Positions 1-64,000 of a stretch of 64,000 nt of DNA are shown here, one piece after another. The stretch comes from Balneolaceae bacterium (GTDB lineage Bacteria > Bacteroidota > Rhodothermia > Balneolales > Balneolaceae). The translations under genes were made by a program, and so were the position numbers. Within the stretch, counting starts at the first letter, position 1; every line of letters begins with the position of its first letter. A model generated the notes under the pieces. That model saw only the letters and a program-made list of their open reading frames with translations. It was not told where the DNA came from and did not search any database. The stretch is from contig JAEPNO010000008.1 of NCBI GenBank assembly GCA_017643365.1, forward strand, positions 1 through 64,000, written 5' to 3'.

Positions 1-2
1 TA

Positions 3-1475
3 ATGAAAATAATTTCCAGCCTTTTAGTACTGTTTGTGGCAACCGGGAGCCTATTGGCCAACGAGAGTGAACTATTTACAAATACCAAGCCAGTAGCGGT
101 ATTAACCAGTACACCCAATCAGACTTGGTTTTACAACATGGAAGAGGTGGTGTTTTCTTCGACCAATAGTTATGATCCGGACCAAGGTGACTATATTAAT
201 TTAACCGAATTTTTTATCAATGGGTCTTCTATAGGTACTGATACTAGTAGTGTAAACCTCTGTTTTGCATTAAATGGAAGCCCGGATGGGGATTGTATTG
301 AGTTATCTGCTGGTGTTACCACGGTAACTGTGGGAATTCGTGTCAAAGATAATCATGGGAGGTGGAGTACTACAGTATCAACAACATACACCATTCAGCA
401 GCACAAGGGGCGTAAGTATTTTATTACCGATCATATTGGAAATGTCCGTGCTACGGTAAACAGAGATGGTAATATATTAGGCTATGATGATTATTACCCC
501 TTTGGGAAAGTGATGCAGGCGAACAATAATGCCAATCCGAATGATAACTACAAATTCACAGGCCACGAGCGGGATACTGAAGCGAGCCTGAGCATTGACT
601 ACATGAACGCCCGAACGTACGATCCCATAACCGGGATATTCATGCAGCGCGATCCATTGGAAGACCAGTTCCCCGGCTGGACGCCCTACCATTACGTGCA
701 TAACACCCCACTTAATCTAGTGGATCCTACGGGGATGAGTGCAACTGAAGGAGCAAATAAAAGTGAGGAAGAGCGGGAAGCCGACAACAACCGACCTCAA
801 AAAGCAGGTGTTGAAGTGAAAGGAACAGGCTGGGGTGCTGTTGGGGCGAATTTGATTGATGGAGGCGGAATGATTGGGATGACAAGAGCAAATAGAACTG
901 ATCCTGAAATCTCAGAACAACATGGTTACAATAGCACAGTGAATGAAGCAACTGAAACTTTTGATAACTATTCTGAAGCAAGTGGTACTTTTAATACCCC
1001 AACTGGTAGTTTGTTTTTTAAATATAGTAGCAAGGCGAATGAAGGATTATATATAATAAAAACAAATGCAGGAATTGTTGCTTACCAAATAAGCGGATCA
1101 GGAAGAGTACAGCCTTTAACGGAAATACCAAGTAATTCTTTAAGCATTGATATAATATCTTTTAGAAGTAGGCAGCAGGCTGGAATGAAAGTGCCAGCTG
1201 GGGGAGGTATATTGAATTATCTACTTCGAAAAAATAATTATGATGCCTTTATTCCAGTAATTTCTAGTATTATTAATGTAAGTACAGATGACATATTTGG
1301 TGGTATATCAAATGCATCAGTGTATCGTAGAAACGAAAAAATGGTTGTAAATAACGGTACATATTTATCTGGATATACGAGAGAACAATATAGGGTTATA
1401 GGTGAAATTGGATTTTCCGTAAATTTCGCAATACAAGTTGTTATTATGAGCGAATACTATCGAAGGGATAATTAA
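3..1475 (+). CDS. Short secreted Rhs-core protein with variable C-terminus
   Basis: A 490-residue protein that begins with a signal peptide (hydrophobic residues 4-18, small residues near 19-20). Residues ~28-130 look like a PKD/Ig-type beta domain. Residues ~137-243 are a clear Rhs-repeat-associated core: 'YFITDHIGNVRATV', 'YYPFGKV', 'KFTGHERD', 'YMNARTYDP', 'GIFMQRDP' and the terminal 'NLVDPTGM'. In Rhs/polymorphic-toxin proteins this core precedes a variable, often toxic, tip; here ~245 residues follow it and I do not recognise them. Typical Rhs proteins exceed 1000 residues, so this is a minimal or orphan tip version. The DNA becomes visibly AT-richer after about position 900, as in exchanged toxin tips. 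The gene starts 2 bases into the window, so a longer upstream fusion cannot be excluded, though the signal peptide argues for a true start. Confidence 0.75.
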   Translation: MKIISSLLVLFVATGSLLANESELFTNTKPVAVLTSTPNQTWFYNMEEVVFSSTNSYDPDQGDYINLTEFFINGSSIGTDTSSVNLCFALNGSPDGDCIELSAGVTTVTVGIRVKDNHGRWSTTVSTTYTIQQHKGRKYFITDHIGNVRATVNRDGNILGYDDYYPFGKVMQANNNANPNDNYKFTGHERDTEASLSIDYMNARTYDPITGIFMQRDPLEDQFPGWTPYHYVHNTPLNLVDPTGMSATEGANKSEEEREADNNRPQKAGVEVKGTGWGAVGANLIDGGGMIGMTRANRTDPEISEQHGYNSTVNEATETFDNYSEASGTFNTPTGSLFFKYSSKANEGLYIIKTNAGIVAYQISGSGRVQPLTEIPSNSLSIDIISFRSRQQAGMKVPAGGGILNYLLRKNNYDAFIPVISSIINVSTDDIFGGISNASVYRRNEKMVVNNGTYLSGYTREQYRVIGEIGFSVNFAIQVVIMSEYYRRDN

Positions 1476-1477
1476 TT

Positions 1478-1936
1478 ATGAATTATAAAACAATAATAAT
1501 TTTGATGTTAGTTTCGATTTGTAATGCATGTGATTTAGAAAAAAATGAAGAACAAACGATTTATGTTAGTTTTGATTCCTCACTTGTGTCACTTCAAACA
1601 AATATTCCGGTTTATCATAATGATATGCTAATTGGAAATGTAATTGATGTTTTTATTGAAAATGAAAATTTTGTTGCTGAAATCAATTTGAAAGAAAGTA
1701 TAATAATTCTCAATAAAACTAACTTTTTAATAACTGAATCAGACTTATTTGGTGACTATAAAATCATAGCAGATTTGTCTTTTGCTGAAATGAAAATAAG
1801 TGAGTCATATAGGTTTGAAGGCTATCTTATTGAACCAGATACCGAAATGATAAAGACTTTAGATGCTGCAGCATTAGATACAACAACGAACCCTATGTTA
1901 ATGAGAATTGATTCTTTGATAAAAGCTAATCAGTAA
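1478..1936 (+). CDS. Putative lipoprotein with MCE/MlaD-like domain
   Basis: A 152-residue protein with a short hydrophobic leader ending in 'VSICNAC', a plausible lipobox with Cys18 as the acylated residue, so it should be anchored to a membrane facing the periplasm. Residues ~35-105 read like an MCE domain: 'PVYHNDMLIGNVIDV' resembles the family's 'PVxYxGxxVGxV', and 'ITESDLFGDYKI' resembles its 'xxxxGLLGxxxI'. MCE domains bind lipid in transport systems such as Mla. The gene starts 2 bp after the Rhs gene and shares its AT-rich composition, so the two probably form one unit. By position it could be the immunity protein for the Rhs tip, but the MCE-like pattern suggests another role. I see no Mla partners in the window. 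Confidence 0.55.
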   Translation: MNYKTIIILMLVSICNACDLEKNEEQTIYVSFDSSLVSLQTNIPVYHNDMLIGNVIDVFIENENFVAEINLKESIIILNKTNFLITESDLFGDYKIIADLSFAEMKISESYRFEGYLIEPDTEMIKTLDAAALDTTTNPMLMRIDSLIKANQ

Positions 1937-2112
1937 TCTATCCAAAGTAAGAACTTTTTTGTTCGTGATATTCTAAGTCTAGAACTTAGCCCGTAGGGAT
2001 TCCTTTGGAAAAACCGGCAGTACTGCAAGACTTTGTCTTCTATGAAGGCATATTACCTTAAACTTACATTCACAACTACTGCACATCACACTGATATTGC
2101 TTATTATGTATA

Positions 2113-3423
2113 GTGATTAAAACGTCAGAAATATGGGTAGATGAAGAAGGATCAGCGCTTAGTTCAGTGCTCATTATTTCTGTAATAATCCTCACTTTTA
2201 TAGGTGCCATTCTATCCGGGGTATTATTGCAAGCTCGCTTTATCCAGCGGGATATTAATCAAACCAAAGCCATATATGCCGCCGAACAGCAAGTATTTGA
2301 GTACCTGAATAATCCTGAAATTCTACACCCCGCAATTCAAACCAATTTTTTAAATGGTTTTGAACGAGTACAAAGTAAAGCAACTGTTGGCCATGCAACC
2401 GTAACCATTCAGGCCTTGGTTGGAGAAACAACTACCTTGCCCTTTCAGCTTTCTACCGTAGTGTTAGATTCCAGAAATACCCTCACTTTAACAGGTAATA
2501 CTACTTTAAAAGGGGATTTCTCCATTTCCAATAACGACATCACCACTAGTTCCTTTCGGGGTTTTCCATTTCGTGGGACTTTAGAAGGTAGTCCGGCAAA
2601 AGATACCGTAGTGGTAGCACTGGATTATGCAAAATATCAGAAAAAGTATGAGGCGTATAAAGCACTGTTTGAGGAAGCAGACTTGAACCGATTTCAGATC
2701 AAAAATCAAACCCCCATTCAATCGCAGCTCGCAGAAAGTGATAGTGATACGCTATATATCTCTGAATCATTAGAACTCGAATTAGGAGCTGAAGAACAAT
2801 CAGAGCCCATTACCCTCATTGTTGAAGGGAATTTGTTATTAAGCGGGGCTATGAAGTTCCCGGATTTCAGCGAGATCATTGTAAGCGATAGCTTAGCAAT
2901 TTCTGGTGAGCTAAAGGGTAATTTTATTCAAATCTTTGCCGGGGATTACCTCAGCATAAGCGATGATGTTCAATTATCTGTACAGGTCATTTCCGGAGGA
3001 AGTATCGAAGTTAATGATCGGGCATACGTAACCTACCCGAGTGTATTGTATAGCCAAAAAGATGCATTTGCTGGAGGTTCAAGATCCGCAATTACAATTA
3101 ACGATCAGTCAATAGTAGATGGAACTATTTTATTTCCTATCAAGCCTAGTTTAATCAATCAGGAACAGTTGAAAGTCACGGTAGATACCACAGCATTAGT
3201 TCGTGGAGCAATTTATACCAAAGGATTGACAGAGCTATTTGGAAGCATTCATGGCACTGTAATCACGAATCAATTTTACTTTTATGAATCCCCCACCTCC
3301 TATTTTAACTGGATAAAAGACGCGACGATAGATCTCACTCAACGTCCAAAAGAGTATGTAGTACCGATTGGTTTTTCAGACTCACTTAGGTTTAAAATCC
3401 TAGACTGGAGGATCATCGAATGA
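2113..3423 (+). CDS. PilX/GspK-like prepilin with beta-rich body
   Basis: A 436-residue protein opening with a GTG codon. Residues ~11-37 are a prepilin-type segment ('DEEG' then 'SALSSVLIISVIILTF'): a Gly cleavage site followed by a hydrophobic helix, without the Glu at +5 that major pilins carry. Lack of Glu5 is typical of PilX/GspK minor pilins that sit at the fibre tip. The rest (~90-420) is rich in short alternating beta stretches ('LIVEGNLLLSGAMKF', 'IQIFAGDYLSISDDV', 'GTVITNQFYFY') resembling a bactofilin or polymer-forming beta-solenoid, which is unusual for a minor pilin. Its stop overlaps the next gene's start (ATGA), so it heads a four-gene operon ending with the GspF-like protein. 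Type II secretion or type IV pilus assembly is the likely setting; the substrate is unknown. Confidence 0.6.
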   Translation: MIKTSEIWVDEEGSALSSVLIISVIILTFIGAILSGVLLQARFIQRDINQTKAIYAAEQQVFEYLNNPEILHPAIQTNFLNGFERVQSKATVGHATVTIQALVGETTTLPFQLSTVVLDSRNTLTLTGNTTLKGDFSISNNDITTSSFRGFPFRGTLEGSPAKDTVVVALDYAKYQKKYEAYKALFEEADLNRFQIKNQTPIQSQLAESDSDTLYISESLELELGAEEQSEPITLIVEGNLLLSGAMKFPDFSEIIVSDSLAISGELKGNFIQIFAGDYLSISDDVQLSVQVISGGSIEVNDRAYVTYPSVLYSQKDAFAGGSRSAITINDQSIVDGTILFPIKPSLINQEQLKVTVDTTALVRGAIYTKGLTELFGSIHGTVITNQFYFYESPTSYFNWIKDATIDLTQRPKEYVVPIGFSDSLRFKILDWRIIE

Positions 3424-3770
3424 AGTGCTGGAAAGAAGAAGATGGAGCGTCACTGGTAGAAACGTTAGTAGCAATGGCCATTCTATTGGCGGTATTGGTG
3501 CCTTCAACTATGTTTCTTACGTATATTGGAAGCAATTGGTTGGTTAAGGATAAAGCGGAAGGTTTTCAGCTGGCTCGAAACGAGATGGAAAGTATTATTG
3601 CTACCGAGAACGATTCAAGTTTGGTCCGTTCTGAAGGGAAATGGATAGTAAAACGAACGGTTACAAATCAGGAAGAACTATATTATGTTACTGTGGATGT
3701 GTTTAAAAGAGATACAACAAACTCACCGATTATTACACTGGAGACTGCTCGCATTTGGTACAACAAATAA
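3420..3770 (+). CDS. Prepilin-type pseudopilin (GspI/PilV-like)
   Basis: A 116-residue protein with a textbook class III prepilin leader: the charged stretch 'KEEDG' followed by 'ASLVETLVAMAILLAVLVP'. Cleavage after Gly would leave Ala1 with Glu5 five residues on, as needed for pilin assembly and N-methylation. The rest is a short globular region with beta strands ('GKWIVKRTV', 'EELYYVTVDVF'), the size range of GspI or PilV minor pseudopilins. The ATG overlaps the stop of the upstream PilX/GspK-like gene by four bases, and the 3' end overlaps the next pseudopilin gene, so all are translationally coupled. No prepilin peptidase is visible nearby. Confidence 0.8.
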   Translation: MKCWKEEDGASLVETLVAMAILLAVLVPSTMFLTYIGSNWLVKDKAEGFQLARNEMESIIATENDSSLVRSEGKWIVKRTVTNQEELYYVTVDVFKRDTTNSPIITLETARIWYNK

Positions 3771-4228
3771 TTTATAACAAAGACGGATATACGGTAGTGG
3801 AGATACTGGTAGCACTTACTCTACTTACCTTCATTTCAGCCATCGTTGGAAGTGTGTTTATATTCACTGCTCGACAAATGAATAACTGGAAGGAATCGGT
3901 AAACTCGATCAATGAGGCGCATATTGTTACCGAGCGTTTGTATAAGGATGCTTTACGTTCGAATCAAATTCAAGCAACAGATACGAGTCTGGTGTTCAAT
4001 CACCCGGGCAATCGATCCATTCAATATTCGAACTTGAATCATAACCTGATACGCAATAGAGTTCAGCTTTCCGATCAGGGTGATAGTTTGTACTTCAAAG
4101 AGATTAATATTAGTGAAGAAATGAGTCGGTTTGAGATTCAGCATGTAATTGATGATGCATCGAATACACATTCTGTGGTTGTAGCCAATCGACAGCCAAA
4201 ATTATGGGAGGCGGTAAGCAGAGATTAA
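3755..4228 (+). CDS. Prepilin-type pseudopilin (GspJ/PilW-like)
   Basis: A 157-residue protein with the prepilin signature 'NKDGYTVVEILVALTLL': Gly before the cleavage point, Glu5, then a hydrophobic helix to about residue 35. Size and order after a GspI/PilV-like gene fit a GspJ/PilW minor pseudopilin. The earliest start in this frame is a TTG at 3755 inside the upstream coding sequence (16-bp overlap). A pilin leader needs only a few residues before 'KDG', so this start is reasonable but not proven. The stop codon overlaps the ATG of the GspF-like gene (TAATG). Confidence 0.75.
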   Translation: MVQQIIYNKDGYTVVEILVALTLLTFISAIVGSVFIFTARQMNNWKESVNSINEAHIVTERLYKDALRSNQIQATDTSLVFNHPGNRSIQYSNLNHNLIRNRVQLSDQGDSLYFKEINISEEMSRFEIQHVIDDASNTHSVVVANRQPKLWEAVSRD

Positions 4229-5349
4229 TGGGATTACCTCCAACTATACAAAAGCTTGAAAAGAAAAAGGGTAAATCAACCGGTGCAAGGGATATTGAAA
4301 TCCCGTTTCTGCCTTCTATTCCACAAAAACTAGTCATAGAGTTTACTCGGAATTTAGCGGTGATGCTCAAGGCCCGACTTACTTTACTGAAGTGCCTGGA
4401 TACCGCAATCCAACAAACTACGCATGCACGTTTTTTGGAAATCCTAAAAGATATTCGATCAAATGTGAAGAGAGGGAAAAGTCTGTCTCAGGCGATAGCG
4501 AAACATCCCAAAGTATTTGATACCGTTTTCATTCAGCTTACGAAAGTGGGGGAACTATCCGGAAATTTAGATGATGTATTGTTGCGGATGTCGAAGTATC
4601 AGGAAAAGGCATACAAATTAATGCAATCAATTCGAATGGCCTTAGTATATCCGGCCATCATCATCACGGTAGCCGTAGCAGCAGTAAGTTTTCTTTTGGT
4701 ATTTGTGGTACCAACCTTTGTTGATATGTACCGAGATTTTGAAGCGGAACTCCCGGCACCTACCTTACTCATACTTACCGTTAGTGACTTCCTTACCAAT
4801 TATCTCCTATGGATTCTCGGGGGAGTGATAGTGATCGGGTTTTTCATCCGTAATTACTCCAAGACAGACAATGGGAAGGCTTACATAGATCGAGCAAAAC
4901 TAAAGATCCCATATTTTGGTGAAATGTATAGAAAAGGGCTGATTAGTCAGTTTTCAGATACCTTATCGACCTTGCTTTCTAGCGGCGTTACCCTCACAGA
5001 TTCCCTAAAAGTATTAAAAGACTCCTCGCAGAATATGGTGCTTCAACAAGAGGTGAGTAATTTGCTCAGCTCAATCAAAAAAGGAAGGAGCATCAATAAG
5101 TCATTATCAAAGTCGACCATCTTTCCTTTGATGGTTACACAAATGATTAGTGTTGGAGAAGAGACAGCCAGCTTGGATGAAATGCTAAAGCAAGTAGCAG
5201 TCCTTTTCGAAGAGGAGCTGGACATGATGGTTGAAGGATTAACTTCTGTTATCGAGCCGGTTCTCATCGTTTTTATCGGTCTCATCATCGGAGTAATTAT
5301 CGTAGCTCTTTACCTACCTATTTTCGAGATGGTAAATGTGATTGGGTAG
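4228..5349 (+). CDS. Type II secretion / type IV pilus inner-membrane platform protein (GspF/PilC family)
   Basis: About 373 residues if translation starts at the ATG that overlaps the preceding stop (TAATG); an in-frame ATG 24 bp upstream is possible but lies inside the previous gene. Two T2SSF domains are evident. The first ('FTRNLAVMLKARLTLLKCLD', 'KRGKSLSQAIAKHPKVFD', 'VGELSGNLDDVL') is followed by a hydrophobic pair ('MALVYPAIIITVAVAAVSFL', then a segment near residues 195-215). The second ('QFSDTLSTLLSSGVTLTDSL', 'MISVGEETASLDEML') ends in a C-terminal helix ('VLIVFIGLIIGVIIVALYLP'). GspF/PilC is the platform that couples the assembly ATPase to pilin polymerisation. The operon has pseudopilins but no ATPase, secretin or peptidase here, so those must lie elsewhere. 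Confidence 0.9.
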   Translation: MGLPPTIQKLEKKKGKSTGARDIEIPFLPSIPQKLVIEFTRNLAVMLKARLTLLKCLDTAIQQTTHARFLEILKDIRSNVKRGKSLSQAIAKHPKVFDTVFIQLTKVGELSGNLDDVLLRMSKYQEKAYKLMQSIRMALVYPAIIITVAVAAVSFLLVFVVPTFVDMYRDFEAELPAPTLLILTVSDFLTNYLLWILGGVIVIGFFIRNYSKTDNGKAYIDRAKLKIPYFGEMYRKGLISQFSDTLSTLLSSGVTLTDSLKVLKDSSQNMVLQQEVSNLLSSIKKGRSINKSLSKSTIFPLMVTQMISVGEETASLDEMLKQVAVLFEEELDMMVEGLTSVIEPVLIVFIGLIIGVIIVALYLPIFEMVNVIG

Positions 5350-5805
5350 GTTAACGGAGTGTCTAACCGTGTGTCGGCCAGTTAATATAATTTCCAAGCC
5401 TGCCTGCCTGCTGGCAAAGGCAGGCTCCAGCCTTCAGACAGGCCACTATAAAGTCACTCAGAACGAAGTGATGAGCCTTCACAAACTAGTTATAGGTTAC
5501 AATGAATTCTGAGGGTCCTTCACTGCGGAAAGGCAGTCCTAAATGAGCTATAACTCGATCATATCTGTTGATATAAGCACAACAGCACTTTGTAACTCTG
5601 TCACTTAGAAACTTTGTTCCTTTTTTTCTTGACCTCACCCTTGTTCCCTCTCCTACAATAGGAGAGGGAGACTTATTAAATAAAATTCCAGCCGGTTCGA
5701 ATTATTTGACTTCTAAAATGCTGAGTGAAGCGAATGATCGGCAGTGCTATGAATAGAGAAAAACTAGAGAACTAGGCTAAAGATCGAAGTTGATTTCACC
5801 TACTT
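5350..5805. repeat. Repeat-rich intergenic stretch after the pilin operon
   Basis: No credible coding frame. Near 5398-5425 there is a GC-rich palindrome (GCCTGCC ... GGCAGGC) that could fold into a hairpin. From about 5585 the text is loosely periodic ('tgtaactctgtcacttagaa'), and 5631-5743 is the left copy of a repeat that recurs at 6408. The small hairpin CTCTCC-TACAATA-GGAGAG lies inside that repeat. Confidence 0.6.
5631..5743. repeat. Direct repeat, left copy, flanking the toxin-antitoxin pair
   Basis: About 112 bp that recur in the same orientation at 6408-6519 with only scattered differences. Shared blocks include 'gacctcacccttgttccc', 'ggagagggagacttattaaa' and 'ccagccggttcgaatta'. 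The two copies bracket the parE-type toxin and its antitoxin. Confidence 0.85.
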
Positions 5806-6099
5806 TCAGTCTTTCCAAATTTTAGGATTTCTTGCTGTATTGAAGACTGCATGGACGATAACTATCAAGCTTTCCTCATCAATCGTAAAATGAATCATGT
5901 AAGGAAACTTTTTTATAGGTAAGCATCTTGTATTATCATATCGAACTTGAAAAAATGGATTGGTAGTTAGTCTCTTTAAATGTGCTTTCACTGCTACGTG
6001 AAATGTTCTGCCTAAACCGGATTCTTTTTTATTATACCAATCAATTCCCTCTTGAATGTCAAGCTTTGCCTCAGGTTCAATTTTGATCGTATATACCAT
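5806..6099 (-). CDS. RelE/ParE-family toxin
   Basis: A 97-residue protein with the ParE/RelE-superfamily layout: an N-terminal strand ('YTIKIEPEAKLDIQEGIDWY'), two helices, then strands containing 'PFFQVRYDNTRCLPIKKFPY' and 'LIVIVHAVFNTARNPKIW'. The '(D/E)I.E.IDWY...' start and terminal 'A.FNTARNP..W' are characteristic of the ParE branch common in Bacteroidota. ParE proteins act on DNA gyrase and RelE proteins cleave mRNA; which applies here cannot be read from the sequence. Its start overlaps the stop of the upstream antitoxin (TAATG on the minus strand), so the two are co-translated. Confidence 0.85.
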   Translation of the reverse strand: MVYTIKIEPEAKLDIQEGIDWYNKKESGLGRTFHVAVKAHLKRLTTNPFFQVRYDNTRCLPIKKFPYMIHFTIDEESLIVIVHAVFNTARNPKIWKD

Positions 6100-6308
6100 T
6101 AATCTAGTTTAAAAGAGTCTTTGACCTCTTCCCAATCCAAAAGGCGTTCTGGATTTTCCTTGTATAGTCTTATCCGTTCTCTTACAATAGCTTTATGTTC
6201 TTCAGGAATCTCATATTCTTCAGACTCAATTTCTAATCCCAACTGTTCTATAAGTTCAAGGACGAAATCTACTTTTTGATCCGGGACTTTTATAATGATC
6301 TCTTTCAT
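6099..6308 (-). CDS. Antitoxin of the ParE-type module (addiction module component family)
   Basis: A small acidic protein of 69 residues upstream of and overlapping the toxin gene, the usual antitoxin-first order. The N-terminus 'MKEIIIKVPDQKVDFVLELI' is a short strand plus helix. The C-terminus 'VRERIRLYKENPERLLDWEE' is a helix ending in the 'P..LLDWEE' signature seen in many addiction-module antitoxins paired with ParE-like toxins. It would neutralise the toxin by wrapping its C-terminal helix around it and probably represses its own promoter just upstream (about 6310-6400). Confidence 0.75.
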   Translation of the reverse strand: MKEIIIKVPDQKVDFVLELIEQLGLEIESEEYEIPEEHKAIVRERIRLYKENPERLLDWEEVKDSFKLD

Positions 6309-6407
6309 TGCTTAATGTTTTTAGTGCAGCATCACTTATTATAATGAATAAACGATAAAGTGAACACTCGTAATACTATGTAACTGTGTCCCTTTGTAAC
6401 TTTTTTC

Positions 6408-6519
6408 GACCTCACCCTTGTTCCCTCTCCTTCGCAAGGAGAGGGAGACTTATTAAATAAAATTCCAGCCGGTTCGAATTATCTGACTTCTACAATCTTG
6501 AGTGAAGCGAAGGATCAGT
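6408..6519. repeat. Direct repeat, right copy, flanking the toxin-antitoxin pair
   Basis: Second copy of the ~112-bp element found at 5631-5743, same orientation. The loop of the internal GGAGAG hairpin differs (TTCGCAA here), as expected for a conserved stem with a drifting loop. Confidence 0.85.
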
Positions 6520-6618
6520 GGAGAATCAGAACAAAGTATACCTAAAGCAAAAACCCACATCTATCATTGCGATACATGCGGGTTTGTAAATTGCTGATTG
6601 TCATTTGAGAATTGACAA

Positions 6619-6695
6619 TGGTGGGCCCAGAGGGACTTGAACCCCCGACCAATCGATTATGAGTCGACTGCTCTAACCAACTGAGCTATGGGCCC
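6619..6695 (-). tRNA. tRNA with CAU anticodon (Ile2 or elongator Met)
   Basis: Read on the minus strand, 77 nt fold into a full cloverleaf. The acceptor stem is GGGCCCA/TGGGCCC with discriminator A and an encoded CCA. The D arm is GCTC-AGTTGGTTA-GAGC, the anticodon stem GTCGA/TCGAT with loop CTCATAA, and the T arm contains GTTCAAGTC. The anticodon is CAU. The 'GACTCATAATC' anticodon arm followed by 'TTGGTC' resembles tRNA-Ile2, whose C34 is changed to lysidine by TilS, but an elongator Met tRNA cannot be excluded by eye. It is not an initiator, because the first pair G1-C72 is fully matched. Confidence 0.95.
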
Positions 6696-6860
6696 GTTTT
6701 TTCCAAAGGCTACAAAGTTACGGCGTTCTGAATCTTTATGAAAGTTCTGTTTTATAGAAAATTACTGTCTATAGAAAATCACTATGCAAACAGTGCGAAA
6801 GAACCCTTAACTTTGTGAATTATTTGATCTGCAACCTACCATATCCATTCCATATCCAAT

Positions 6861-7619
6861 ATGCTCACAAAGCGAATCATTCCCTGTTTAGATATTAAAA
6901 GTGGCCGAACGGTAAAAGGAGTAAATTTCGAGGGTTTGCGAGATGCAGGCGATCCCGTAGAGCTTGCCCGACGATATTCAGAAGAAGGCGCCGACGAACT
7001 CGTTTTTTTGGATATCACCGCAACGCTTGAGAAGCGACGCACACTGGTTGAGTTGGTCACCCGAATCGCTAAAGAGATCAACATTCCGTTTACGGTTGGA
7101 GGCGGAATTAAAACCGTGGATGAAATCGAGGAGTTGTTGAAAGCCGGCGCAGATAAAGTGTCGCTTAATTCAAGCATCGTGAAAAACCCTCAGCTTATCA
7201 ACGATGCCAGCGAAGCATTCGGTGCTCAGGCTATTGTGGCGGCAGTAGATGCCAAGCGCACTGATGATAGGTGGAATGTGTTCATCAAAGGGGGAACCGA
7301 AGACACCGGGATGGATGCCATCGAATGGATGATTGAAACCGAGCAGCGTGGCGCAGGCGAGATTCTACTCACCAGCATGGATCGCGACGGAACCAAATCA
7401 GGCTTTGATGCCGATTTGCTTTCCATAGTGAATAGCAAACTCACTATCCCCGTAATTGCCAGTGGTGGAGCAGGCACAATCCAACATTGTATTGATGCCA
7501 TCTCGATCGCAAATGCCGATGCTGTTCTTGCCGCCAGTATTTTCCATTTCAAGGAAATCGAGATCGTAGATTTAAAGAAATCGATGGCTAATGCCGGAAT
7601 TCCTGTCCGTTTAGATTAG
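6861..7619 (+). CDS. hisF: Imidazole glycerol phosphate synthase, cyclase subunit HisF
   Basis: A full-length (252 residues) (beta/alpha)8-barrel. It uses ammonia from the HisH glutaminase to convert PRFAR to imidazole-glycerol phosphate and AICAR, in histidine synthesis. Catalytic Asp11 ('[11 protein letters not shown]') and Asp130 ('VAAVDAKR') are at their expected positions, and the phosphate-binding loops 'VGGGIK' and 'ASGGAG' are present. The ATG start gives the family's usual N-terminus. No hisH, hisA or hisI is nearby: the neighbours are a tRNA upstream and gltB downstream. The gene is therefore split from a his operon in this genome region. Confidence 0.97.
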
Positions 7620-7890
7620 AATTTGTGTATTTTTAAAAATTAAATTATTTCGGTATTAATCAAAAATTGCTTAAATAAGTTAAGTTGTTGGTTTTTGGTC
7701 GAAAGCGCTTTTCTGATTTCGAGCTTTCCATTGTTCTGTTTTAGAGTAGGTTGAAAAATGCTATTTAAAAGCAATATTGCCTAATAATCTAAGTTTTAAC
7801 TAAAGCGTCTCAATTCTGTCAAACATTGACAAACCCCATTTTTTTGTGCTTTTTGGGGATTCTCACTCACAAATAACGAAGTCAACTGCA

Positions 7891-10800
7891 ATGATTAACA
7901 ATAAAAAGTTAAGCTATAGTGGACCCGAAAAGTCTGCCTGTGGCGTTGGGTTTGTTGCCAGCCGAAATCAGGAATACAGCAATCAACATTTACTCGAAGG
8001 TCTACATGCCTTACGCTGTGTAGAGCATCGTGGCGCGTGTGCCGCCGATGGACTCACCGGTGATGGTGCGGGAATCATGACCGATATTCCATTCGATATG
8101 CTCGGCTACGAAGCCGATACCGTAGCTGTGGCTACGCTTTTTCTAACTCGCGACAAAGCCCGAAGGCTTAAGGCACTCAAAATTTTTGAATCTACCTTTT
8201 CCTTATTTGGCTTGGATGTGCTCGAGTATCGGGATGTTCCCGTTAACAAAAAAATACTTGGTGAAAGTGCAGCGGCTTCGGTACCGGTAATTGTACATGT
8301 ATTTATTAAGCGACCGGAACGCGCTAAAACCATGCTTTCTTTCGATAAGAGGTTATATACTGCAAAGCAGCTCACCAAATCGAAATTGTATAATACCGAC
8401 CTTGCTGAAACTCTGTTTTTTACGTCATTATCCGCCAAAACGATGGTGTATAAGGCGCTCACACAATCGTATGCGCTTGAAGAATTTTATCTGGATTTAA
8501 AGAATCCGGAATACACTACCCGATTTTGCCTATTTCATCGTCGATTTAGTACCAACACCACCACTTCGTGGGACAAGGCTCAACCTTTCCGGTTGATAGG
8601 CCATAATGGGGAAATTAACACGATTGCCGGGAACCGCTCGTGGGCTAAATCCCGGGAAAAAATGATCGGCGCCGAGCGAAACGAAATCCTTACCCGAGAA
8701 AATATAAGTGATTCGGGTAGTTTGAACGAGATGGTAGAATCGTTGAGATACCGTTCGTCCATTCCTAATGTGGAAGATATTTTGGCGATATGTATGCCGC
8801 CGGCAACCGAAGGCAATAAGTTTTACAAGTTCTGGAGTAGAGCTATGGAGCCATGGGACGGCCCCGCACTCATCACGTACGCAAACGGTTACACCATTGG
8901 TGCTCGCTTGGATCGAAACGGCTTTCGACCTTGTAGATGGGCACGAACCGAAGATCACTTTTATCTGTCGAGCGAGGCTGGAACATTCGCTTTGGATGAA
9001 AGCAAGGTGGAGGCCAAGGGCACGCTGTATGCCGGGCGTGGAGTTACCGTTGATTTAGCAAGTGGCGAAGTGCTTTTCCGCGATCCTAGCCATTCTAAAG
9101 AGAACTTCGATGCGCCATTCAACCCTCGAGTGGAAGTCATTCCCGAGAAAGTTGGTGGGATTAAAGAGTCGTTTTCTAATCTGAAACCTTTTTTTAGTTA
9201 CACCGATGAAGAACTGAACAAGATCATTTATCCGATGGCCGAAACAGGTAAAGAACCGATCGGCTCGATGGGAGACACGGCCCGACTTGCGGTATTATCG
9301 ACTGAACCCCGTTCCTTTTTCGATTTTTTCTTTCAGAATTTCTCTCAGGTTACTAATCCACCGCTGGATTACCTCCGCGAGAAAATTGTTACCGATTTGA
9401 CCGTTTATCTGGGTAAGAAACCGAACATTTTTGAGCCGAAAGAGCTGATTCCGACCGCTCCAGCCTACGAGATTCGAAGTCCGTTTTTGAGTTTACAGCA
9501 AATGGAGTTTGTCTACAGCTGCATCACCAATAAAACTGAGTTGGATCGGGTGGTTCCGTTTACTATCGACACCACTTTTAATCGAAGTCATGGTTCGGTT
9601 GGGTTTAAATCCCGATTGGAGCACATTAGTAAAGAAGCCATTGAAGCAGTTCGAGCCGGGCACACTATATTAATTTTAAGTGATCGAAAGGCAGACGCCA
9701 ACAACACACCGTTGCCAAGTTTGCTTACACTTCGAAAAGTGGTTAATACGCTCAATGATGAAGGCTTGAAGTTGAATGCGGCCGTAATTGTGGATACCGG
9801 TGAAGTGAAAAGTACGCATCATGCGGCAGCGCTTATCGGTTTTGGAGCACAAGCAGTTTGCCCGTATTTGGCGTTGGATGCAGCCCGAAATGATACTCAC
9901 CGCTCGCTTAAGAATTTGGATGCAGACACCAAAGAACGTAATCTTTTAAAAGCGTTCGAAAGTGGCCTGCTCAAGGTGATGGCGAAAATGGGAATTTCAG
10001 TGGTTCGCAGTTATCAGAGTGCAAAATTGTTCTCTGCATTGGGTTTGGGTGAAGGAGTGATTGAAGAATTCTTCCCGGGAATTCAAAGTCCAATTGGTGG
10101 TCTTGAACTGGATCAGATTGCAGAAATGGTGCTTGCACGAACAGATATTTCCAATCTGGAAAGTATCGACGCCTATAAACCCATCAAGAGCTTTCAATAC
10201 AAAGAACACGCCCGTGGAAAGATGGGCGAAAAGCATTCGATGACCAATACGCGTTCGAAAATGATTCATGAATTGGTGCGAGACACCGGACTTGAATTGA
10301 ACGACTGGGCGCTGTACTACGAATATGTGAAGCTGGGATTGGATGACGAACCTGTGGCACTTCGGCATTTATTTAAGCCGAAATCGACCACATCGCCGAT
10401 AGATGTGGAAGAGGTAAAAGAAGCCGGACATATTTTAAGAACTTTTGGCTCCGGAGCGATGAGTTTTGGAGCGATCAGTGCGGAATCGCAGCGGGATATT
10501 TTCCTGGCGATGCGTGAGATCGGTGGACGCTGCAACAGTGGAGAAGGCGGTGAAAATCCCTACTATTTTAAAGAAGGAGTGGGCGCTTCGGTTAAGCAAA
10601 TAGCTTCCGGTCGATTTGGTGTAACCGCCGAGTATTTAGTTTCGGGAGAGGAGATCCAGATCAAAGTTTGTCAGGGAGCAAAACCCGGCGAAGGTGGGCA
10701 ATTAATGGGCTTAAAAGTGGATGCAGATATTGCCAAAGCGCGATTTGCGAATCCCGGTTTTGATCTCATATCTCCACCACCGCTGCATGATATTTACAGC

Positions 10801-12324
10801 ATCGAGGATTTGAAGCAACTGATCAATGATCTGAAACAAATCCATCCCAATGGAAAAGTAAGCGTGAAATTGGTAGCTGGAGTGAATATCGGGACCATCG
10901 CCGTGGGTGTAGCCAAAGCCGGTGCAGATTCTATTCAGGTTTCCGGTGGCGAAGGCGGAACCGGGGCGGCATCGCTTTCGAGTATGAAGCACGCCGGATT
11001 GCCTTGGGAAATTGGCTTGTTAGAAGTTCATCAGTCGCTGGTTGAGAACAATTTACGCGATCATGTGGTGCTTCGAACCGATGGTGGACTTTCCTCAGGA
11101 AAAGACATTGTGCTAGCTAGTATTTTAGGTGCCGAGGAATTCGATTTCGGAAAATTATTGTTGATTGCACAAGGTTGTGTAATGGCTCGGATTTGTGAAA
11201 AGAATACCTGTCCTACCGGGATTGCAACGCATGATCCAAAGTTCAAAGCCAAGTACAAAGGTGATAAAGATCACATTGTAAAAACCCTGAAGTACATCGC
11301 CGAAGATGTTCGCCAGATTTTAGCTGATTTGGGTAAATCATCACTAAACGAAATTTGTGGCGATACGGAATTATTGGAGATCAATAACCAGCATATTGAG
11401 CTGATCAATGATTTAAATCTAGATCTTGGTTTCTTTTTGGATGCCCCGGCTTATAAGAAAGAGTCGGAGCAGGAAAGCCTGTCTGAACCGATCAGCGAGC
11501 TGAATGCAACGGTACTAAGTGATCTGATGGAATCAATCGAAAAGAATGAATCGGTACGTCGTTCCTATCCGATCATCAACACTGACCGATCAGCTTTGGC
11601 AACCTTATTTGGACATTTAGCAGGTCGCGTAAGCAAAGCTCGAATGGCAGAAATTAAAGGCGAAAAATCCGAAATCAAGCCGTACACCGAAACGATTGAA
11701 CTGGAGTTCACAGGTAGTGCCGGACAAAGTTTTGGGGTATTTCAAACCAAGGATGTGAATATTCGATTGATTGGTGAAGCCAACGATTCGGTGTGCAAAA
11801 GCATGAGTGGCGGAAAAACCGTGATAGTGCCACCAACCGAAGCCAAATATAAACCTGAGGATAATGCCATTATCGGGAACTGTGCATTGTATGGCGCAAC
11901 AGGTGGTACCTTGTATGTGCATGGACAAGCGGGCGATCGTTTTGCTGTTCGAAATTCCGGTGCAACCGCTGTTGTGGAAGGTACAGGACTTCATGCCTGT
12001 GAATATATGACCAACGGAAATGTGGTGATTCTGGGCCAAACTTCGGATAACATCGGTGCCGGAATGACCGGCGGAGCATTGTTTATGTACGAAGATCCGG
12101 GCTCGCGAATTAACAAAGAATATGTTGGAAAAGCCTCGCTAAGCACTAAAGATTTCGAGCAATTGTTTTCAATTTTAAGTGATTATGCAGCAGAAACAGG
12201 CTCAACCAAAGCGAAATACATTGTGGAAGATTGGGAGCAGGCGAAAACGCAATTCATCAAATACATCCCACTTTCGATGATCACCGTTGGCGAAGGTGTT
12301 GAGGAATCGGAAGAACAGAATTAG
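7891..12324 (+). CDS. gltB: Glutamate synthase large subunit GltB
   Basis: About 1477 residues from the ATG at 7891; a GTG 45 bp upstream is in frame. Starting at 7891, 'KSACGVGFVA' places the class II amidotransferase Cys after a 16-residue propeptide, as in GltB proteins that expose this Cys by cleavage. The glutaminase domain follows ('VEHRGACAADGLTGDGAGI', 'HNGEINTI'). The central and FMN-binding synthase domains come next ('SFGAISAESQRDI', 'GAKPGEGGQL', 'SVKLVAGVNIG'). The [3Fe-4S] ligands are seen as C-x5-C-x4-C ('CVMARICEKNTCPTG'). A C-terminal GXGXG beta-helix closes the protein ('GATGGTLYVHGQAGDRFAVR'). It makes two glutamates from glutamine and 2-oxoglutarate. No gltD is adjacent, so the electron-donating small subunit must be elsewhere or replaced. 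Confidence 0.97.
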   Translation: MINNKKLSYSGPEKSACGVGFVASRNQEYSNQHLLEGLHALRCVEHRGACAADGLTGDGAGIMTDIPFDMLGYEADTVAVATLFLTRDKARRLKALKIFESTFSLFGLDVLEYRDVPVNKKILGESAAASVPVIVHVFIKRPERAKTMLSFDKRLYTAKQLTKSKLYNTDLAETLFFTSLSAKTMVYKALTQSYALEEFYLDLKNPEYTTRFCLFHRRFSTNTTTSWDKAQPFRLIGHNGEINTIAGNRSWAKSREKMIGAERNEILTRENISDSGSLNEMVESLRYRSSIPNVEDILAICMPPATEGNKFYKFWSRAMEPWDGPALITYANGYTIGARLDRNGFRPCRWARTEDHFYLSSEAGTFALDESKVEAKGTLYAGRGVTVDLASGEVLFRDPSHSKENFDAPFNPRVEVIPEKVGGIKESFSNLKPFFSYTDEELNKIIYPMAETGKEPIGSMGDTARLAVLSTEPRSFFDFFFQNFSQVTNPPLDYLREKIVTDLTVYLGKKPNIFEPKELIPTAPAYEIRSPFLSLQQMEFVYSCITNKTELDRVVPFTIDTTFNRSHGSVGFKSRLEHISKEAIEAVRAGHTILILSDRKADANNTPLPSLLTLRKVVNTLNDEGLKLNAAVIVDTGEVKSTHHAAALIGFGAQAVCPYLALDAARNDTHRSLKNLDADTKERNLLKAFESGLLKVMAKMGISVVRSYQSAKLFSALGLGEGVIEEFFPGIQSPIGGLELDQIAEMVLARTDISNLESIDAYKPIKSFQYKEHARGKMGEKHSMTNTRSKMIHELVRDTGLELNDWALYYEYVKLGLDDEPVALRHLFKPKSTTSPIDVEEVKEAGHILRTFGSGAMSFGAISAESQRDIFLAMREIGGRCNSGEGGENPYYFKEGVGASVKQIASGRFGVTAEYLVSGEEIQIKVCQGAKPGEGGQLMGLKVDADIAKARFANPGFDLISPPPLHDIYSIEDLKQLINDLKQIHPNGKVSVKLVAGVNIGTIAVGVAKAGADSIQVSGGEGGTGAASLSSMKHAGLPWEIGLLEVHQSLVENNLRDHVVLRTDGGLSSGKDIVLASILGAEEFDFGKLLLIAQGCVMARICEKNTCPTGIATHDPKFKAKYKGDKDHIVKTLKYIAEDVRQILADLGKSSLNEICGDTELLEINNQHIELINDLNLDLGFFLDAPAYKKESEQESLSEPISELNATVLSDLMESIEKNESVRRSYPIINTDRSALATLFGHLAGRVSKARMAEIKGEKSEIKPYTETIELEFTGSAGQSFGVFQTKDVNIRLIGEANDSVCKSMSGGKTVIVPPTEAKYKPEDNAIIGNCALYGATGGTLYVHGQAGDRFAVRNSGATAVVEGTGLHACEYMTNGNVVILGQTSDNIGAGMTGGALFMYEDPGSRINKEYVGKASLSTKDFEQLFSILSDYAAETGSTKAKYIVEDWEQAKTQFIKYIPLSMITVGEGVEESEEQN

Positions 12325-12860
12325 TTTTGAGTTTTGAGTTTTGAGTTTTGAGTGATGAGTCTAGAGACGGAGGATGTTGGCCGCAGAGCATCGGTGCTAG
12401 ATTTAAGCCCAGTGGGTTCGACAAGCTCACCCACCCTTGAAAATTCTTCCGTGGTTTTGTGCCAAAAAGGAATCAGAAATCAGGAGAAAGGAGCAAAGGA
12501 TTTGGAGACGAACCAACAACCAATCACGATTAACGAAAGCTGGTAATGCAGCGGTAAGTCCTCCTTTGAAGGAGGTGGATCCCGACGGATAGTCGGGAGA
12601 CGGAGGATGTTGCTCGCAAAGCATCTGAGCTAAATTCAAATCCTGTGGGTTCGACAAGCTCACCCACCCTTGAAAATTCTTCCGTGGTTTTGTGCCAAAA
12701 AGGAACCAGGAAAAAGGAGTCATTCACGAGCGGAGCGAAGTGATCTCTGTATTAAGTTTCAATATAGATTTTAGATCCTGAGATTGCTTCGTCGCAGGCT
12801 CCTCGCAAATGGCGTCGATATAATTTTCCGTGGTTTTGTGTTTTAGTGGCTACAACCGAA
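12325..12860. repeat. Repeat-filled gap downstream of gltB
   Basis: No real gene. 12324-12360 is a tandem heptamer run (unit TTTTGAG, about four copies). Two direct copies of a ~125-bp block follow at 12365-12492 and 12598-12719, each holding the palindromic core 'gtgggttcgacaagctcac' and ending 'tccgtggttttgtgccaaaa'. A third fragment of the same phrase ('ttccgtggttttgtg') lies at about 12823-12840. Between the copies are two palindromes, CCTCCTT-TG-AAGGAGG near 12560 and TCCCGAC-GGATA-GTCGGGA near 12580. Short ORFs here are translations of the repeat. This could act as the gltB terminator region. Confidence 0.75.
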
Positions 12861-13331
12861 TTAACTCACTCGCTCGTCTTCGTATTTCTTCTGCAATCCG
12901 CTTAGAAAATAGCGCAGATATTGATCGTTGCACTCGCGGTATTTCGATGATCCGGGTTTTCTGAAAAACGCACTCAGTTCGTGCGGGCTTATGCTTTTTT
13001 CGATGGAAGTATATAATTCGAGAATATCATCCGACTGCAAATTAAACGCGATTCTCAGCTTCCTGAAAATGATATTGTTGTTCAGCTCTTTCTCAGGCGC
13101 AGGTTGAGCGCCCTCTTTCTTACCGCGCAGTTTGTTGATCAAACCATTCAAAAAGGTTGCCATCATAACATCACTCATCGCTAAATGAGCGGGATCTTCG
13201 TGCTTTTTCAGCCACAGGGTAACGCTTTCTTGTTTGATAGCCGTGCCCGTTTCAGCAAAGACCTCCGCCATCTGTTTGTCGTTGTAATTAAGCGTGTATC
13301 TGAGACGGCGAAAAATGTCGTTATTGTCCAT
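12861..13331 (-). CDS. DUF1456 family protein (YehS-like)
   Basis: A 156-residue protein made of two related halves, each opening with 'NNDIFRRLRYTLNYND' or 'NNIIFRKLRIAFNLQSDDI'. This duplicated ~70-residue helical unit is the DUF1456 signature found in E. coli YehS and many marine bacteria. The second half continues 'SPHELSAFFRKPGSSKYREC' and 'QYLRYFLSGLQKKY', standard for the family. Its function is unknown; a cytoplasmic, possibly nucleic-acid- or protein-binding role is only a guess. It stands alone with a small palindrome (ACCG-CTAAT-CGGT) in the gap before its neighbour. Confidence 0.85.
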   Translation of the reverse strand: MDNNDIFRRLRYTLNYNDKQMAEVFAETGTAIKQESVTLWLKKHEDPAHLAMSDVMMATFLNGLINKLRGKKEGAQPAPEKELNNNIIFRKLRIAFNLQSDDILELYTSIEKSISPHELSAFFRKPGSSKYRECNDQYLRYFLSGLQKKYEDERVS

Positions 13332-13414
13332 GCGGGCTGTTCTTGACGATGGGTGAGTGATTGATATAAAGGTACCGCTAATCGGTAACGATGACTACAA
13401 GAAATTGAAACCGA

Positions 13415-13990
13415 TTAATTCTCAGCTTCCAGTTTGCCCAAGAACTGCTTCCATTCTTTGGTGAACAGGTATTCGCTGAGCTTTTTTCCGGGGCAAAGTG
13501 TTTCGGCGTAATCTTTATGGGTCTTAATTTTTGATGCCGGAACAGACTTCCAATCGGCTAAATATTCGGTCACTGTTTTCATCGACTCGATTTGCTCATC
13601 TCGAAGCTCTTGCTCCTCAAAATTACCAAGCAATACGATGAGTGCATGTCCGGTTGGATCGTAGGATGTGTTGGTATCCCCACGATAATCCAAGGGGCGA
13701 CCCTCGAAAATGTTGCCTTTTCTATCGATGATGTAATGATAAGGAACATCCATCCAACCACGAGCAGAACGGCTCCAAGACTGTAAATTCTTGAGATAGC
13801 TGTACACATTTTTATCATCATCGAAAATCTCTCCACCATGATGAATGGTGATGTATGAGATCGTATGGCGATTGCTTTCAATAAGCGAATCGGTACTTCC
13901 CCATTCTGAACGCTCAATTAGCCAATCTTGTGCTGTAGCTTGATTTGATGTGAATACAAAAACGAGAAGTAGTAAGCCGATGTATCTCAT
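13415..13990 (-). CDS. Secreted N-acetylmuramoyl-L-alanine amidase (Amidase_2/PGRP-like)
   Basis: A 191-residue protein with a signal peptide (hydrophobic 4-14, 'ATAQ' cleavage region). It then has a zinc amidase fold: 'YITIHHGG' supplies the first metal ligand, 'VPYHYIIDRKGNIFEGRP' is the conserved central strand pair, 'GHALIVLLGNFE' follows, and 'KTHKDYAETLCPGKKL' provides the C-terminal His and Cys ligands. Such enzymes cut the bond between N-acetylmuramic acid and the peptide stem of peptidoglycan, in cell-wall turnover or attack on other cells. No binding domain is attached. It lies between DUF1456 and the ThuA fusion gene with no sign of an operon. Confidence 0.9.
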   Translation of the reverse strand: MRYIGLLLLVFVFTSNQATAQDWLIERSEWGSTDSLIESNRHTISYITIHHGGEIFDDDKNVYSYLKNLQSWSRSARGWMDVPYHYIIDRKGNIFEGRPLDYRGDTNTSYDPTGHALIVLLGNFEEQELRDEQIESMKTVTEYLADWKSVPASKIKTHKDYAETLCPGKKLSEYLFTKEWKQFLGKLEAEN

Positions 13991-14085
13991 AAGGTTGAAT
14001 TGTTGTTCGACGATGATGCGAACAAAGTATTGAATCCAAAAATCAGATGACGTGAAACAACGTCAAATTAGGTAAACCAAAGCTA

Positions 14086-17000
14086 TTATTTCATCAACAG
14101 CATTTTATTGGAGATAACAGCGCCGTCAAATTCGAGTTGATAAAAGTACACTCCACTTGATAAGCCGGAAGCATCAAAATTCACGGAGTGAGATCCGGTA
14201 TTACGAATTTCATCCACCAAAACCTGTACGATTTGCCCAACCACATTGTATACTTTTAGGGATACTTTTCCTGACTCGGGCAAGCTGAATTCGATTTGAG
14301 TACTTGGATTAAATGGATTCGGATAATTTTGGCTAAGATGAACATTGGTCGGAATTTCGATGGATTCATTCTCTTCGTTAGAGACGATCAAAGCATCCAA
14401 ATCGGGAATCAAATAATCTTCGTGGATTACATTTGATGGATTGGATCCCGACCATCGAAGGTATAAACCGGCTGTTCCTGCTGTATGGGAATATTCAAGT
14501 ATTAAAGTCCGCTTTTGATCTTTGGTAAAGGCAATTTGTTGGTTGTTTGATACAGCCTCACCATCAATATAAAGTGTGGCGTTCCCATTTATTGCCTCAA
14601 CCGAAAAACGATAGTTTCCCGCATTTGGAGCCATAACTTCACCACTATATCGAACGCTGAAATTGTTGGATGGGATACCGGAAACAGGGCCATTATTTTT
14701 CCAATTCCAGGCCACCATGGGCTCTTGCCTAACAAAAGGCGTTCCGGTGAAATCCAAAGTTGGGTAATAGGTGGCTGCTAGTCCTTTCAGTGAATCTGGA
14801 TTGGTTTTGGCTACTCCTTTTCCGTGGAATTCAAACCAGTTTACATTTCCAATTCCACCGGGATTTGCGGCATTTTTAAACACTACGTATAAATCATGGC
14901 TGCCACCCGGGTTGTTTAAATCGGTGGTAAAATAATCGTAGGATTGCCAGCCACCTGTTAATGCGGTTTGCATACTCGCAATTAGCGGTCCGTTTACATC
15001 ATTCAATCGAAATTGGATTTCTGCCGGGTTTTGTTGGGTTGCAAATCGTGCGGTTACATACTCTATATTTTCGAAATTCATTGGGCCGAATTTGAGGGCA
15101 GAATTATGATTTACAAAACCAATATTCAGTCCGCCTCCAAGAAAGTCGCCGGTGGTTTCTGTTCTAAGATCGATGAACTCCAGAGTGTGTTCTGCTTGTT
15201 TTTTCTTTGGATGAAGAATTACGACATCAGTTCCTGTTAACGGTACTCCTGCTCCACCACCGTCATCAGTAAACTGGGCATTAAATACATAAAAAATATC
15301 ATCTGATCCTTCGCCATGTGGATTTGTTGGAAATTCGCCTTCACAACCTTGGCGCGATCCTTCACCATGTGCATGATCGTCGTGGCCGATGGATGGTTCG
15401 GAAATCACCTCATTACAATCTATACCGGCTTCTGTAGTCCCTTGCTCATCATCTTCTACAGAGATTTTATATTCAACTACATCATAATCTTCGTAGAATC
15501 CACCATTGTAGGGGCGTTCTATGATCACCTTTGGTTTAGTGTTACCTACTACAATCTGAACTTGTGCCACCGCAAATTCACCATCCGGATCGCTTACTCG
15601 TAGTTTCGCAGTATAATTTCCATCTTCGGTATATGTGAACGTTGGGTTTTCTTCCGTTGAATCTTCTATATCGTCTCCATCAAAATCCCACGAATACGTG
15701 AGGAAATCGTTATCAGGATCGCTGGAGCGACTTCCGGTAAACGCTACTTCTAATGGAGCTGCACCACTTGTTACAGAGGCTGAAGCAATAGCGGTAGGAG
15801 CTCTATTACCGAGGTTTTCGACATAAGCGATTTTGATAATTCGGGCATCTTCATTGTTTGCAAAAAAGCCGGTTCCCCATTCAACAATGTACATGGCGCC
15901 ATCCGGACCGAACTGCATATCAATTGGGCGGGCGAGTTCTAAATCGGGTAAAAATGGATTTATTTGAAGCAGGTTGCCGTCTTTATCGAAGCGTACTTCT
16001 TTAATCCAATTACGCGTCCATTCCAGGATAAATAAAGTACTGTCGAAATATTGAGGGAAACTACCCGATTCTAGATTTGTGGAATCATACTGAAAAAATC
16101 CACCTGCTATGGCTGTGCGATCACCTTCCTCAAACTCCGGACGATCGGGAGTAAATCCATACGTGTAATCGAGCCAGGCGGGTTTTGCCGGAGGCAGATT
16201 TTGTGCTCCGGTATTATTGGGCGAATTATTTACGGGATTAGAACAATCGAAAGCCGAGCCGGAACTGCCATTCGCAAAATTGTAATCAACGTAAGCTAGG
16301 TTGTCGGCTATACAATATGGCCAGCCAAAATTACCCGGTTCTGTGGTTCGATTAAATTCGTCGTGCCCAACCGGTCCACGACTTGAACTTGTTGCCGTTG
16401 CATCGGGGCCGACATCCCCCCAAACTAATACATCGGTATATTTGCTAACGGCCATCCTGAATGGGTTCCGAGTTCCCATTACATAGATTTCAGGTTTACC
16501 TTCTTCTGCATCGGAAAATAGATTCCCCTCCGGAATCGTGTAGCTTCCATCATCTTCGGGATGGATGCGTAGAATTTTGCCTCGCAAATCGTTCGTATTT
16601 CCGGATGTTGCCTGAGCATCGAACGCAGAGCGGCCGGCACGTTCATCGATAGGAGTGTAGCCATCCGACTCAAAAGGATTGGTATTGTCGCCGGTAGTTA
16701 TGAATAAATTTCCATTGCTGTCGAATTCCATATCACCACCGGAGTGGCAACATTGTTCTCGCTGAACAGGAATGCGTAAAATGATTGCTTCGGAATCCTT
16801 ATCAATAGAAGTACCGTCAAAATTAAAACGAGATACTCGCTGTTCTGAAACTCCTGTTGGTGAATAAAAGAGATACAACCACGAGTTCGTTTCGAAATCA
16901 GGATCAAGAACGATTCCGATTAAACCGTCTTCGCGGCCTGAATCAACACTCAATGAGCCTGCGTTTGAAATTAGACCGGTTTCGTTGTTCCGCAGTTTTA

Positions 17001-17853
17001 AGTTGCCCGCCCGTTCGATGTACAACACATCCAAGTTCGGCAGTACGGCTACCGCCATCGGACTTAACGGGTTGTTGTCCAGAACGGTAACCTGATATTT
17101 ATCGTCAATGGTGCCCTCGTAATTACCACTTATCTCGCCACTTGCATACAAAATACCACCCAAGATATGTTCCATAAATAGTGGTTCAGAATAACTCGCT
17201 TCGGTGTGCCCACCTCCTGTGTACCAAGCTCGTCCACCTTCGTAATTGTGCATCCATGCTATGGGATGATCATAACCCATGTTCCCGCCGGAGTACGTGC
17301 TTTCGTCTAGCGTCATCAACACATGAACTTCGCCACGGGGATTCGCGCGATAGTTGTACCATTCGTCAGTTCGTACCCAATAATCCGGTAAAAAAGAGGT
17401 GGAAGGGTGGATTTTATCAGCTACTTCGATGGTAGCAGTTGGTGTTCCGGGAGGGTGACTATCAAAATAAGCGCCCACGAGTCCGCCATACCAAGGCCAA
17501 TCGTATTCGGTATCGGAAGCTGCATGAATTCCAACAAAGCCACCGCCAGTTTGAATGTACTGCTCAAAAGCAGCCTGTTGATCTGAGTTTAATACATTGC
17601 CGGTGGTGCTCAGAAAAATGATAGCATCGTATTGGCTTAGGTTTTCATAAGTAAACAGCGAAGCATCTTCGGTGGCAACCACTTCGAAGTCGTGATCTAG
17701 TCCTAGTTGTTGAATTGCAGCAATGCCTTCATCGATAGAACTATGGCGAAAGCCTTCTGTTTTGGAAAATATGAGCACCTTGAAGGTTTGTGCATAGGCT
17801 GTAGTGCTGATGAATACAGCAAAGAGAAAAATAGAGATCGATTTCTTTAGCAT
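14086..17853 (-). CDS. Secreted ThuA / PQQ-type sugar dehydrogenase / PKD / CBM-like / PA14 fusion with type IX sorting tail
   Basis: A 1255-residue exported protein with signal peptide ('MLKKSISIFLFAVFIS', cut near 'AYAQ'). Residues ~24-235 form a ThuA domain ('GGGFVGIHAASDTEYDW', 'GYDHPIAWMH', 'WYTGGGHTE'). Residues ~250-680 form a glucose/sorbosone-dehydrogenase beta-propeller ('GLIGIVLDPDF', 'HSGGDMEF', 'TTGDNTNPFE', 'DLRGKILRI'). A PKD domain follows (~690-780, 'YSWDFDGDDIED'), then a CBM6-like jelly roll (~900-1025), a PA14 domain (~1035-1150) and a type IX sorting tail from ~1170 ('LSQNYPNPFNPSTQIEF'). ThuA plus sugar-dehydrogenase fusions recur in Bacteroidota and are thought to act on sugars or sugar acids; the substrate here is unknown. 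It is divergent from a GH130 gene. Confidence 0.88.
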   Translation of the reverse strand: MLKKSISIFLFAVFISTTAYAQTFKVLIFSKTEGFRHSSIDEGIAAIQQLGLDHDFEVVATEDASLFTYENLSQYDAIIFLSTTGNVLNSDQQAAFEQYIQTGGGFVGIHAASDTEYDWPWYGGLVGAYFDSHPPGTPTATIEVADKIHPSTSFLPDYWVRTDEWYNYRANPRGEVHVLMTLDESTYSGGNMGYDHPIAWMHNYEGGRAWYTGGGHTEASYSEPLFMEHILGGILYASGEISGNYEGTIDDKYQVTVLDNNPLSPMAVAVLPNLDVLYIERAGNLKLRNNETGLISNAGSLSVDSGREDGLIGIVLDPDFETNSWLYLFYSPTGVSEQRVSRFNFDGTSIDKDSEAIILRIPVQREQCCHSGGDMEFDSNGNLFITTGDNTNPFESDGYTPIDERAGRSAFDAQATSGNTNDLRGKILRIHPEDDGSYTIPEGNLFSDAEEGKPEIYVMGTRNPFRMAVSKYTDVLVWGDVGPDATATSSSRGPVGHDEFNRTTEPGNFGWPYCIADNLAYVDYNFANGSSGSAFDCSNPVNNSPNNTGAQNLPPAKPAWLDYTYGFTPDRPEFEEGDRTAIAGGFFQYDSTNLESGSFPQYFDSTLFILEWTRNWIKEVRFDKDGNLLQINPFLPDLELARPIDMQFGPDGAMYIVEWGTGFFANNEDARIIKIAYVENLGNRAPTAIASASVTSGAAPLEVAFTGSRSSDPDNDFLTYSWDFDGDDIEDSTEENPTFTYTEDGNYTAKLRVSDPDGEFAVAQVQIVVGNTKPKVIIERPYNGGFYEDYDVVEYKISVEDDEQGTTEAGIDCNEVISEPSIGHDDHAHGEGSRQGCEGEFPTNPHGEGSDDIFYVFNAQFTDDGGGAGVPLTGTDVVILHPKKKQAEHTLEFIDLRTETTGDFLGGGLNIGFVNHNSALKFGPMNFENIEYVTARFATQQNPAEIQFRLNDVNGPLIASMQTALTGGWQSYDYFTTDLNNPGGSHDLYVVFKNAANPGGIGNVNWFEFHGKGVAKTNPDSLKGLAATYYPTLDFTGTPFVRQEPMVAWNWKNNGPVSGIPSNNFSVRYSGEVMAPNAGNYRFSVEAINGNATLYIDGEAVSNNQQIAFTKDQKRTLILEYSHTAGTAGLYLRWSGSNPSNVIHEDYLIPDLDALIVSNEENESIEIPTNVHLSQNYPNPFNPSTQIEFSLPESGKVSLKVYNVVGQIVQVLVDEIRNTGSHSVNFDASGLSSGVYFYQLEFDGAVISNKMLLMK

Positions 17854-18020
17854 AGTAAGAAGTGTGTGAGAATTGTGAGAGTATCAACAAAATTAATTAG
17901 TTAACCAAGTGATAAGATTTCTCAAAGCACTTCATAAAACATGCTTAGACCATGGGTAGCAGTTAATCTGCATAGCATAAATTGTTAATAGCACTGATCG
18001 TTTATATTGTATTGGGATAG

Positions 18021-18037
18021 CTCAATTGAGTTAACTC
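18021..18037. promoter_or_regulatory. Overlapping palindromes in the divergent ThuA / GH130 promoter region
   Basis: Two perfect 10-bp palindromes share three bases: CTCAATTGAG (18021-18030) and GAGTTAACTC (18028-18037). They lie 22-38 bp before the GH130 start, in the only intergenic region (205 bp) between divergently transcribed carbohydrate genes. Placement suits an operator for a sugar-responsive regulator, but no regulator gene is adjacent. The GH130 start is also preceded by a good ribosome site (AGAGG, 6 bp before ATG). Confidence 0.4.
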
Positions 18038-18058
18038 ATTAACCGTAAGAGGATTAAT

Positions 18059-19165
18059 ATGATAAAGGCTTTCGTTTTATTGTGGATTACCTGTTTATTA
18101 GCAAAACCGACCATCGCACAAGAAAAAGAGTGGATGCTTGGTCCATTCGAGCGAGCTGAGAATCAACAACCCATCATCTCGCCGGATACACTATCAACAT
18201 TTGTTGATCCGATTCATGGCCACACAGTTTTTTGGGAGTCGATGGCTACTTTTAACCCGGCGGCGATTGTTAAAGATGGGGTGATTCACGTGTTTTACCG
18301 AGCCGAGGAAAAACTAGGTGAGGTAGGAATCGGCGGACATACATCAAGATTAGGACTGGCACTTTCGAACGATGGTAGTTTATACGATCGAGTTGACGAG
18401 CCGGTATTTTATCCCCAAAATGATGATCAAAAAAAGTATGAGTGGCCGGGAGGAGTTGAAGATCCGCGAATCGTTGAATCGGTGGAAGGCATGTATGTTT
18501 TAACCTATACGCAATGGAATCGGGAGTACCCGAGATTAGCTATTGCAACTTCAAATGATTTAGAAAATTGGGAAAAGCACGGGCCAATTTTTGAAAATTG
18601 GAAAGAGGGGATATATCATAACAGAGAATCTAAATCGGGCGCTATTGTAACTCAATTGATAGATGGCAAGTTGGTTGCTGCCAAAATTAATGATCGATAT
18701 TGGATGTATTACGGAGTTCCTCATATCTGGCTGGCAAGTTCCGAGGATTTAATAAACTGGGAACCGGTCGAGAATTATCAGGGTGTTTTGGCTCCGGTAT
18801 TGAGTCCGAGACCGGGCTATTTCGATTCGTGGCTGGTTGAAGCCGGTCCGCCACCACTTTTGACCGAGGATGGAATTGTGGTGCTTTATAATGCGGGTAA
18901 TTCTCAAAATATTGGTGCACCTGAACTAGGAAACCGAATTTATACCGGTGGACAAGCATTATATGACGCCAACGAACCGTGGAAAATTTTGGATCGCTCA
19001 GATGAGCCATTTATTAAACCGGAAATGCCATTCGAAAAATCAGGGCAGTACAAAGATGGCACCACCTTTATTGAAGGTCTGGTGTATTTGAATGGACAGT
19101 GGTTTTTGTACTATGGCACTGCAGATAGCATGGTTGGAGTGGTAAGCTGGAAACCGAACGACTGA
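18059..19165 (+). CDS. Secreted glycoside phosphorylase/hydrolase of family GH130
   Basis: A 368-residue protein with signal peptide ('IKAFVLLWITCLLAKPTIAQ'). The remainder fits a five-bladed propeller of GH130: 'FNPAAIVKDGVIHVFYRAEE' and 'SRLGLALSNDG' in blade one, 'WPGGVEDPRIVE' (family hallmark GGxEDPR), 'YVLTYTQWN', 'GPPPLLTEDGIVVLYNA', and 'WFLYYGTADSMVGVV' at the end. Characterised members act on beta-1,2- or beta-1,4-mannosides, mostly by phosphorolysis, though some secreted members hydrolyse. Export argues that inorganic phosphate may not be the partner here. It converges on the GH81 gene. No SusC/SusD pair is present, so this is not a classical utilisation locus. Confidence 0.85.
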   Translation: MIKAFVLLWITCLLAKPTIAQEKEWMLGPFERAENQQPIISPDTLSTFVDPIHGHTVFWESMATFNPAAIVKDGVIHVFYRAEEKLGEVGIGGHTSRLGLALSNDGSLYDRVDEPVFYPQNDDQKKYEWPGGVEDPRIVESVEGMYVLTYTQWNREYPRLAIATSNDLENWEKHGPIFENWKEGIYHNRESKSGAIVTQLIDGKLVAAKINDRYWMYYGVPHIWLASSEDLINWEPVENYQGVLAPVLSPRPGYFDSWLVEAGPPPLLTEDGIVVLYNAGNSQNIGAPELGNRIYTGGQALYDANEPWKILDRSDEPFIKPEMPFEKSGQYKDGTTFIEGLVYLNGQWFLYYGTADSMVGVVSWKPND

Positions 19166-19176
19166 ATAAAAAGTGG

Positions 19177-19201
19177 TCCTTTCCCTTATTAGGGGAAAGG
19201 A
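19177..19201. terminator. Bidirectional terminator between GH130 and GH81
   Basis: The stem TCCTTTCCC / GGGGAAAGGA with a short TTATTA loop sits between two convergent genes. Short T-rich and A-rich flanks lie on either side, so it could stop transcription from both directions. Confidence 0.6.
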
Positions 19202-19207
19202 TTTCAA

Positions 19208-22200
19208 TCACTTCATCAAGATCATTTTATTCGATAACACTTTTCCATTGAATTCGAGTTGGTAGACATAAACTCCGCTTGATAAGTTTGAGGCATCGAA
19301 AGTAAGAGAATATTGACCGGCACTTCGAAATTCATCAGCCAGAACCTGAACCGTTTGTCCTAACATATTGAAGACTTTCAAACTTACCTTTCCACTTTCA
19401 GGCAAACTAAAATTGATCTGCGTAGTTGGATTGAATGGATTCGGATAATTTTGCGATAAGGCAAAATCAGAAGGTGTTGATGTTTCCTCTTCGTTGGATA
19501 CTGCATCTGAATTGGTAACTACAATCTTATCCATACTGAATAGCCAGTTATTTTTCTCAGAATTGAAATCGGTATCAAACTCAAAGCGCATGATATGCGT
19601 ACCGGCGTCAAGAGTAACGGGTTCTATATCAATTGGTTGAAAGTTGATGAAACTACCGGTTCCGGTAACCTGTTTTTTACCACTTACATCAACATTATCC
19701 ACGAAAAGGGTGAAATTTCCGAATCCCGGAACCGTAGCAACGTAGGGGCTAAACTTGTAGTTACCTGCTTCGGCAACTTGAAAGGTGTACTCAACCCACT
19801 CACCGGCTACAATCCAGTAGATGTGAATTTGTCCGCCATCCGCACTTAAGTCAACGCCTTCATCAGGGCGATATACTAAGCCGGCATTGTTTGCATCAAC
19901 ATCATGGTAAGCGATACCTTCGCCGCCCAAATCGTAATTTTCTGCCTGCATTGTCCCCGGAAAAGAAACAGGTGTTCCTGAATATGCGGTACCACTTGGA
20001 AGTACTTCAACCGTTACACTATCGGTAGTTGAAAGTTCATCGGAATTGGTAACTGTTAAGGAAACCGTGTAGGAACCAACTTCAGTGAAGGTAAATACGG
20101 TATCTTGAGCGGAACTAGAACCGAGCCCATCAAAATCCCATTCGAAAGTCAATGCCTTATCGTTGCGGTCGAAGCTGTTAGTGGCATCAAAATGCACTTG
20201 AAGTGGAGATTTTCCGCTTGTTTTATCAGCCACTAAAAGTACAACCGGTGCATTTGGGTTAACTTCTTCGGTTGATTCAGTAAGCATTTCACCGGCCGGA
20301 ACAGTCATAGAATATCCATCAGAAAAAGTAACTAAACGATCTGATGTTCCTGCGTTAAAAGCGATGTAGGTATTTGAATTTCCTTTTTTGAAGACTGAAT
20401 AAGTCGGGATATCTGCCGTAACTGTGGTGTCTACCTGACCCATGCGTTTCATATTGTACAACCAATGCATGGTGTGCGCTTTCGACTCACCATCAAAAGC
20501 TTCATAATTTGGATCGGCCAAATAATAAGCTAATGCTTGATCGGCATCAGCCAAAGCAAGGAATTGCCAAAAAATATCTTTCCATTTATTCGGTTGACCA
20601 CTGCGTTCTTCAACTACTTCGTTATAGTTTTTAACCACATAATCCGGGTGCCTACCTAAGTAAAGCGAACCGCTGGTTATGGGAAGCAAATTGATGCCAT
20701 GTACAAACTCGGGATCGCCGCCAAACCAAGTTGCATGCACACCTTTCGAGCCCCAAACCATACCTATGGCTTCATGAGGGTAATCTTCTGGGAAAACGGC
20801 TTCATCCACATCAAACCAGTATTGTTCAACAGCGGTAGTTTCGGTTGCATACAGGAAAATTCCCATATCCCGAATTTCGGTCTGGCCGGTAACCTCACCC
20901 CATAAAACTACTGCGGAAGCAAAATTCATCGACTCGGAGCTGGATTCCTGATTGTTACCCTCTGCAAAATCACCATGACCGGCAGCCCACGAATGTCCGG
21001 CATAAATATCGTGTGATCGTAAAAATGGGAATAAATCATCATCACGATTCCAATTATTGGCGTCGCGAATTAGCATATTTACCATGCCACCCCATTGATC
21101 CTGCCCTGCCCAAGCCGGGTCGTATTTTGCAATTGTTGCTGCACTAACTATGGCGTAACTCATATGGAAGTGATGGTCGTTAATTTGATTATCTGCACCA
21201 AAACCGGATGGGTAGCCGGTTAACACATCCCAATTTGCGTTGTAAGAATATTCCTGATCGCCACCTACGGTAAACCAATCTTCCAGGCGTGTTTTTAACG
21301 CAGCAAGAAAATAGTCGCGTTCGGTATCCATCCCCATTTGATCGGCGATATGCACCAGATTTGCAAAGCGTGCCATGGCCTTTCCATTTTCGTAGGATGG
21401 GCCGGAATTAAGCGATTCGGTGGCAACATCAGCAACTAAGCTTTTAAGAACATCGGGATTGTAATCCCCTTGATTTGGCAGTGCCGGAAGTACCCCTTGA
21501 AACTTTAGAGTTGTTGAGAACGAGTTTCCAGTAATTACTTTCATATCACCACGAGGAGAGATATAGGAGTGGTTTGTTAATTGATTGGTTTCATTTAGAT
21601 GCAGCCATTGATGGCGATATAAAGCTGAAATGGTTTCGTTGATATTGCCATCAGCTGAATCCATCAAGGCAGTTTCGTAGCTGTATGTAGAAGTGAGCTC
21701 GGAAGTTGCTTCGTTATATTGCCATTCAACTAAGCTATTGGTGATGAAAGCATAAGCGCGTGCTTTAAAAAGATTCAGCGTAGCCTCTGTACCATCCGGT
21801 AAAAGCGCCACGGAGATAAAATCTTTCCCATTTAAATCGGAAGTGAACGTGCCCGATGTATTCCAGCTAGAACCGGTTGGGGCAAATATTCCGTAATGTC
21901 GACCTTCAATGGTAACACCTAGAACTCCGCCTTGATTGTACCATACCGAAGGGTTTCCGGAAAAGTTTATGGCAGCATTGCCACCGTTTATTTTGAAATA
22001 AACAAAAGGAAGACCGTGCCCAAGTGTGGCGTACATCGACTTATCGCCGTCTAGCCATTCAGCAGTTACAGTCCAGTCATCGTAGCTGTACGTTTTAGTA
22101 TTTGATGCATTCATTCCGGAAACACCAACCGTCATTTGTGCCACGTAAGGAAATAAGTAATCGGTACCGGGAGCGGCGGTTGCAAATACATGCTGAGAAG

Positions 22201-22528
22201 TGTAACTAAGCTCTAAGCCTGCACTAGTTGCTTGCATCGAAAGTGGGTGAGCAATGAGCTTTCCTGAATGCGGATTGCCAAAAAATGGAAATATTAGGCT
22301 ACTCCAGAAATCGTTGGTTTGCACACGTTGATCGAAGGAAGCAGAAACTTTTGGGAGAATGTTTTGTCCGTTAAAGTTTTGTGGCCCAATTTCGCCAGAA
22401 GGCAAACTTGTACTGTAGCTACCTGCTCCAACAGTTACAGATTGAGCAAACAGAACATTTTGGCTAACGAAGGTTAAAACGATCAAAAGAAATGATGAAC
22501 GAATAACAGAAAGTAAATTGGTAGGCAT
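19208..22528 (-). CDS. Secreted GH81 endo-beta-1,3-glucanase with PKD, CBM6 and type IX sorting tail
   Basis: A 1106-residue exported enzyme. The signal peptide ends near 'VLFAQ'. Residues ~35-750 match GH81: the N-terminal 'NDFWSSLIFPFFG' and 'LIAHPLSMQAT', then 'RSHDIYAGHSWAAGHGDFAE' followed by 'GNNQESSSESMNFASAVVLW', which carries the acidic catalytic residues, and 'EAIGMVWGSKGVHATWFGG'. GH81 enzymes cut laminarin-type beta-1,3-glucan internally. A PKD domain (~765-845, 'FEWDFDGLGS'), a CBM6-type module (~855-1000, 'MQAENYDLGGEGIAYHD') and the sorting tail ('LSQNYPNPFNPTTQINF') follow. The sorting tail is close to that of the ThuA fusion. Together they suggest surface or extracellular breakdown of algal or fungal glucan. 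Confidence 0.92.
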   Translation of the reverse strand: MPTNLLSVIRSSFLLIVLTFVSQNVLFAQSVTVGAGSYSTSLPSGEIGPQNFNGQNILPKVSASFDQRVQTNDFWSSLIFPFFGNPHSGKLIAHPLSMQATSAGLELSYTSQHVFATAAPGTDYLFPYVAQMTVGVSGMNASNTKTYSYDDWTVTAEWLDGDKSMYATLGHGLPFVYFKINGGNAAINFSGNPSVWYNQGGVLGVTIEGRHYGIFAPTGSSWNTSGTFTSDLNGKDFISVALLPDGTEATLNLFKARAYAFITNSLVEWQYNEATSELTSTYSYETALMDSADGNINETISALYRHQWLHLNETNQLTNHSYISPRGDMKVITGNSFSTTLKFQGVLPALPNQGDYNPDVLKSLVADVATESLNSGPSYENGKAMARFANLVHIADQMGMDTERDYFLAALKTRLEDWFTVGGDQEYSYNANWDVLTGYPSGFGADNQINDHHFHMSYAIVSAATIAKYDPAWAGQDQWGGMVNMLIRDANNWNRDDDLFPFLRSHDIYAGHSWAAGHGDFAEGNNQESSSESMNFASAVVLWGEVTGQTEIRDMGIFLYATETTAVEQYWFDVDEAVFPEDYPHEAIGMVWGSKGVHATWFGGDPEFVHGINLLPITSGSLYLGRHPDYVVKNYNEVVEERSGQPNKWKDIFWQFLALADADQALAYYLADPNYEAFDGESKAHTMHWLYNMKRMGQVDTTVTADIPTYSVFKKGNSNTYIAFNAGTSDRLVTFSDGYSMTVPAGEMLTESTEEVNPNAPVVLLVADKTSGKSPLQVHFDATNSFDRNDKALTFEWDFDGLGSSSAQDTVFTFTEVGSYTVSLTVTNSDELSTTDSVTVEVLPSGTAYSGTPVSFPGTMQAENYDLGGEGIAYHDVDANNAGLVYRPDEGVDLSADGGQIHIYWIVAGEWVEYTFQVAEAGNYKFSPYVATVPGFGNFTLFVDNVDVSGKKQVTGTGSFINFQPIDIEPVTLDAGTHIMRFEFDTDFNSEKNNWLFSMDKIVVTNSDAVSNEEETSTPSDFALSQNYPNPFNPTTQINFSLPESGKVSLKVFNMLGQTVQVLADEFRSAGQYSLTFDASNLSSGVYVYQLEFNGKVLSNKMILMK

Positions 22529-22540
22529 CTAATAAAATGA

Positions 22541-22575
22541 GTGATAGAATTTAGACAAGTTAGGAATTCTATCAC
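22541..22575. promoter_or_regulatory. 11-bp perfect inverted repeat upstream of the GH81 gene
   Basis: GTGATAGAATT and its exact complement AATTCTATCAC are separated by 13 bp, starting 13 bp before the GH81 start. No T-run follows on the minus strand, so an operator or a leader hairpin is more likely than a terminator for the kinase gene upstream. Confidence 0.45.
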
Positions 22576-22620
22576 CAACAAAACTAATGAAATAATTTCT
22601 CATCAGGGGTTTCGGAGTGG

Positions 22621-24237
22621 CTATGCTTTACCGTTAAGTATATCCGAAATATGATTCATCAGAACTTTGTAGCTGTTCACGTTTTTTTGAACCACCGCTA
22701 ATGCCTCGGTATAAAGTTCTTTTTGTTCGGTTTTGGAGATTGTTTTTCCGGAATAAATAATAACCGGCACTTCGGTTCGATCTTTCATTGTTCGAATGTG
22801 GTACAGCACGTCTTTCCCGTAAGCATCAGGTAAATACATATCTAAAATGATGCAGTCGAAATGCGCGTCGGTTTCAAGAATTTCGTAGGCTTCTTGAGCT
22901 GACTCAGCCGTGATACACTCTTTAACCACAACGCTCAAAAACTCTTTCAACGCCATATTGTGGATGGTAGAGTTATCAACAAGTAAAACTCTTCCTTTCG
23001 ATTTCTTCGTACCTGACTGATTATCATCGGATGTTTTGCTCGCCTCTGATTGAACAACTTTAACTATTTCAACTTCGGGTTTACTCTCAACGGCTTTACG
23101 GCTATCTGACGGCAGATACACAGTAAATGTGCTTCCAGATCCATATTCGCTTTCGAGGGTAAGTTTGCCGCCTAAAATGTGAGCTATTTCTTTTGAAATG
23201 GCTAAACCAAGACCGGTTCCCCCATATTTCTTTTCAGTGGATTGCCCCTCTGCTTGCACATAACTTTCGAACACGATACTTCTTTTCTGATCATTGATTC
23301 CAATTCCGGTATCCGAAATTTCAAAGGCAATAATCGAGTCTTCCGGATCAAGATTTTGCATTGCAAGCTCATTTTGGTCAGGTAGATAAGTGGTTAATTT
23401 TACATGTCCTTTGTTAGTAAATTTAATTGCATTACTAATTAGGTTGTTTAAAACCTGTTCTAATCTGATTCTATCTGTATTGATTTCATGAACATCAGAC
23501 AAATGATTGACATATCGGAATTCTATATTCTTTTCTGCTGCAACAGGGATATACAATCGGGTTAATCTTGTACAAAATTCGTTTACACTTACTTTTTCCA
23601 ATCGGATGTCCATTTTCCCGGATTGGATCTTAGACAAGTCTAAAATCTTGTTTAACAGATCCAGAAGATTGTTACTCGAACTGTGAATTAAATCGATGTA
23701 TTCAATTTCATCTTCTTTTAGCGATTGACTTCTGTTTTCAGCTAAAATCTCGCTTAAAAGAATTACAGAGTTCAAAGTGGTTCGCATCTCATGGCTTATT
23801 TTTGCAATGAACTGCGATTTATAATTCAATTCATATTCAAGCTCTCTTCTTCGATTATCTAATATTGCATCTTCTAACTGAAGTCGAATAGTATGCTGAA
23901 TTAATTTTTCATCTTGTTGAGGAATAAAGGCCCGATATCCGGCGTCTAATAACCCATGAATTTGTTCTCTCGACCTTGACTTACCAATGGCGATAACACG
24001 GGTAAAAGCCTTTCTACGTTGAAGAGAACGCATTACTTTTTGGTGATCCAAAGAAGTGTGATCAACATTTATTAATAAAATATCCCACTGATGGCGCTTT
24101 ACTGCTTTTTGATAATCCTGATAGCTTCGAAGAAAACCGGTTTCAATTTCAATGCCTTTAATTTTTAAAGAAGAAACAGCCTGATGAACCACATCTGGAG
24201 TCTGAGCCAGTAGAATTGAAATCGTTGAGCCGGACAT
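22621..24237 (-). CDS. Hybrid histidine kinase with pseudo-receiver, HisKA, HATPase and C-terminal receiver
   Basis: A 538-residue cytoplasmic protein. Residues ~5-120 look like a receiver fold, but the strand that should carry the phospho-Asp reads 'WDILLINVDHTS', with Asn at the expected site, so it is probably inactive. HisKA follows ('FIAKISHEMRTTLNSVILLS') with the phospho-His, then a complete ATPase domain ('NNLISNAIKFTNKGHV', 'DTGIGI', 'GGTGLGLAISKEI'). The C-terminal receiver (~415-535) has Asp in 'FDCIILDMYLPDAYG' and a Lys in 'AVVQKNVNS'. No membrane segment or DNA-binding output is present, so it likely takes part in a phosphorelay. It sits between carbohydrate genes and the chemotaxis block, with no partner regulator beside it. 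Confidence 0.9.
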   Translation of the reverse strand: MSGSTISILLAQTPDVVHQAVSSLKIKGIEIETGFLRSYQDYQKAVKRHQWDILLINVDHTSLDHQKVMRSLQRRKAFTRVIAIGKSRSREQIHGLLDAGYRAFIPQQDEKLIQHTIRLQLEDAILDNRRRELEYELNYKSQFIAKISHEMRTTLNSVILLSEILAENRSQSLKEDEIEYIDLIHSSSNNLLDLLNKILDLSKIQSGKMDIRLEKVSVNEFCTRLTRLYIPVAAEKNIEFRYVNHLSDVHEINTDRIRLEQVLNNLISNAIKFTNKGHVKLTTYLPDQNELAMQNLDPEDSIIAFEISDTGIGINDQKRSIVFESYVQAEGQSTEKKYGGTGLGLAISKEIAHILGGKLTLESEYGSGSTFTVYLPSDSRKAVESKPEVEIVKVVQSEASKTSDDNQSGTKKSKGRVLLVDNSTIHNMALKEFLSVVVKECITAESAQEAYEILETDAHFDCIILDMYLPDAYGKDVLYHIRTMKDRTEVPVIIYSGKTISKTEQKELYTEALAVVQKNVNSYKVLMNHISDILNGKA

Positions 24238-24588
24238 AAATTAAGGGGAGAAAAGTGGGTTTTTATTATCTAATTAGTATCGCCGCTAAAAATCAACAAA
24301 GTGTAAGACACCTGAAAATTTATAACATTATAAAGCACTAATATAAATGTATTAAATCTGAGTAGTTCAAAATACTGATAAATAGATTTTTAAACGATAT
24401 GCTTTGAATTAGATTTTGATAAATCAAACAAACTGAATCGGTATTTGGTACAGTATTTGTTAGAGAATCTTAATAAATTATAGAACGTTGGGCCTTTTAA
24501 AACTAACTATATAAATATTTGTATTTGTAAGGCCAGCTTTAGTTATTTAGAATGTCGTTCACGTTGGCTATTTAAAAAGAGAAGACAA
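24238..24588. other. AT-rich divergent intergenic region
   Basis: 351 bp between the divergent hybrid kinase and pseudokinase genes. Very AT-rich with no coding frame and no sigma-28-like box. It presumably holds both promoters, but I cannot point to a convincing one. Confidence 0.5.
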
Positions 24589-25407
24589 GTGCAAAACACA
24601 GATAAAATTAAGCAGTTAGTAGAGCAGATTGTCGAATCTGTAAGTTCGGTAGGATATCAAGGAGAAGTTGAACAACTCCGTGATAAGTATTCAAAGCTTA
24701 AGACAGTTCATCAACTTCAAAAAAGTATTGTGCGCCAAAATATGCATAATGCGATGTCGCCATTGAGTGCCATTTCAGGATATCTAGAACTAATTAATAT
24801 GGCGCTGCTTTCGGAGCCTGATTATGAGCAGATTGAGCACTATCGGAAAAAAATTGAATCAGGCATCCAAGAAGTAAATACAATTCTTGAACAGCTTCAG
24901 GGAATTTATAACGACGAATCAGATTTGGTGACAACCGACGAGGTTGACACCTTCCTGGATGTTGATTTAAACTGGTTGGTTCGAGATGTTTGTTCGAAAA
25001 TGCACTTCACCGATTCTGACTTAAAGTTGGAAATGAAAACGATTTCGTTGCACGTACAAACCGATGTGTTTATCTCAAAACTCATCATATTTAATTTGAT
25101 CAATTATGCATCCAAGTGTAGTTCTCAAAAAGAACCGTTATCTCTAATTACCAACGAATCAAATCGAGCTGCTGAATTTATTATCGAATTCGAAGTGGTT
25201 GATCAAAAAAAAGTTGAAATAGCCCGGGTTATCAAATCTGCAAACAGTATTAGCAAAAGTTTTGAGAGTAATAACTCGTTCGACGAAGGACTACTTACCA
25301 GCGTTAAACTAGCGAAAGAAATTTTCGCGAATATTAGTTATCTGGGCTTACAAGAGGGGGAAATTCAAATCAAATTATCAATTCCGATGGCTAAGACTAA
25401 AGATTAG
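24589..25407 (+). CDS. Histidine-kinase-like protein with degenerate ATPase domain (possible phosphotransferase)
   Basis: 272 residues from a GTG preceded by AGAAG. After a coiled-coil (~20-45) there is a DHp-type helix with the phospho-His motif 'NMHNAMSPLSAISGYLELI' (residues ~49-68). The ATP-binding part is eroded. In the N-box 'FNLINYASKCS' the metal-binding Asn of the usual NA pair is Tyr; no DxGxG is present; and the G2 region reads 'FDEGLLTSVKLAKEI' instead of a GxGLGL. A dimeric DHp bundle with a dead ATPase domain is the plan of Spo0B and ChpT, which only shuttle phosphate. No sensor or membrane segment is seen. Its 3' end overlaps the tail of the opposite-strand gene by 4 bp. Confidence 0.6.
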   Translation: MQNTDKIKQLVEQIVESVSSVGYQGEVEQLRDKYSKLKTVHQLQKSIVRQNMHNAMSPLSAISGYLELINMALLSEPDYEQIEHYRKKIESGIQEVNTILEQLQGIYNDESDLVTTDEVDTFLDVDLNWLVRDVCSKMHFTDSDLKLEMKTISLHVQTDVFISKLIIFNLINYASKCSSQKEPLSLITNESNRAAEFIIEFEVVDQKKVEIARVIKSANSISKSFESNNSFDEGLLTSVKLAKEIFANISYLGLQEGEIQIKLSIPMAKTKD

Positions 25408-25811
25408 CCTTGAACATCAATCCAGCTGCCTGCCGGATTTTCGTAATTCATTATTTGATTGAAATAATTCTGATGGCGCTTAAAATCACGCTGACTATAA
25501 TCAGAATCTGCGTCGTTTGCGGAGTTCACATAAGCAAAAGGATGTGCCCTTTGTTGAGTTAAAAAACTTAACTCTTGGTACCCATCTGAGATTGATTGAT
25601 GAATTTCTTGAGCACTATTTGAGCGGAAAAATTCTCCGGATGCTTTGTTTTGTTTTGCAGAAACTTGATCAAAAGTACTACCGGCTTGTCTCTTTGCTTG
25701 ATGCTTTTCTTCCACTCCTTTTACACTTCTCGTGTAAACGGTGCCAGTAGTTAAATAAGAGGAACCGGAAACGGATACCATTGAACCGCGTCCATCATTA
25801 TTTATACTCAT
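25404..25811 (-). CDS. Small hypothetical protein next to the chemotaxis block
   Basis: A 135-residue, Ser/Gln-rich, hydrophilic protein of no family I recognise. It has no signal peptide or membrane segment. The C-terminus 'NYENPAGSWIDVQG' ends in a Gly-x-x-(aromatic or hydrophobic)-Asp-x-x pattern that is also at the end of the small orf between flgC and fliE ('RGSNFDARV'). A weak sigma-28-like box lies upstream on its strand (ACCGATAA at 25898-25891, with poor -35). The position suggests a motility-related role, but that is inference. Confidence 0.5.
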   Translation of the reverse strand: MSINNDGRGSMVSVSGSSYLTTGTVYTRSVKGVEEKHQAKRQAGSTFDQVSAKQNKASGEFFRSNSAQEIHQSISDGYQELSFLTQQRAHPFAYVNSANDADSDYSQRDFKRHQNYFNQIMNYENPAGSWIDVQG

Positions 25812-25934
25812 GTGGAAAATTTTTCTGCCCAGGCGGAAATTAATTCTATTTCACCAAAACAGCCAGTTAAATTCGATTAATTAAGAAAGTTTATCGGTCG
25901 GAATAGGGTTGAACAAAAAAAGATTAATACATCT

Positions 25935-25960
25935 TAAGGATCAGAAATATTACCCGATAA
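25935..25960 (+). promoter_or_regulatory. Sigma-28-like promoter of cheY-cheX-cheA-cheR
   Basis: TAAG, 14 bp, then CCCGATAA: close to the FliA consensus TAAA-N15-GCCGATAA. It lies 118 bp before the cheY start, with nothing else in the leader. Confidence 0.65.
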
Positions 25961-26078
25961 TTGCGTTGATAGGACTTTTTCTAGGCAGTTGAATAGAGAT
26001 ATCCTACAACCAATAAACCAAGTTATAGTCCACCTTTGGACAACAAATTATATTTCGCGAGCAAAAGAGGAGAACTTT

Positions 26079-26522
26079 ATGAGCACAATTAGAGCACTTG
26101 TAGTCGATGATTCTAAAATTATGCGGAGCCAAGTTAAACGGGCTTTAGATCAGGTAACCATAGCAGAATTTGAGTATGAAGAAGCAATGGATGGTGAGGA
26201 TGCTTTGGAGAAATTTAACGACGACATCGATATGCTGTTTGTGGATTGGAATATGCCAAAAATGACCGGCGTTGAGTTTGCACGTGCTGTTCGCGATCAA
26301 GGCTACGAGCACATCCCCATTATTATGGTTACTGCAGAAAAATCGATGGGTAAGGTAGATAAAGCACTTACAGAAGGTGGTGCTGATGAGTATATCACCA
26401 AACCATTTACGGCTGAAAAAATGAGCAGTACAATCGCGAAATTTTTCGATGAGCGCGGAAATTTAATTACTGGCGAGCCGGAAGAAGAGAAGAAAAGCTT
26501 CTTTAGCAGCATCCTTAAATAA
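26079..26522 (+). CDS. cheY: CheY-type chemotaxis response regulator
   Basis: A 147-residue single receiver domain starting at an ATG with a good ribosome site (AGGAG, 6 bp away); a longer upstream frame exists but lacks support. Phospho-Asp56 lies in 'MLFVDWNMP', the acidic pair is Asp10/Asp11, with Thr85 ('IIMVTAEKS') and Lys108 ('YITKPF'). CheA would phosphorylate it and it would bind the flagellar switch. Unusual is a ~20-residue tail ending 'EEEKKSFFSSILK', longer than in standard CheY. First gene of a likely operon with cheX, cheA and cheR. A second CheY lies at 33972. Confidence 0.92.
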   Translation: MSTIRALVVDDSKIMRSQVKRALDQVTIAEFEYEEAMDGEDALEKFNDDIDMLFVDWNMPKMTGVEFARAVRDQGYEHIPIIMVTAEKSMGKVDKALTEGGADEYITKPFTAEKMSSTIAKFFDERGNLITGEPEEEKKSFFSSILK

Positions 26523-26537
26523 ATTGGGAACGGTACA

Positions 26538-27038
26538 ATGATTACAGAACAGTTAAAACAAGCCAAAGAAATCCCAGTTGAGATTGTTGAAGTAGTGAAA
26601 CAATCGGTGATCAATACATTTGAGTCTATTGCCGGAGAGGCTCCTACTTTAGTGTTTGATGATACAGAAAATGGCCCATTAAACGGCGTAATTGGCAATA
26701 TCGCAGTGTTTAATCCAGAGTATACATTCTCGCTAATGTTGGTTATTCCAAAAGATACAGCCATCAAAATCTCTGAAGCTTTTCTTGGGATGGAACTCTC
26801 TATTGAAAGTGAAGATATGGGCGACTTAATCGCAGAGTTATCGAATATACTTGCTGGCGAAGTGGCTGCAAATATGGAAACAGTAGGTTTTCGTGGACAG
26901 TCATCACTTCCTACAGCAACACGCGGGAGCGATTTACGCTTGTTTATGCCAAATAAGCCACCATCAGCAAAACTACGCTTCGAAGGTAATGTTGGTGACT
27001 TTCTATTGAATATGGCGTTAAGCGAATCTAGACAATAG
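26538..27038 (+). CDS. cheX: CheX/CheC-family chemotaxis phosphatase
   Basis: A 166-residue protein of the CheC/CheX/FliY phosphatase superfamily. The active-site helix is 'DLIAELSNILAGEVAANM', which holds the Glu-x-x-Asn pair used to attack the phospho-Asp of CheY. Only one such helix is present, as in CheX (CheC and FliY can have two). The surrounding pattern, a strand with 'NGVIGNIAVF' and 'FSLMLVIPKDTAI' before the helix, fits the fold. It lies 15 bp after cheY and 42 bp before cheA, so it should terminate the signal made by this operon. Confidence 0.85.
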   Translation: MITEQLKQAKEIPVEIVEVVKQSVINTFESIAGEAPTLVFDDTENGPLNGVIGNIAVFNPEYTFSLMLVIPKDTAIKISEAFLGMELSIESEDMGDLIAELSNILAGEVAANMETVGFRGQSSLPTATRGSDLRLFMPNKPPSAKLRFEGNVGDFLLNMALSESRQ

Positions 27039-27080
27039 TTCTAAAAACCTCTCTAAACTCAGAATAAGGTACAGAATCCG

Positions 27081-30000
27081 ATGAGTAACGATAATACCCA
27101 AGTTGTAGATGAACTAGCTCAAATTATTCAGCTACTAGCTGATGTGTGGCCAACAGACCGTGAAAACGTAGCTATAGCGGGCGCTAAATTTGAAAGTGTG
27201 ATCGAAAGTTTTGATCAGGATTTCGGACATATTCAAAAACTGGCAACTCTCGCGTGGGAAGGCATTAAACACCTTTATGAAAAAGATGAATTCTTCATGG
27301 AAGTGAAAGCCACGACCATGCAGTCTATAAATCTATTTCGCGAGTTCATTCTAAATGATGGTGATATTAAAGTTGAGGATTTTGATAAAGCTTTTGCTGA
27401 GTTAAATAAGGCCTTAAATGGCGGTAAGGAATCTGCAGATAAGATCATTAGCGAAGAAGAATTGGAAACACTGAGTTCGAAAGATGAGGTTCCTTCAAAT
27501 GCTGATTCAGAACCTAATGTTGCTCAAGTTGATGCCGATCAGATGCCGGATGAAGTAGCATCAATCATCCAATTACTTGCCGATGTGTGGCCAAATGATC
27601 GCGAAAATGTTGCTAAAGCCGGGGCCAAGTTCGAACAAGTAGTAAGCAGTTTGGAGAATATTTCCGGGCAGTTGCAAAAACTTATCGATCTGGCCTATCA
27701 AGGAATGATGCATCTTTACGAAAAAGATGACTATTTCATGGAAGTAAAAGCTACTACCATGCAGGCTGTAAATCTTTTTAGAGAATTCATCCAATCGGAA
27801 GAAGACGTTACTGTTGATAATTTCGAAAAAGCATTTTCTGAGCTGAGTAAAGCGTTAGAAGGTGGAAAGAAATCTGCGGATACAGTTATCTCTGAGGAAG
27901 AACTTGAAGATTTAAAGGCTAAGGAAAAGCAAGCAGCAAAAAATAGTGACGCTGTAAACGAGGTAGCTGAAGACGTTCGGGTAGAAATTGCTGAAATCAT
28001 CAGTCTACTCGAAAATGTTTCTCCTACAGATCGAGAAAATGTGGCCCAGGCAGGAGCGAAATTTGAGCAAGTAGTAAGTGGACGAAAACGCATTTCCGGG
28101 CAAATGCAGAAGCTATCAGATGCGGCGTATCAAGGGATCATTCATCTTTATCAAAAAGACGAACATTTTGAAGCTGTAAAAGCGGCCACCATTCAGGCCA
28201 TTTCTATTTTTAAAGAGTTTACCCAACCTGATGCTGATGTAAGTGTTGACGATTACGAAGATGCACTTCATGGCATCGAAAAGGCATTAGCCGGTGAAGT
28301 TGAGAAAAGCCAGGATATAAGCGATTCTACGTCGGTTCCAACTGATTCCACGATGGATGACTTATCAACGCATTTGATGATGATTGATGAGTCGTCGGAT
28401 AGAGCGGAAATTGAACTTCTTGCCGGATTTTTAACAAATTCTGCAGCGAACGAAATGGGAGAAGCTGCCGAAGAATTAAAGAGTGCATACGAAATTGTTG
28501 AAAATGTACTCGCCGGAAACGATGTAGATGCAGGCTGGCTGAACATAATTTCAGCTCATATCGAAAAAGCCGAAGAACATGCAGCAAATCTTGAGTGGGA
28601 AAACTCAATGATCGAGCATGATGAGGAATCTGCATCACCCAAAGAAACAGTAGATGCTGAAGTGGAAGTTGAAGAAACTCCTGTAGTAACTTCGCCGAAA
28701 AAAGTTGAATTAACTCAGGCCCCATCATCCGAATATTCATCGGTATTTCTAATTCCGGAAGATATCGATATTTCAATGGTTGGTGAGTTCATTACAGAGT
28801 GTAGCGAGCTAATTGAGTCGGCCGAAAGTGCCTTGCTTGAACTGGAAGACAAACCGGATGATAACGAGCTTGTAAACACTGTTTTCCGTGCTTTTCATAC
28901 CATAAAAGGTACATCGGCATTTATGGGGCTAGATCCTATAACGGAGTTTACTCATCATGTAGAAACAGTATTAAGCATTGTGCGTGATGGTGATTTACCC
29001 TTCGACCGAGCGTGTGCAGATATCAACTTCGAATCGATTGATATTATTAAAAAGCTGCTTAGCACGGTTGAGAATTGCAATGGAGGAGATCCACTTCCGG
29101 TTCCAAACAACTACAAAAGTATGATGCGTGTGTTGGTAGATGTGGCTGATAATAAAGTGCCACCGGCTGATGCATTAGCTAAAGAAGGAGAGGCTGTTCG
29201 CCCGGTTGCAACCGAAGAGTCGGCCACTAACGAAGATTCTCGGGTTGATTCACCAACCGGCAGTACGGTAAAAGGTGCCAAAAACGAAGCAGAAGAAACT
29301 GGCAATACCAATCAAAAAAATGATACCGAAAGCTCTGTTCGGGTAAGTGTAAATCGTCTGGATCGATTAATTGATATGGTTGGAGAACTTGTGATTGCAC
29401 ATTCGGTAGTGGCACAAGATCCGAATATTTCAAAAGACACTGAGCTTCAAAAGAAAGTAAACCACGCTACTAAAATTCTTCGCGAATTACAGGATACCAG
29501 TTTAACTCTTCGGATGGTTCCGCTTAAAGCAACTTTCCATAAAATGAATCGACTAGTTCGCGATTTATCGAGAAAAGCAGCCAAAAAGGTGAAATTTAAC
29601 ACGGTTGGTGAAGATACAGAGATCGATCGAAATATGGTTGATATCATTAACGAGCCGTTAATTCACATGCTGCGAAACTCGTTAGATCATGGTATTGAAA
29701 CCACCGAACAGCGTGCCGAAACCGAAAAACCCGAAGTGGCAACTATTACTCTTCGTGCATTTCAAGAAGGTGGTAAAGTTGTTATTCAAATTCAGGATGA
29801 TGGCCGTGGCATCAACAAAGATATTATTCTTCGAAAGGCCATCGAAAAAGGGCTCATCGATCCTGATAAGAAATTAACCGAGTCAGAAATTTATGGGCTG
29901 ATTTTTCTTCCGGGATTTTCATCTGCCGAAAAGGTTACCGATTTATCAGGTAGAGGCGTTGGAATGGATGTTGTTCGCCGTTCTATCGAAGAGCTTCAAG

Positions 30001-30467
30001 GGAAAATTGATGTAAGTTCAGAACTTGGGGTTGGAACAACTATCACTATCGAGCTGCCATTTACCTTAGCCATTACCGATGGCATGTTGATAAGAGTTGG
30101 CGAGGAACGATTTATAGTGCCAACGATTAACATCGATATGACATTTAGAGCTCAACCTGACGATTTGTTCACGGTGCTGGGCGAAAACGAGCAAGTGTCG
30201 TTTCGCGGGAAATCTGTTCCTGTAATCCGTCTACATCAATTGTTCGAAATTGATAATGCCATTGAAGACATCATGGAAGGAACCCTGTTGGTTATTAAAA
30301 GCAATAATGATCGTTATGCCCTCTTGGTAGATGAAGTGATTGGGCAGCAGCAACTGGTGGGTAAGTCAATAAATATGATTGCACCAACCGAACATATATC
30401 CGGAGGCGCAATTCTAGGTGATGGTCGCGTTGGATTAATTTTAGACACCGCTGCTCTAATTCAGTAG
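27081..30467 (+). CDS. cheA: Chemotaxis histidine kinase CheA with three N-terminal tandem domains
   Basis: 1128 residues, against ~650-750 for usual CheA. Residues 10-~130, 157-~280 and 301-~415 are three repeats of one helical unit, each with '(T/N)DRENVAxAGAKFE' and 'HLYxKDxxF' followed by 'VKAxTxQAxxxFxEF'. I do not recognise the unit. A further helical stretch covers ~420-490. The canonical CheA parts follow: an Hpt domain with phospho-His606 ('FHTIKGTSAFMG'), an acidic linker, the dimerisation domain from ~750 ('VNRLDRLIDMVGELVIAHS'), the kinase domain ('PLIHMLRNSLDHGIE', 'DDGRGIN', 'SGRGVGMDVV') and a C-terminal CheW-like domain. No clear CheY-binding P2 domain was seen. It phosphorylates CheY and CheB on receptor signals. 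Confidence 0.95.
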   Translation: MSNDNTQVVDELAQIIQLLADVWPTDRENVAIAGAKFESVIESFDQDFGHIQKLATLAWEGIKHLYEKDEFFMEVKATTMQSINLFREFILNDGDIKVEDFDKAFAELNKALNGGKESADKIISEEELETLSSKDEVPSNADSEPNVAQVDADQMPDEVASIIQLLADVWPNDRENVAKAGAKFEQVVSSLENISGQLQKLIDLAYQGMMHLYEKDDYFMEVKATTMQAVNLFREFIQSEEDVTVDNFEKAFSELSKALEGGKKSADTVISEEELEDLKAKEKQAAKNSDAVNEVAEDVRVEIAEIISLLENVSPTDRENVAQAGAKFEQVVSGRKRISGQMQKLSDAAYQGIIHLYQKDEHFEAVKAATIQAISIFKEFTQPDADVSVDDYEDALHGIEKALAGEVEKSQDISDSTSVPTDSTMDDLSTHLMMIDESSDRAEIELLAGFLTNSAANEMGEAAEELKSAYEIVENVLAGNDVDAGWLNIISAHIEKAEEHAANLEWENSMIEHDEESASPKETVDAEVEVEETPVVTSPKKVELTQAPSSEYSSVFLIPEDIDISMVGEFITECSELIESAESALLELEDKPDDNELVNTVFRAFHTIKGTSAFMGLDPITEFTHHVETVLSIVRDGDLPFDRACADINFESIDIIKKLLSTVENCNGGDPLPVPNNYKSMMRVLVDVADNKVPPADALAKEGEAVRPVATEESATNEDSRVDSPTGSTVKGAKNEAEETGNTNQKNDTESSVRVSVNRLDRLIDMVGELVIAHSVVAQDPNISKDTELQKKVNHATKILRELQDTSLTLRMVPLKATFHKMNRLVRDLSRKAAKKVKFNTVGEDTEIDRNMVDIINEPLIHMLRNSLDHGIETTEQRAETEKPEVATITLRAFQEGGKVVIQIQDDGRGINKDIILRKAIEKGLIDPDKKLTESEIYGLIFLPGFSSAEKVTDLSGRGVGMDVVRRSIEELQGKIDVSSELGVGTTITIELPFTLAITDGMLIRVGEERFIVPTINIDMTFRAQPDDLFTVLGENEQVSFRGKSVPVIRLHQLFEIDNAIEDIMEGTLLVIKSNNDRYALLVDEVIGQQQLVGKSINMIAPTEHISGGAILGDGRVGLILDTAALIQ

Positions 30468-30484
30468 CCCGAAAGGAGATCAAC

Positions 30485-31315
30485 ATGAGCCTCACAGCGT
30501 TAAAAAGCATAACAGCCGAAGACACCCTTTCTAAATACGATTTTGAGCGTGTTCGGAAAATAATTTTCGATTACTGCGGTATTGATATCAGTCCGGGTAA
30601 AGAAGCGCTGGTTCAAAGTCGACTAACAAAGCGATTGCGTTCGCTGGGAATTACGGAATATGGTGAGTACTTAGATCTGATAGAATCGAGCAAGCCAAAA
30701 GGTGAGTTTCTATCGTTCGTAGATGTTTTAACCACAAATAAGACTTCGTTTTACCGCGAAAACAAGCATTTCGAATTTATTGAGAAGAACATCTTTCCAA
30801 CCATGCAAGGCAGGTCGGTAAAATGGTGGTCGGCCGGTTGCTCATCGGGCGAAGAGCCAACAACACTTGCCATGAATTTGCTAGAAGCCGAGCGATCTAT
30901 CCGATATCGATCGGTGAAAATTTTAGCAACAGATATTTCCAGGGATGTTTTGCATGTTGCAAAATCAGGAACCTATGCATCACATAAAGTGAATGATATT
31001 CCAGTTAACTATCTCAATAAATATCTAACCCCTCAACCGGATGGGAGTTATAAAGTAAAAGATCGTGTGAGAAATATGATCACTTACGGTAGGCTAAATT
31101 TAAATGATAGATGGCCGTTAAAGGGCGATTTCCAGATGATAATGTGCCGTAATGTTATGATTTATTTTAATCGGCAGACACAAGAGCAGATTATTTCCAA
31201 GTTTCGAGACCTCTTAGAACCTAATGGATATGTTTTTTTAGGGCATTCTGAAAGCATGAATGCACCGGCCTTAGGATTTAAAAACGTTGCACCGGCGGTT
31301 TATCAAAAACTTTAA
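30485..31315 (+). CDS. cheR: Chemoreceptor glutamate methyltransferase CheR
   Basis: A 276-residue protein with a strong ribosome site (AAGGAG). It has the CheR N-terminal helical domain ('VRKIIFDYCGIDI', 'LTTNKTSFYRE') and a SAM-binding Rossmann domain ('WWSAGCSSGEEPTTLAM', 'ILATDISRDVL', 'IMCRNVMIYF', 'VFLGHSESM'). It transfers methyl groups from SAM to receptor glutamates, counteracting CheB. It is the last gene of the cheY-cheX-cheA-cheR unit and is followed by a clear terminator. No C-terminal TPR extension. Confidence 0.96.
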   Translation: MSLTALKSITAEDTLSKYDFERVRKIIFDYCGIDISPGKEALVQSRLTKRLRSLGITEYGEYLDLIESSKPKGEFLSFVDVLTTNKTSFYRENKHFEFIEKNIFPTMQGRSVKWWSAGCSSGEEPTTLAMNLLEAERSIRYRSVKILATDISRDVLHVAKSGTYASHKVNDIPVNYLNKYLTPQPDGSYKVKDRVRNMITYGRLNLNDRWPLKGDFQMIMCRNVMIYFNRQTQEQIISKFRDLLEPNGYVFLGHSESMNAPALGFKNVAPAVYQKL

Positions 31316-31344
31316 AGAACTTTGTTTGAAGTAATAGTTAGTTG

Positions 31345-31373
31345 AAAAGCACTCCAGCGTGGGTGCTTTTTTT
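31345..31373 (+). terminator. Rho-independent terminator after cheR
   Basis: Stem AAAGCACTC / GGGTGCTTT with a 6-nt loop followed by a T-run. It ends the cheY-cheR transcript and precedes the separate cheD promoter. Confidence 0.85.
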
Positions 31374-31489
31374 ATGTGTACAGCTCAATAACTATCGGAA
31401 AAATTTTCCGAGAAAAATACAAGGCATCTAGCTATAAGTATGTTTGATTTAATCTTTTTAATTATAGTAAAGTCAATAGGAAATCAATT

Positions 31490-31516
31490 TAAGAACTCAT
31501 TAAAAATTACCGATAA
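31490..31516 (+). promoter_or_regulatory. Sigma-28-like promoter of the cheD-cheX-cheB-cheY unit
   Basis: TAAG, 15 bp, then ACCGATAA. It would give a leader of about 95 nt before the cheD ATG. Confidence 0.65.
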
Positions 31517-31617
31517 AATTGAAAAGCTCCCTTAGTACAGAGTTGTAATTATGAGACCTTTTGGAGTGAAACGATAGAGTATATCGGGCTTAAACTGATA
31601 CAGAAAGGTATGATTGA

Positions 31618-32007
31618 ATGAAGAAAGTAGTTGGTGTTAGCGATTTAAAAGTATCAAATAATCAAAACGATTTGATTATAACCCACGCACTTGGGAGTTG
31701 TTTAGGAATAACAGCGTATGATAAAGTTGTACGAGTTGGAGGCATGGTACATGTTATGCTTCCCCTCTCGAAAGCAGATCCCCAAAAAGCTGTTGCAAAG
31801 CCTGAAATGTATGTTGATACCGGCTTTAGCCTCCTCTTAAAAGAAGTGTTTGCTCTGGGAGCCACTAAAAACAATTTGGAAATAAATGTAGCCGGTGGCG
31901 CAAGTATGAAACAAAATGCCGGCGAAGACTATTTTAAAATAGGCCAACGAAATTTTACAACCTTTCGAAAACTACTCTGGAAAAATGGATTCATGATCGC
32001 TAATTAG
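31618..32007 (+). CDS. cheD: Chemoreceptor glutamine deamidase CheD, ended early by an in-frame TAG
   Basis: 129 residues against ~155-160 for CheD. Present are the catalytic Cys ('THALGSCLGITAYDK'), the His region ('VGGMVHVMLPLSKAD') and 'INVAGGASM', then 'KIGQRNFTTFRKLLWKNGFM'. The frame stops at TAG (32005-32007) just where CheD proteins continue into their last beta hairpin. That hairpin is present in the same frame downstream (see 32008-32157). The catalytic core is complete, so a truncated enzyme might still fold poorly or bind CheC/CheX differently. CheD deamidates receptor glutamines and is inhibited or regulated by CheC-type phosphatases, several of which are encoded around it. Confidence 0.85.
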   Translation: MKKVVGVSDLKVSNNQNDLIITHALGSCLGITAYDKVVRVGGMVHVMLPLSKADPQKAVAKPEMYVDTGFSLLLKEVFALGATKNNLEINVAGGASMKQNAGEDYFKIGQRNFTTFRKLLWKNGFMIAN

Positions 32008-32157
32008 GAAGTGGGCGGTTCAATCTCCAGAACGATGGTACTTGAAATGAATTCCGGGTTGGTCACAATCAATAATGTGCCCATGAATTCCCCACAGAAA
32101 AATCTTAGAACCGGTGTTTCTCCCGATTTAAGTTTTTCGGCAGCCCGAGTAGGATAA
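32008..32157 (+). pseudogene. Cut-off C-terminal part of cheD, in frame after the TAG
   Basis: Reading on through the TAG in the same frame gives 'EVGGSISRTMVLEMNSGLVT' and continues to TAA at 32155-32157. CheD C-termini typically read 'xEDxGGxxxRxVxxxxxTGxVxV', so this is the missing end and not random sequence. It has no start of its own. It is a nonsense mutation, a sequencing error, or a read-through site. About 25 residues after the homologous part form an extra tail. Confidence 0.75.
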
Positions 32158-32170
32158 ATCAATTTTAGCC

Positions 32171-32365
32171 ATGGAAAACTCAGAAAAACATACAGAATTA
32201 GACAGTTACCAGGAAGCTATCACCGAATATGAAAAGCAGATGCAGCATGGATTGGTAGCGTATATGATTGCGCAATCGGAATTGCAGGATGTGCCAAATT
32301 TTGTAAAAGAGATTCAAAATAGAACAAGATTCTCTAAAAATAAGATTCAACAGCTTAAGTGTTAA
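32171..32365 (+). CDS. Small hypothetical protein between cheD and cheX
   Basis: A possible 64-residue, charged, mostly helical protein ('YQEAITEYEKQMQHGLVAYM') of no family I know. It starts 13 bp after the end of the interrupted cheD frame and is followed by 69 bp before the next cheX, so it fits the operon by position. No clear ribosome site. The codon pattern looks plausible, but short length leaves it uncertain. Confidence 0.45.
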   Translation: MENSEKHTELDSYQEAITEYEKQMQHGLVAYMIAQSELQDVPNFVKEIQNRTRFSKNKIQQLKC

Positions 32366-32434
32366 ACTATAAATGCGATAAGAATAAGAAGATCGTGGAT
32401 TAGTTCTTGTTATTCATCCATTATTTAAAAGAAA

Positions 32435-32899
32435 ATGATTACTACATACACTGAAAACATACACGATATTGCACTAAACACCTTTGAAGTTACTTGCTTC
32501 ATGTTTCCTATGGATGAGTGGGAAATTGAAGAGGATGAATTAGAATATCCTGATGGTAGTACCAGATCAATTGTAGAATTTGAAGGCGCAGCTCAGGGCG
32601 CTATGATGATTAACCCAAACGATTCGTTGCTCACTGCCATTGCTGCAAATATGCTCGGTATCGATGAGCCATCGGAAGAAGAAAAAGAAGGCGCTCTTTG
32701 CGAGATTGCAAATATCATTTGTGGCAACACTGTGCCAATTTTTGCAAAGGATGACAAAATATGTGTTATCAAACCACCTAGAATTGCAGAACAAGACGAA
32801 GATGCTGCAACCTTATTTCCTAACCTTCATCATGAAAAGGTAAATGTGCTGTTGGATGAAGGCATCGTAGAAATTTCAATTTATGTGGAGCAAGACTAA
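32435..32899 (+). CDS. Second CheX/CheC-like phosphatase domain protein
   Basis: A 154-residue, strongly acidic protein. The helix 'EGALCEIANIICGNTVPIF' carries the Glu-x-x-Asn pair expected of the CheC/CheX superfamily. A strand ('GAAQGAMMINPNDSLLTAIA') precedes it as in CheX, and the end 'NVLLDEGIVEISIYVEQD' is a plausible closing strand. It is more divergent than the protein at 26538. The last base pairs overlap the cheB start (TAATG), so the two are coupled. Likely a CheY-P phosphatase or a regulator of CheD. Confidence 0.75.
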   Translation: MITTYTENIHDIALNTFEVTCFMFPMDEWEIEEDELEYPDGSTRSIVEFEGAAQGAMMINPNDSLLTAIAANMLGIDEPSEEEKEGALCEIANIICGNTVPIFAKDDKICVIKPPRIAEQDEDAATLFPNLHHEKVNVLLDEGIVEISIYVEQD

Positions 32900-33957
32900 T
32901 GATTAAAGTATTAGTAATAGATGATTCAGCCTTAGTTCGTAAACTGCTTGCCGAAGAGCTAAATAAACAAAAAGATATTGAAGTTGTTGGCACGGCAATG
33001 AACCCGTACGTAGCCCGCGATAAGATTGTAAAACTGAAACCGGATGTACTTACGCTGGATTTAGAAATGCCACGTATGGATGGACTTTCTTTTCTTTCTA
33101 AGTTGATGAAGCATCATCCAATGCCGGTGGTTGTAATTAGTTCGCTAACACCAAAGAACAGCAAAAATGCACTCAATGCTCTTCAATTGGGCGCAGTTGA
33201 TGTGCTTTGTAAACCGGGATCGGCATATTCAACACAGAATATTGCTCAGGATGTAGTTCGAGCTGTTCGTGCAGCATCGCATGCAAAATTCGACAAAAAG
33301 AAGCTAAAAACGCCAATTGCAAAGGTTCAATCTGATGCACATAATAGTGCTGAGTTAGTTCATACAACCAATAAAATTATTGCTATCGGTTCTTCAACCG
33401 GTGGAACTCGGGCATTAAATGGTTTGCTGCCTTCGCTACCGGCAAATTTGCCGGGTATTTTAATAGTTCAGCATATGCCCGCAGCATTCACAAAAAGTTT
33501 TGCAGATAGAATTAATAAAGAATGCGCTCTTGAAGTAAAAGAGGCTGAAGACGGTGAGTTAATTAGGCCTGGTCATGTTTTTGTTGCACCTGGCAATTAT
33601 CACATGTTGGTAGAAAAGAACGGTGCTAAATATTACGTGAAATTAAAACAAGGGCCACCTGTACATCACCAGCGCCCTGCAGTTGATGTGCTTTTCAACT
33701 CGGTAGCTATTTCGGCCGGCGTAAACGCAATGGGCGTAATTCTTACCGGTATGGGTGCCGATGGTGCCAAAGGACTGCTGAACATGAGAAATAAAGGTGC
33801 CTATACAATTGGCCAAGATGAGGCAACTTCGGTTGTTTATGGCATGCCAAAAGAGGCCTACAATGTAGGCGCTGTTACCGATCAGTTACCGCTGGATAAA
33901 ATTCCTGAGGCGATTGTTAATCATATGAATCAAAAAGTGTTAGAACCGCACGCTTAA
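32899..33957 (+). CDS. cheB: Chemotaxis protein-glutamate methylesterase CheB
   Basis: 352 residues: an N-terminal receiver (acidic pair Asp8/Asp9, phospho-Asp54 in 'LTLDLEMPRMDG') and a C-terminal methylesterase. The catalytic triad is visible as Ser166 ('AIGSSTGGTRAL'), His192 ('VQHMPAAFTKSFA') and Asp288 ('LTGMGADGAKG'). When phosphorylated by CheA it removes methyl groups from receptors for adaptation. Translationally coupled to the upstream cheX-like gene and 14 bp before the second cheY. Confidence 0.97.
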   Translation: MIKVLVIDDSALVRKLLAEELNKQKDIEVVGTAMNPYVARDKIVKLKPDVLTLDLEMPRMDGLSFLSKLMKHHPMPVVVISSLTPKNSKNALNALQLGAVDVLCKPGSAYSTQNIAQDVVRAVRAASHAKFDKKKLKTPIAKVQSDAHNSAELVHTTNKIIAIGSSTGGTRALNGLLPSLPANLPGILIVQHMPAAFTKSFADRINKECALEVKEAEDGELIRPGHVFVAPGNYHMLVEKNGAKYYVKLKQGPPVHHQRPAVDVLFNSVAISAGVNAMGVILTGMGADGAKGLLNMRNKGAYTIGQDEATSVVYGMPKEAYNVGAVTDQLPLDKIPEAIVNHMNQKVLEPHA

Positions 33958-33971
33958 AACGGGACAAATAA

Positions 33972-34358
33972 ATGGCTATAAATATATTAGTTGTAGACGA
34001 TAGCGCAGTAATGCGCAGTATGATTAAGAAAACCATCCGAAATAGTGGAGTGGAAGTAGGCGAGATTTTTGAAGCCGGAAACGGACAGGTTGGGTTAGAT
34101 ATATTAGCTGAAGAATGGCTAGACATTCTATTTATAGATGTGAATATGCCTATAATGGATGGAATGGAAATGCTCGCTCGAGTTAGAAAAAATCCAGATA
34201 CCGTTGATCTGCCCATTTTAATTGTCTCTACCGAAAGTAACCCCGAACGTATCGAGAAGATTCAAAAGTTGAATGCAGGTTTTGTTCACAAACCGTTTAC
34301 TCCAGAAATTTTACGTGAGCGAATTTTAGAAGCTCTTGGGGTATTAGAGAGCCAGTAA
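33972..34358 (+). CDS. cheY: Second CheY-type response regulator
   Basis: A 128-residue stand-alone receiver: acidic pair at Asp9/Asp10, phospho-Asp56 ('ILFIDVNMPIMDG'), Thr87 ('LIVSTESNP') and Lys107 ('VHKPFTPE'). It lacks the long tail of the first CheY. Two CheY proteins often divide roles, one driving the motor and the other acting as a phosphate sink; which is which is not readable here. Last gene before a terminator. Confidence 0.93.
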   Translation: MAINILVVDDSAVMRSMIKKTIRNSGVEVGEIFEAGNGQVGLDILAEEWLDILFIDVNMPIMDGMEMLARVRKNPDTVDLPILIVSTESNPERIEKIQKLNAGFVHKPFTPEILRERILEALGVLESQ

Positions 34359-34386
34359 ATTCGACGTATTTATTTCGAGATTTTTT

Positions 34387-34418
34387 AAAGCTCTGTTAAT
34401 GATAACAGGGCTTTTTTT
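34387..34418 (+). terminator. Rho-independent terminator after the second cheY
   Basis: Stem AAAGCTCTGTTA / TAACAGGGCTTT (one G-T pair) with a short loop and a run of seven T. Confidence 0.88.
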
Positions 34419-34558
34419 ATTGAAGAAATACGTATTGAAGGGTGATAACCGTATGCTCTAAGTACGTTAAAAAAATGCTTCTTATTTGATTAGTCACGGC
34501 CTGAATTTAGGAGCTAATTTCTATCCAAATTTTTGTGAAAATAGTTCTAAATAATTCT

Positions 34559-34585
34559 TAAGACCGGCCACTTTTCTCCCGATAA
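34559..34585 (+). promoter_or_regulatory. Sigma-28-like promoter of cheW and the first receptor
   Basis: TAAG, 15 bp, then CCCGATAA; it begins 48 bp before the cheW ATG. One of the best matches in the window. Confidence 0.7.
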
Positions 34586-34606
34586 CAAAATAGAATCCAC
34601 TAATGG

Positions 34607-35161
34607 ATGCCCAATCATATAAACGTCTTAAACAGAGAAATGATGGAAGAACAAATTGCTGAACAAGAACTTACACATTCGAATGGAGTTGCCGTAAAAG
34701 GCGGTAAGTTTTTAAGCTTTTTTTTGGGCAACGAAGAATATGCTATCGAGATTTTAAAGGTTCAGGAAATTATTGGGTTACTGCCCATAACACCGGTGCC
34801 GAAAATGCCGGATTATGTTCGTGGGGTGCTAAACCTTAGAGGAAAGATTGTTCCGATTATGAACCTTAGAGTTCGATTCGGTTTACACACCATAGAGGAT
34901 ACCGAAGAAACATGCATCATTGTAATCCAGGAGGAAAAACACTTGATGGGCATTGTGGTAGATAAAGTATCGGAGGTGGCTGATTTAAAAGCTGAGCAGA
35001 TCGAAAAAATTCCATCTTTTGGCATCACAGGAAACAGCGAATATCTGACGGGCATTGGGAAATTAGAGGATTCAGTTAAAATGATTCTAGATGTGCACAA
35101 AGTAGTATTCGATGTGCCAACGGAAGTTAAAAACGCAAACGGCGAACCCGCTACCGTATAA
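34607..35161 (+). CDS. cheW: Chemotaxis coupling protein CheW
   Basis: A 184-residue protein with a ~30-residue N-terminal extension before the CheW SH3-like fold: '[20 protein letters not shown]', '[20 protein letters not shown]' (family signature), '[21 protein letters not shown]' and '[20 protein letters not shown]'. It links receptors to CheA. Transcribed from its own promoter, followed 19 bp later by the receptor gene. Confidence 0.96.
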
Positions 35162-35180
35162 TTTTAAAGTTGTAAGAACC

Positions 35181-37214
35181 ATGAGTATCAAAGAAAAAGT
35201 ACAGAATTTTACTTCAGCAACTAACGATGTAAAGTCGGGGACCATCAATAAGAAAATGATGCTTATTTCAGGTGGTGGAATAGCTACGATTCTTGTTTTG
35301 GGGCTCATAGCTTTTTTCAGCTTATCTCGAATTAATACCTACACCGAGCGTTTGCAAGATGTAAGTTTGAATGAGTGGCAAATTGCTAATTTAATTGAAA
35401 ATGAAGGGCGATCGATTGGTTATAACCTGATGAGCTACGCCAATAAAAACGACGATACTGCATGGGAAGAAGTTAAAAATGGCTTAGAACGATTGAAAGT
35501 TCATATAGATTCGACTCAAACATTAGCCGATATCAATAATCTGGAGTCGATTCAATCGTACATACAAAATCTGGAAACTAATCTGGTTTTATTCGAAGAG
35601 GCAATTTTTGGATATCATGCTGCAAATGAATCGTTGATTAAATATCGCGATCAAACGGCGGCTTCCGGTGTAGATTTTCAGTCGAGCGTAGACGAATACT
35701 TAGGTGTTGCCAAAGCTGAGCTGCCTACAATGGGCGAAGCCGAGCAAGCGGTTGAATTACAACGAATACAAAATGCAGAAGCTTTAATTAACGAGCAGTT
35801 AGTACTGTTAAATCAATTATGGCAAAGCGAAGCAATGGGGCTTGTTGATGAGTTTGCCAGCATCGAAGAAAAACTTGTTGGACTGAGGACAGAATTTGGT
35901 GGCTTATTAAACGGTGTTTCTTCGATGGAAGGGGAAATCTACCTAAATATTGCCCTTGCAACGTTAAACGATAATGTTGAAACCGTACGTGCAATGATTG
36001 CGGCCCGTAACGAAGTTTCGAAAGCTGAAACTCAACGTACAGATGCATTCCATAGTATTCTTGGTGATGCTGTAGCATTGGCGAGCTTGGCTCAAAGCAA
36101 TGCTTTTGAGGAAGCTAACTCAACACATGGTGTAGTTTCTAATGCATTACTCTCAGTTGGTATCTTTTCGGTAGTAGCTGTTGTATTTGCCTTTGTTGTG
36201 GCATCATTCGTAGGCCGCTCAATCAATAGAGTACTAAAGGAAATTATAGCACAGCTTTCTACCGGAGCTAACGAGGTTCAATCTTCAGCAGAACAGTTGT
36301 CAAGTTCGAGCCAGCAATTGGCAAGCAGTGCTAGCAAACAAGCTGCCAGCCTCGAAGAAACATCTTCATCGTTAGAAGAAATGTCTTCGCAGATCAAGCA
36401 AACCGATGAGAATTCATCCGAAGCAGAACACGCCATGAATGTTGCCAAGCCGCTTATCGAGAATGGTGTTACAGCAATGGTTCGCATGAACAAAGCGATG
36501 GAAGAAATTAAAAATTCCTCAGCCGAAACTTCGAAAATTATCAAAACCATCGATGATATTGCATTCCAAACGAACTTATTAGCCTTGAATGCAGCAGTTG
36601 AAGCCGCAAGAGCCGGTGAGGCAGGAAAAGGATTTGCTGTAGTGGCAGAAGAAGTTAGAAACCTGGCACAACGAAGTGCGGAGGCAGCAAAAGACACCTC
36701 AAATCTTATTCAGAAGTCGCAGGAGAATACACAACGTGGTACTTCGGTTGCTAACGAAGTGGCAGAAAACCTCGAAAAGATTGCACAAAGCATCAATAGC
36801 GTGAGTACGCTGGTAGTTGAAATCTCGGCAGCATCGAAAGAACAAGCCGATGGTATTACACAAATGAATGTGGTAATGAACGATATGGACACGGTTGTTC
36901 AAAGCAATGCCTCTGCATCAGAAGAAAGTGCAAGTGCGGCCGAAGAACTAACTGCACAAGCATCCGAACTAAATCAGATTGTTTCGAGAATGGCCGAATT
37001 AGTAGGGCTGAGCTCAAAAGGAGTGTTCGATACTATTACTCAAACCGATAACTCTCATTCACAGTATTCTAACCCGCGTATGCCCGTTGAGCCGGCGCAT
37101 TCCTACAAACCGGCTTTTAACAATGCACCAAGGCATTCATCCAGAAATGGATCTTCGGAAATGGCTGCACACGAGCTTATTCCTTTAGGTGATGACGATT
37201 TTAGCGAGTTTTAA
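35181..37214 (+). CDS. Methyl-accepting chemotaxis protein with four-helix-bundle-type sensor
   Basis: A 677-residue receptor. The ATG at 35181 follows cheW by 19 bp; an upstream frame overlapping cheW is spurious. TM1 is near residues 28-48 and TM2 near 318-342. Between them lies a ~270-residue, helix-rich periplasmic region without a Cache pattern, like a long 4HB or helical-bimodular sensor. The cytoplasmic signalling tip is canonical ('[20 protein letters not shown]', '[19 protein letters not shown]'). No obvious HAMP domain follows TM2. The C-terminus is acidic ('LGDDDFSEF') and lacks a CheR-tethering pentapeptide. The ligand is unknown. Confidence 0.93.
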
Positions 37215-37262
37215 CCAGATAAATCAAGAGAAACCAATAAGCCGAAACAATCGGTGACTAAA

Positions 37263-37691
37263 ATGAAAAAAACATATAAAAACATACTACTAAGCTCACT
37301 ATTTGTACTCTTACTTGCATTAAGTACAAACAGCACAGCAAAAGGACTAGATTGGAGTCCTGAAAATCCAACAACCGACGATAGTACCAAGGTGTACACG
37401 ATGGTAGATCAAATGCCGCAGATTATTGGCGGAATTGGCGAAGTTTACAAGAATATAACTTACCCGACTAAAGCTTTAAACAACCGAACTGAAGGTAGAG
37501 TATTTGTTCAGTTTGTTGTTGATAAAGACGGGAAAGTAGAAAATCCGAAAATCTTAAAAGATATAGGTGATGGTTGCGGCGATGCAGCTATTGCGGCACT
37601 TCAAAATGTGAATTTTACTCCAGGTGTTCTGGATGGGATTCCGGTCTCGGTGACGTACACATTACCGGTTACTTTTAAGATGGGAAATTAA
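37263..37691 (+). CDS. Exported TonB C-terminal-domain protein (paralogue 1)
   Basis: About 142 residues from the ATG at 37263; a GTG 9 bp upstream is possible. It has a signal peptide ('NILLSSLFVLLLALSTNSTA'). A TonB_C domain then covers ~45-140: 'IGEVYKNITYPTKALNNRTE', 'GRVFVQFVVDKDGKVENPKI', 'AAIAALQNVNFTPGVLDGIP', 'VTYTLPVTFKM'. It has no transmembrane anchor or Pro-rich spacer, so it is not a working TonB but a short periplasmic or surface protein using the fold. A sister gene with 60% or so visible similarity follows at 37874. It is the last gene before a terminator in the cheW-receptor unit. Confidence 0.85.
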   Translation: MKKTYKNILLSSLFVLLLALSTNSTAKGLDWSPENPTTDDSTKVYTMVDQMPQIIGGIGEVYKNITYPTKALNNRTEGRVFVQFVVDKDGKVENPKILKDIGDGCGDAAIAALQNVNFTPGVLDGIPVSVTYTLPVTFKMGN

Positions 37692-37721
37692 TTGCATAGA
37701 GATAACCCAATATAGTTAGTT

Positions 37722-37757
37722 AGAGCGTAGTCTTGGTAGGGCTGCGCTCTTTTTTTT
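37722..37757 (+). terminator. Rho-independent terminator after TonB-C paralogue 1
   Basis: Stem AGAGCGTAG / CTGCGCTCT (one G-T pair), 11-nt loop, then eight T. The leader before it ('tatagttagtta') is shared with the terminator after the second paralogue. Confidence 0.85.
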
Positions 37758-37796
37758 GCCTTAGAAAAATAAATTAAAAAATCTTAATAAAACCCT

Positions 37797-37823
37797 TAAG
37801 TAAATCTGGCATGGGTTCGATAA
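37797..37823 (+). promoter_or_regulatory. Sigma-28-like promoter of TonB-C paralogue 2
   Basis: TAAG, 15 bp, then TTCGATAA, 51 bp before the ATG. One of the two leading C positions of the -10 is changed, otherwise a good match. Confidence 0.55.
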
Positions 37824-37873
37824 CAACATTAAAGGATTACAGATTCTAACATATAAACCTATCTATTACTACA

Positions 37874-38299
37874 ATGAGAAAAGAGACAAACAAATACGGA
37901 ATATTCATCGCAATTTTAATGCTGGCAGCGTCGGTGCAAATTCAGGCAGGAGAGCTTAAAAACGAATTAAATTTTGAAACAAGTGTTGATACCGCAGAGG
38001 TGTTAACGATGGCAGAAGTGATGCCGGAAATTGTTGGTGGACTTAAAGAAATTTACAAGAACATCGACTATCCGCGACAAGCATCTTTAAATAATGTTGA
38101 AGGACGTGTATTCATCCGATTTATCGTGGATGAGAATGGCAACGTTCAAAAGCCGGAAGTACTTAAAGATATAGGCGCCGGTTGTGGTGAGGCCGCAATT
38201 GCAGGAATTAAAAAAGTGAAGTTTACACCAGCCAAAAATGGTGGCCAACCGGTATCGGTTTACTTTACACTACCGGTGACTTTTAAAATTCAATCTTGA
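37874..38299 (+). CDS. Exported TonB C-terminal-domain protein (paralogue 2)
   Basis: A 141-residue paralogue of the preceding gene, collinear over the whole mature part: 'MPEIVGGLKEIYKNIDYPRQ', 'GRVFIRFIVDENGNVQKPEV', 'AAIAGIKKVKFTPAKNGGQP', 'VYFTLPVTFKI'. The signal peptide is clear ('IFIAILMLAASVQIQAG'). Like its sister it lacks a membrane anchor. It is a single-gene unit bounded by its own promoter-like box and terminator. Both copies preserve the 'DIGxGCGxAAIA' loop with a Cys, which is unusual for TonB_C domains and may be functional. Role in motility is inferred only from location and promoter type. Confidence 0.85.
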   Translation: MRKETNKYGIFIAILMLAASVQIQAGELKNELNFETSVDTAEVLTMAEVMPEIVGGLKEIYKNIDYPRQASLNNVEGRVFIRFIVDENGNVQKPEVLKDIGAGCGEAAIAGIKKVKFTPAKNGGQPVSVYFTLPVTFKIQS

Positions 38300-38327
38300 T
38301 TTTACTATAACCCTATATAGTTAGATA

Positions 38328-38360
38328 AGGGCGTTGTTCTGGCAGGACAACGCCTTTTTT
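38328..38360 (+). terminator. Rho-independent terminator after TonB-C paralogue 2
   Basis: Stem GGCGTTGTTCT / AGGACAACGCC (11 bp, one G-T pair), 3-nt loop, T-run. Confidence 0.9.
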
Positions 38361-38372
38361 TATCTATTTACT

Positions 38373-38398
38373 CAAGGAATTTCCATTCTCGCCGATGA
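38373..38398 (+). promoter_or_regulatory. Weaker sigma-28-like box before the outer-membrane barrel gene
   Basis: CAAG, 14 bp, then GCCGATGA: one mismatch in each half of the consensus. It lies ~86 bp before the ATG. Confidence 0.45.
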
Positions 38399-38483
38399 AA
38401 AATAAGCCCCCCGGTAATAAATATTTGAGTTGTATACCTCTTACTTAGCGGGCTGTAGAATCGCTAAACCAAATCCCGATGAA

Positions 38484-39599
38484 ATGATGAAACACTCGGC
38501 CATACTTTCAACAATTATATTCTTAAGTGCGTTTTTAAATAGCGCGGAAGCACAATACTCTAAAAAGTGGTCAAACTCTCTTTTTGGTGAAATACACTAC
38601 AATAGCATTGTTCAAAATGCTGAGGTTCGAATGAGTGAAACGGACCAAATAGACTTTCATAAACTAGCTTTAAAATCGGGGTATAAAATTTCGGATAGTT
38701 GGAGCCTAGCCACAAAAGTTGTTGTAGAACATGCTTTTGATCAACAATACAATGGCGGGGATCTATTTTTTAGTGATGCGTACGTGAAATTCAAACACAG
38801 TAAAAAGCTCACATTATCTTTTGGCCTACAATCTGTACCCATCGAAGCTGCAAAACCAGGAAGTTATGGCACGGTAGAAATTTCGCCAGTTGAGAAGTAT
38901 TTATCTCATGCCTGGAGAGAACTTGGAGTAAAAGCATCGGGCGATCTGAATAAAAAGCTTAGTTATCAATTTATGGTTGGAACCGGCTTACACGCCGCTG
39001 AGATCGGAGCTAAAAGTGTAATTTATGATGCCAGAAACTCTTCCTTGTCATCATCAATCCAAAATGTAGCCTTTGGCGGTAAAGTTGTAGTAAAACCAAA
39101 TTATAGTTGGGAGTTTGGCTCTTCATACTATTTCTCGGGGCTTAGCAAAAGTAACGATACGGATGCGGATCTAACCGGTGCGAATTACCAGTTCGGGGAA
39201 TTGTTTACAAGATTCGCTCAAGGAAATATTGAGTCAAGAGTCGTGGGCGTTTATAGTACCATTGCCAACGCTGAAAAAGTGAATAATGCATTTCACAATA
39301 AAGTGGGATCAGCTCAATACGGTCTGCTTTTAGAATTAGGGTACAATTTTAGCGACCAATTCAACATCAAAAGAGACGATTCTCATTTAAAAGGATTTTT
39401 TAGGACAGAATTCTATGATCCCTATTACAGAATGTCAGGGTTTGCCGATAAGAAAAAATATGAACACATCGATTATTCAATTGGGGTAGTATATCAACCT
39501 CTAAAATCGATAGAGTTTAAAGCTGATTACGTAATAATGAGATCAGGCTCTGCTGTTAATGAGCACCATTTTGATGTTTCTATTGGCTTCCATTTATAA
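38484..39599 (+). CDS. Outer-membrane beta-barrel (porin-like) protein
   Basis: About 371 residues starting at tandem ATGs (38484/38487), which put a signal peptide ('ILSTIIFLSAFLNSAEAQ') at the N-terminus; an upstream TTG would spoil it. The mature protein alternates polar and hydrophobic residues in many ~10-residue strands with Tyr/Phe/Trp girdles ('SLFGEIHYNSIV', 'KLALKSGYKISDSW', 'FGSSYYFSGL', 'YGLLLELGYNFSD', 'EFKADYVIMRSG'). It ends in Leu after 'FDVSIGFH', as barrels do. Reminiscent of phosphate-selective or other Bacteroidota porins but not assigned. It is 16 bp upstream of a Cache-type receptor gene, so the two may be co-transcribed. Confidence 0.75.
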   Translation: MMKHSAILSTIIFLSAFLNSAEAQYSKKWSNSLFGEIHYNSIVQNAEVRMSETDQIDFHKLALKSGYKISDSWSLATKVVVEHAFDQQYNGGDLFFSDAYVKFKHSKKLTLSFGLQSVPIEAAKPGSYGTVEISPVEKYLSHAWRELGVKASGDLNKKLSYQFMVGTGLHAAEIGAKSVIYDARNSSLSSSIQNVAFGGKVVVKPNYSWEFGSSYYFSGLSKSNDTDADLTGANYQFGELFTRFAQGNIESRVVGVYSTIANAEKVNNAFHNKVGSAQYGLLLELGYNFSDQFNIKRDDSHLKGFFRTEFYDPYYRMSGFADKKKYEHIDYSIGVVYQPLKSIEFKADYVIMRSGSAVNEHHFDVSIGFHL

Positions 39600-39615
39600 C
39601 AATTAGTATAGAATA

Positions 39616-41496
39616 ATGAACGTATTTAAAAAGCGATGGAATTCGCTCGGTTTAGGAAAAAAAATTACACTTCCTGTAGTATGCACCTTTTTGATTTGTA
39701 TAGGACTTACAGTTGGGGTTTTATTCGATACTTATAAAACATCGTATGAAGATCAAGTTTTGCAAAATCTGCAATCTGCTTCCAGTGCAAGTTCAGATCT
39801 ATTATCAGCATTTATTGAAAGTAGAAAAGATGAACTAAGTGCTGTTGCTTCGCTAGAAAGCAGCAAGAAAAGCAACTATACAGAAGTAACAAGCTGGTTA
39901 ACTAACTTGAATGATCAGCATGGGATTTACGAATCTATCGTCATTTCAGCGGTATCAGGTAAAGGAATAGCCGGAGTAAAAAAGGTTTCAGCACGATCTA
40001 AGATGATTGACGATGAGGAACTTTCAACGTTTTCTATCACCGATGATACTGTTTTATCTGCCCTGCAAGCGGGGGAAAGTGTGGTTAGTTTACCATATAA
40101 ATCTACTGAAAGCGGTAAAATGGTTTTTGCAGTCGCCGAGCCCATAATCGTAAACGGCTCAGCAACGGCTTTCGTAATTGGTAGTGTACCTGTTTCGGTG
40201 TTATCAAAAAAACTTGAAGAGATTTTGTTACTTGATGAGTCGAGCTGGACCCTTATTGATAAGACAGGAGCTATTATCATAGGCAAAGAGTCTGATTCTG
40301 AATCTAACACTTTATCAACGCTGGCTTACCGCAATTTAAAGACTGAAAAAAGTGGAAGTGCAGTTTATAAAAACCATGCCGGAACCGAAGTATATGGAGG
40401 CTTTGCTCCCTTAAGCAGTGTAGATTGGGGGGTAATACTTGAAACAAGTAAAGCCCAGAAAATTAGTGAAGTACAGGCAGTTTTCTACTGGTTTCTTGGT
40501 TTAGGATTGGGCGTTTCGATGCTATTCGGGGTGTGTATTTACTGGTTTATCAACAAACAAGTAATTGCACCATTAAATGAGAATATCAGATCGCTGGATA
40601 CTACTTCAAATCAAGTGAATGCTGCTTCAAGTGAGGTTTCAGTTTCCAGCCAACGACTTGCTAGTACTAGTAAAGACCAAGCTGCTCGTGTTGAAGAATC
40701 AACCAGCTCGTTAGAAGAAATTGCAGCACAAATTAAGCAATCGGATGCGCACACCAGCGAAGCTGAACAATCGATGAATAACGCCCGACCAAAAGTTGAA
40801 AGTGGCTTGCAAGCAATCGAGCGATTAAATGCAGCGATGGATAACATCAAAAATAGCTCGCTGGAAACCTCCAAAATCATCAAAACCATAGATGATATTG
40901 CATTTCAAACGAATTTACTTGCGTTAAACGCTGCTGTTGAAGCCGCACGTGCCGGTGAAGCCGGTAAAGGATTTGCGGTTGTTGCTGAAGAAGTTAGAAA
41001 CCTTGCTCAACGAAGCGCAGAAGCTGCAAGAAATACCTCTGAACTTATACAAAAGTCACAATCGAGCTCCGATCGAGGTGCAGAAGTTGCCGATGAAGTT
41101 TCGAATAACCTCCAGGATATTGCAACCAGTATCAATGAGGTAAGCACTCAGATTGAGGAAATATCGTCGGCATCGAAAGAGCAAGCCTTAGGCATAGAGC
41201 AGCTAAATCATCTGGTTAGTGGGATGGATGCGGTGATCCATAAAAATGTGGAGAGTTCGGTGGAATCGGCAAGTGCAGCAGAAGACCTTTCGGCACAGGC
41301 TGATGAACTAGAATCGGTAGTTGTAAACCTTAAAAATTGGATTGGAGGTGCGAAATCTCGCTCTGCAGTATACCGACCAACAGGGAATAATTACTCCCAA
41401 TTTACTGCAAACGATTTTGTTGAATATCCAAGCAACGATTACCAACAACCGGATACCGTTAAAATTAAAAGTGTAAATATGGCTTTTAATAAATAG
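39616..41496 (+). CDS. Methyl-accepting chemotaxis protein with dCache-like sensor
   Basis: A 626-residue receptor. TM1 is near residues 16-33 ('[20 protein letters not shown]') and TM2 near 291-313 ('[20 protein letters not shown]'). The ~255-residue periplasmic part has a double-Cache look: a long helix, '[15 protein letters not shown]', '[20 protein letters not shown]', then '[15 protein letters not shown]' and '[18 protein letters not shown]'. dCache domains bind small ligands such as amino acids. The cytoplasmic tip matches the first receptor closely ('[20 protein letters not shown]'). It follows the porin-like gene by 16 bp. Confidence 0.93.
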
Positions 41497-41542
41497 TAAT
41501 TGAAAAAAATTCAGAATTCCTGAATTAATTGGGCAAAAGCTG

Positions 41543-41569
41543 TTATTAAAAAATGGGTTTTGCCGATAA
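41543..41569 (+). promoter_or_regulatory. Sigma-28-like -10 box before the PAS histidine kinase
   Basis: GCCGATAA is a perfect -10, but the -35 at the right distance is TTAT or TATT, so the match is only half. It begins 79 bp before the GTG start. Confidence 0.4.
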
Positions 41570-41621
41570 TAGAAGAAGCAGATTCCTTAAGTAGTAGAAA
41601 TAATCTACGGGAGAACAAAAA

Positions 41622-42962
41622 GTGAAAGAGTCTACGAGCAGAACAGAAAATAAAGAGAGAGTATTAGAAACTGAATTTACTGAAGCAGAAGTAGTGTCGC
41701 CATTACGCCTCATAAATCCCGGAAAACAAAGTGTTTCTGAGAAAAAAAGGGCCATGGCCGATAAGATTTGGGACGACCTGATCAACAACTTTTCTTTTAT
41801 GGGTTCGGAATCGGATACGAATAATGGTCTTGAAATTATTGGCAAAAAATATTTGATAGACGAACCGGTAAAAAAAGAACTTATACTTGAAGATGGCATG
41901 TTGTCGATACAACAAAATAACGAAGCGATAACCGACGAGCACTTGAAGTTCACTAAAGCAGTGCAGCTTAGTCAGTCGTTTGTTTTGGTGATAAACCAAG
42001 ACGGAGTTATCGAATATGCCAATCCTCATTTCCAAAAGGTATCTGGTTTTACTCAAGACGAATTAATTGGGAAAGAACTCGGATACCTGATATCAGACCT
42101 AGCTTCGCACGAAGAGCACGAGCAAATATTACAGTCGATTAAGGCTGGGGTAAGCTGGAAAGGTGAGCTCGTTAATATTAAGAAAAACGGTGAGTGGTAC
42201 ATTTTTACTGCTAAAGTATCGCCGGTTAGTATTAACTCAGGTTCAGCCGTAGATTTTATCATTGTTGGCCACGATATCACCAGTTTTAGAGAAACAGAAA
42301 TTAAACTTGAACAAGCCGTTCAAGAAAAGTCGATCCTACTTTCGGAGCTACATCACCGTGTAAAAAACAATTTGGCCATCATTTCCGGAATTATGCAGTT
42401 GCAGGCTTTTGATGAAGGCGATGAGGAAGTGAAAACCAAGCTTTTTTCGGGTGTTGGACGAGTTAAAACACTGGCTACCATGCACGAGTTGTTGTATGAG
42501 TCGAGCAGTTTTACCATGCTGGAATTTGGCAAAAACATCTGCAAGATTGTGAATACAGTAGCGAGTATGTTTGAATCGCAAGAGTCGAAACTGAAAGTGA
42601 ATTACAATCTGGAGCCGATTTTACTCAATATCAATCAGGCTCACCCGTGTGCTTTAATTTTGAATGAAGTGATCACAAATTCTTACAAAAAAGCAGCAAA
42701 GCTTGTAGAGAAAGCACCGGAGTTGAACATCAAATTGGTGTGCTACGGCAAAAAAGTAATGATTGAATTAAAAGACAATATTGGAAGTTTACCTGAGGGA
42801 TATACGAGCGATAAACAACCCCTTAGCTTTCAACTTATAAAAACGCTGGTTCGCCAACTAAACGGTAAATACAATTACCTGACGGATGATTTTGGGACTT
42901 TATTTACCCTGGCATTCGATAAAGAACACTTAAAAGGTACGGGTAACGCTCGGTTGTCATAA
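41622..42962 (+). CDS. PAS-containing histidine kinase of the HisKA_2 type
   Basis: 446 residues from a GTG preceded by GGGAG. A ~110-residue N-terminal region of unknown kind is followed by a PAS domain (~115-220: 'FVLVINQDGVIEYANPHFQK', 'VSGFTQDELIGKELG', 'WKGELVNIKKNGEWY'). Then comes HisKA_2 with phospho-His in 'LLSELHHRVKNNLAIISGIM'. The ATPase part keeps the N-box Asn ('LNEVITNSYKKA'), but its G1 motif reads 'KDNIGSLPEG' and G2 'LSFQLIKTLVRQLNG', without the usual GLG, so activity may be weak. No membrane segment and no partner response regulator nearby. Ends in a strong terminator. Confidence 0.85.
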   Translation: MKESTSRTENKERVLETEFTEAEVVSPLRLINPGKQSVSEKKRAMADKIWDDLINNFSFMGSESDTNNGLEIIGKKYLIDEPVKKELILEDGMLSIQQNNEAITDEHLKFTKAVQLSQSFVLVINQDGVIEYANPHFQKVSGFTQDELIGKELGYLISDLASHEEHEQILQSIKAGVSWKGELVNIKKNGEWYIFTAKVSPVSINSGSAVDFIIVGHDITSFRETEIKLEQAVQEKSILLSELHHRVKNNLAIISGIMQLQAFDEGDEEVKTKLFSGVGRVKTLATMHELLYESSSFTMLEFGKNICKIVNTVASMFESQESKLKVNYNLEPILLNINQAHPCALILNEVITNSYKKAAKLVEKAPELNIKLVCYGKKVMIELKDNIGSLPEGYTSDKQPLSFQLIKTLVRQLNGKYNYLTDDFGTLFTLAFDKEHLKGTGNARLS

Positions 42963-42983
42963 TTACCCGGAACTAGCCAAAAC

Positions 42984-43016
42984 AAAGAGGCAGGCCTAAC
43001 GGTCTGCCTCTTTTTT
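42984..43016 (+). terminator. Rho-independent terminator after the PAS kinase
   Basis: Stem AAAGAGGCAGGCC / GGTCTGCCTCTTT around a TAAC loop, followed by T-run. Confidence 0.92.
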
Positions 43017-43298
43017 GTTTGTAGATACTTTTATATGCAAGGATTGGTAGCTATAAAATCTGATACTTAATTCTTTGCTTAGCAGCTTAAGATATCTAAC
43101 AAGGTTGGAGTCTCCTTCCCTCACATGAGAAAGCTAAACGGTTTATCTAACAAATTTGTAAGAGTAGATTAAGTAATTCAATACTATTGTGCTGTGTGCG
43201 ATTAATTAGAATGATTGAAGAAGTACTCGAAGTATCAACCATTAGATCTAAAGAGTTTGGCAATAGTTATTAGACCTTTATCCGGTCCCAATAAGTGG
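43017..43298. other. Non-coding gap between convergent kinase genes
   Basis: About 280 bp, AT-rich, no coding frame, repeat or structured RNA that I can support. Both ends are bounded by terminators of the flanking genes. Confidence 0.6.
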
Positions 43299-43327
43299 CA
43301 AAAAAAACACAGCCAGGTGCTGTGTTT
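43299..43327 (-). terminator. Rho-independent terminator of the minus-strand kinase
   Basis: Read on the minus strand: stem AACACAGC / GCTGTGTT with a 5-nt loop followed by eight T. It lies 33 bp beyond the kinase stop. Confidence 0.88.
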
Positions 43328-43359
43328 ATAAATTTAAATACTTCTAAGAGTTTAGCAGA

Positions 43360-44394
43360 TCAGGGGAAGCAAATTGTGAAAGAGATTCTACCATTTTCGC
43401 CATTCTCAGTTTGAAATATAGTACCACCAAACTGGCTCGCGTATAACAGCGCCATAGTTAAGCCAATACCCAAATTGTTCGCCTTAGAGGTAACAAATGG
43501 GTGAAACAAGTGTTCACGGATCTCATCTGAAATGGGGCTACCCTCGTTTGAAACACGAATGCTTTTATTTGATAGCTGAGAAATGGTTACCGGACTATTT
43601 TCGGGGCTATAAGCGAGTGCATTCGAAATCAGTATCCACATCACTTTTTCTAAACTGTCTTTAGAAGCAGCAAAAGGCTGACTTTCAGTTGGTTTTAGAA
43701 CTTGAATGCGACTTCTTAATTCTTCGGGAATGTCTAATTTTACGCGATCAATCAACGTGGTTAACTCTACCGGCTCTAATTTAGATAAGTCGAACTTAGA
43801 TGGAATGTGGTAGAAGTATTCCAGCTCATCCATAATATTGGTAAGATGGTTAACCCCTTCGTCTACTTTAAGCGCACGCTGGATCGTATGTTTATCGGAG
43901 GTTTCGTCCATCAACAAATCCAGATAGCCGGAGATGCCGGTTAAAGGCGAACGGAAACGATGTAGCATCACAGCGATCATGTGTTTCCATCGGTCAAGCG
44001 TAGTTGCATCAGGTACCGATGCATGTGCTTTTAGCTCAACTTTATCGTAAACATCACTACCGGCAGTAAACGAATCTGTTGTCATTAAATACCATTGATT
44101 ATTGAAAAAGACTGTCGGCTGGTTTTGCAAAACACGTTCGTTTGGATACAAAATATCATCGATTTTTTTATCGATAGCCATTGATGCATCAATACCTTCA
44201 CGTGCTGCTTCATTTAGTGTATATACACGACGAGATCCGTTTTTAACAATAAAAACCGGATAGGAAATGTCCTCAATTAGCGTCGTAATCACATCCATGT
44301 ATATCAAATCTGAACCTGCCGAATAGTAACTATCAATTTGATCAAATTCATTAATTGGTTTCATATCAAACTGAATAGACTGTAGTTGTTTCAT
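43360..44394 (-). CDS. PAS-like histidine kinase beside the flagellar operon
   Basis: A 344-residue cytoplasmic kinase. Residues ~35-125 look like a PAS fold ('DISYPVFIVKNGSRRVYTLN', 'VFFNNQWYLMTTDSF'). The DHp helix has the phospho-His in 'MIAVMLHRFRSPLTGISGYL', and the ATPase domain is complete: N-box 'WILISNALAYSP', G1 'RVSNEGSPI' (Asn in place of Asp), F-box 'LFHPFVTSK' and G2 'LGIGLTMALLYASQFGG'. No response regulator is adjacent. It is divergent from flgB and has a good sigma-28-like promoter, so it should be made together with late motility genes. The H-box 'SPLTGISGYLDLL' resembles that of the pseudokinase at 24589. Confidence 0.88.
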   Translation of the reverse strand: MKQLQSIQFDMKPINEFDQIDSYYSAGSDLIYMDVITTLIEDISYPVFIVKNGSRRVYTLNEAAREGIDASMAIDKKIDDILYPNERVLQNQPTVFFNNQWYLMTTDSFTAGSDVYDKVELKAHASVPDATTLDRWKHMIAVMLHRFRSPLTGISGYLDLLMDETSDKHTIQRALKVDEGVNHLTNIMDELEYFYHIPSKFDLSKLEPVELTTLIDRVKLDIPEELRSRIQVLKPTESQPFAASKDSLEKVMWILISNALAYSPENSPVTISQLSNKSIRVSNEGSPISDEIREHLFHPFVTSKANNLGIGLTMALLYASQFGGTIFQTENGENGRISFTICFP

Positions 44395-44429
44395 ATCTAG
44401 AATTGTGCCGTTCTTGTTTGTTTATTCAA

Positions 44430-44456
44430 TTATCAGCGAATCCAATCTTTTCCTTA
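44430..44456 (-). promoter_or_regulatory. Sigma-28-like promoter of the minus-strand kinase
   Basis: On the minus strand: TAAG, 15 bp, then GCTGATAA (one mismatch to GCCGATAA). The -10 ends 36 bp before the kinase ATG. Confidence 0.6.
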
Positions 44457-44562
44457 AGCGATTTTAAACAAGTGGAAAAATTTACCTGAATGAGGATAAT
44501 TCTCCCCTTTTCTTACCATTGCTGAAGTTGTCCAAAAAGGGTTTATAGCTTATACACTAGTA

Positions 44563-44577
44563 TGGCACAACTATTGT
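44563..44577 (+). promoter_or_regulatory. Sigma-54-like promoter of the flgB operon
   Basis: TGGCAC-N5-TTGT, one base from the consensus TGGCAC-N5-TTGC, with correct spacing. Transcription would begin around 44588, a short distance before the flgB ATG at 44611. This fits an early/middle flagellar class driven by RpoN, but no RpoN activator gene is in the window. Confidence 0.5.
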
Positions 44578-44610
44578 GTGGGGGAGATGAAAAACAATCA
44601 ACCGAGCCTT

Positions 44611-44955
44611 ATGAATCTTATAGATAGCAACCACAGCGATTTATTAGCAAAAACAATGGATGCCTATTCGCTTAGGCAAAAAATTACTGCTACCAATATC
44701 GCCAATGCGGATACTCCCGGCTATAAGCGCCACGAAGTACTATTCGAGGATGCGTTGAACGAAGCAATGGCAAATAACGGAGTCGGCGGTGCAAAAGAAG
44801 TTAATCCTTCGATAGTTGAGACCGACGGCAAAGTAATCCTAGAAGACGAATTAATTGAGCAATCGGACACTCAGTTACGATTTCAATTAGTGACCAAAGC
44901 ATTGCGTCATCATTACACAATGGTTAGAAACGGTATTACCGGAACCAATCGCTAA
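44611..44955 (+). CDS. flgB: Flagellar proximal rod protein FlgB
   Basis: About 114 residues. The ATG at 44611 gives the family-like start 'MNLIDSNHSDLLAKTMDAYS'; in-frame GTG/ATG codons at 44578 and 44587 overlap or abut the putative promoter. Signature 'ATNIANADTPGYKRHEVLFE' is the rod/hook N-terminal motif, and the C-terminal helix 'LRFQLVTKALRHHYTMVRNG' matches FlgB. It is part of the periplasmic rod just above the MS ring. First gene of the flgBC-fliE to flgE run. Confidence 0.93.
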   Translation: MNLIDSNHSDLLAKTMDAYSLRQKITATNIANADTPGYKRHEVLFEDALNEAMANNGVGGAKEVNPSIVETDGKVILEDELIEQSDTQLRFQLVTKALRHHYTMVRNGITGTNR

Positions 44956-44971
44956 TCTCATCTAACTAACT

Positions 44972-45466
44972 ATGTTACCAGATAGACTTTCTTCAACATT
45001 TAAAACAGCATCCCAGGGCCTTGCTTTACAACGCGAGCGCATAGCGGTAGCCTCACAAAATATTGCGAACGCCAGAACATCAGCACCTGCGGGTTCTGAT
45101 AATGTTTATCGGCCAAGAGAGGTGGTAACTCAAGCCCCAAAGACACAACAATTTTTAGACATCCTTGAAGGGGCTGCATCTGGGCTTAAAACCACAAATG
45201 CGCAGCATATGCGTTCGGCTGATGGACTAGTTGGCCAAAAAAGAGGCGGGTTAGGTCCGGCTTTCGAAGTGGTTGAGCAAAATAAATTTCGGTACGAGTA
45301 CGATCCCAACCATCCCGATGCGGATGAAAATGGAATGGTTCAATACCCGGATATCGACATGGTTAAAGAGATGGCGGTAATGGTAAGTGCAAACCGACTC
45401 TACGAGGCAAACCTAAGCACCATTGAAGCTGAAAAAGAACTTTTAAAACGATCGTTAGAGATTTAA
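44972..45466 (+). CDS. flgC: Flagellar proximal rod protein FlgC
   Basis: A 164-residue rod protein with the N-terminal 'LALQRERIAVASQNIANART' motif and the C-terminal 'YPDIDMVKEMAVMVSANRLY' followed by 'EANLSTIEAEKELLKRSLEI', standard for FlgC. It is placed 16 bp after flgB. Instead of a Shine-Dalgarno sequence, its ATG is preceded directly by CTAACTAACT, as for fliF. Confidence 0.95.
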   Translation: MLPDRLSSTFKTASQGLALQRERIAVASQNIANARTSAPAGSDNVYRPREVVTQAPKTQQFLDILEGAASGLKTTNAQHMRSADGLVGQKRGGLGPAFEVVEQNKFRYEYDPNHPDADENGMVQYPDIDMVKEMAVMVSANRLYEANLSTIEAEKELLKRSLEI

Positions 45467-45470
45467 CACT

Positions 45471-45698
45471 ATGAGTACTATCAATCCAATTTTAAATCAA
45501 CAAACGCAACGCTTAGCACAAAACAGTGCGCTGCGTAAAGCGGCAGCTGCGCCACAACCACCACGGTTAACAGCAGATGAGAATTCTTTTATTAAGGAAA
45601 AATTTACGGCTCCAAAGCCCATGCAATCGTATTCGATGGATGGCAGAATGAGCCAACAACAAGTAGTACGCGGCTCAAATTTTGACGCCAGAGTTTAA
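45471..45698 (+). CDS. Small hypothetical protein inserted between flgC and fliE
   Basis: A 75-residue, Gln/Pro-rich hydrophilic protein 4 bp after flgC and 13 bp before fliE, so tightly embedded in the rod operon. No known flagellar gene normally sits here. The C-terminal half 'FIKEKFTAPKPMQSYSMDGR' then 'VVRGSNFDARV' looks like a short linear motif. The end resembles that of the protein at 25404 ('AGSWIDVQG'). I cannot name it; a rod/export chaperone or assembly factor is only a guess. Confidence 0.6.
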   Translation: MSTINPILNQQTQRLAQNSALRKAAAAPQPPRLTADENSFIKEKFTAPKPMQSYSMDGRMSQQQVVRGSNFDARV

Positions 45699-45711
45699 CT
45701 AGGAGAATACC

Positions 45712-46020
45712 ATGGCAACCCCGGAAATTTCAGGATTAGGATTACCCCAAGGCGTTGAATTAAAACCTCGCCATTACGATATCAGCGCCGGCGATATAAA
45801 CAATTCGTTTGGCGATATGCTTACGGATGCTATCCAAAGTGTAGACGACAGTATGAAGTCATCGGAAGCAAGTGTGCAAGATTTTGTTTCGGGTAAAACC
45901 GACAACATCCACGATGTGATGATTTCGATGCAGCAGGCACAGCTAAGCTTCAACATGATGGTAGAAGTGCGCAACAAAATGGTAGAAACCTACCAAGAAT
46001 TAAGCAGAATGCAGATTTGA
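45712..46020 (+). CDS. fliE: Flagellar MS-ring/rod junction protein FliE
   Basis: 102 residues, ribosome site AGGAG. The family pattern 'SFGDMLTDAIQSVDDSMKSS' then 'DNIHDVMISMQQAQLSFNMM' and 'VEVRNKMVETYQELSRMQI' is complete. FliE joins the rod to the MS ring and is exported early. The stop is 11 bp before fliF. Confidence 0.95.
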   Translation: MATPEISGLGLPQGVELKPRHYDISAGDINNSFGDMLTDAIQSVDDSMKSSEASVQDFVSGKTDNIHDVMISMQQAQLSFNMMVEVRNKMVETYQELSRMQI

Positions 46021-46031
46021 CCTAACTAACT

Positions 46032-47690
46032 ATGAACAAGTACTTTCAACTCTTTCAGGATTTTTTCGGCCCGCTAAGTAACGCACAGCGCATGATGTTT
46101 ATCGGGCTCTTTGTGGTAATTCTGGGTATGATCGCCGGTCTTTTTTATTGGTCGCAACAAGAAGACCAGATGCTGCTTTTCGGAAATCTTGAATCTGAAG
46201 CCGCACAGGAAATAGTAGCCGAATTGGAAACTCGTGGTATTAAATACAAACTCGAGGAAGGCGGACGTTCGATTTATGTGCCAAGCGACAGAGTACACGA
46301 GTTGAGACTTGCTATGGCGCCAATGGGTGGCGGATTTACCGATGTTCAGGGCTATGAACTTTTCGACACCAACGCCTTGGGTATGACCGATTTTATGCAA
46401 GAGGTGAACAAAAAACGTGCTCTTGAAGGTGAATTAGCTCGATCTATCAATAGTTTAGACCAAGTTGAAAGTTCAAGAATTCATATTGTATTGCCCGAAC
46501 GTTCTCCTTTTGATGAGACCACTATTCAGGCTTCGGCTTCAGTAATCTTAAATCTGAAATCGAACAAAAGCTTAAATCCTGATCAGATTGAAGGCATCAC
46601 GGCATTAATTGCCGGTAGTGTTGAAGAACTGGAACCTACCAACATCACTATTCTAGATCAGGCGGGGAATCGCCTTACCGACGAAATTGATTACGAGTCG
46701 GAATTCACAATGGGAACCACACAGATGCAGCTTCGCCAGAAAACCGAAGCTTATCTTACCGATCGTGGCCAAAGCATGTTAGATCGTGTGCTTGGTGCCG
46801 GTAACAGTATTTTAAGAGTATCGGTTGAGCACAGTTTTGATCGAATTACCCGCGAATCTGATCTTATCGATCCGGATAGCCGAACGGTAATTTCAGAAGA
46901 AAAAAGAGAGCAATCGAATAACGATCAGCAACGCGAGCCGGTTCCTATCGATAATTTAACCCCCATCGATCGTAGACAAGATGCAATCGTGGTGTCTGCT
47001 AATGATAACCGCAATACCATCGAAACCAGAAATTACGAAGTGAACCGAACTCGTGAGGTTTACGAAAAGGGCGAAGGCGAAATTAACCGAATTACAGCAT
47101 CTGTGGTACTTAATTACAAGCAGGTGATCAATGTAAATGAAGAAGGTGAAGAGAGTATAACCTTCGAGCCGTATTCAGAGGTAGAAGTACAACAATTTCG
47201 CGAAGCTGTTGAGCTTGCTATCGGTATAAAACAAGATCGTGGTGATTTATTAACTATCAACCAACAAGAGTTCTTTACAACTCAATTTGTAAGTGGTAAT
47301 GCTTTTATGGCCACTCAGCCGGTTTACTCAACCGATATAATTCGCTGGGTTGTAATTGGGATTACATTCGGAGTGATATTATTCCTGATCAATGGCATCA
47401 AGAAGAAAATGAGCATTGAAACCGAAATGGCAGTGAACTCGAACTTCCAAGGCAATACAGAATTACCTCCTGGAGCAACCATGCAATCACTACCGGGAGC
47501 TGGCGGCGGAGCTGCGATGTTGGAACCTGCTTTTGATGAAGACGGAAATCCGATCGAGCCAACATTCTCGGCAAAAGCTGAAGAACCGGAGAACTCCTAC
47601 AATAAAGACGAAATCAAAGAATTTGTTGAGCTAAAACCAGCCATGGCCGCTCAAATCTTACGTGCGATGATGTCGCCGGATGAAGACTAA
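46032..47690 (+). CDS. fliF: Flagellar MS-ring protein FliF
   Basis: 552 residues: TM1 near 23-42 ('MMFIGLFVVILGMIAGLFYW'), ring-building domains with 'LRLAMAPMGGGFTDVQGYEL' and 'LARSINSLDQVESSRIHIVL', a long charged middle, TM2 near 437-456 ('IIRWVVIGITFGVILFLING'), and a cytoplasmic C-terminus that binds FliG ('EIKEFVELKPAMAAQILRAM'). Forms the base ring in the inner membrane. Start preceded by CTAACTAACT. Confidence 0.97.
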   Translation: MNKYFQLFQDFFGPLSNAQRMMFIGLFVVILGMIAGLFYWSQQEDQMLLFGNLESEAAQEIVAELETRGIKYKLEEGGRSIYVPSDRVHELRLAMAPMGGGFTDVQGYELFDTNALGMTDFMQEVNKKRALEGELARSINSLDQVESSRIHIVLPERSPFDETTIQASASVILNLKSNKSLNPDQIEGITALIAGSVEELEPTNITILDQAGNRLTDEIDYESEFTMGTTQMQLRQKTEAYLTDRGQSMLDRVLGAGNSILRVSVEHSFDRITRESDLIDPDSRTVISEEKREQSNNDQQREPVPIDNLTPIDRRQDAIVVSANDNRNTIETRNYEVNRTREVYEKGEGEINRITASVVLNYKQVINVNEEGEESITFEPYSEVEVQQFREAVELAIGIKQDRGDLLTINQQEFFTTQFVSGNAFMATQPVYSTDIIRWVVIGITFGVILFLINGIKKKMSIETEMAVNSNFQGNTELPPGATMQSLPGAGGGAAMLEPAFDEDGNPIEPTFSAKAEEPENSYNKDEIKEFVELKPAMAAQILRAMMSPDED

Positions 47691-47707
47691 CTATCTACCA
47701 TAAAACA

Positions 47708-48742
47708 ATGAGTGAAGCAGCAACAGCCACCGAAGAAACTAAAGCAGAACTTAATCTGACAGGCCCTCAAAAAGCCGCCATTCTAATCATGAGTGTAGGC
47801 ACTAAATCGGCCACAGAAATGATGAAGTCGCTTTCTGAGAAGGAAATCGAGCAAATTACGCTGGAAATTGCACGAATGAAGAATATCCGACCTGATATGG
47901 TGGATGCCGTTCTTCAGGAATATTACACACTGATGGAAGTGAAGCAGTATGTAATTAATGGTGGTGTTGATTTTGCCCAACAGCTTTTGAACGAACTTGG
48001 AGGAAACTCTGAGAAAATGATGAAAAAGTTGAGAGCTCAGAGTGGTAGTACGGTGTTCAAAGAGTTTCAGGAATCTAAAACTTCACAAATTGCCGACTTC
48101 ATTCGTGGTGAACATCCACAGGTAGCCGCGTTGATATTCTCGCAATTGAGAGTAGAAAAAACGGCAGAAATTTTAGCGCTGCTCGACAAAGAAATGCAGG
48201 GTGAAATCACTTACCGCTTGGCAATGATGGAAAGCATTTCGCCGGATGTAATTGATGAGATTGAAGAAGTTATTAAAGAACATATGGGCGGTATGGACAA
48301 TCTTGGCGATAGAGTTAAGAGTGGTACCAGTATTGTTGCTCAGATATTGAACGGCGCCGATGTAAAAGTAGAGAAGAACGTTCTTGAAGCGATCGATAGC
48401 AGAGATCCGGAAGTGGCACAAGAGATCAAAGAACAAATGTTCTTGTTTGAAGATATCGCACACTTCGACGACAAGACTATACAGATTGTTATCAACGAGC
48501 TCGACAAACAGGATATGGTACTTGGTTTGAAAGGGGTGATCGACGAAATCACCTCCAAGTTCTTGAGCAATATGTCGTCGAGAGCGGCAGATATGCTTCG
48601 CGAAGACATGGATGCACTTGGACCTGTGCCGCTTAAAGAAGTGAAAGACGCTCAGAACCGTATCATCAAGAAAATTAAGGCACTTGAAGATGCCGGACAA
48701 ATTAGTACACGAGTTTCAGGCGAAGAAGAGGTTGTAGAATAA
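47708..48742 (+). CDS. fliG: Flagellar motor switch protein FliG
   Basis: 344 residues with all three armadillo-like domains: N-terminal 'GPQKAAILIMSVGTKSATEM' and 'LSEKEIEQITLEIARMKNI', middle 'EHPQVAALIFSQLRVEKTAE', and C-terminal 'FLFEDIAHFDDKTIQIVINE' followed by 'FLSNMSSRAADMLREDMDAL'. Charged residues of the C-terminal torque helix are retained ('RAADMLREDMD'). It links FliF to FliM and meets the stator. Confidence 0.97.
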   Translation: MSEAATATEETKAELNLTGPQKAAILIMSVGTKSATEMMKSLSEKEIEQITLEIARMKNIRPDMVDAVLQEYYTLMEVKQYVINGGVDFAQQLLNELGGNSEKMMKKLRAQSGSTVFKEFQESKTSQIADFIRGEHPQVAALIFSQLRVEKTAEILALLDKEMQGEITYRLAMMESISPDVIDEIEEVIKEHMGGMDNLGDRVKSGTSIVAQILNGADVKVEKNVLEAIDSRDPEVAQEIKEQMFLFEDIAHFDDKTIQIVINELDKQDMVLGLKGVIDEITSKFLSNMSSRAADMLREDMDALGPVPLKEVKDAQNRIIKKIKALEDAGQISTRVSGEEEVVE

Positions 48743-48745
48743 GCG

Positions 48746-49462
48746 ATGAAAACTCCACGAGTACTCGAAGAAAATCAGATTAACTGGTACAAAAACGACA
48801 GTACCCGACTCAATTATAAAATGCTTTTCGGCTCCGATCAGGAAGAGGAAACACCAACAAAACCTGAAGCCGTAGTAGAAGAAATTATTACAGCCAGCGC
48901 CGAAGAACTTGTTCATCAAGCGAAAAGAGATCGCGATGAAAAATGGAAAATAAAAGTTGAAAAGACTCGTACAGAAGCTTTCCAACAAGGGTTTGAAGAA
49001 GGCCAAAAAGCCGGTTACGAACAGGCACAGCAAGAAATTGAAGAAAAGCTAGGCGTTATTCAGGCATTGATTTCTCAAGGCCAAAACGAATGGAAAAAGC
49101 GTCAAGAACTTATTGATCCGGGTTTGTTGGATCTGGCTTTCGAACTTGCAGAAGCAGTAATCGGTGTTCCGGTTGAAAATCCTGAAGTACGCAAATCGTT
49201 AGAACTTTCACTCGGGCCTTTATTGGAACGAGTTGACGATCAGTCGAAGCCGATACTACTTGTGGCTGAAAGCGACTTCGAGTTCATAAAACAATTGAAA
49301 GAAGATTATGCACCGGATGCGTTCGTGAAAATCCGAGTTTCGGATACGTGTAATCCCGGTGAATTTCATTTTGAATCTACGCAGGAAGTAGTGGTTAAGA
49401 ACGTGAAAGAAACACTGCAAGATTTCCGAAAAAACATTCCTGTTCCTACCTGGAAGGAGTAA
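48746..49462 (+). CDS. fliH: Flagellar export ATPase regulator FliH
   Basis: A 238-residue, highly charged protein with the FliH layout. An unstructured N-terminus is followed by a helical Gly-containing stretch ('AFQQGFEEGQKAGYEQAQQE') and a C-terminal globular part like V-ATPase subunit E ('LLDLAFELAEAVIGVPVE', 'VKIRVSDTCNPGEFHFES'). It binds FliI and the export gate. 3 bp after fliG and 3 bp before fliI. Confidence 0.9.
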   Translation: MKTPRVLEENQINWYKNDSTRLNYKMLFGSDQEEETPTKPEAVVEEIITASAEELVHQAKRDRDEKWKIKVEKTRTEAFQQGFEEGQKAGYEQAQQEIEEKLGVIQALISQGQNEWKKRQELIDPGLLDLAFELAEAVIGVPVENPEVRKSLELSLGPLLERVDDQSKPILLVAESDFEFIKQLKEDYAPDAFVKIRVSDTCNPGEFHFESTQEVVVKNVKETLQDFRKNIPVPTWKE

Positions 49463-49465
49463 AAA

Positions 49466-50782
49466 ATGGGATTAGATAGTCATTTTGAATCCGTTCGTGA
49501 AGCTCTTCATTTACCGGTTAAGCAAGCAAAGCGATTTGGTAAAGTTTCGGGCATTGTAGGTAATATTGTAGAATGTACCGGGCTAGAAGCAAGTGTGGGC
49601 GAAATGTTTGGCATCCAAACAATTTTAGGAACCACCATTGCCGCCGAAGTTGTTGGCCTAAAAGACGGAAAAACCTTATTGATGCCTTACGACAGAGTGG
49701 TAGGCATGAAAAACGGTTGCCTGGTTGAAAGTATGGGCGAATCGTTGAATGTTGGCGTGGGTGACCACTTACTTGGGCGAGTTGTAGATCCAAACGGTGA
49801 TCCCATCGACAATCTTGGTCCGGTATTAACCGGCGCTTCTCAGCCCATTCAAAACAATCCGCCGTCCCCAATGGATCGAGCGCCCATCAACGAAATTATG
49901 TTTACCGGAGTGCGAGCCTTAGATAGTCTCAACACAATCGGAGTTGGACAAAGAGTAGGTTTATTTGCCGGCTCGGGAGTTGGAAAAAGTACGCTTATGG
50001 GGATGATTGCAAAGTCATCTTCTGCCGATATTAACGTAATTGCATTGATTGGTGAACGTGGCCGTGAGGTACATGAATTTATCCACGAAACGCTTGGCGA
50101 AGAAGGCTTATCGCGCTCAATAGTGGTTGCGGCTACTTCTGATACTGCTGCAATGAGCCGTGTTAAGGGAGCATTCACCGCAACAGCTATTGCGGAATAT
50201 TTCCGTGATCAAGGAAAAAATGTCCTGTTGATGATGGACTCGGTTACACGTGTTGCAATGGCGCAACGAGAAATTGGATTAGCTTCCGGCGAGCCGCCCA
50301 CAACAAAGGGCTATACACCCTCTGTATTCACGATTTTACCCAAATTATTAGAGCGTCCCGGTAAAACTAAGAAAGGAAGTATCACCGGTTTATACACAGT
50401 TTTAGTAGACAGCGACGATATGAACGAGCCTATTGCTGACGCTGTACGTTCAATTTTGGATGGTCACATCGTGTTATCGCGTCGTTTAGCCCATAAAAAT
50501 CATTACCCTGCCATTGATGTGTTGGAAAGTATTTCCCGTGTGATGCCAAATATTGTCACTAAAGAACAACGGGTAACATCCATGAAAGCAAGAGAATTAT
50601 TGGCCACTTATAGGGAGGCTGAAGACCTTATTAATATTGGTGCTTACGTAAAGGGTTCTAACCCCAAAATTGATAATGCGATAAAAAAACATCCTGATTT
50701 GGAATCATTTTTGATACAGGATATGGACCAGAGCGACTTTGACACGAATCTCTGGAATTCGCTAAACAAAATTGTTGAATAA
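49466..50782 (+). CDS. fliI: Flagellum-specific export ATPase FliI
   Basis: 438 residues, F1-ATPase beta-like. Walker A 'GLFAGSGVGKSTLMGMIA', Walker B 'NVLLMMDSVTRVAMAQREIG', the 'LIGERGREVHEF' catalytic Glu region and 'GEPPTTKGYTPSVF', diagnostic of FliI versus F1. It drives entry of export substrates with FliH and FliJ. Good ribosome site (AAGGAG). Confidence 0.98.
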   Translation: MGLDSHFESVREALHLPVKQAKRFGKVSGIVGNIVECTGLEASVGEMFGIQTILGTTIAAEVVGLKDGKTLLMPYDRVVGMKNGCLVESMGESLNVGVGDHLLGRVVDPNGDPIDNLGPVLTGASQPIQNNPPSPMDRAPINEIMFTGVRALDSLNTIGVGQRVGLFAGSGVGKSTLMGMIAKSSSADINVIALIGERGREVHEFIHETLGEEGLSRSIVVAATSDTAAMSRVKGAFTATAIAEYFRDQGKNVLLMMDSVTRVAMAQREIGLASGEPPTTKGYTPSVFTILPKLLERPGKTKKGSITGLYTVLVDSDDMNEPIADAVRSILDGHIVLSRRLAHKNHYPAIDVLESISRVMPNIVTKEQRVTSMKARELLATYREAEDLINIGAYVKGSNPKIDNAIKKHPDLESFLIQDMDQSDFDTNLWNSLNKIVE

Positions 50783-50796
50783 TCACCTTAAAGGTT

Positions 50797-51225
50797 ATGA
50801 AGTTTAAATTTTCTCTAGAACCGGTTTTAAAAGTACGACAGCATCAAGAAAAAGTGCAGCAGCAAAAACTAGCTGAGGAAATGACCAACAAAAATAAGAT
50901 CACCTCGCTACGTGCTGAAGTAAGAGGAAAGTTGGAAAGCTACCTTGAAAATCAACAGGAAGACCAAGTGGCTAACATTCATACCATCAAGCGCCATAAT
51001 GCACATTTGATGCATGTTAACGATCATATTAATCGTTTGGTAAAAGAAGAGAATAAAGCAGACGAAAAGGTGCAGGTAGAGAGAGGCAAATTGGCCGAGG
51101 CGTTTAAAAAGCTGAGCATCTTAGAAAAAGTAAAAGAGAATGAACAAGGCGTTTTTGTGAAAGAATTGGCAAAAAGTGACCAAAAGTTCATGGACGAAAT
51201 TTCATCCCAATCATTTAGCCGTTAA
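50797..51225 (+). CDS. fliJ: Flagellar export stalk protein FliJ
   Basis: A 142-residue, almost entirely alpha-helical coiled-coil protein ('FSLEPVLKVRQHQEKVQQQK', 'LAEAFKKLSILEKVKENEQG') with the FliJ N-terminal phrase 'F.LEPVLKVR'. It fits as the central stalk of the FliI hexamer. 14 bp after fliI. Confidence 0.9.
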   Translation: MKFKFSLEPVLKVRQHQEKVQQQKLAEEMTNKNKITSLRAEVRGKLESYLENQQEDQVANIHTIKRHNAHLMHVNDHINRLVKEENKADEKVQVERGKLAEAFKKLSILEKVKENEQGVFVKELAKSDQKFMDEISSQSFSR

Positions 51226-51230
51226 GAACA

Positions 51231-51839
51231 ATGAGTAAAGGAGCTATCGTAAAAATCGCTGGTTTTTTAGTGGTACCAATTTTAATCATGTTGGTAGCAG
51301 TGTATTTGTTATATCCGATGATTAACAGCGAGAGATATGATTTGATTGTACGAACCAATGGTACGCTAGTGGATTCATTAGCGCTTGATTCGCTGGCTCG
51401 CGTTGATAGTATAGCAACCGCTGATTCATTATCGCGATTAGAGAAATTAACGAGCGCAGAGTACGCTTTTAGCCTAGATCGCAAATGGTCTTCTAAGGTT
51501 GATTCGCTGGAGCGTATGGTTTACTTATTGAGCGCGAGATTAGAAGGCATGCAAAATGCTTCTGAAGTAAACGAACAAAATTCGCAAGAAGCTCCGGCTC
51601 AATCAGCCCCCGTAAAAGAGCCAACTATTGATGAACTTTTAAGCGACGAAGCTTTCAAAGATCGAGTGAAAAGCTTATTGAATTTAGAAGAAGATGAGTT
51701 GTCACCAATTTTAGAGAAAATGACAAGTAAACAATTGGTACGCTTGTATTCTGAAGCAGGTAATACGCAAAGAGAGAAGATTTTAAGAGCGCTAAATTCT
51801 GATCGAGCAGCAAAGCTTATTACAGAAGTAATGCTATGA
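51231..51839 (+). CDS. MotE/MgtE-N-like flagellar protein
   Basis: A 202-residue protein with one N-terminal membrane helix (residues ~7-30), a coiled-coil periplasmic stretch (~45-110), and a C-terminal ~75-residue helical domain ('ILEKMTSKQLVRLYSEAGNT', 'REKILRALNSDRAAKLITEV') similar to the MgtE N-terminal / FliG-like fold of MotE. MotE-type proteins sit between fliJ and fliK in many genomes and assist stator or MotC function. The stop overlaps the fliK start by 4 bp (ATGA). Confidence 0.7.
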   Translation: MSKGAIVKIAGFLVVPILIMLVAVYLLYPMINSERYDLIVRTNGTLVDSLALDSLARVDSIATADSLSRLEKLTSAEYAFSLDRKWSSKVDSLERMVYLLSARLEGMQNASEVNEQNSQEAPAQSAPVKEPTIDELLSDEAFKDRVKSLLNLEEDELSPILEKMTSKQLVRLYSEAGNTQREKILRALNSDRAAKLITEVML

Positions 51840-53716
51840 TCGGCGATCTGATTCCTAATATCGCCAACGATCCTAAGATTTCGGGAGAAACAAATAAAGG
51901 ATCCGGAGAGACTGCAGCCGGCACATTTTCTTCTTTATTGAAAACATTTGAGCAAGAAATTAATGTCACGGGTAATCTCGAAAATCAGGAATCAGGCGAA
52001 CAACAAGTTATTGAATCATCAATAGCAGACGATCAAAAAAAGAGCCCATTTGCTGCGCAATTAGTAGAAGAGGTTCAGGATGATCAAAACACCGACTCTT
52101 TTGGTTCGACTTTAATTGGCAATCAAGCTGATAATACTGAAGAGGAAACTGATGCTGCTGTTGAAGCAACTTCTGCCAATTCTGCCCAAGAAAGTGAGAC
52201 TTCAGAAGAAAAGAATATCGAAGCAGGTGAACTTTCAATTCCGGTTGCTCCACTTTTTACAAATACCCAAAATCTTGAGCAACAAGGCGGGTTAAATCCT
52301 GCACATTTGGATGTGAGTAATTCTGAAAATTCACTCACCGCCAACAAGCTTGAAAATGCAGTTGGTGAAAAACCTGTTGGAGGAGAAGATGCAATAAAAG
52401 TGCTACCGGTTGATGAGCAGGTTACCGTTTCTGCAACAGAAGTTTTGATAGATGAGGAATTGATTAATTCCAATCAAACAGATGCGAATCTAACTAATGA
52501 AGCTGATCAAGCTCCCATCAATGTAAGTAGTACCGAAACGGATGTAGAATCTGAGTTGAAAAGCTCGAATTCTAAAGTTGATCAATCTCTGGATCTAAAA
52601 AATAAAACAGAGCTTAATCAAGCTGATGAAAAGGCAAATCATCCCGTAGAAAAAGCGGTAGTTGAAGGTGCTCAGAAAGTGGAATCAGCGCAAACCGTAT
52701 CAGGTGCCAAAACAGGCATTGTTGCGGCTACAAATTCCAGCATCGATCGCCAATCTGAGCAAGCATCAGCCTTTTTAAACAGGCGGACTTTTACTCAGAA
52801 AAATGAGTCGATAAGTTCGTTGCAGCAATGGAATGCTTCTCAAACCACTTCGTCGAATAAAGGGGAAGATGTTGCAAATCCCATGAGTTTTAATACTGTA
52901 AAGAGCAGTGAGATTTTACAAGCTATTCAGCAGAACAAAGCTGTAGCAAAAGTATCGAAAGAAGTAAAAGGCCATCGTTTTGCTTTATCAAATAGTGAGC
53001 AAGCCGAAACCAGATTGAAATTACTAGTTGACTCCGTGCGGCCGGAATTACTCGCGAACCGTGAACTTCCGGCCGATTTTAATTCAACAACAACAAATGT
53101 TGAATTAAGCGAGATGTTTACTACTACCGGCGCTCTTACCAGCGAGCAAGAATTGATGATGAAAGACCTGATGGTGGAAACAACGTCGGGGAAAGAGGCA
53201 AAAACTTCCGAAAGTATCAACTTCGGGTTCATGCGATTAAACGAACTTACGGTGATGAATACTTCTGCCCGCCGTTCTATTGTATCAAGTTTTGGCAAAG
53301 TGCTTCAGGAAAGCCTTAAGTCTGATCATATAAATCAAAGCGAAAAATGGCAAAAACATACGTTTAAGCTTGAAGCAGGCAATAGTATTGATCTAACTAC
53401 GCGTAATATTGATGGCGTACTGCATATTAAATTGGCGGCAAGTAATCCTGAGCTGAACAGAATGCTGCAAAGCATGGAGCAGGAAATAAAAGACCACTTA
53501 AAGGAAGAATTGAACCTGGAATTAGATCTGCAATTCAATCAATCTGGAGATGAAAATGACGCTGAGAGCCTTCAAAAGGGCATTTTGAGCGAGAAGGCGA
53601 AATTAGCTTCAAATCAGGCACGCGAATTGCAAAAGGAAGAATCAGTTAAAACTAACTCAGGTTTAAACCCATCGATCCGAAGCTTCGGATACAACCAGAT
53701 GGAATGGACCGCATAA
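51836..53716 (+). CDS. fliK: Flagellar hook-length control protein FliK
   Basis: A 626-residue, low-complexity, Ser/Glu/Asn-rich protein whose C-terminal ~100 residues form the FliK export-switch domain ('KHTFKLEAGNSIDLTTRNID', 'LHIKLAASNPELNRMLQSME', 'LNLELDLQFNQSGDE'). Disordered length is the molecular-ruler feature of FliK, and position between fliJ/motE-like and flgD is classic. The N-terminal 500 residues are not conserved and cannot be checked further by eye. Confidence 0.85.
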   Translation: MIGDLIPNIANDPKISGETNKGSGETAAGTFSSLLKTFEQEINVTGNLENQESGEQQVIESSIADDQKKSPFAAQLVEEVQDDQNTDSFGSTLIGNQADNTEEETDAAVEATSANSAQESETSEEKNIEAGELSIPVAPLFTNTQNLEQQGGLNPAHLDVSNSENSLTANKLENAVGEKPVGGEDAIKVLPVDEQVTVSATEVLIDEELINSNQTDANLTNEADQAPINVSSTETDVESELKSSNSKVDQSLDLKNKTELNQADEKANHPVEKAVVEGAQKVESAQTVSGAKTGIVAATNSSIDRQSEQASAFLNRRTFTQKNESISSLQQWNASQTTSSNKGEDVANPMSFNTVKSSEILQAIQQNKAVAKVSKEVKGHRFALSNSEQAETRLKLLVDSVRPELLANRELPADFNSTTTNVELSEMFTTTGALTSEQELMMKDLMVETTSGKEAKTSESINFGFMRLNELTVMNTSARRSIVSSFGKVLQESLKSDHINQSEKWQKHTFKLEAGNSIDLTTRNIDGVLHIKLAASNPELNRMLQSMEQEIKDHLKEELNLELDLQFNQSGDENDAESLQKGILSEKAKLASNQARELQKEESVKTNSGLNPSIRSFGYNQMEWTA

Positions 53717-53725
53717 GAAAGTACT

Positions 53726-54406
53726 ATGAATATTCAAGGCGTTAACCCGACTCTATTTCAAGGCAGCAATCAAGTGCAAGGTAAAAGCTCGCTAGGCCAG
53801 CAAGAGTTTTTGCAATTGTTAGTTGCGCAGATGAGAAATCAGGATCCGGTTAATCCGATGGATGGTGCTGAGTTCGCTTCGCAGCTTGCACAGTTTAACT
53901 CGGTTGAGCAATTGATTGGAGTAAACGCTGGTTTAGATCAACTGGCAATGAGCCAAGATTTAATGGGTTCAAGCTTAACTAACTCGATGGCTGCTTCATT
54001 AACAGGCAAAGATATTCGAGCTCTTAGCGACCAGATATTTTTAAGTAGCGAAGGTGAAGCTGAAGTCAATTTTAAGCTGAATGATTCAGCATCGGATGTA
54101 GAAATTATTGTACGTACAGCCAGTGGCGCAGAAGTACGTCGCGAAAGTTTAACAGGGATTCCATCCGGCGATAGCAGCTGGAATTGGGACGGCTTGGACA
54201 ATAACGGCCAAAGAATGGGTGAAGGCGAATATACCGTTGAAGTTGTTGCAAAAAATGGTGACAACAATGTAGGTGCACTCACATTTATTGAAGGATTTGC
54301 CAGCAAGGTTAGATACACCTCGCAAGGCGTTTATTTGTCGGTTAACGGAATAGATATTCCTATCGGCGACGTTGAAGAAGTGGGTACGAGTCCCAAAAAC
54401 GACTAG
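53726..54406 (+). CDS. flgD: Flagellar hook cap/scaffold protein FlgD
   Basis: 226 residues: N-terminal export motif 'LGQQEFLQLLVAQMRNQDPV' and 'NPMDGAEFASQLAQFNSVEQ', diagnostic of FlgD, then an FnIII/Tudor-like part ('SWNWDGLDNNGQRMGEGEYT'). Caps the growing hook. 10 bp after fliK. Confidence 0.95.
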   Translation: MNIQGVNPTLFQGSNQVQGKSSLGQQEFLQLLVAQMRNQDPVNPMDGAEFASQLAQFNSVEQLIGVNAGLDQLAMSQDLMGSSLTNSMAASLTGKDIRALSDQIFLSSEGEAEVNFKLNDSASDVEIIVRTASGAEVRRESLTGIPSGDSSWNWDGLDNNGQRMGEGEYTVEVVAKNGDNNVGALTFIEGFASKVRYTSQGVYLSVNGIDIPIGDVEEVGTSPKND

Positions 54407-54502
54407 AAATTAGATAATAGATAACTATAACGGGTTGCTCATCAAAAAGAGAGCGCCACACGCAGCCAAAACTATGCTGCCATTAAAAACAGGAGAACTC
54501 TC

Positions 54503-56119
54503 ATGTCATTAGTAAAATCATTAAATGCAGGAGTAAGCGGTTTGAACGCCTTCCAGGCAAAGATGGACGTGATTGGTAACAATATCGCCAACGTTGATAC
54601 TGCAGGCTTTAAATCGTCGTCGATTACATTCGCTGAAATGATGAACCAGAATTTAGGGCGCGAAGGTGCCGGTGAATCTGCTCCACAGCTTAGCAATCAG
54701 GTTGGTTTAGGTGTGCGCGTTTCATCCATCACCAGAAATTTTGCGCAGGGCGCAATGCAAAATACCGGTGTAACTACCGATTTAGCACTTTCGGGTGAAG
54801 GATTTTTCGTAGTAAATGCAGGTGGTGAAAACTTGCTTTCCCGATCAGGAAATTTCGTGTTTAACAGCGACGGTTTCTTAGTAAACCAGGCAGGTAGAAA
54901 CGTGATGGGATACATCGCTGACAGATCAGGTAATATTATTGCCGGTGGAACACCAGAAAACGTTCGTATCGATTTTGAAAATCCGCTGCCTCCAAAACAA
55001 ACAAATTTAGTAACCCTAGCAGGTAACCTAAACGCGAACACCAGCAAGAATAAAGTATTGCTGGCACAAAGTGGATTTACTGCTAGTGGAAACCCGGCTA
55101 CCGGCGCAACGGCAATTAACGATATGTCGCAAACGCTAACCGATTTAGCTGATGGCGATCAAATTACTTTTGATGTAACCCTAAACGACGGAACGGCAAC
55201 TACAATTAGTCACACGTTTACAACCGGCGACACTCTAGACGATATGCTCGCTACTTTCAACGCAGATTTACCTGCCGGCGAAGGTGAAATGGTTTTGGTT
55301 GATGGCGCATTAACCTTGCGTTCTTCACAATTAGGCGATAGCCAATTGGCAATTACCAACACTTCGGTTACAGGAACGGGCGATATTAACTTCCCGGGCT
55401 TTAGTGAGTCGCAAGCCGGCAAAACAAATAGCCAAACAATGAGTACTACCGTGTTCGATAACTTAGGTCGCGCACACTCATTAATTCTTGAGTTTACTCA
55501 AACCGCGAACAACGTATGGCAATACGATGCCAAATTCCTGGATGGCGAAACGATCAGTTCCGGCCAATCAGGCACGGTAACCTTCGACGAACTCGGGCAA
55601 TTAACCTCAGGCGACTTGCTATCAATGACATTTGAGCCGGGTGGTGGAGCAGGAACTACAAGTTTCGAAGTTTCGCTTGGTGATAAAAACACAGGAACCA
55701 GCTTTACGCAGTATTCCGGGCAAAACACTGCAAAAGTAACTTCGCAAGACGGTTACCGATCCGGTTTATTAGTTGATGTAGCCATTGACGCCGACGGTCA
55801 GATTCAAGGAATTTATGATAACGGTAACAGCGCAGTGCTTGCTCAAATCGCAATAGCACAAGTGCAAAACCAGCACGGTTTAGAAATGGTTGGTAGCGGA
55901 TTATTCCGCGCCACATCAGCTGCCGGAGAAACATTCATCGATACTGCCGGTAATCTCGCCGGAACAAACATCAACTCTGGAAGTTTAGAAGGCTCGAACG
56001 TTGATTTAGCTCGAGAATTCACAAATATGATCACCTCTCAGCGTGCGTATCAATCGAATGCGAGAGTAATTACAACTTCTGACGAAATGTTGACAGAAGC
56101 GGTTAACTTGAAGAGATAA
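54503..56119 (+). CDS. flgE: Flagellar hook protein FlgE
   Basis: 538 residues with the axial N-terminus 'MDVIGNNIANVDTAGFKSSS', hook-family middle ('GLGVRVSSITRNFAQGAMQN', 'LALSGEGFFVVNAGGENLLS') and the C-terminal D0 helix 'VDLAREFTNMITSQRAYQSN' then 'TTSDEMLTEAVNLKR'. Residues ~175-400 hold the inserted outer hook domains, size normal for a long hook protein. The 96-bp gap after flgD may hold a separate start; the ribosome site AGGAG is good. Ends at a strong terminator. Confidence 0.95.
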   Translation: MSLVKSLNAGVSGLNAFQAKMDVIGNNIANVDTAGFKSSSITFAEMMNQNLGREGAGESAPQLSNQVGLGVRVSSITRNFAQGAMQNTGVTTDLALSGEGFFVVNAGGENLLSRSGNFVFNSDGFLVNQAGRNVMGYIADRSGNIIAGGTPENVRIDFENPLPPKQTNLVTLAGNLNANTSKNKVLLAQSGFTASGNPATGATAINDMSQTLTDLADGDQITFDVTLNDGTATTISHTFTTGDTLDDMLATFNADLPAGEGEMVLVDGALTLRSSQLGDSQLAITNTSVTGTGDINFPGFSESQAGKTNSQTMSTTVFDNLGRAHSLILEFTQTANNVWQYDAKFLDGETISSGQSGTVTFDELGQLTSGDLLSMTFEPGGGAGTTSFEVSLGDKNTGTSFTQYSGQNTAKVTSQDGYRSGLLVDVAIDADGQIQGIYDNGNSAVLAQIAIAQVQNQHGLEMVGSGLFRATSAAGETFIDTAGNLAGTNINSGSLEGSNVDLAREFTNMITSQRAYQSNARVITTSDEMLTEAVNLKR

Positions 56120-56169
56120 TCTCCGATAAGTAAAACAAGTTTTTAGTAGAACTTCATGGTAGGTTGGTT

Positions 56170-56216
56170 AAAGACCCCCATTCGACGAAATGTTGACTGG
56201 GGGTCTTTTCTTTTTA
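56170..56216 (+). terminator. Rho-independent terminator after flgE
   Basis: Stem AAAGACCCCC / GGGGGTCTTT (10 bp) with an internal loop of 119 nt minus the window offset, in fact a 19-nt loop, followed by TTTTCTTTTT. Ends the long flgB-to-flgE transcript. Confidence 0.88.
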
Positions 56217-56530
56217 GGAAAGGATGAATAGGTAGGGCGGGTTGAATATTGAACAGTTGAACGTTGAACGTTGAACAATTGAACTTCGAACTTCGGTGAA
56301 GTACGAATAAGCGAATCGGGAAATACGAGTTACGAATTAAATAATTCCCCTCCGGTGGAGGGGTGGCACGACGGTTCCTGAGCCCGTCGAAGGAGTCGTG
56401 ACGGGGTGGTGGAGAACGATCGATCAACTACGCTAAAGTTTACTAATCGAAGCTTTAGCACAGTTTAGCTTCGTTGATTAAAAACTTCGAACAGCTGAAC
56501 TTCGAAATCCGACAAATGACGAACGACCAA

Positions 56531-56608
56531 AGACGTAGAATTTAGTTTCAAAATCGAAACTCTTTCAGGAGCTCCCTCTCCTGATGCAGAAGAAGATCGG
56601 GTGAGGTT
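56531..56608. repeat. Inverted repeat, left copy (pairs with 63889-63998)
   Basis: Contains 'tttagtttcaaaatcgaaac', 'caggagctccctctcctg' and 'gggtgagg'. The reverse complement recurs at the end of the window with a longer interior, so the two copies bracket the motA-to-fliR block in opposite orientation. The core AGGAGCTCC is palindromic. Confidence 0.8.
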
Positions 56609-56712
56609 AGTAATCAACAAATTCCGGATTTATGTGAAGGACTTGCCAAAAGCATCCCTACAAAAAAGTGCAACACTTGATAAATGGATTGCAAAAAACT
56701 GATTTCCCAAAA

Positions 56713-56875
56713 GAAGGGTTTTAACCCTTCGAATTTATGAGTTAGGAAAATCATTCATTCAAATTGCTTTTACCAAACGAAGGGTTTCAACCCTTCGATA
56801 ATCACCCTTCGATAATCAGCCTTCGAAAAATATCTCACCGAGCTAAAATCCCTTCGATAATCACCCTTCGATTTA
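56713..56875. repeat. GAAGGGTT palindromes and 14-bp tandem repeats
   Basis: Two palindromes, GAAGGGTT-TT-AACCCTTC (56713-56730) and CGAAGGGTT-TC-AACCCTTCG (56778-56797). They are followed by copies of CCCTTCGATAATCA at 56791, 56805 and 56850, with partial copies at 56819 and 56864. The unit is 14 bp, twice the 7-bp period seen in other repeats of the window. Confidence 0.8.
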
Positions 56876-56949
56876 ATGCGTTTTCGATAGTTCCAATCAA
56901 CAAAAAGTCTCGCCCACATCACTATTTAACATTTTTGTTAAAAGATTCT

Positions 56950-56975
56950 TAAAACTGGCGAAAAGTGGCCGATAA
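56950..56975 (+). promoter_or_regulatory. Sigma-28-like promoter of motA-motB-fliL to fliR
   Basis: TAAA, 14 bp, then GCCGATAA, an exact match to both consensus boxes. 75 bp before the motA ATG. Driving basal C-ring and export-gate genes (fliLMNOPQR) from a late promoter would be odd, so another promoter probably serves those genes too. Confidence 0.75.
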
Positions 56976-57050
56976 TTCATGGAAGAACCCCACAAATCAC
57001 TTTGTGACAGAGCTGGCTAGTGCTCGAACAAAGTAAACACCGAGAATGAT

Positions 57051-57929
57051 ATGTTAGATAAATCGAGTATGATTGGCTTAGTCCTAGGCATGGTTTTAGT
57101 GCTAGGCGCCATTTTGCCAAAATCGAGTATTATGATTTTTATCGATGTCCCATCGTTCATTATCGTAGGAGGGGGGCTCTTTGCATCTACATTAGTGAGT
57201 TTCGATTTCGCTAAGATTAAGCAAAGCTTACAGTTTATGATGCAGCTGATGAAAGATGCCAATGTCGATCTCAGAACCGATATGGAATTGATAAGTTTAT
57301 TTGCCCGACGAGTTCGTACCGGAGGTTTGTTGGTGTTGGACGAAGACCTAAAACATCTTAAAGACGATTATCTAAGAAATGGGCTGCAATTAGCGGTTGA
57401 TGGTTTTAAAACCGAAAGTCTGAACAGTATTCTCACCGATGAAATTAACAGTGCCGAAGATTTAGGTTTTACCGCAATGGCGGTGTTAAAAGCCATGAGT
57501 AATTTTGCACCTGCATTTGGGATGATTGGAACCGTAATCGGGATGGTTTTGATGCTTCAGAATCTTTCTGATCCCGAAGCACTTGGTGCCGGTATTGCCG
57601 TGGCACTTCTAACCACATTATATGGCAGTATGTTCTCGAATATGCTTTTTGCCCCACTTGCGGGTAAGGTAGAATATCTGGCAGAAAAGGATTTAAAAAG
57701 AAAGCGGATGTTCCGCGTAGGTATACTTTCGATGGTTGAGGGCGAGAACCCAAGAATCATGGAAAAAAAGATGCTCATTTACATAGAGCCGGCCGAACGT
57801 GCAGAATATGTTAAGCACCACGAGGGGCTTAAGATTATGAAAACACGTGACGAGAAACTATACAAGTTATGGAAAGAACAACAAGGTAAAGAATGGGAAA
57901 ACCTAAAGAAGATTCTGGAACCTGGTTAA
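57051..57929 (+). CDS. motA: Flagellar stator protein MotA/PomA
   Basis: 292 residues with four membrane helices: 'MIGLVLGMVLVLGAIL', 'FIIVGGGLFASTLVSF', then after a ~100-residue cytoplasmic loop 'FAPAFGMIGTVIGMVLMLQN' and 'GAGIAVALLTTLYGSMFSNM'. The loop and tail have the charged residues that meet FliG ('RTDMELISLFARRVRTGGLL'). The layout is nearer to PomA than to enteric MotA. The coding end overlaps motB by 37 bp. Confidence 0.95.
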   Translation: MLDKSSMIGLVLGMVLVLGAILPKSSIMIFIDVPSFIIVGGGLFASTLVSFDFAKIKQSLQFMMQLMKDANVDLRTDMELISLFARRVRTGGLLVLDEDLKHLKDDYLRNGLQLAVDGFKTESLNSILTDEINSAEDLGFTAMAVLKAMSNFAPAFGMIGTVIGMVLMLQNLSDPEALGAGIAVALLTTLYGSMFSNMLFAPLAGKVEYLAEKDLKRKRMFRVGILSMVEGENPRIMEKKMLIYIEPAERAEYVKHHEGLKIMKTRDEKLYKLWKEQQGKEWENLKKILEPG

Positions 57930-58642
57930 TGACCTATGGCGACCTGGTGACGCTTCTCCTGGTGTTCTTTGTACTGTTGTATACAATGACCCCCGGAGTA
58001 GAAGAGCAGGCGTTTAATAGTTTTATATCCTACTTCCAGCAGCATTCGGGCTTTTTTCCGGATAACAGCAGCCTTACTACCGATTTACAGAATAATCCGA
58101 ATCCGGAGCAGGTAGAGGAATTTCTGGAAGAACAGATGGAGCGGTGGCAAGCCATGGCAGAATTTGTAGAAAATACCGCAACCATGGAAGGTGTTGAAAT
58201 TGAAGCAACCGAGGATGGATTTTTAATCACACTAAACGATTCGGTAGCCTTTGCAAGTGGTTCGTCTGATTTACTGCCGGATGCGCAAACGATATTAACA
58301 GAAGTTTCGAAATCGATTGATGATAACCGATGGGAAGTTGAAGTACAGGGGCATACTGATAACGTGCCCATAAGTGGTGGAACTATCCATCAAACCAATT
58401 GGCACCTTGGTGCAGCTCGTTCAGTTTCAGTACTGCAATTTATTCAAGATAAAGCCGAACTGGATGCAGAAAACTTTAAAGCTACCAGTTATGGAGAATT
58501 CAGACCCATAGCTGATAACTCAACACCCGAGGGTAGAAAAAGAAACCGACGTGTTGAGATTTATTTGGTTGATAAAAAGATTAACCCGTTTCAAGAAAAA
58601 ATGGATGTAGTTAGCATGGAAACATCCTATTCGGAGCAATAA
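57893..58642 (+). CDS. motB: Flagellar stator protein MotB/PomB
   Basis: 249 residues: one membrane helix with the ion-binding Asp17 ('WLMTYGDLVTLLLVFFVLLY'), a linker/plug, and an OmpA-type peptidoglycan-binding domain ('VEVQGHTDNVPISGGTIHQT', 'ATSYGEFRPIADNSTPEGRK'). The very short cytoplasmic N-terminus and the 'TYxDLxxLLxxFFVLL' helix look like PomB, which uses sodium; proton use cannot be excluded. Starts inside the motA reading frame (37-bp overlap), implying tight coupling. Confidence 0.95.
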   Translation: MGKPKEDSGTWLMTYGDLVTLLLVFFVLLYTMTPGVEEQAFNSFISYFQQHSGFFPDNSSLTTDLQNNPNPEQVEEFLEEQMERWQAMAEFVENTATMEGVEIEATEDGFLITLNDSVAFASGSSDLLPDAQTILTEVSKSIDDNRWEVEVQGHTDNVPISGGTIHQTNWHLGAARSVSVLQFIQDKAELDAENFKATSYGEFRPIADNSTPEGRKRNRRVEIYLVDKKINPFQEKMDVVSMETSYSEQ

Positions 58643-58656
58643 GAGAGAGGAAAACT

Positions 58657-59151
58657 ATGGCAGAAGACAAAAAAAATATCAAAGCGAAAAAAACCGACGC
58701 GAAAGACAAAAAAGCACCTAACAAAGTAGTGGTAATTGGAAAAATTTTCCTTTTAGTGCTAATTCTTGCAGGGCAAGCCTACCTCGCATATGTGATTGTT
58801 GATTCGTATTACCCAAGTTTATATGTAAAAATGAATCAGGAAGAGCCGCCTGAAATGGGTACTTATATGATGGAACAGCTGGTGGTGAATCCCGCAAACA
58901 CCAACGGAAGGCGCTATTTAATGGTAGAAATTAGCCTTGAAATGCAATTAGAGCACATTCCGCTAATGGAAACCAGTAACCCTAGAGTTAAGCAAGAACT
59001 TATAGAAGCATTTTCGTCGCGAACGGTAAGCGAACTTACTACGGCCGAAGAACGTGAAGTTTTAAGAACCGAAGTTACCAACATAATTAATTCGTCGATC
59101 GGGGAGACTTCGGTACAAAACTTGTATTTCACGAAGTATGTATTGCAATGA
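58657..59151 (+). CDS. fliL: Flagellar basal-body-associated protein FliL
   Basis: 164 residues: Lys-rich cytoplasmic start, one membrane helix (~24-45, 'VVVIGKIFLLVLILAGQAYL'), and a periplasmic domain with 'MGTYMMEQLVVNPANTNGRR', 'YLMVEISLEMQL' and 'VLRTEVTNIINSSIGETSVQ' (FliL signature). Rings the stator. Ribosome site AGAGAGG; 14 bp after motB. Confidence 0.92.
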   Translation: MAEDKKNIKAKKTDAKDKKAPNKVVVIGKIFLLVLILAGQAYLAYVIVDSYYPSLYVKMNQEEPPEMGTYMMEQLVVNPANTNGRRYLMVEISLEMQLEHIPLMETSNPRVKQELIEAFSSRTVSELTTAEEREVLRTEVTNIINSSIGETSVQNLYFTKYVLQ

Positions 59152-59175
59152 GTATAAACAAATTCCCTAAGTCCA

Positions 59176-60111
59176 ATGGGCTCTCAAACCCCCAACAAAA
59201 AGAAGGGCAAGGTTAAGTTTGTAGTTCCCTACGACTTCCGCCGCCCAAAGCTGTTTAGTAAAGAGATCATGCGCACCATTGGGCAGATCCACGATACTAT
59301 TGCACGTGGGTTAGGGCGTATATACAGTACATCGCTAAACTATAAAGTGGACGTTGCTCACGACAGAATCGAGCAGTTTTCTTCGGATGATTTCACCAAA
59401 GATCTACCAAGTCCGGCAGTAATTTACGTGCTAAACGGAAAACATTTGGGCGGAGAGATCATCGTTTCGATGCCACCCGAGTTTTGCATTCATATTATCG
59501 AAAGGCAAAGTGGTGGCCCTGGTATCGATTTATCGCACAAACGTGTGCTTACCACCATCGAAGAAAAGATTATTTCACGCATAATGGAAAGCATAAAAGA
59601 AGAGATTCGTGTTGCATGGGAGCCCTATCTGAAATTCGAATTTGATAAATCAACCTACGAGAATAAACCCGATAACCTTCACTTTGCATCGGTAGATCCA
59701 ACTCTATCGGCAAAGATTATGGTTGATTTGGGAGTTGATAAAATTGAAGTGGGCGTGTCGTACTCATACGCTTTTCTAAAACGAGCGCTTAACGATTCTA
59801 TCATCAAAAAAGATAGAGGAGCAAACCTAGAGCGCCTTAATAATGAAGCTGCGCTGGATTATCGCCGAACGCTTAAAAAAGCTCCCGTTAAAATTCAGCC
59901 ATTGCTAGGTACTACAACACTTTCGCTGGATGACATTTTGAGCTTGAAAGAGGGCGATACAATCCCATTAAGGCAAAAAGCAGACGAACCACTAGATATT
60001 AAAGTAAACGGAGTAGCTAAAATGAATGGCTATCCGGGGCTAAAACAAGGTCGAAAAGCCATCAAAGTGTTTGATATTATTGAAGAAATTAATGAACAGG
60101 AATTGGTATAA
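59176..60111 (+). CDS. fliM: Flagellar motor switch protein FliM, without the N-terminal CheY-binding peptide
   Basis: 311 residues. The middle CheC-like domain ('DFRRPKLFSKEIMRTIGQIH', 'SMPPEFCIHIIERQSGGPGI') and the C-terminal SpoA domain ('LDDILSLKEGDTIPLRQKAD', 'GYPGLKQGRKAIKVFDIIEE') are complete. The usual N-terminal 'LSQxEIDALL' peptide and linker (~30-40 residues) are absent: the protein begins 'MGSQTPNKKKGKVKFVVPYD', and an in-frame TAA sits 21 bp upstream, so no longer start exists. CheY-P must therefore act elsewhere, perhaps on the next gene product. Confidence 0.95.
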   Translation: MGSQTPNKKKGKVKFVVPYDFRRPKLFSKEIMRTIGQIHDTIARGLGRIYSTSLNYKVDVAHDRIEQFSSDDFTKDLPSPAVIYVLNGKHLGGEIIVSMPPEFCIHIIERQSGGPGIDLSHKRVLTTIEEKIISRIMESIKEEIRVAWEPYLKFEFDKSTYENKPDNLHFASVDPTLSAKIMVDLGVDKIEVGVSYSYAFLKRALNDSIIKKDRGANLERLNNEAALDYRRTLKKAPVKIQPLLGTTTLSLDDILSLKEGDTIPLRQKADEPLDIKVNGVAKMNGYPGLKQGRKAIKVFDIIEEINEQELV

Positions 60112-60113
60112 CA

Positions 60114-61040
60114 ATGGAACAGTATAAAGATCAAATCACCCGATACCTTCCCAAGATTGAGGAGTTTTTAACCTCAGTTATTCTTGAAGAAACCACGGTT
60201 ACTTTAACCGAAACCGGCATGATCGACACCGATTCCGGTTACCAAGGCTTAGGTAGCGAAGACATCTACCTTTTTGCCCACGATGCGGTAAGCGAGCAAG
60301 ATATTATTGCCATCCTTGATAAAGAATGGTTCGGCTTGTTATCAAGTATCATGCTTGGTATCGATGAGAAAACCTTCAATGAAAAAACCATTGATCTGCT
60401 CAAGAAATTCTCTGAAGAATTACAGAATACCTTCAAAAGCGTGCTCAACGATGATGGTATTGAATTCGATTTAGGCGAGATTCAGCCTGTGGCACACGCC
60501 GCAATGTACGAGCAGTTGCACCATACCGAGTATTTGCATGTTAAGCTAGAAGTGGAAGGATTAGCGGATGAGAACGTTCACGCCGGAATCTTAATCGGAA
60601 ACCCAGATGCACGAATTGAAATCGAAGAAGTTGTAGAAGAAGACGATGTTCCTGCCGATGGTTTCAAGGAGATGAGTAACGGCGAATCCATTTTGGATCA
60701 GGAAGAAGAGATTTCGGGGAGTTATATAGAATTTGAAGATTTCGACGACGACGCTCCATTAGATATTATCGGCGAAGACGGCAAAAGCATGGACATGCTC
60801 CGCGATGTGGAGATGGAAGTATCCGTAGAACTTGGCCGCATCGAATTACCGTTAGGTAGAGTGCTGCAACTGGCAAAAGGCTCGGTTATCGAATTAGATA
60901 AATTAGCCGGTGAGCCTGTTGATATTATGGTAAACGGACAGAAAATTGCACAAGGAGAGGTTGTTGTAATCGACGAACATTTTGGAGTTCGCATCTCAAA
61001 CCTTATTACTACACGGCAACATTTAGTAAAAATGAACTAA
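60114..61040 (+). CDS. fliN: FliN/FliY-like switch protein with CheC/CheX-like N-terminal domain
   Basis: 308 residues, much longer than FliN (~100-140). The C-terminal ~75 residues are the SpoA/FliN domain ('DVEMEVSVELGRIELPLGRV', 'LDKLAGEPVDIMVNGQKIAQ', 'DEHFGVRISNLI'). The first ~165 residues look like a CheC/CheX unit: a strand-helix opening, and a helix 'TIDLLKKFSEELQNTFKSVL' with Glu-x-x-Asn at the place of the phosphatase motif. A long acidic linker joins the parts. FliY of Thermotoga and Bacillus has the same plan. Starts 2 bp after fliM and overlaps fliO (TAATG). Confidence 0.88.
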   Translation: MEQYKDQITRYLPKIEEFLTSVILEETTVTLTETGMIDTDSGYQGLGSEDIYLFAHDAVSEQDIIAILDKEWFGLLSSIMLGIDEKTFNEKTIDLLKKFSEELQNTFKSVLNDDGIEFDLGEIQPVAHAAMYEQLHHTEYLHVKLEVEGLADENVHAGILIGNPDARIEIEEVVEEDDVPADGFKEMSNGESILDQEEEISGSYIEFEDFDDDAPLDIIGEDGKSMDMLRDVEMEVSVELGRIELPLGRVLQLAKGSVIELDKLAGEPVDIMVNGQKIAQGEVVVIDEHFGVRISNLITTRQHLVKMN

Positions 61041-61642
61041 TGAATATTGCCAACCTACTCAACCATTCCACCAAAGACCCAAAAGCCATTTTGCGCATCG
61101 TAATTTCGGTGAGTGTAGGGTTGTTAGTTTTATGGATTTTTCTGGTATCGAAAATGGATGTGCCGACAAAGAAAAATACCATTTTGGTGGCCGCAGAAGA
61201 CGCGGTTGAGCAGCAAGCAACAAGTGTAAGAAATACGTTATTAAGCAATAGCGACAATGCGGTTGACATGCCAACAACTGCGCCCGAACAAACCGCCGAA
61301 GAAGAGCAACCGGCGTTGTTTCAAAATGCTTTTACCACTTTTTTGGTGATGATTACGCTATTGGGCGGACTTTGGGCCTGGAGCACTAAGAAGAAAAAGA
61401 AAATAGATGTCAAACAATCCGACATCAACGAGTTATCGCAGCACATAATTGGCCAGGGAACACAGATGAAAGTGCTGGAGATCAACAACGAAATTTGGGT
61501 AGTGGGAGTAACAGCGAATTCAATCAATTTGCTGCATCGTTATCCAAAAGAAGAGTGGAAATCGAAACCGACGCCAACAAAGCAAGAGACCGAATTGTCG
61601 GAGAGTGATTTCAACTCCATATTTAAAATGCTAGGCAACTAA
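61040..61642 (+). CDS. fliO: Flagellar export-gate assembly protein FliO
   Basis: 200 residues with two hydrophobic segments (~18-36 and ~95-113, 'AFTTFLVMITLLGGLWAW'). A short C-terminal domain carries 'LSQHIIGQGTQMKVLEINNE' and 'WVVGVTANSINLLHRY', which match the FliO signature (I.V...WVVGVT...I.LL). A longer N-terminal part than usual adds one extra membrane helix. Helps FliP assemble. Starts within TAATG of the fliN stop. Confidence 0.85.
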   Translation: MNIANLLNHSTKDPKAILRIVISVSVGLLVLWIFLVSKMDVPTKKNTILVAAEDAVEQQATSVRNTLLSNSDNAVDMPTTAPEQTAEEEQPALFQNAFTTFLVMITLLGGLWAWSTKKKKKIDVKQSDINELSQHIIGQGTQMKVLEINNEIWVVGVTANSINLLHRYPKEEWKSKPTPTKQETELSESDFNSIFKMLGN

Positions 61643-61654
61643 CTAACTATACTA

Positions 61655-62437
61655 ATGTTACGGGTTATCAACTGTGTACGCAGGTTGGGCAAACCAACAC
61701 TGCTACTAATCATACTATGTTCGTTTTTGATGCTTCCCGAAGCAGCAGAAGCACAAACTTCAATCCCGCAAATCGATTTATCGATAGGTGGCGGAAGTGC
61801 CGAAGACGATGATTTTTCATCGGCCATTCAAGCACTGGTAATCATTACGGTGTTATCATTCGGGGCGGCTTTCGTAACCATGATGACCAGCTTTACACGA
61901 ATAATCATCGTGTTTTTCTTCCTTCGGATGGGATTGGGAACGCAGCAATCGCCACCAAATCAGGTGTTGGTTGGTCTGGCTCTGTTTCTCACCATTTTTA
62001 TCATGAAACCAACTTTCGATAAAATAAATGAAGAAGCGATACAGCCTTACACCAACGACGAAATGACCCAATGGGAGGCGTTATCGGCAGCAGCTGTTCC
62101 GCTAAAAGAATTCATGATTCGCCAAACCTCCGACAACGATCTGCTGTATTTCATGGATATGGCCGGATTAGAAACGATTGGATCGGCCGAAACACTGCCA
62201 CTTTACGTAGCCGTTCCGGCATATACACTAAGTGAGCTCCGCATCGCCTTTCAAATTGGGTTTATGATTTACATCCCGTTTATGGTGATTGATCTCGTGG
62301 TAGCATCCATACTTCTGGCGATGGGTATCATGTTCTTGCCGCCGGTAATGGTTTCGTTGCCCTTCAAAATTCTGGTTTTTGTACTTACCGATGGTTGGTA
62401 CTTACTGGTTTCGTCACTTGTAGAAAGTTTTAAATAA
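61655..62437 (+). CDS. fliP: Flagellar export-gate protein FliP
   Basis: 260 residues with a cleavable signal peptide ('LLLIILCSFLMLPEAAEAQ'), as is usual in FliP, and membrane segments. Conserved 'ALVIITVLSFGAAFVTMMTS', 'FLRMGLGTQQSPPNQVLVGL', 'RIAFQIGFMIYIPFMVIDLV' and 'SILLAMGIMFLPPVMVSLPF' identify it beyond doubt. 13 bp after fliO; 6 bp before fliQ. Confidence 0.98.
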   Translation: MLRVINCVRRLGKPTLLLIILCSFLMLPEAAEAQTSIPQIDLSIGGGSAEDDDFSSAIQALVIITVLSFGAAFVTMMTSFTRIIIVFFFLRMGLGTQQSPPNQVLVGLALFLTIFIMKPTFDKINEEAIQPYTNDEMTQWEALSAAAVPLKEFMIRQTSDNDLLYFMDMAGLETIGSAETLPLYVAVPAYTLSELRIAFQIGFMIYIPFMVIDLVVASILLAMGIMFLPPVMVSLPFKILVFVLTDGWYLLVSSLVESFK

Positions 62438-62442
62438 GCATT

Positions 62443-62712
62443 ATGAATATAGATACCGCACTATTTTGGGTTCAGGAAATGTTAACAGCCGTGGTAGTTT
62501 TATGTGCCCCGGTTATGATTGCAGCTGTTTCGGTAGGTTTGGGTATTGCCATTTTCCAGGCGGCAACCTCCATTCAAGAAATGACGCTAACGTACGTGCC
62601 TAAAATGATCGCTGTTGTTGCCGTTCTATTTTTCATGTTCGGATTTATGCTGCAATTCGCAATCGATTTTACCACACGTGCCTTCGAATTTATCCCGCAA
62701 ATAGCCCTCTAG
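62443..62712 (+). CDS. fliQ: Flagellar export-gate protein FliQ
   Basis: 89 residues with two membrane helices and the family core 'VLCAPVMIAAVSVGLGIAIF' and 'QAATSIQEMTLTYVPKMIAV'. Packs with FliP and FliR in the export gate. Confidence 0.97.
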   Translation: MNIDTALFWVQEMLTAVVVLCAPVMIAAVSVGLGIAIFQAATSIQEMTLTYVPKMIAVVAVLFFMFGFMLQFAIDFTTRAFEFIPQIAL

Positions 62713-62726
62713 TCACCGTCTAGAAC

Positions 62727-63524
62727 ATGGGAACCGAATCACTCACCATCGACGCTATCCTTTCCGTTTTTCTCATTTTTGTGAGAGTGGGTGGAGTTGT
62801 GATGACCGCTCCGTTCTTTAATAACAGTGCCTTCCCTCAGCAAATTAAGCTGTATTTTGCGATGGTAACCACCATCGTTTTGTTTTATGTGATTCCAGGC
62901 GAAGGAGCTTTTATAAGCGCTTCTGATGGAACCCTTGCCGTATTTATTGCCATCACTGCCGAAGCATTAGTTGGTATGGCATTGGGCATGGTTGGGCAGT
63001 TAGTGTTTGCCGCATTCGAAATGGCCGGAACGTTGATCAGTTATAACACCGGCTTAAGTTTTGCGGTGATGGTAGACAGTGCCTCTGAGCGCCAAAATTC
63101 GATCGTTGCCAATATTTTAGGGATGATTGCGGTCTTGGTTTTTTTAACCATAGGGGGTGATAAAATTTACATCACAGCACTTGCCCGCAGCTACGAAATT
63201 GTACCAGCTGTGAACCATAATGTGTATTTGGCCGGACCTTATATGCTGGAAATTGCCAAGTACTTATTTGTGGTTGGCGTTCAGCTGACTTCTCCATTTA
63301 TGATGGCCATTTTTCTTATTGATGTGTGTATCGCTATTTTTGCCCGCATCATGCCTCAAGCCAATCTAATGTTCATTTCATTACCCGTAAAAATGGGCGT
63401 TGGGCTAGCCATGTTTATGCTGGTGTTACCTTATTTACCCACCGCATTCGATATTATTTTCCAGAATATGTTCTTCTTTTTGGAAGGGATCCTAGGGGAG
63501 ATAATGCCCGCCCCTGCGAATTAA
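62727..63524 (+). CDS. fliR: Flagellar export-gate protein FliR
   Basis: 265 residues with about six membrane helices: 'VFLIFVRVGGVVMTAPFFNN' (FliR start signature), 'GQLVFAAFEMAGTLISYNTG', 'PFMMAIFLIDVCIAIFARIM' and 'PQANLMFISLPVKMGVGLAM'. Last gate gene here; flhB and flhA, which often follow, are not before the window end. 14 bp after fliQ. Confidence 0.97.
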   Translation: MGTESLTIDAILSVFLIFVRVGGVVMTAPFFNNSAFPQQIKLYFAMVTTIVLFYVIPGEGAFISASDGTLAVFIAITAEALVGMALGMVGQLVFAAFEMAGTLISYNTGLSFAVMVDSASERQNSIVANILGMIAVLVFLTIGGDKIYITALARSYEIVPAVNHNVYLAGPYMLEIAKYLFVVGVQLTSPFMMAIFLIDVCIAIFARIMPQANLMFISLPVKMGVGLAMFMLVLPYLPTAFDIIFQNMFFFLEGILGEIMPAPAN

Positions 63525-64000
63525 CAACACGATAAGTTTTAAATGTTAAGTGCTAAGTGCTAAATGGATGGGGTTGATACAAATTTCGTATCCGGTTGAT
63601 TTAGGCCATAATGCAAGACCAAGTCTTGCCGAGCGATCAGTGAGAAACAAAGAGGGGTAAGGAACTCGTAATTCGTAATTCTTAACTCGCTTATTCGTAC
63701 TTCCACCGAGTTCAGAACTTAACGAACACCCCCCTAAATCCCCTCTCAAGAGGGGACTTTTAGCACCAAGAAATGCTATTCCCAAGCACTTTAATAATCT
63801 AACACCAAGTTTTATCGATCTTGATCAAAACTGGTACTTCGTATTTCCTGATTCGCTTATTCGTAATTCTACTAAGTTCGAAGTTCAACCGACCTCACCC
63901 GGATGCTCATCACCAGAGCTAGAAGCGTAGGTGATCCTCTCCTGCAGCAGGAGAGGGAGCTCCTGAACGAGTTTCGATTTTGAAACTAAATCTTTCGTCT
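63525..64000. repeat. Repeat-filled intergenic end of window
   Basis: No gene. It starts with a heptamer run (AAGTGCT, near 63546-63563), then GTAATTC x2 near 63670 and the 'cgcttattcgta' block at about 63690 and 63855, inverted relative to the copy at 56300. A 'cccccctaaatcccctctc' / 'aagaggggact' palindrome lies near 63725. The 63889-63998 element is the inverted partner of 56531-56608. The next gene is not reached. Confidence 0.75.
63889..63998. repeat. Inverted repeat, right copy (pairs with 56531-56608)
   Basis: Opens 'gacctcaccc', then an interior absent from the left copy, then 'ggagagggagctcctga' and 'gtttcgattttgaaactaaa'. 'gacctcaccc' plus 'ctctcc ... ggagagggag' is also the start of the repeats at 5631 and 6408, so all four share a head module with different tails. 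Confidence 0.8.

Follow-up and report, generated by a model that had tools for sequence, protein, structure and literature searches.

The CheA encoded in the 64,000-nucleotide window analyzed here (Balneolaceae bacterium, contig JAEPNO010000008.1) carries three tandem units ahead of its Hpt (P1) domain. Most likely, these are not functional Hpts and not a new fold without relation to Hpt either, but copies of an order-specific pseudo-P1 domain that was multiplied in this genus. Because the P1 fold was predicted for the unit and a Glu falls in the register of the phosphorylated His, we consider the units to be pseudo-P1 domains, with the CheA P1/Hpt fold and a phosphomimetic Glu replacing His, at a probability of approximately 0.85 on the strength of the structural model.

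Tandem units of CheA and their distribution in Balneolales

The host genome (Balneolales, 3.77 Mb) has one detected CheA, which is located in a chemotaxis cluster for CheY, CheX, CheA, CheR, CheD, CheX, CheB, CheY, CheW, and MCP (Table 1). The true Hpt of this CheA matched the Pfam Hpt profile with an E-value of 7e-16, whereas the P2 / CheY-binding Pfam profile matched neither the units, nor the whole CheA, nor the relatives scanned. The cluster includes two CheX phosphatase genes (26538-27038 and 32435-32899), the first of which lies directly 5' of cheA, and a CheY gene is found near each. Just 5' of the che cluster, a gene at 24589-25407 (+) encodes a 272-aa protein with a HisKA-like helix pair (HNAMSPLSAI...), for which the Pfam HisKA match (E 4e-4) was below the cut-off; the protein has no recognised ATPase domain and resembles a degenerate histidine kinase or phosphotransferase. 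A 135-aa ORF on the opposite strand of the che region (25404-25811, -) showed no family match. The MCP ORF as called overlaps the end of cheW (35112-35161), and a later ATG (MSIKEKVQ...) is the probable MCP start.

Table 1. Positions in the window of cheA, the domains and putative pseudo-P1 units that it encodes, and the CheY genes of the cluster.
Feature	Position	Strand	Description
cheA	27081..30467	+	1128 aa; order: putative pseudo-P1 x3 - D2 - Hpt (P1) - linker without P2 - P3 - P4 - P5
Unit 1 (u1), putative pseudo-P1 domain	27102..27428	+	Residues 8-116; corresponds to the sole copy of other Balneolales
Glu38 codon (GAA)	27192..27194	+	Phospho-His position in unit 1
Unit 2 (u2), putative pseudo-P1 domain	27543..27869	+	Residues 155-263; third copy, which may derive from a u3/u1 crossover
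Glu185 codon (GAA)	27633..27635	+	Phospho-His position in unit 2
Unit 3 (u3), putative pseudo-P1 domain	27975..28301	+	Residues 299-407; the most divergent unit; clusters with copy 2 of G002
Glu329 codon (GAG)	28065..28067	+	Phospho-His position in unit 3
D2, separate helical domain	28344..28610	+	Residues 422-510; once per relative; profile homology to the CheA N-terminus in another class
True Hpt (P1)	28776..29069	+	Residues 566-663; phospho-acceptor His606 in FRAFHTIKGTSAFMGL, codon at 28896
P3 dimerisation domain (H-kinase_dim)	29331..29501	+	Residues 751-807
P4 kinase domain (HATPase_c)	29655..30065	+	Residues 859-995
P5 CheW-like domain	30081..30464	+	Residues 1001-1128
CheY genes of the cluster	26076-26522 and 33972-34358		

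The three units occupy the first ~407 residues of CheA and align with one another without gaps over ~110 aa. Amino acid identities were 64% (u1-u2), 57% (u2-u3), and 50% (u1-u3), and the corresponding BLASTP E-values of 1e-50, 3e-35, and 1e-30 were far beyond chance. The initial annotation, which had placed three tandem repeats ahead of the Hpt at 27108-28330, was correct to within a few residues: the repeats span 27102-28301, starting at about residues 8, 155, and 299, and the motifs reported for them (DRENVAxAGAKFE, HLYxKDxxF, and KAxTxQAxxxFxEF) were present. The domain size of ~145 residues given there corresponds to the spacing of the repeats and not to the domain itself, which is a folded unit of ~110 residues. 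An acidic linker follows each unit, and the two inter-unit linkers comprise 35-38 residues. Misassembly is an unlikely source of the array, because the unit copies share only 58-69% DNA identity and the congener G002 has two units.

The repeat region was searched for in this genome and 97 relatives (98 genomes in total). The unit was detected in 26 of them, every time at the N-terminus of a CheA, and the count of units in related CheAs that had been proposed as a check gave one copy in relatives outside the genus, two in G002, and three in this genome. The view that CheA normally has nothing before the Hpt does not hold in the order Balneolales, where one unit consistently forms the N-terminus of all close CheA relatives. 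Within this genome set, the unit was absent from CheAs belonging to other classes, among them the second CheAs of G061 and G064, and a profile of 29 units detected nothing outside Balneolales when run against the phylum (394 genomes). Across 84,980 species, a pattern scan, which detects only fairly close relatives, returned 21 loci in records labelled as members of Balneolales, Balneolaceae, or Balneolia and in two Bacteroidetes bins that probably correspond to the order members G061 and G064.

In the phylogenetic tree, all additional copies fell inside this genus: u3 paired with u2 of G002, u2 was basal to this pair, and u1 and the G002 u1 were placed outside. Judging from the unit counts of the relatives and the tree, the unit characterises one CheA class throughout the order and is ancestral there, with copy number alone being new here. 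These data supported the proposed origin of the repeats by duplication. The ranking of repeats 1 and 2 as the closest, with repeat 3 having drifted, agreed with the identities, but in the tree u3 grouped with the second copy of G002. Unit 2 resembled a mosaic with a u3-like 5' half and a u1-like 3' half at 18 of 24 informative sites (permutation p 0.05), which is no more than suggestive of an origin by unequal crossover. A CheA of the same class in another genome (L095 of G096; 2887-5211, -) has its true Hpt in tandem, as two almost identical domains that each retain the His; these represent an independent and apparently recent duplication of P1.

The helical domain D2, located between u3 and the Hpt, is distinct from the repeats and had been overlooked in the initial annotation. 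It matched no known family, and every relative has a single copy. By profile comparison, the N-terminal domain in CheAs of another class (L083, L087, and L092, from sister families) is related to D2 (hhalign E 1e-6, 91%) and not to the repeat unit. Because of this homology, D2 may predate the pseudo-P1 domain.

Predicted fold of the unit and the residue at the phospho-His position

Comparisons of the unit with Pfam, NCBIfam, and PDB sequences, using both single sequences and profiles, yielded sub-threshold matches only, and profile searches thus agreed with the earlier description of the unit as unrecognised by sequence families. Pfam Hpt (PF01627) was not among the families listed at E-values of up to 1 for 29 members and up to 10 for three units, and hhalign of the units against the Hpt of the same proteins gave a probability of 1.4%, with nothing against D2 either; a forced global alignment was uninformative. 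TPR_NPHP3 was rejected as the unit family, since its match (E 2.5e-4) scored 20.9 bits against a cut-off of 100 bits.

The AlphaFold2 (AF2) model of unit 1, built from an alignment of 29 homologous units, comprised five main helices with a pLDDT of 85.6 and a pTM of 0.80. Foldseek alone found no significant match for this model (best E 0.9). Structural comparison by VIA-align over 993 chains placed exclusively CheA P1 domains (1i5n, 2lp4, 3kyj, 8c5v, 2ld6, and 1tqg) or P1-derived designs (6ff6, 3u3b, and 6fes) in rows 1-9. The P1 domains in the top rows are those of Salmonella, E. coli, R. sphaeroides, and T. maritima, and the designs were traced to P1 by their sequence match with the Hpt of this CheA (E 9e-18 for 6ff6, 1e-11 for 6fes, and 1e-5 for 2lch/3u3b). 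Against Salmonella P1 (1i5n), the model gave a Z-score of 14.6 and a deviation of 2.2 Å over 114 residues, fifth helix included. In the calibration of the tool, chance matches between helical bundles attain Z ~14. A Z-score of 14.6 alone is therefore not decisive, and the case for the P1 fold is based on how coherent the top rows are, together with the register. The five-helix P1 arrangement (four-helix bundle plus helix E) was present in the predicted model.

The pattern P-x-D-x11-Glu is invariant in every unit, and an equally spaced P-x-D/N-x11-His is found in the true Hpt of these CheAs. For a register test, the model was trimmed to begin at Asp26, with the prior prediction that it would start at residue 36 of 1i5n if the Glu corresponded to the His. 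The start of the trimmed model was aligned to residue 36 in 1i5n, as predicted, and in 8c5v, and to residue 39 in 3kyj and 3kyi; CheA P1 domains filled the first four VIA-align rows. Twelve residues further along helix B, presuming that this helix is gap-free, Glu38 falls on His48 of Salmonella and E. coli and on His51 of R. sphaeroides CheA3, which are the phosphorylated residues of E. coli CheA (PMC5705603) and R. sphaeroides CheA3 (PMC2817712).

Glu occupied the phospho-His position in all units (35/35), in keeping with the earlier claim that they lack a phosphorylatable His, and the flanking Gly at -4 and Ala at -3 were invariant or nearly so (one Ser at -3). The units thus have no phospho-accepting His in helix B, and the H-x-x-K-G motif is likewise absent, with Ile, Val, Thr, Met, or Ser at +3 and mostly non-Gly residues at +4. 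At the level of the predicted structure, this combination of an Hpt fold with a non-phosphorylatable residue at the His position is that of a pseudo-Hpt. Glu at the Hpt His served as a phospho-mimic in the engineered AHP1-H79E (PMC3166298). The statement of the initial annotation that the units are not extra Hpt domains, which a match of the unit to Hpt was to overturn, consequently stands at the level of sequence profiles but not at that of the predicted fold, where a match to CheA P1/Hpt was obtained both in the fold and in the residue register, with Glu at the His position.

Possible roles of the putative pseudo-P1 units

The best overall explanation, to which we assign a little less than even odds, is a degenerate P1 with an invariant Glu that acts through non-productive P1-P1/P4 packing. 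In the CheAs of E. coli and T. maritima, P1 domains pack on each other, and the E. coli P1 dimer shows non-productive P4 binding, with helices A and B forming the P1-P1 interface; this state may hold the kinase off (PMC10653900). The plant pseudo-Hpt AHP6 is a repressor (PMC12785465). By analogy, we tentatively infer that the pseudo-P1 units act by joining such P1-P1/P1-P4 packing. Unable to accept phosphate, a unit would nevertheless behave as a P1-shaped ligand, and its Glu would keep it permanently charged in a phospho-His-like manner. The flexible acidic linkers would tether the units to the same CheA dimer, where they could use helices A and B to enter the kind of non-productive P1-P1 and P1-P4 packing described for the E. 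coli and T. maritima kinases, compete with or wedge the true P1 (His606), and thereby set the kinase gain. An increase from one to three copies would raise the local concentration of this brake. The conserved helix C-D residues Trp59, Gln81, Asn84, Arg87, and Glu88 are unexplained by the P1-P4 model.

Conservation in helices C and D also bears on a role in scaffolding or partner binding, in which the P1 fold would have been reused for receptor tips, CheX, CheD, or a polar or flagellar protein via the helix C-D surface, and additional copies would provide avidity. The strongly conserved polar residues of this surface (His/Tyr64, Asp69, Lys76, Gln81, Asn84, Arg87, and Glu88), the bead-on-string layout with acidic linkers, and the order-specific presence of the unit are consistent with such a role; nevertheless, we regard it as rather unlikely, and it leaves unexplained the invariant Glu at the phospho-His position with its near-invariant Gly/Ala flanks. 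A further possible role is the docking of response regulators: the units would stand in for the P2 that was not found in this CheA or the relatives scanned, and their Glu face would mimic phospho-P1 and keep unphosphorylated CheY, or else CheB, close to the true P1, with more copies offering more sites. Such docking agrees with the binding of a Glu-mimic AHP1 Hpt, whose affinity for the unphosphorylated ETR1 receiver was ~4x that for the phospho-mimic receiver (Kd 3.6 vs 16.3 uM; PMC3166298), as would be required of a docking site, and with the known duplication of a docking domain, P2, in Borreliales (PMC10782961). However, more than half of CheAs are without P2, and no substitute is required (PMC10782961). 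Furthermore, the CheY contacts of helix B and the B-C loop in the CheA3-P1/CheY6 complex are located at +5, +8, +9, and +10 from the His (PMC2817712); these positions are invariant or near-invariant Thr, Phe, Met, and Gly in the true Hpt, whereas the units have varied, largely polar residues there. The conservation pattern therefore lends no support to the earlier suggestion that the units could bind CheX or CheY, and we judge docking to be unlikely. Because the CheY-contact positions are degenerate and the helix-B Glu patch is invariant, packing on P1 and P4 is favoured over CheY docking.

A four- or five-helix bundle that merely resembles P1, with a coincidental Glu at the His position, would fit the undetectable sequence homology to Hpt, and up-down helical bundles are common folds. 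This is highly improbable, given that P1 domains nearly monopolise the top structural rows with their fifth helix included, that the P-x-D-x11-[His/Glu] spacing is common to the units and Hpt, that the unit and P1 occur in one protein, and that His-less Hpt-like domains are known in CheAs (PMC10782961).

Non-productive packing may further be extended to a copy-number-adjustable, lineage-specific CheA brake, in which the tandem phosphomimetic pseudo-P1 domains would fill the site of non-productive P1-P4 contact and control the kinase gain. We consider this extension doubtful. If true, the brake would be a natural split of the regulatory (non-substrate) role of P1 from its role as a substrate. 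A question in chemotaxis is whether P1 does more than carry phosphate, for example in dimers, P4 sequestration, or kinase damping, and a clade with one, two, or three P1-shaped domains with a fixed Glu would make a non-substrate role of P1 directly testable.

Comparison with known systems

The units resemble the CheA P1 domains of Salmonella (1i5n), R. sphaeroides CheA3 (3kyj), and T. maritima (1tqg) in the predicted five-helix arrangement, the P-x-D start of helix B, the spacing to the active residue, and the location in CheA. They differ from these P1 domains in the Glu replacing the phospho-His, the absence of the Lys and Gly of HxxKG, the degenerate CheY-contact positions, and the absence of a Pfam Hpt match. 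The designed repeat proteins BRIC1 and BRIC2 (6ff6 and 6fes) show a sequence match to CheA P1/Hpt, whereas the units are natural, separate domains on acidic linkers. AHP6 is, like the units, of the HPt type without His and acts in a phosphorelay (PMC12785465); however, it is a separate plant protein with a reported repressor role, whereas an inhibitory role of the units is inferred. ChpA, the Tfp CheA of P. aeruginosa, and R. sphaeroides CheA3 similarly contain degenerate, His-less Hpt-like domains within a CheA (PMC10782961). Those domains occur in a Tfp-class CheA amid many Hpts or in a split CheA, whereas the present units are N-terminal in a CheA with one working Hpt, order-wide, marked by an invariant Glu, and detected as Hpt-like only at the level of the fold. 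His-less Hpt-like domains are already known in other CheAs (PMC10782961), and the units of Balneolales add a variant to them.
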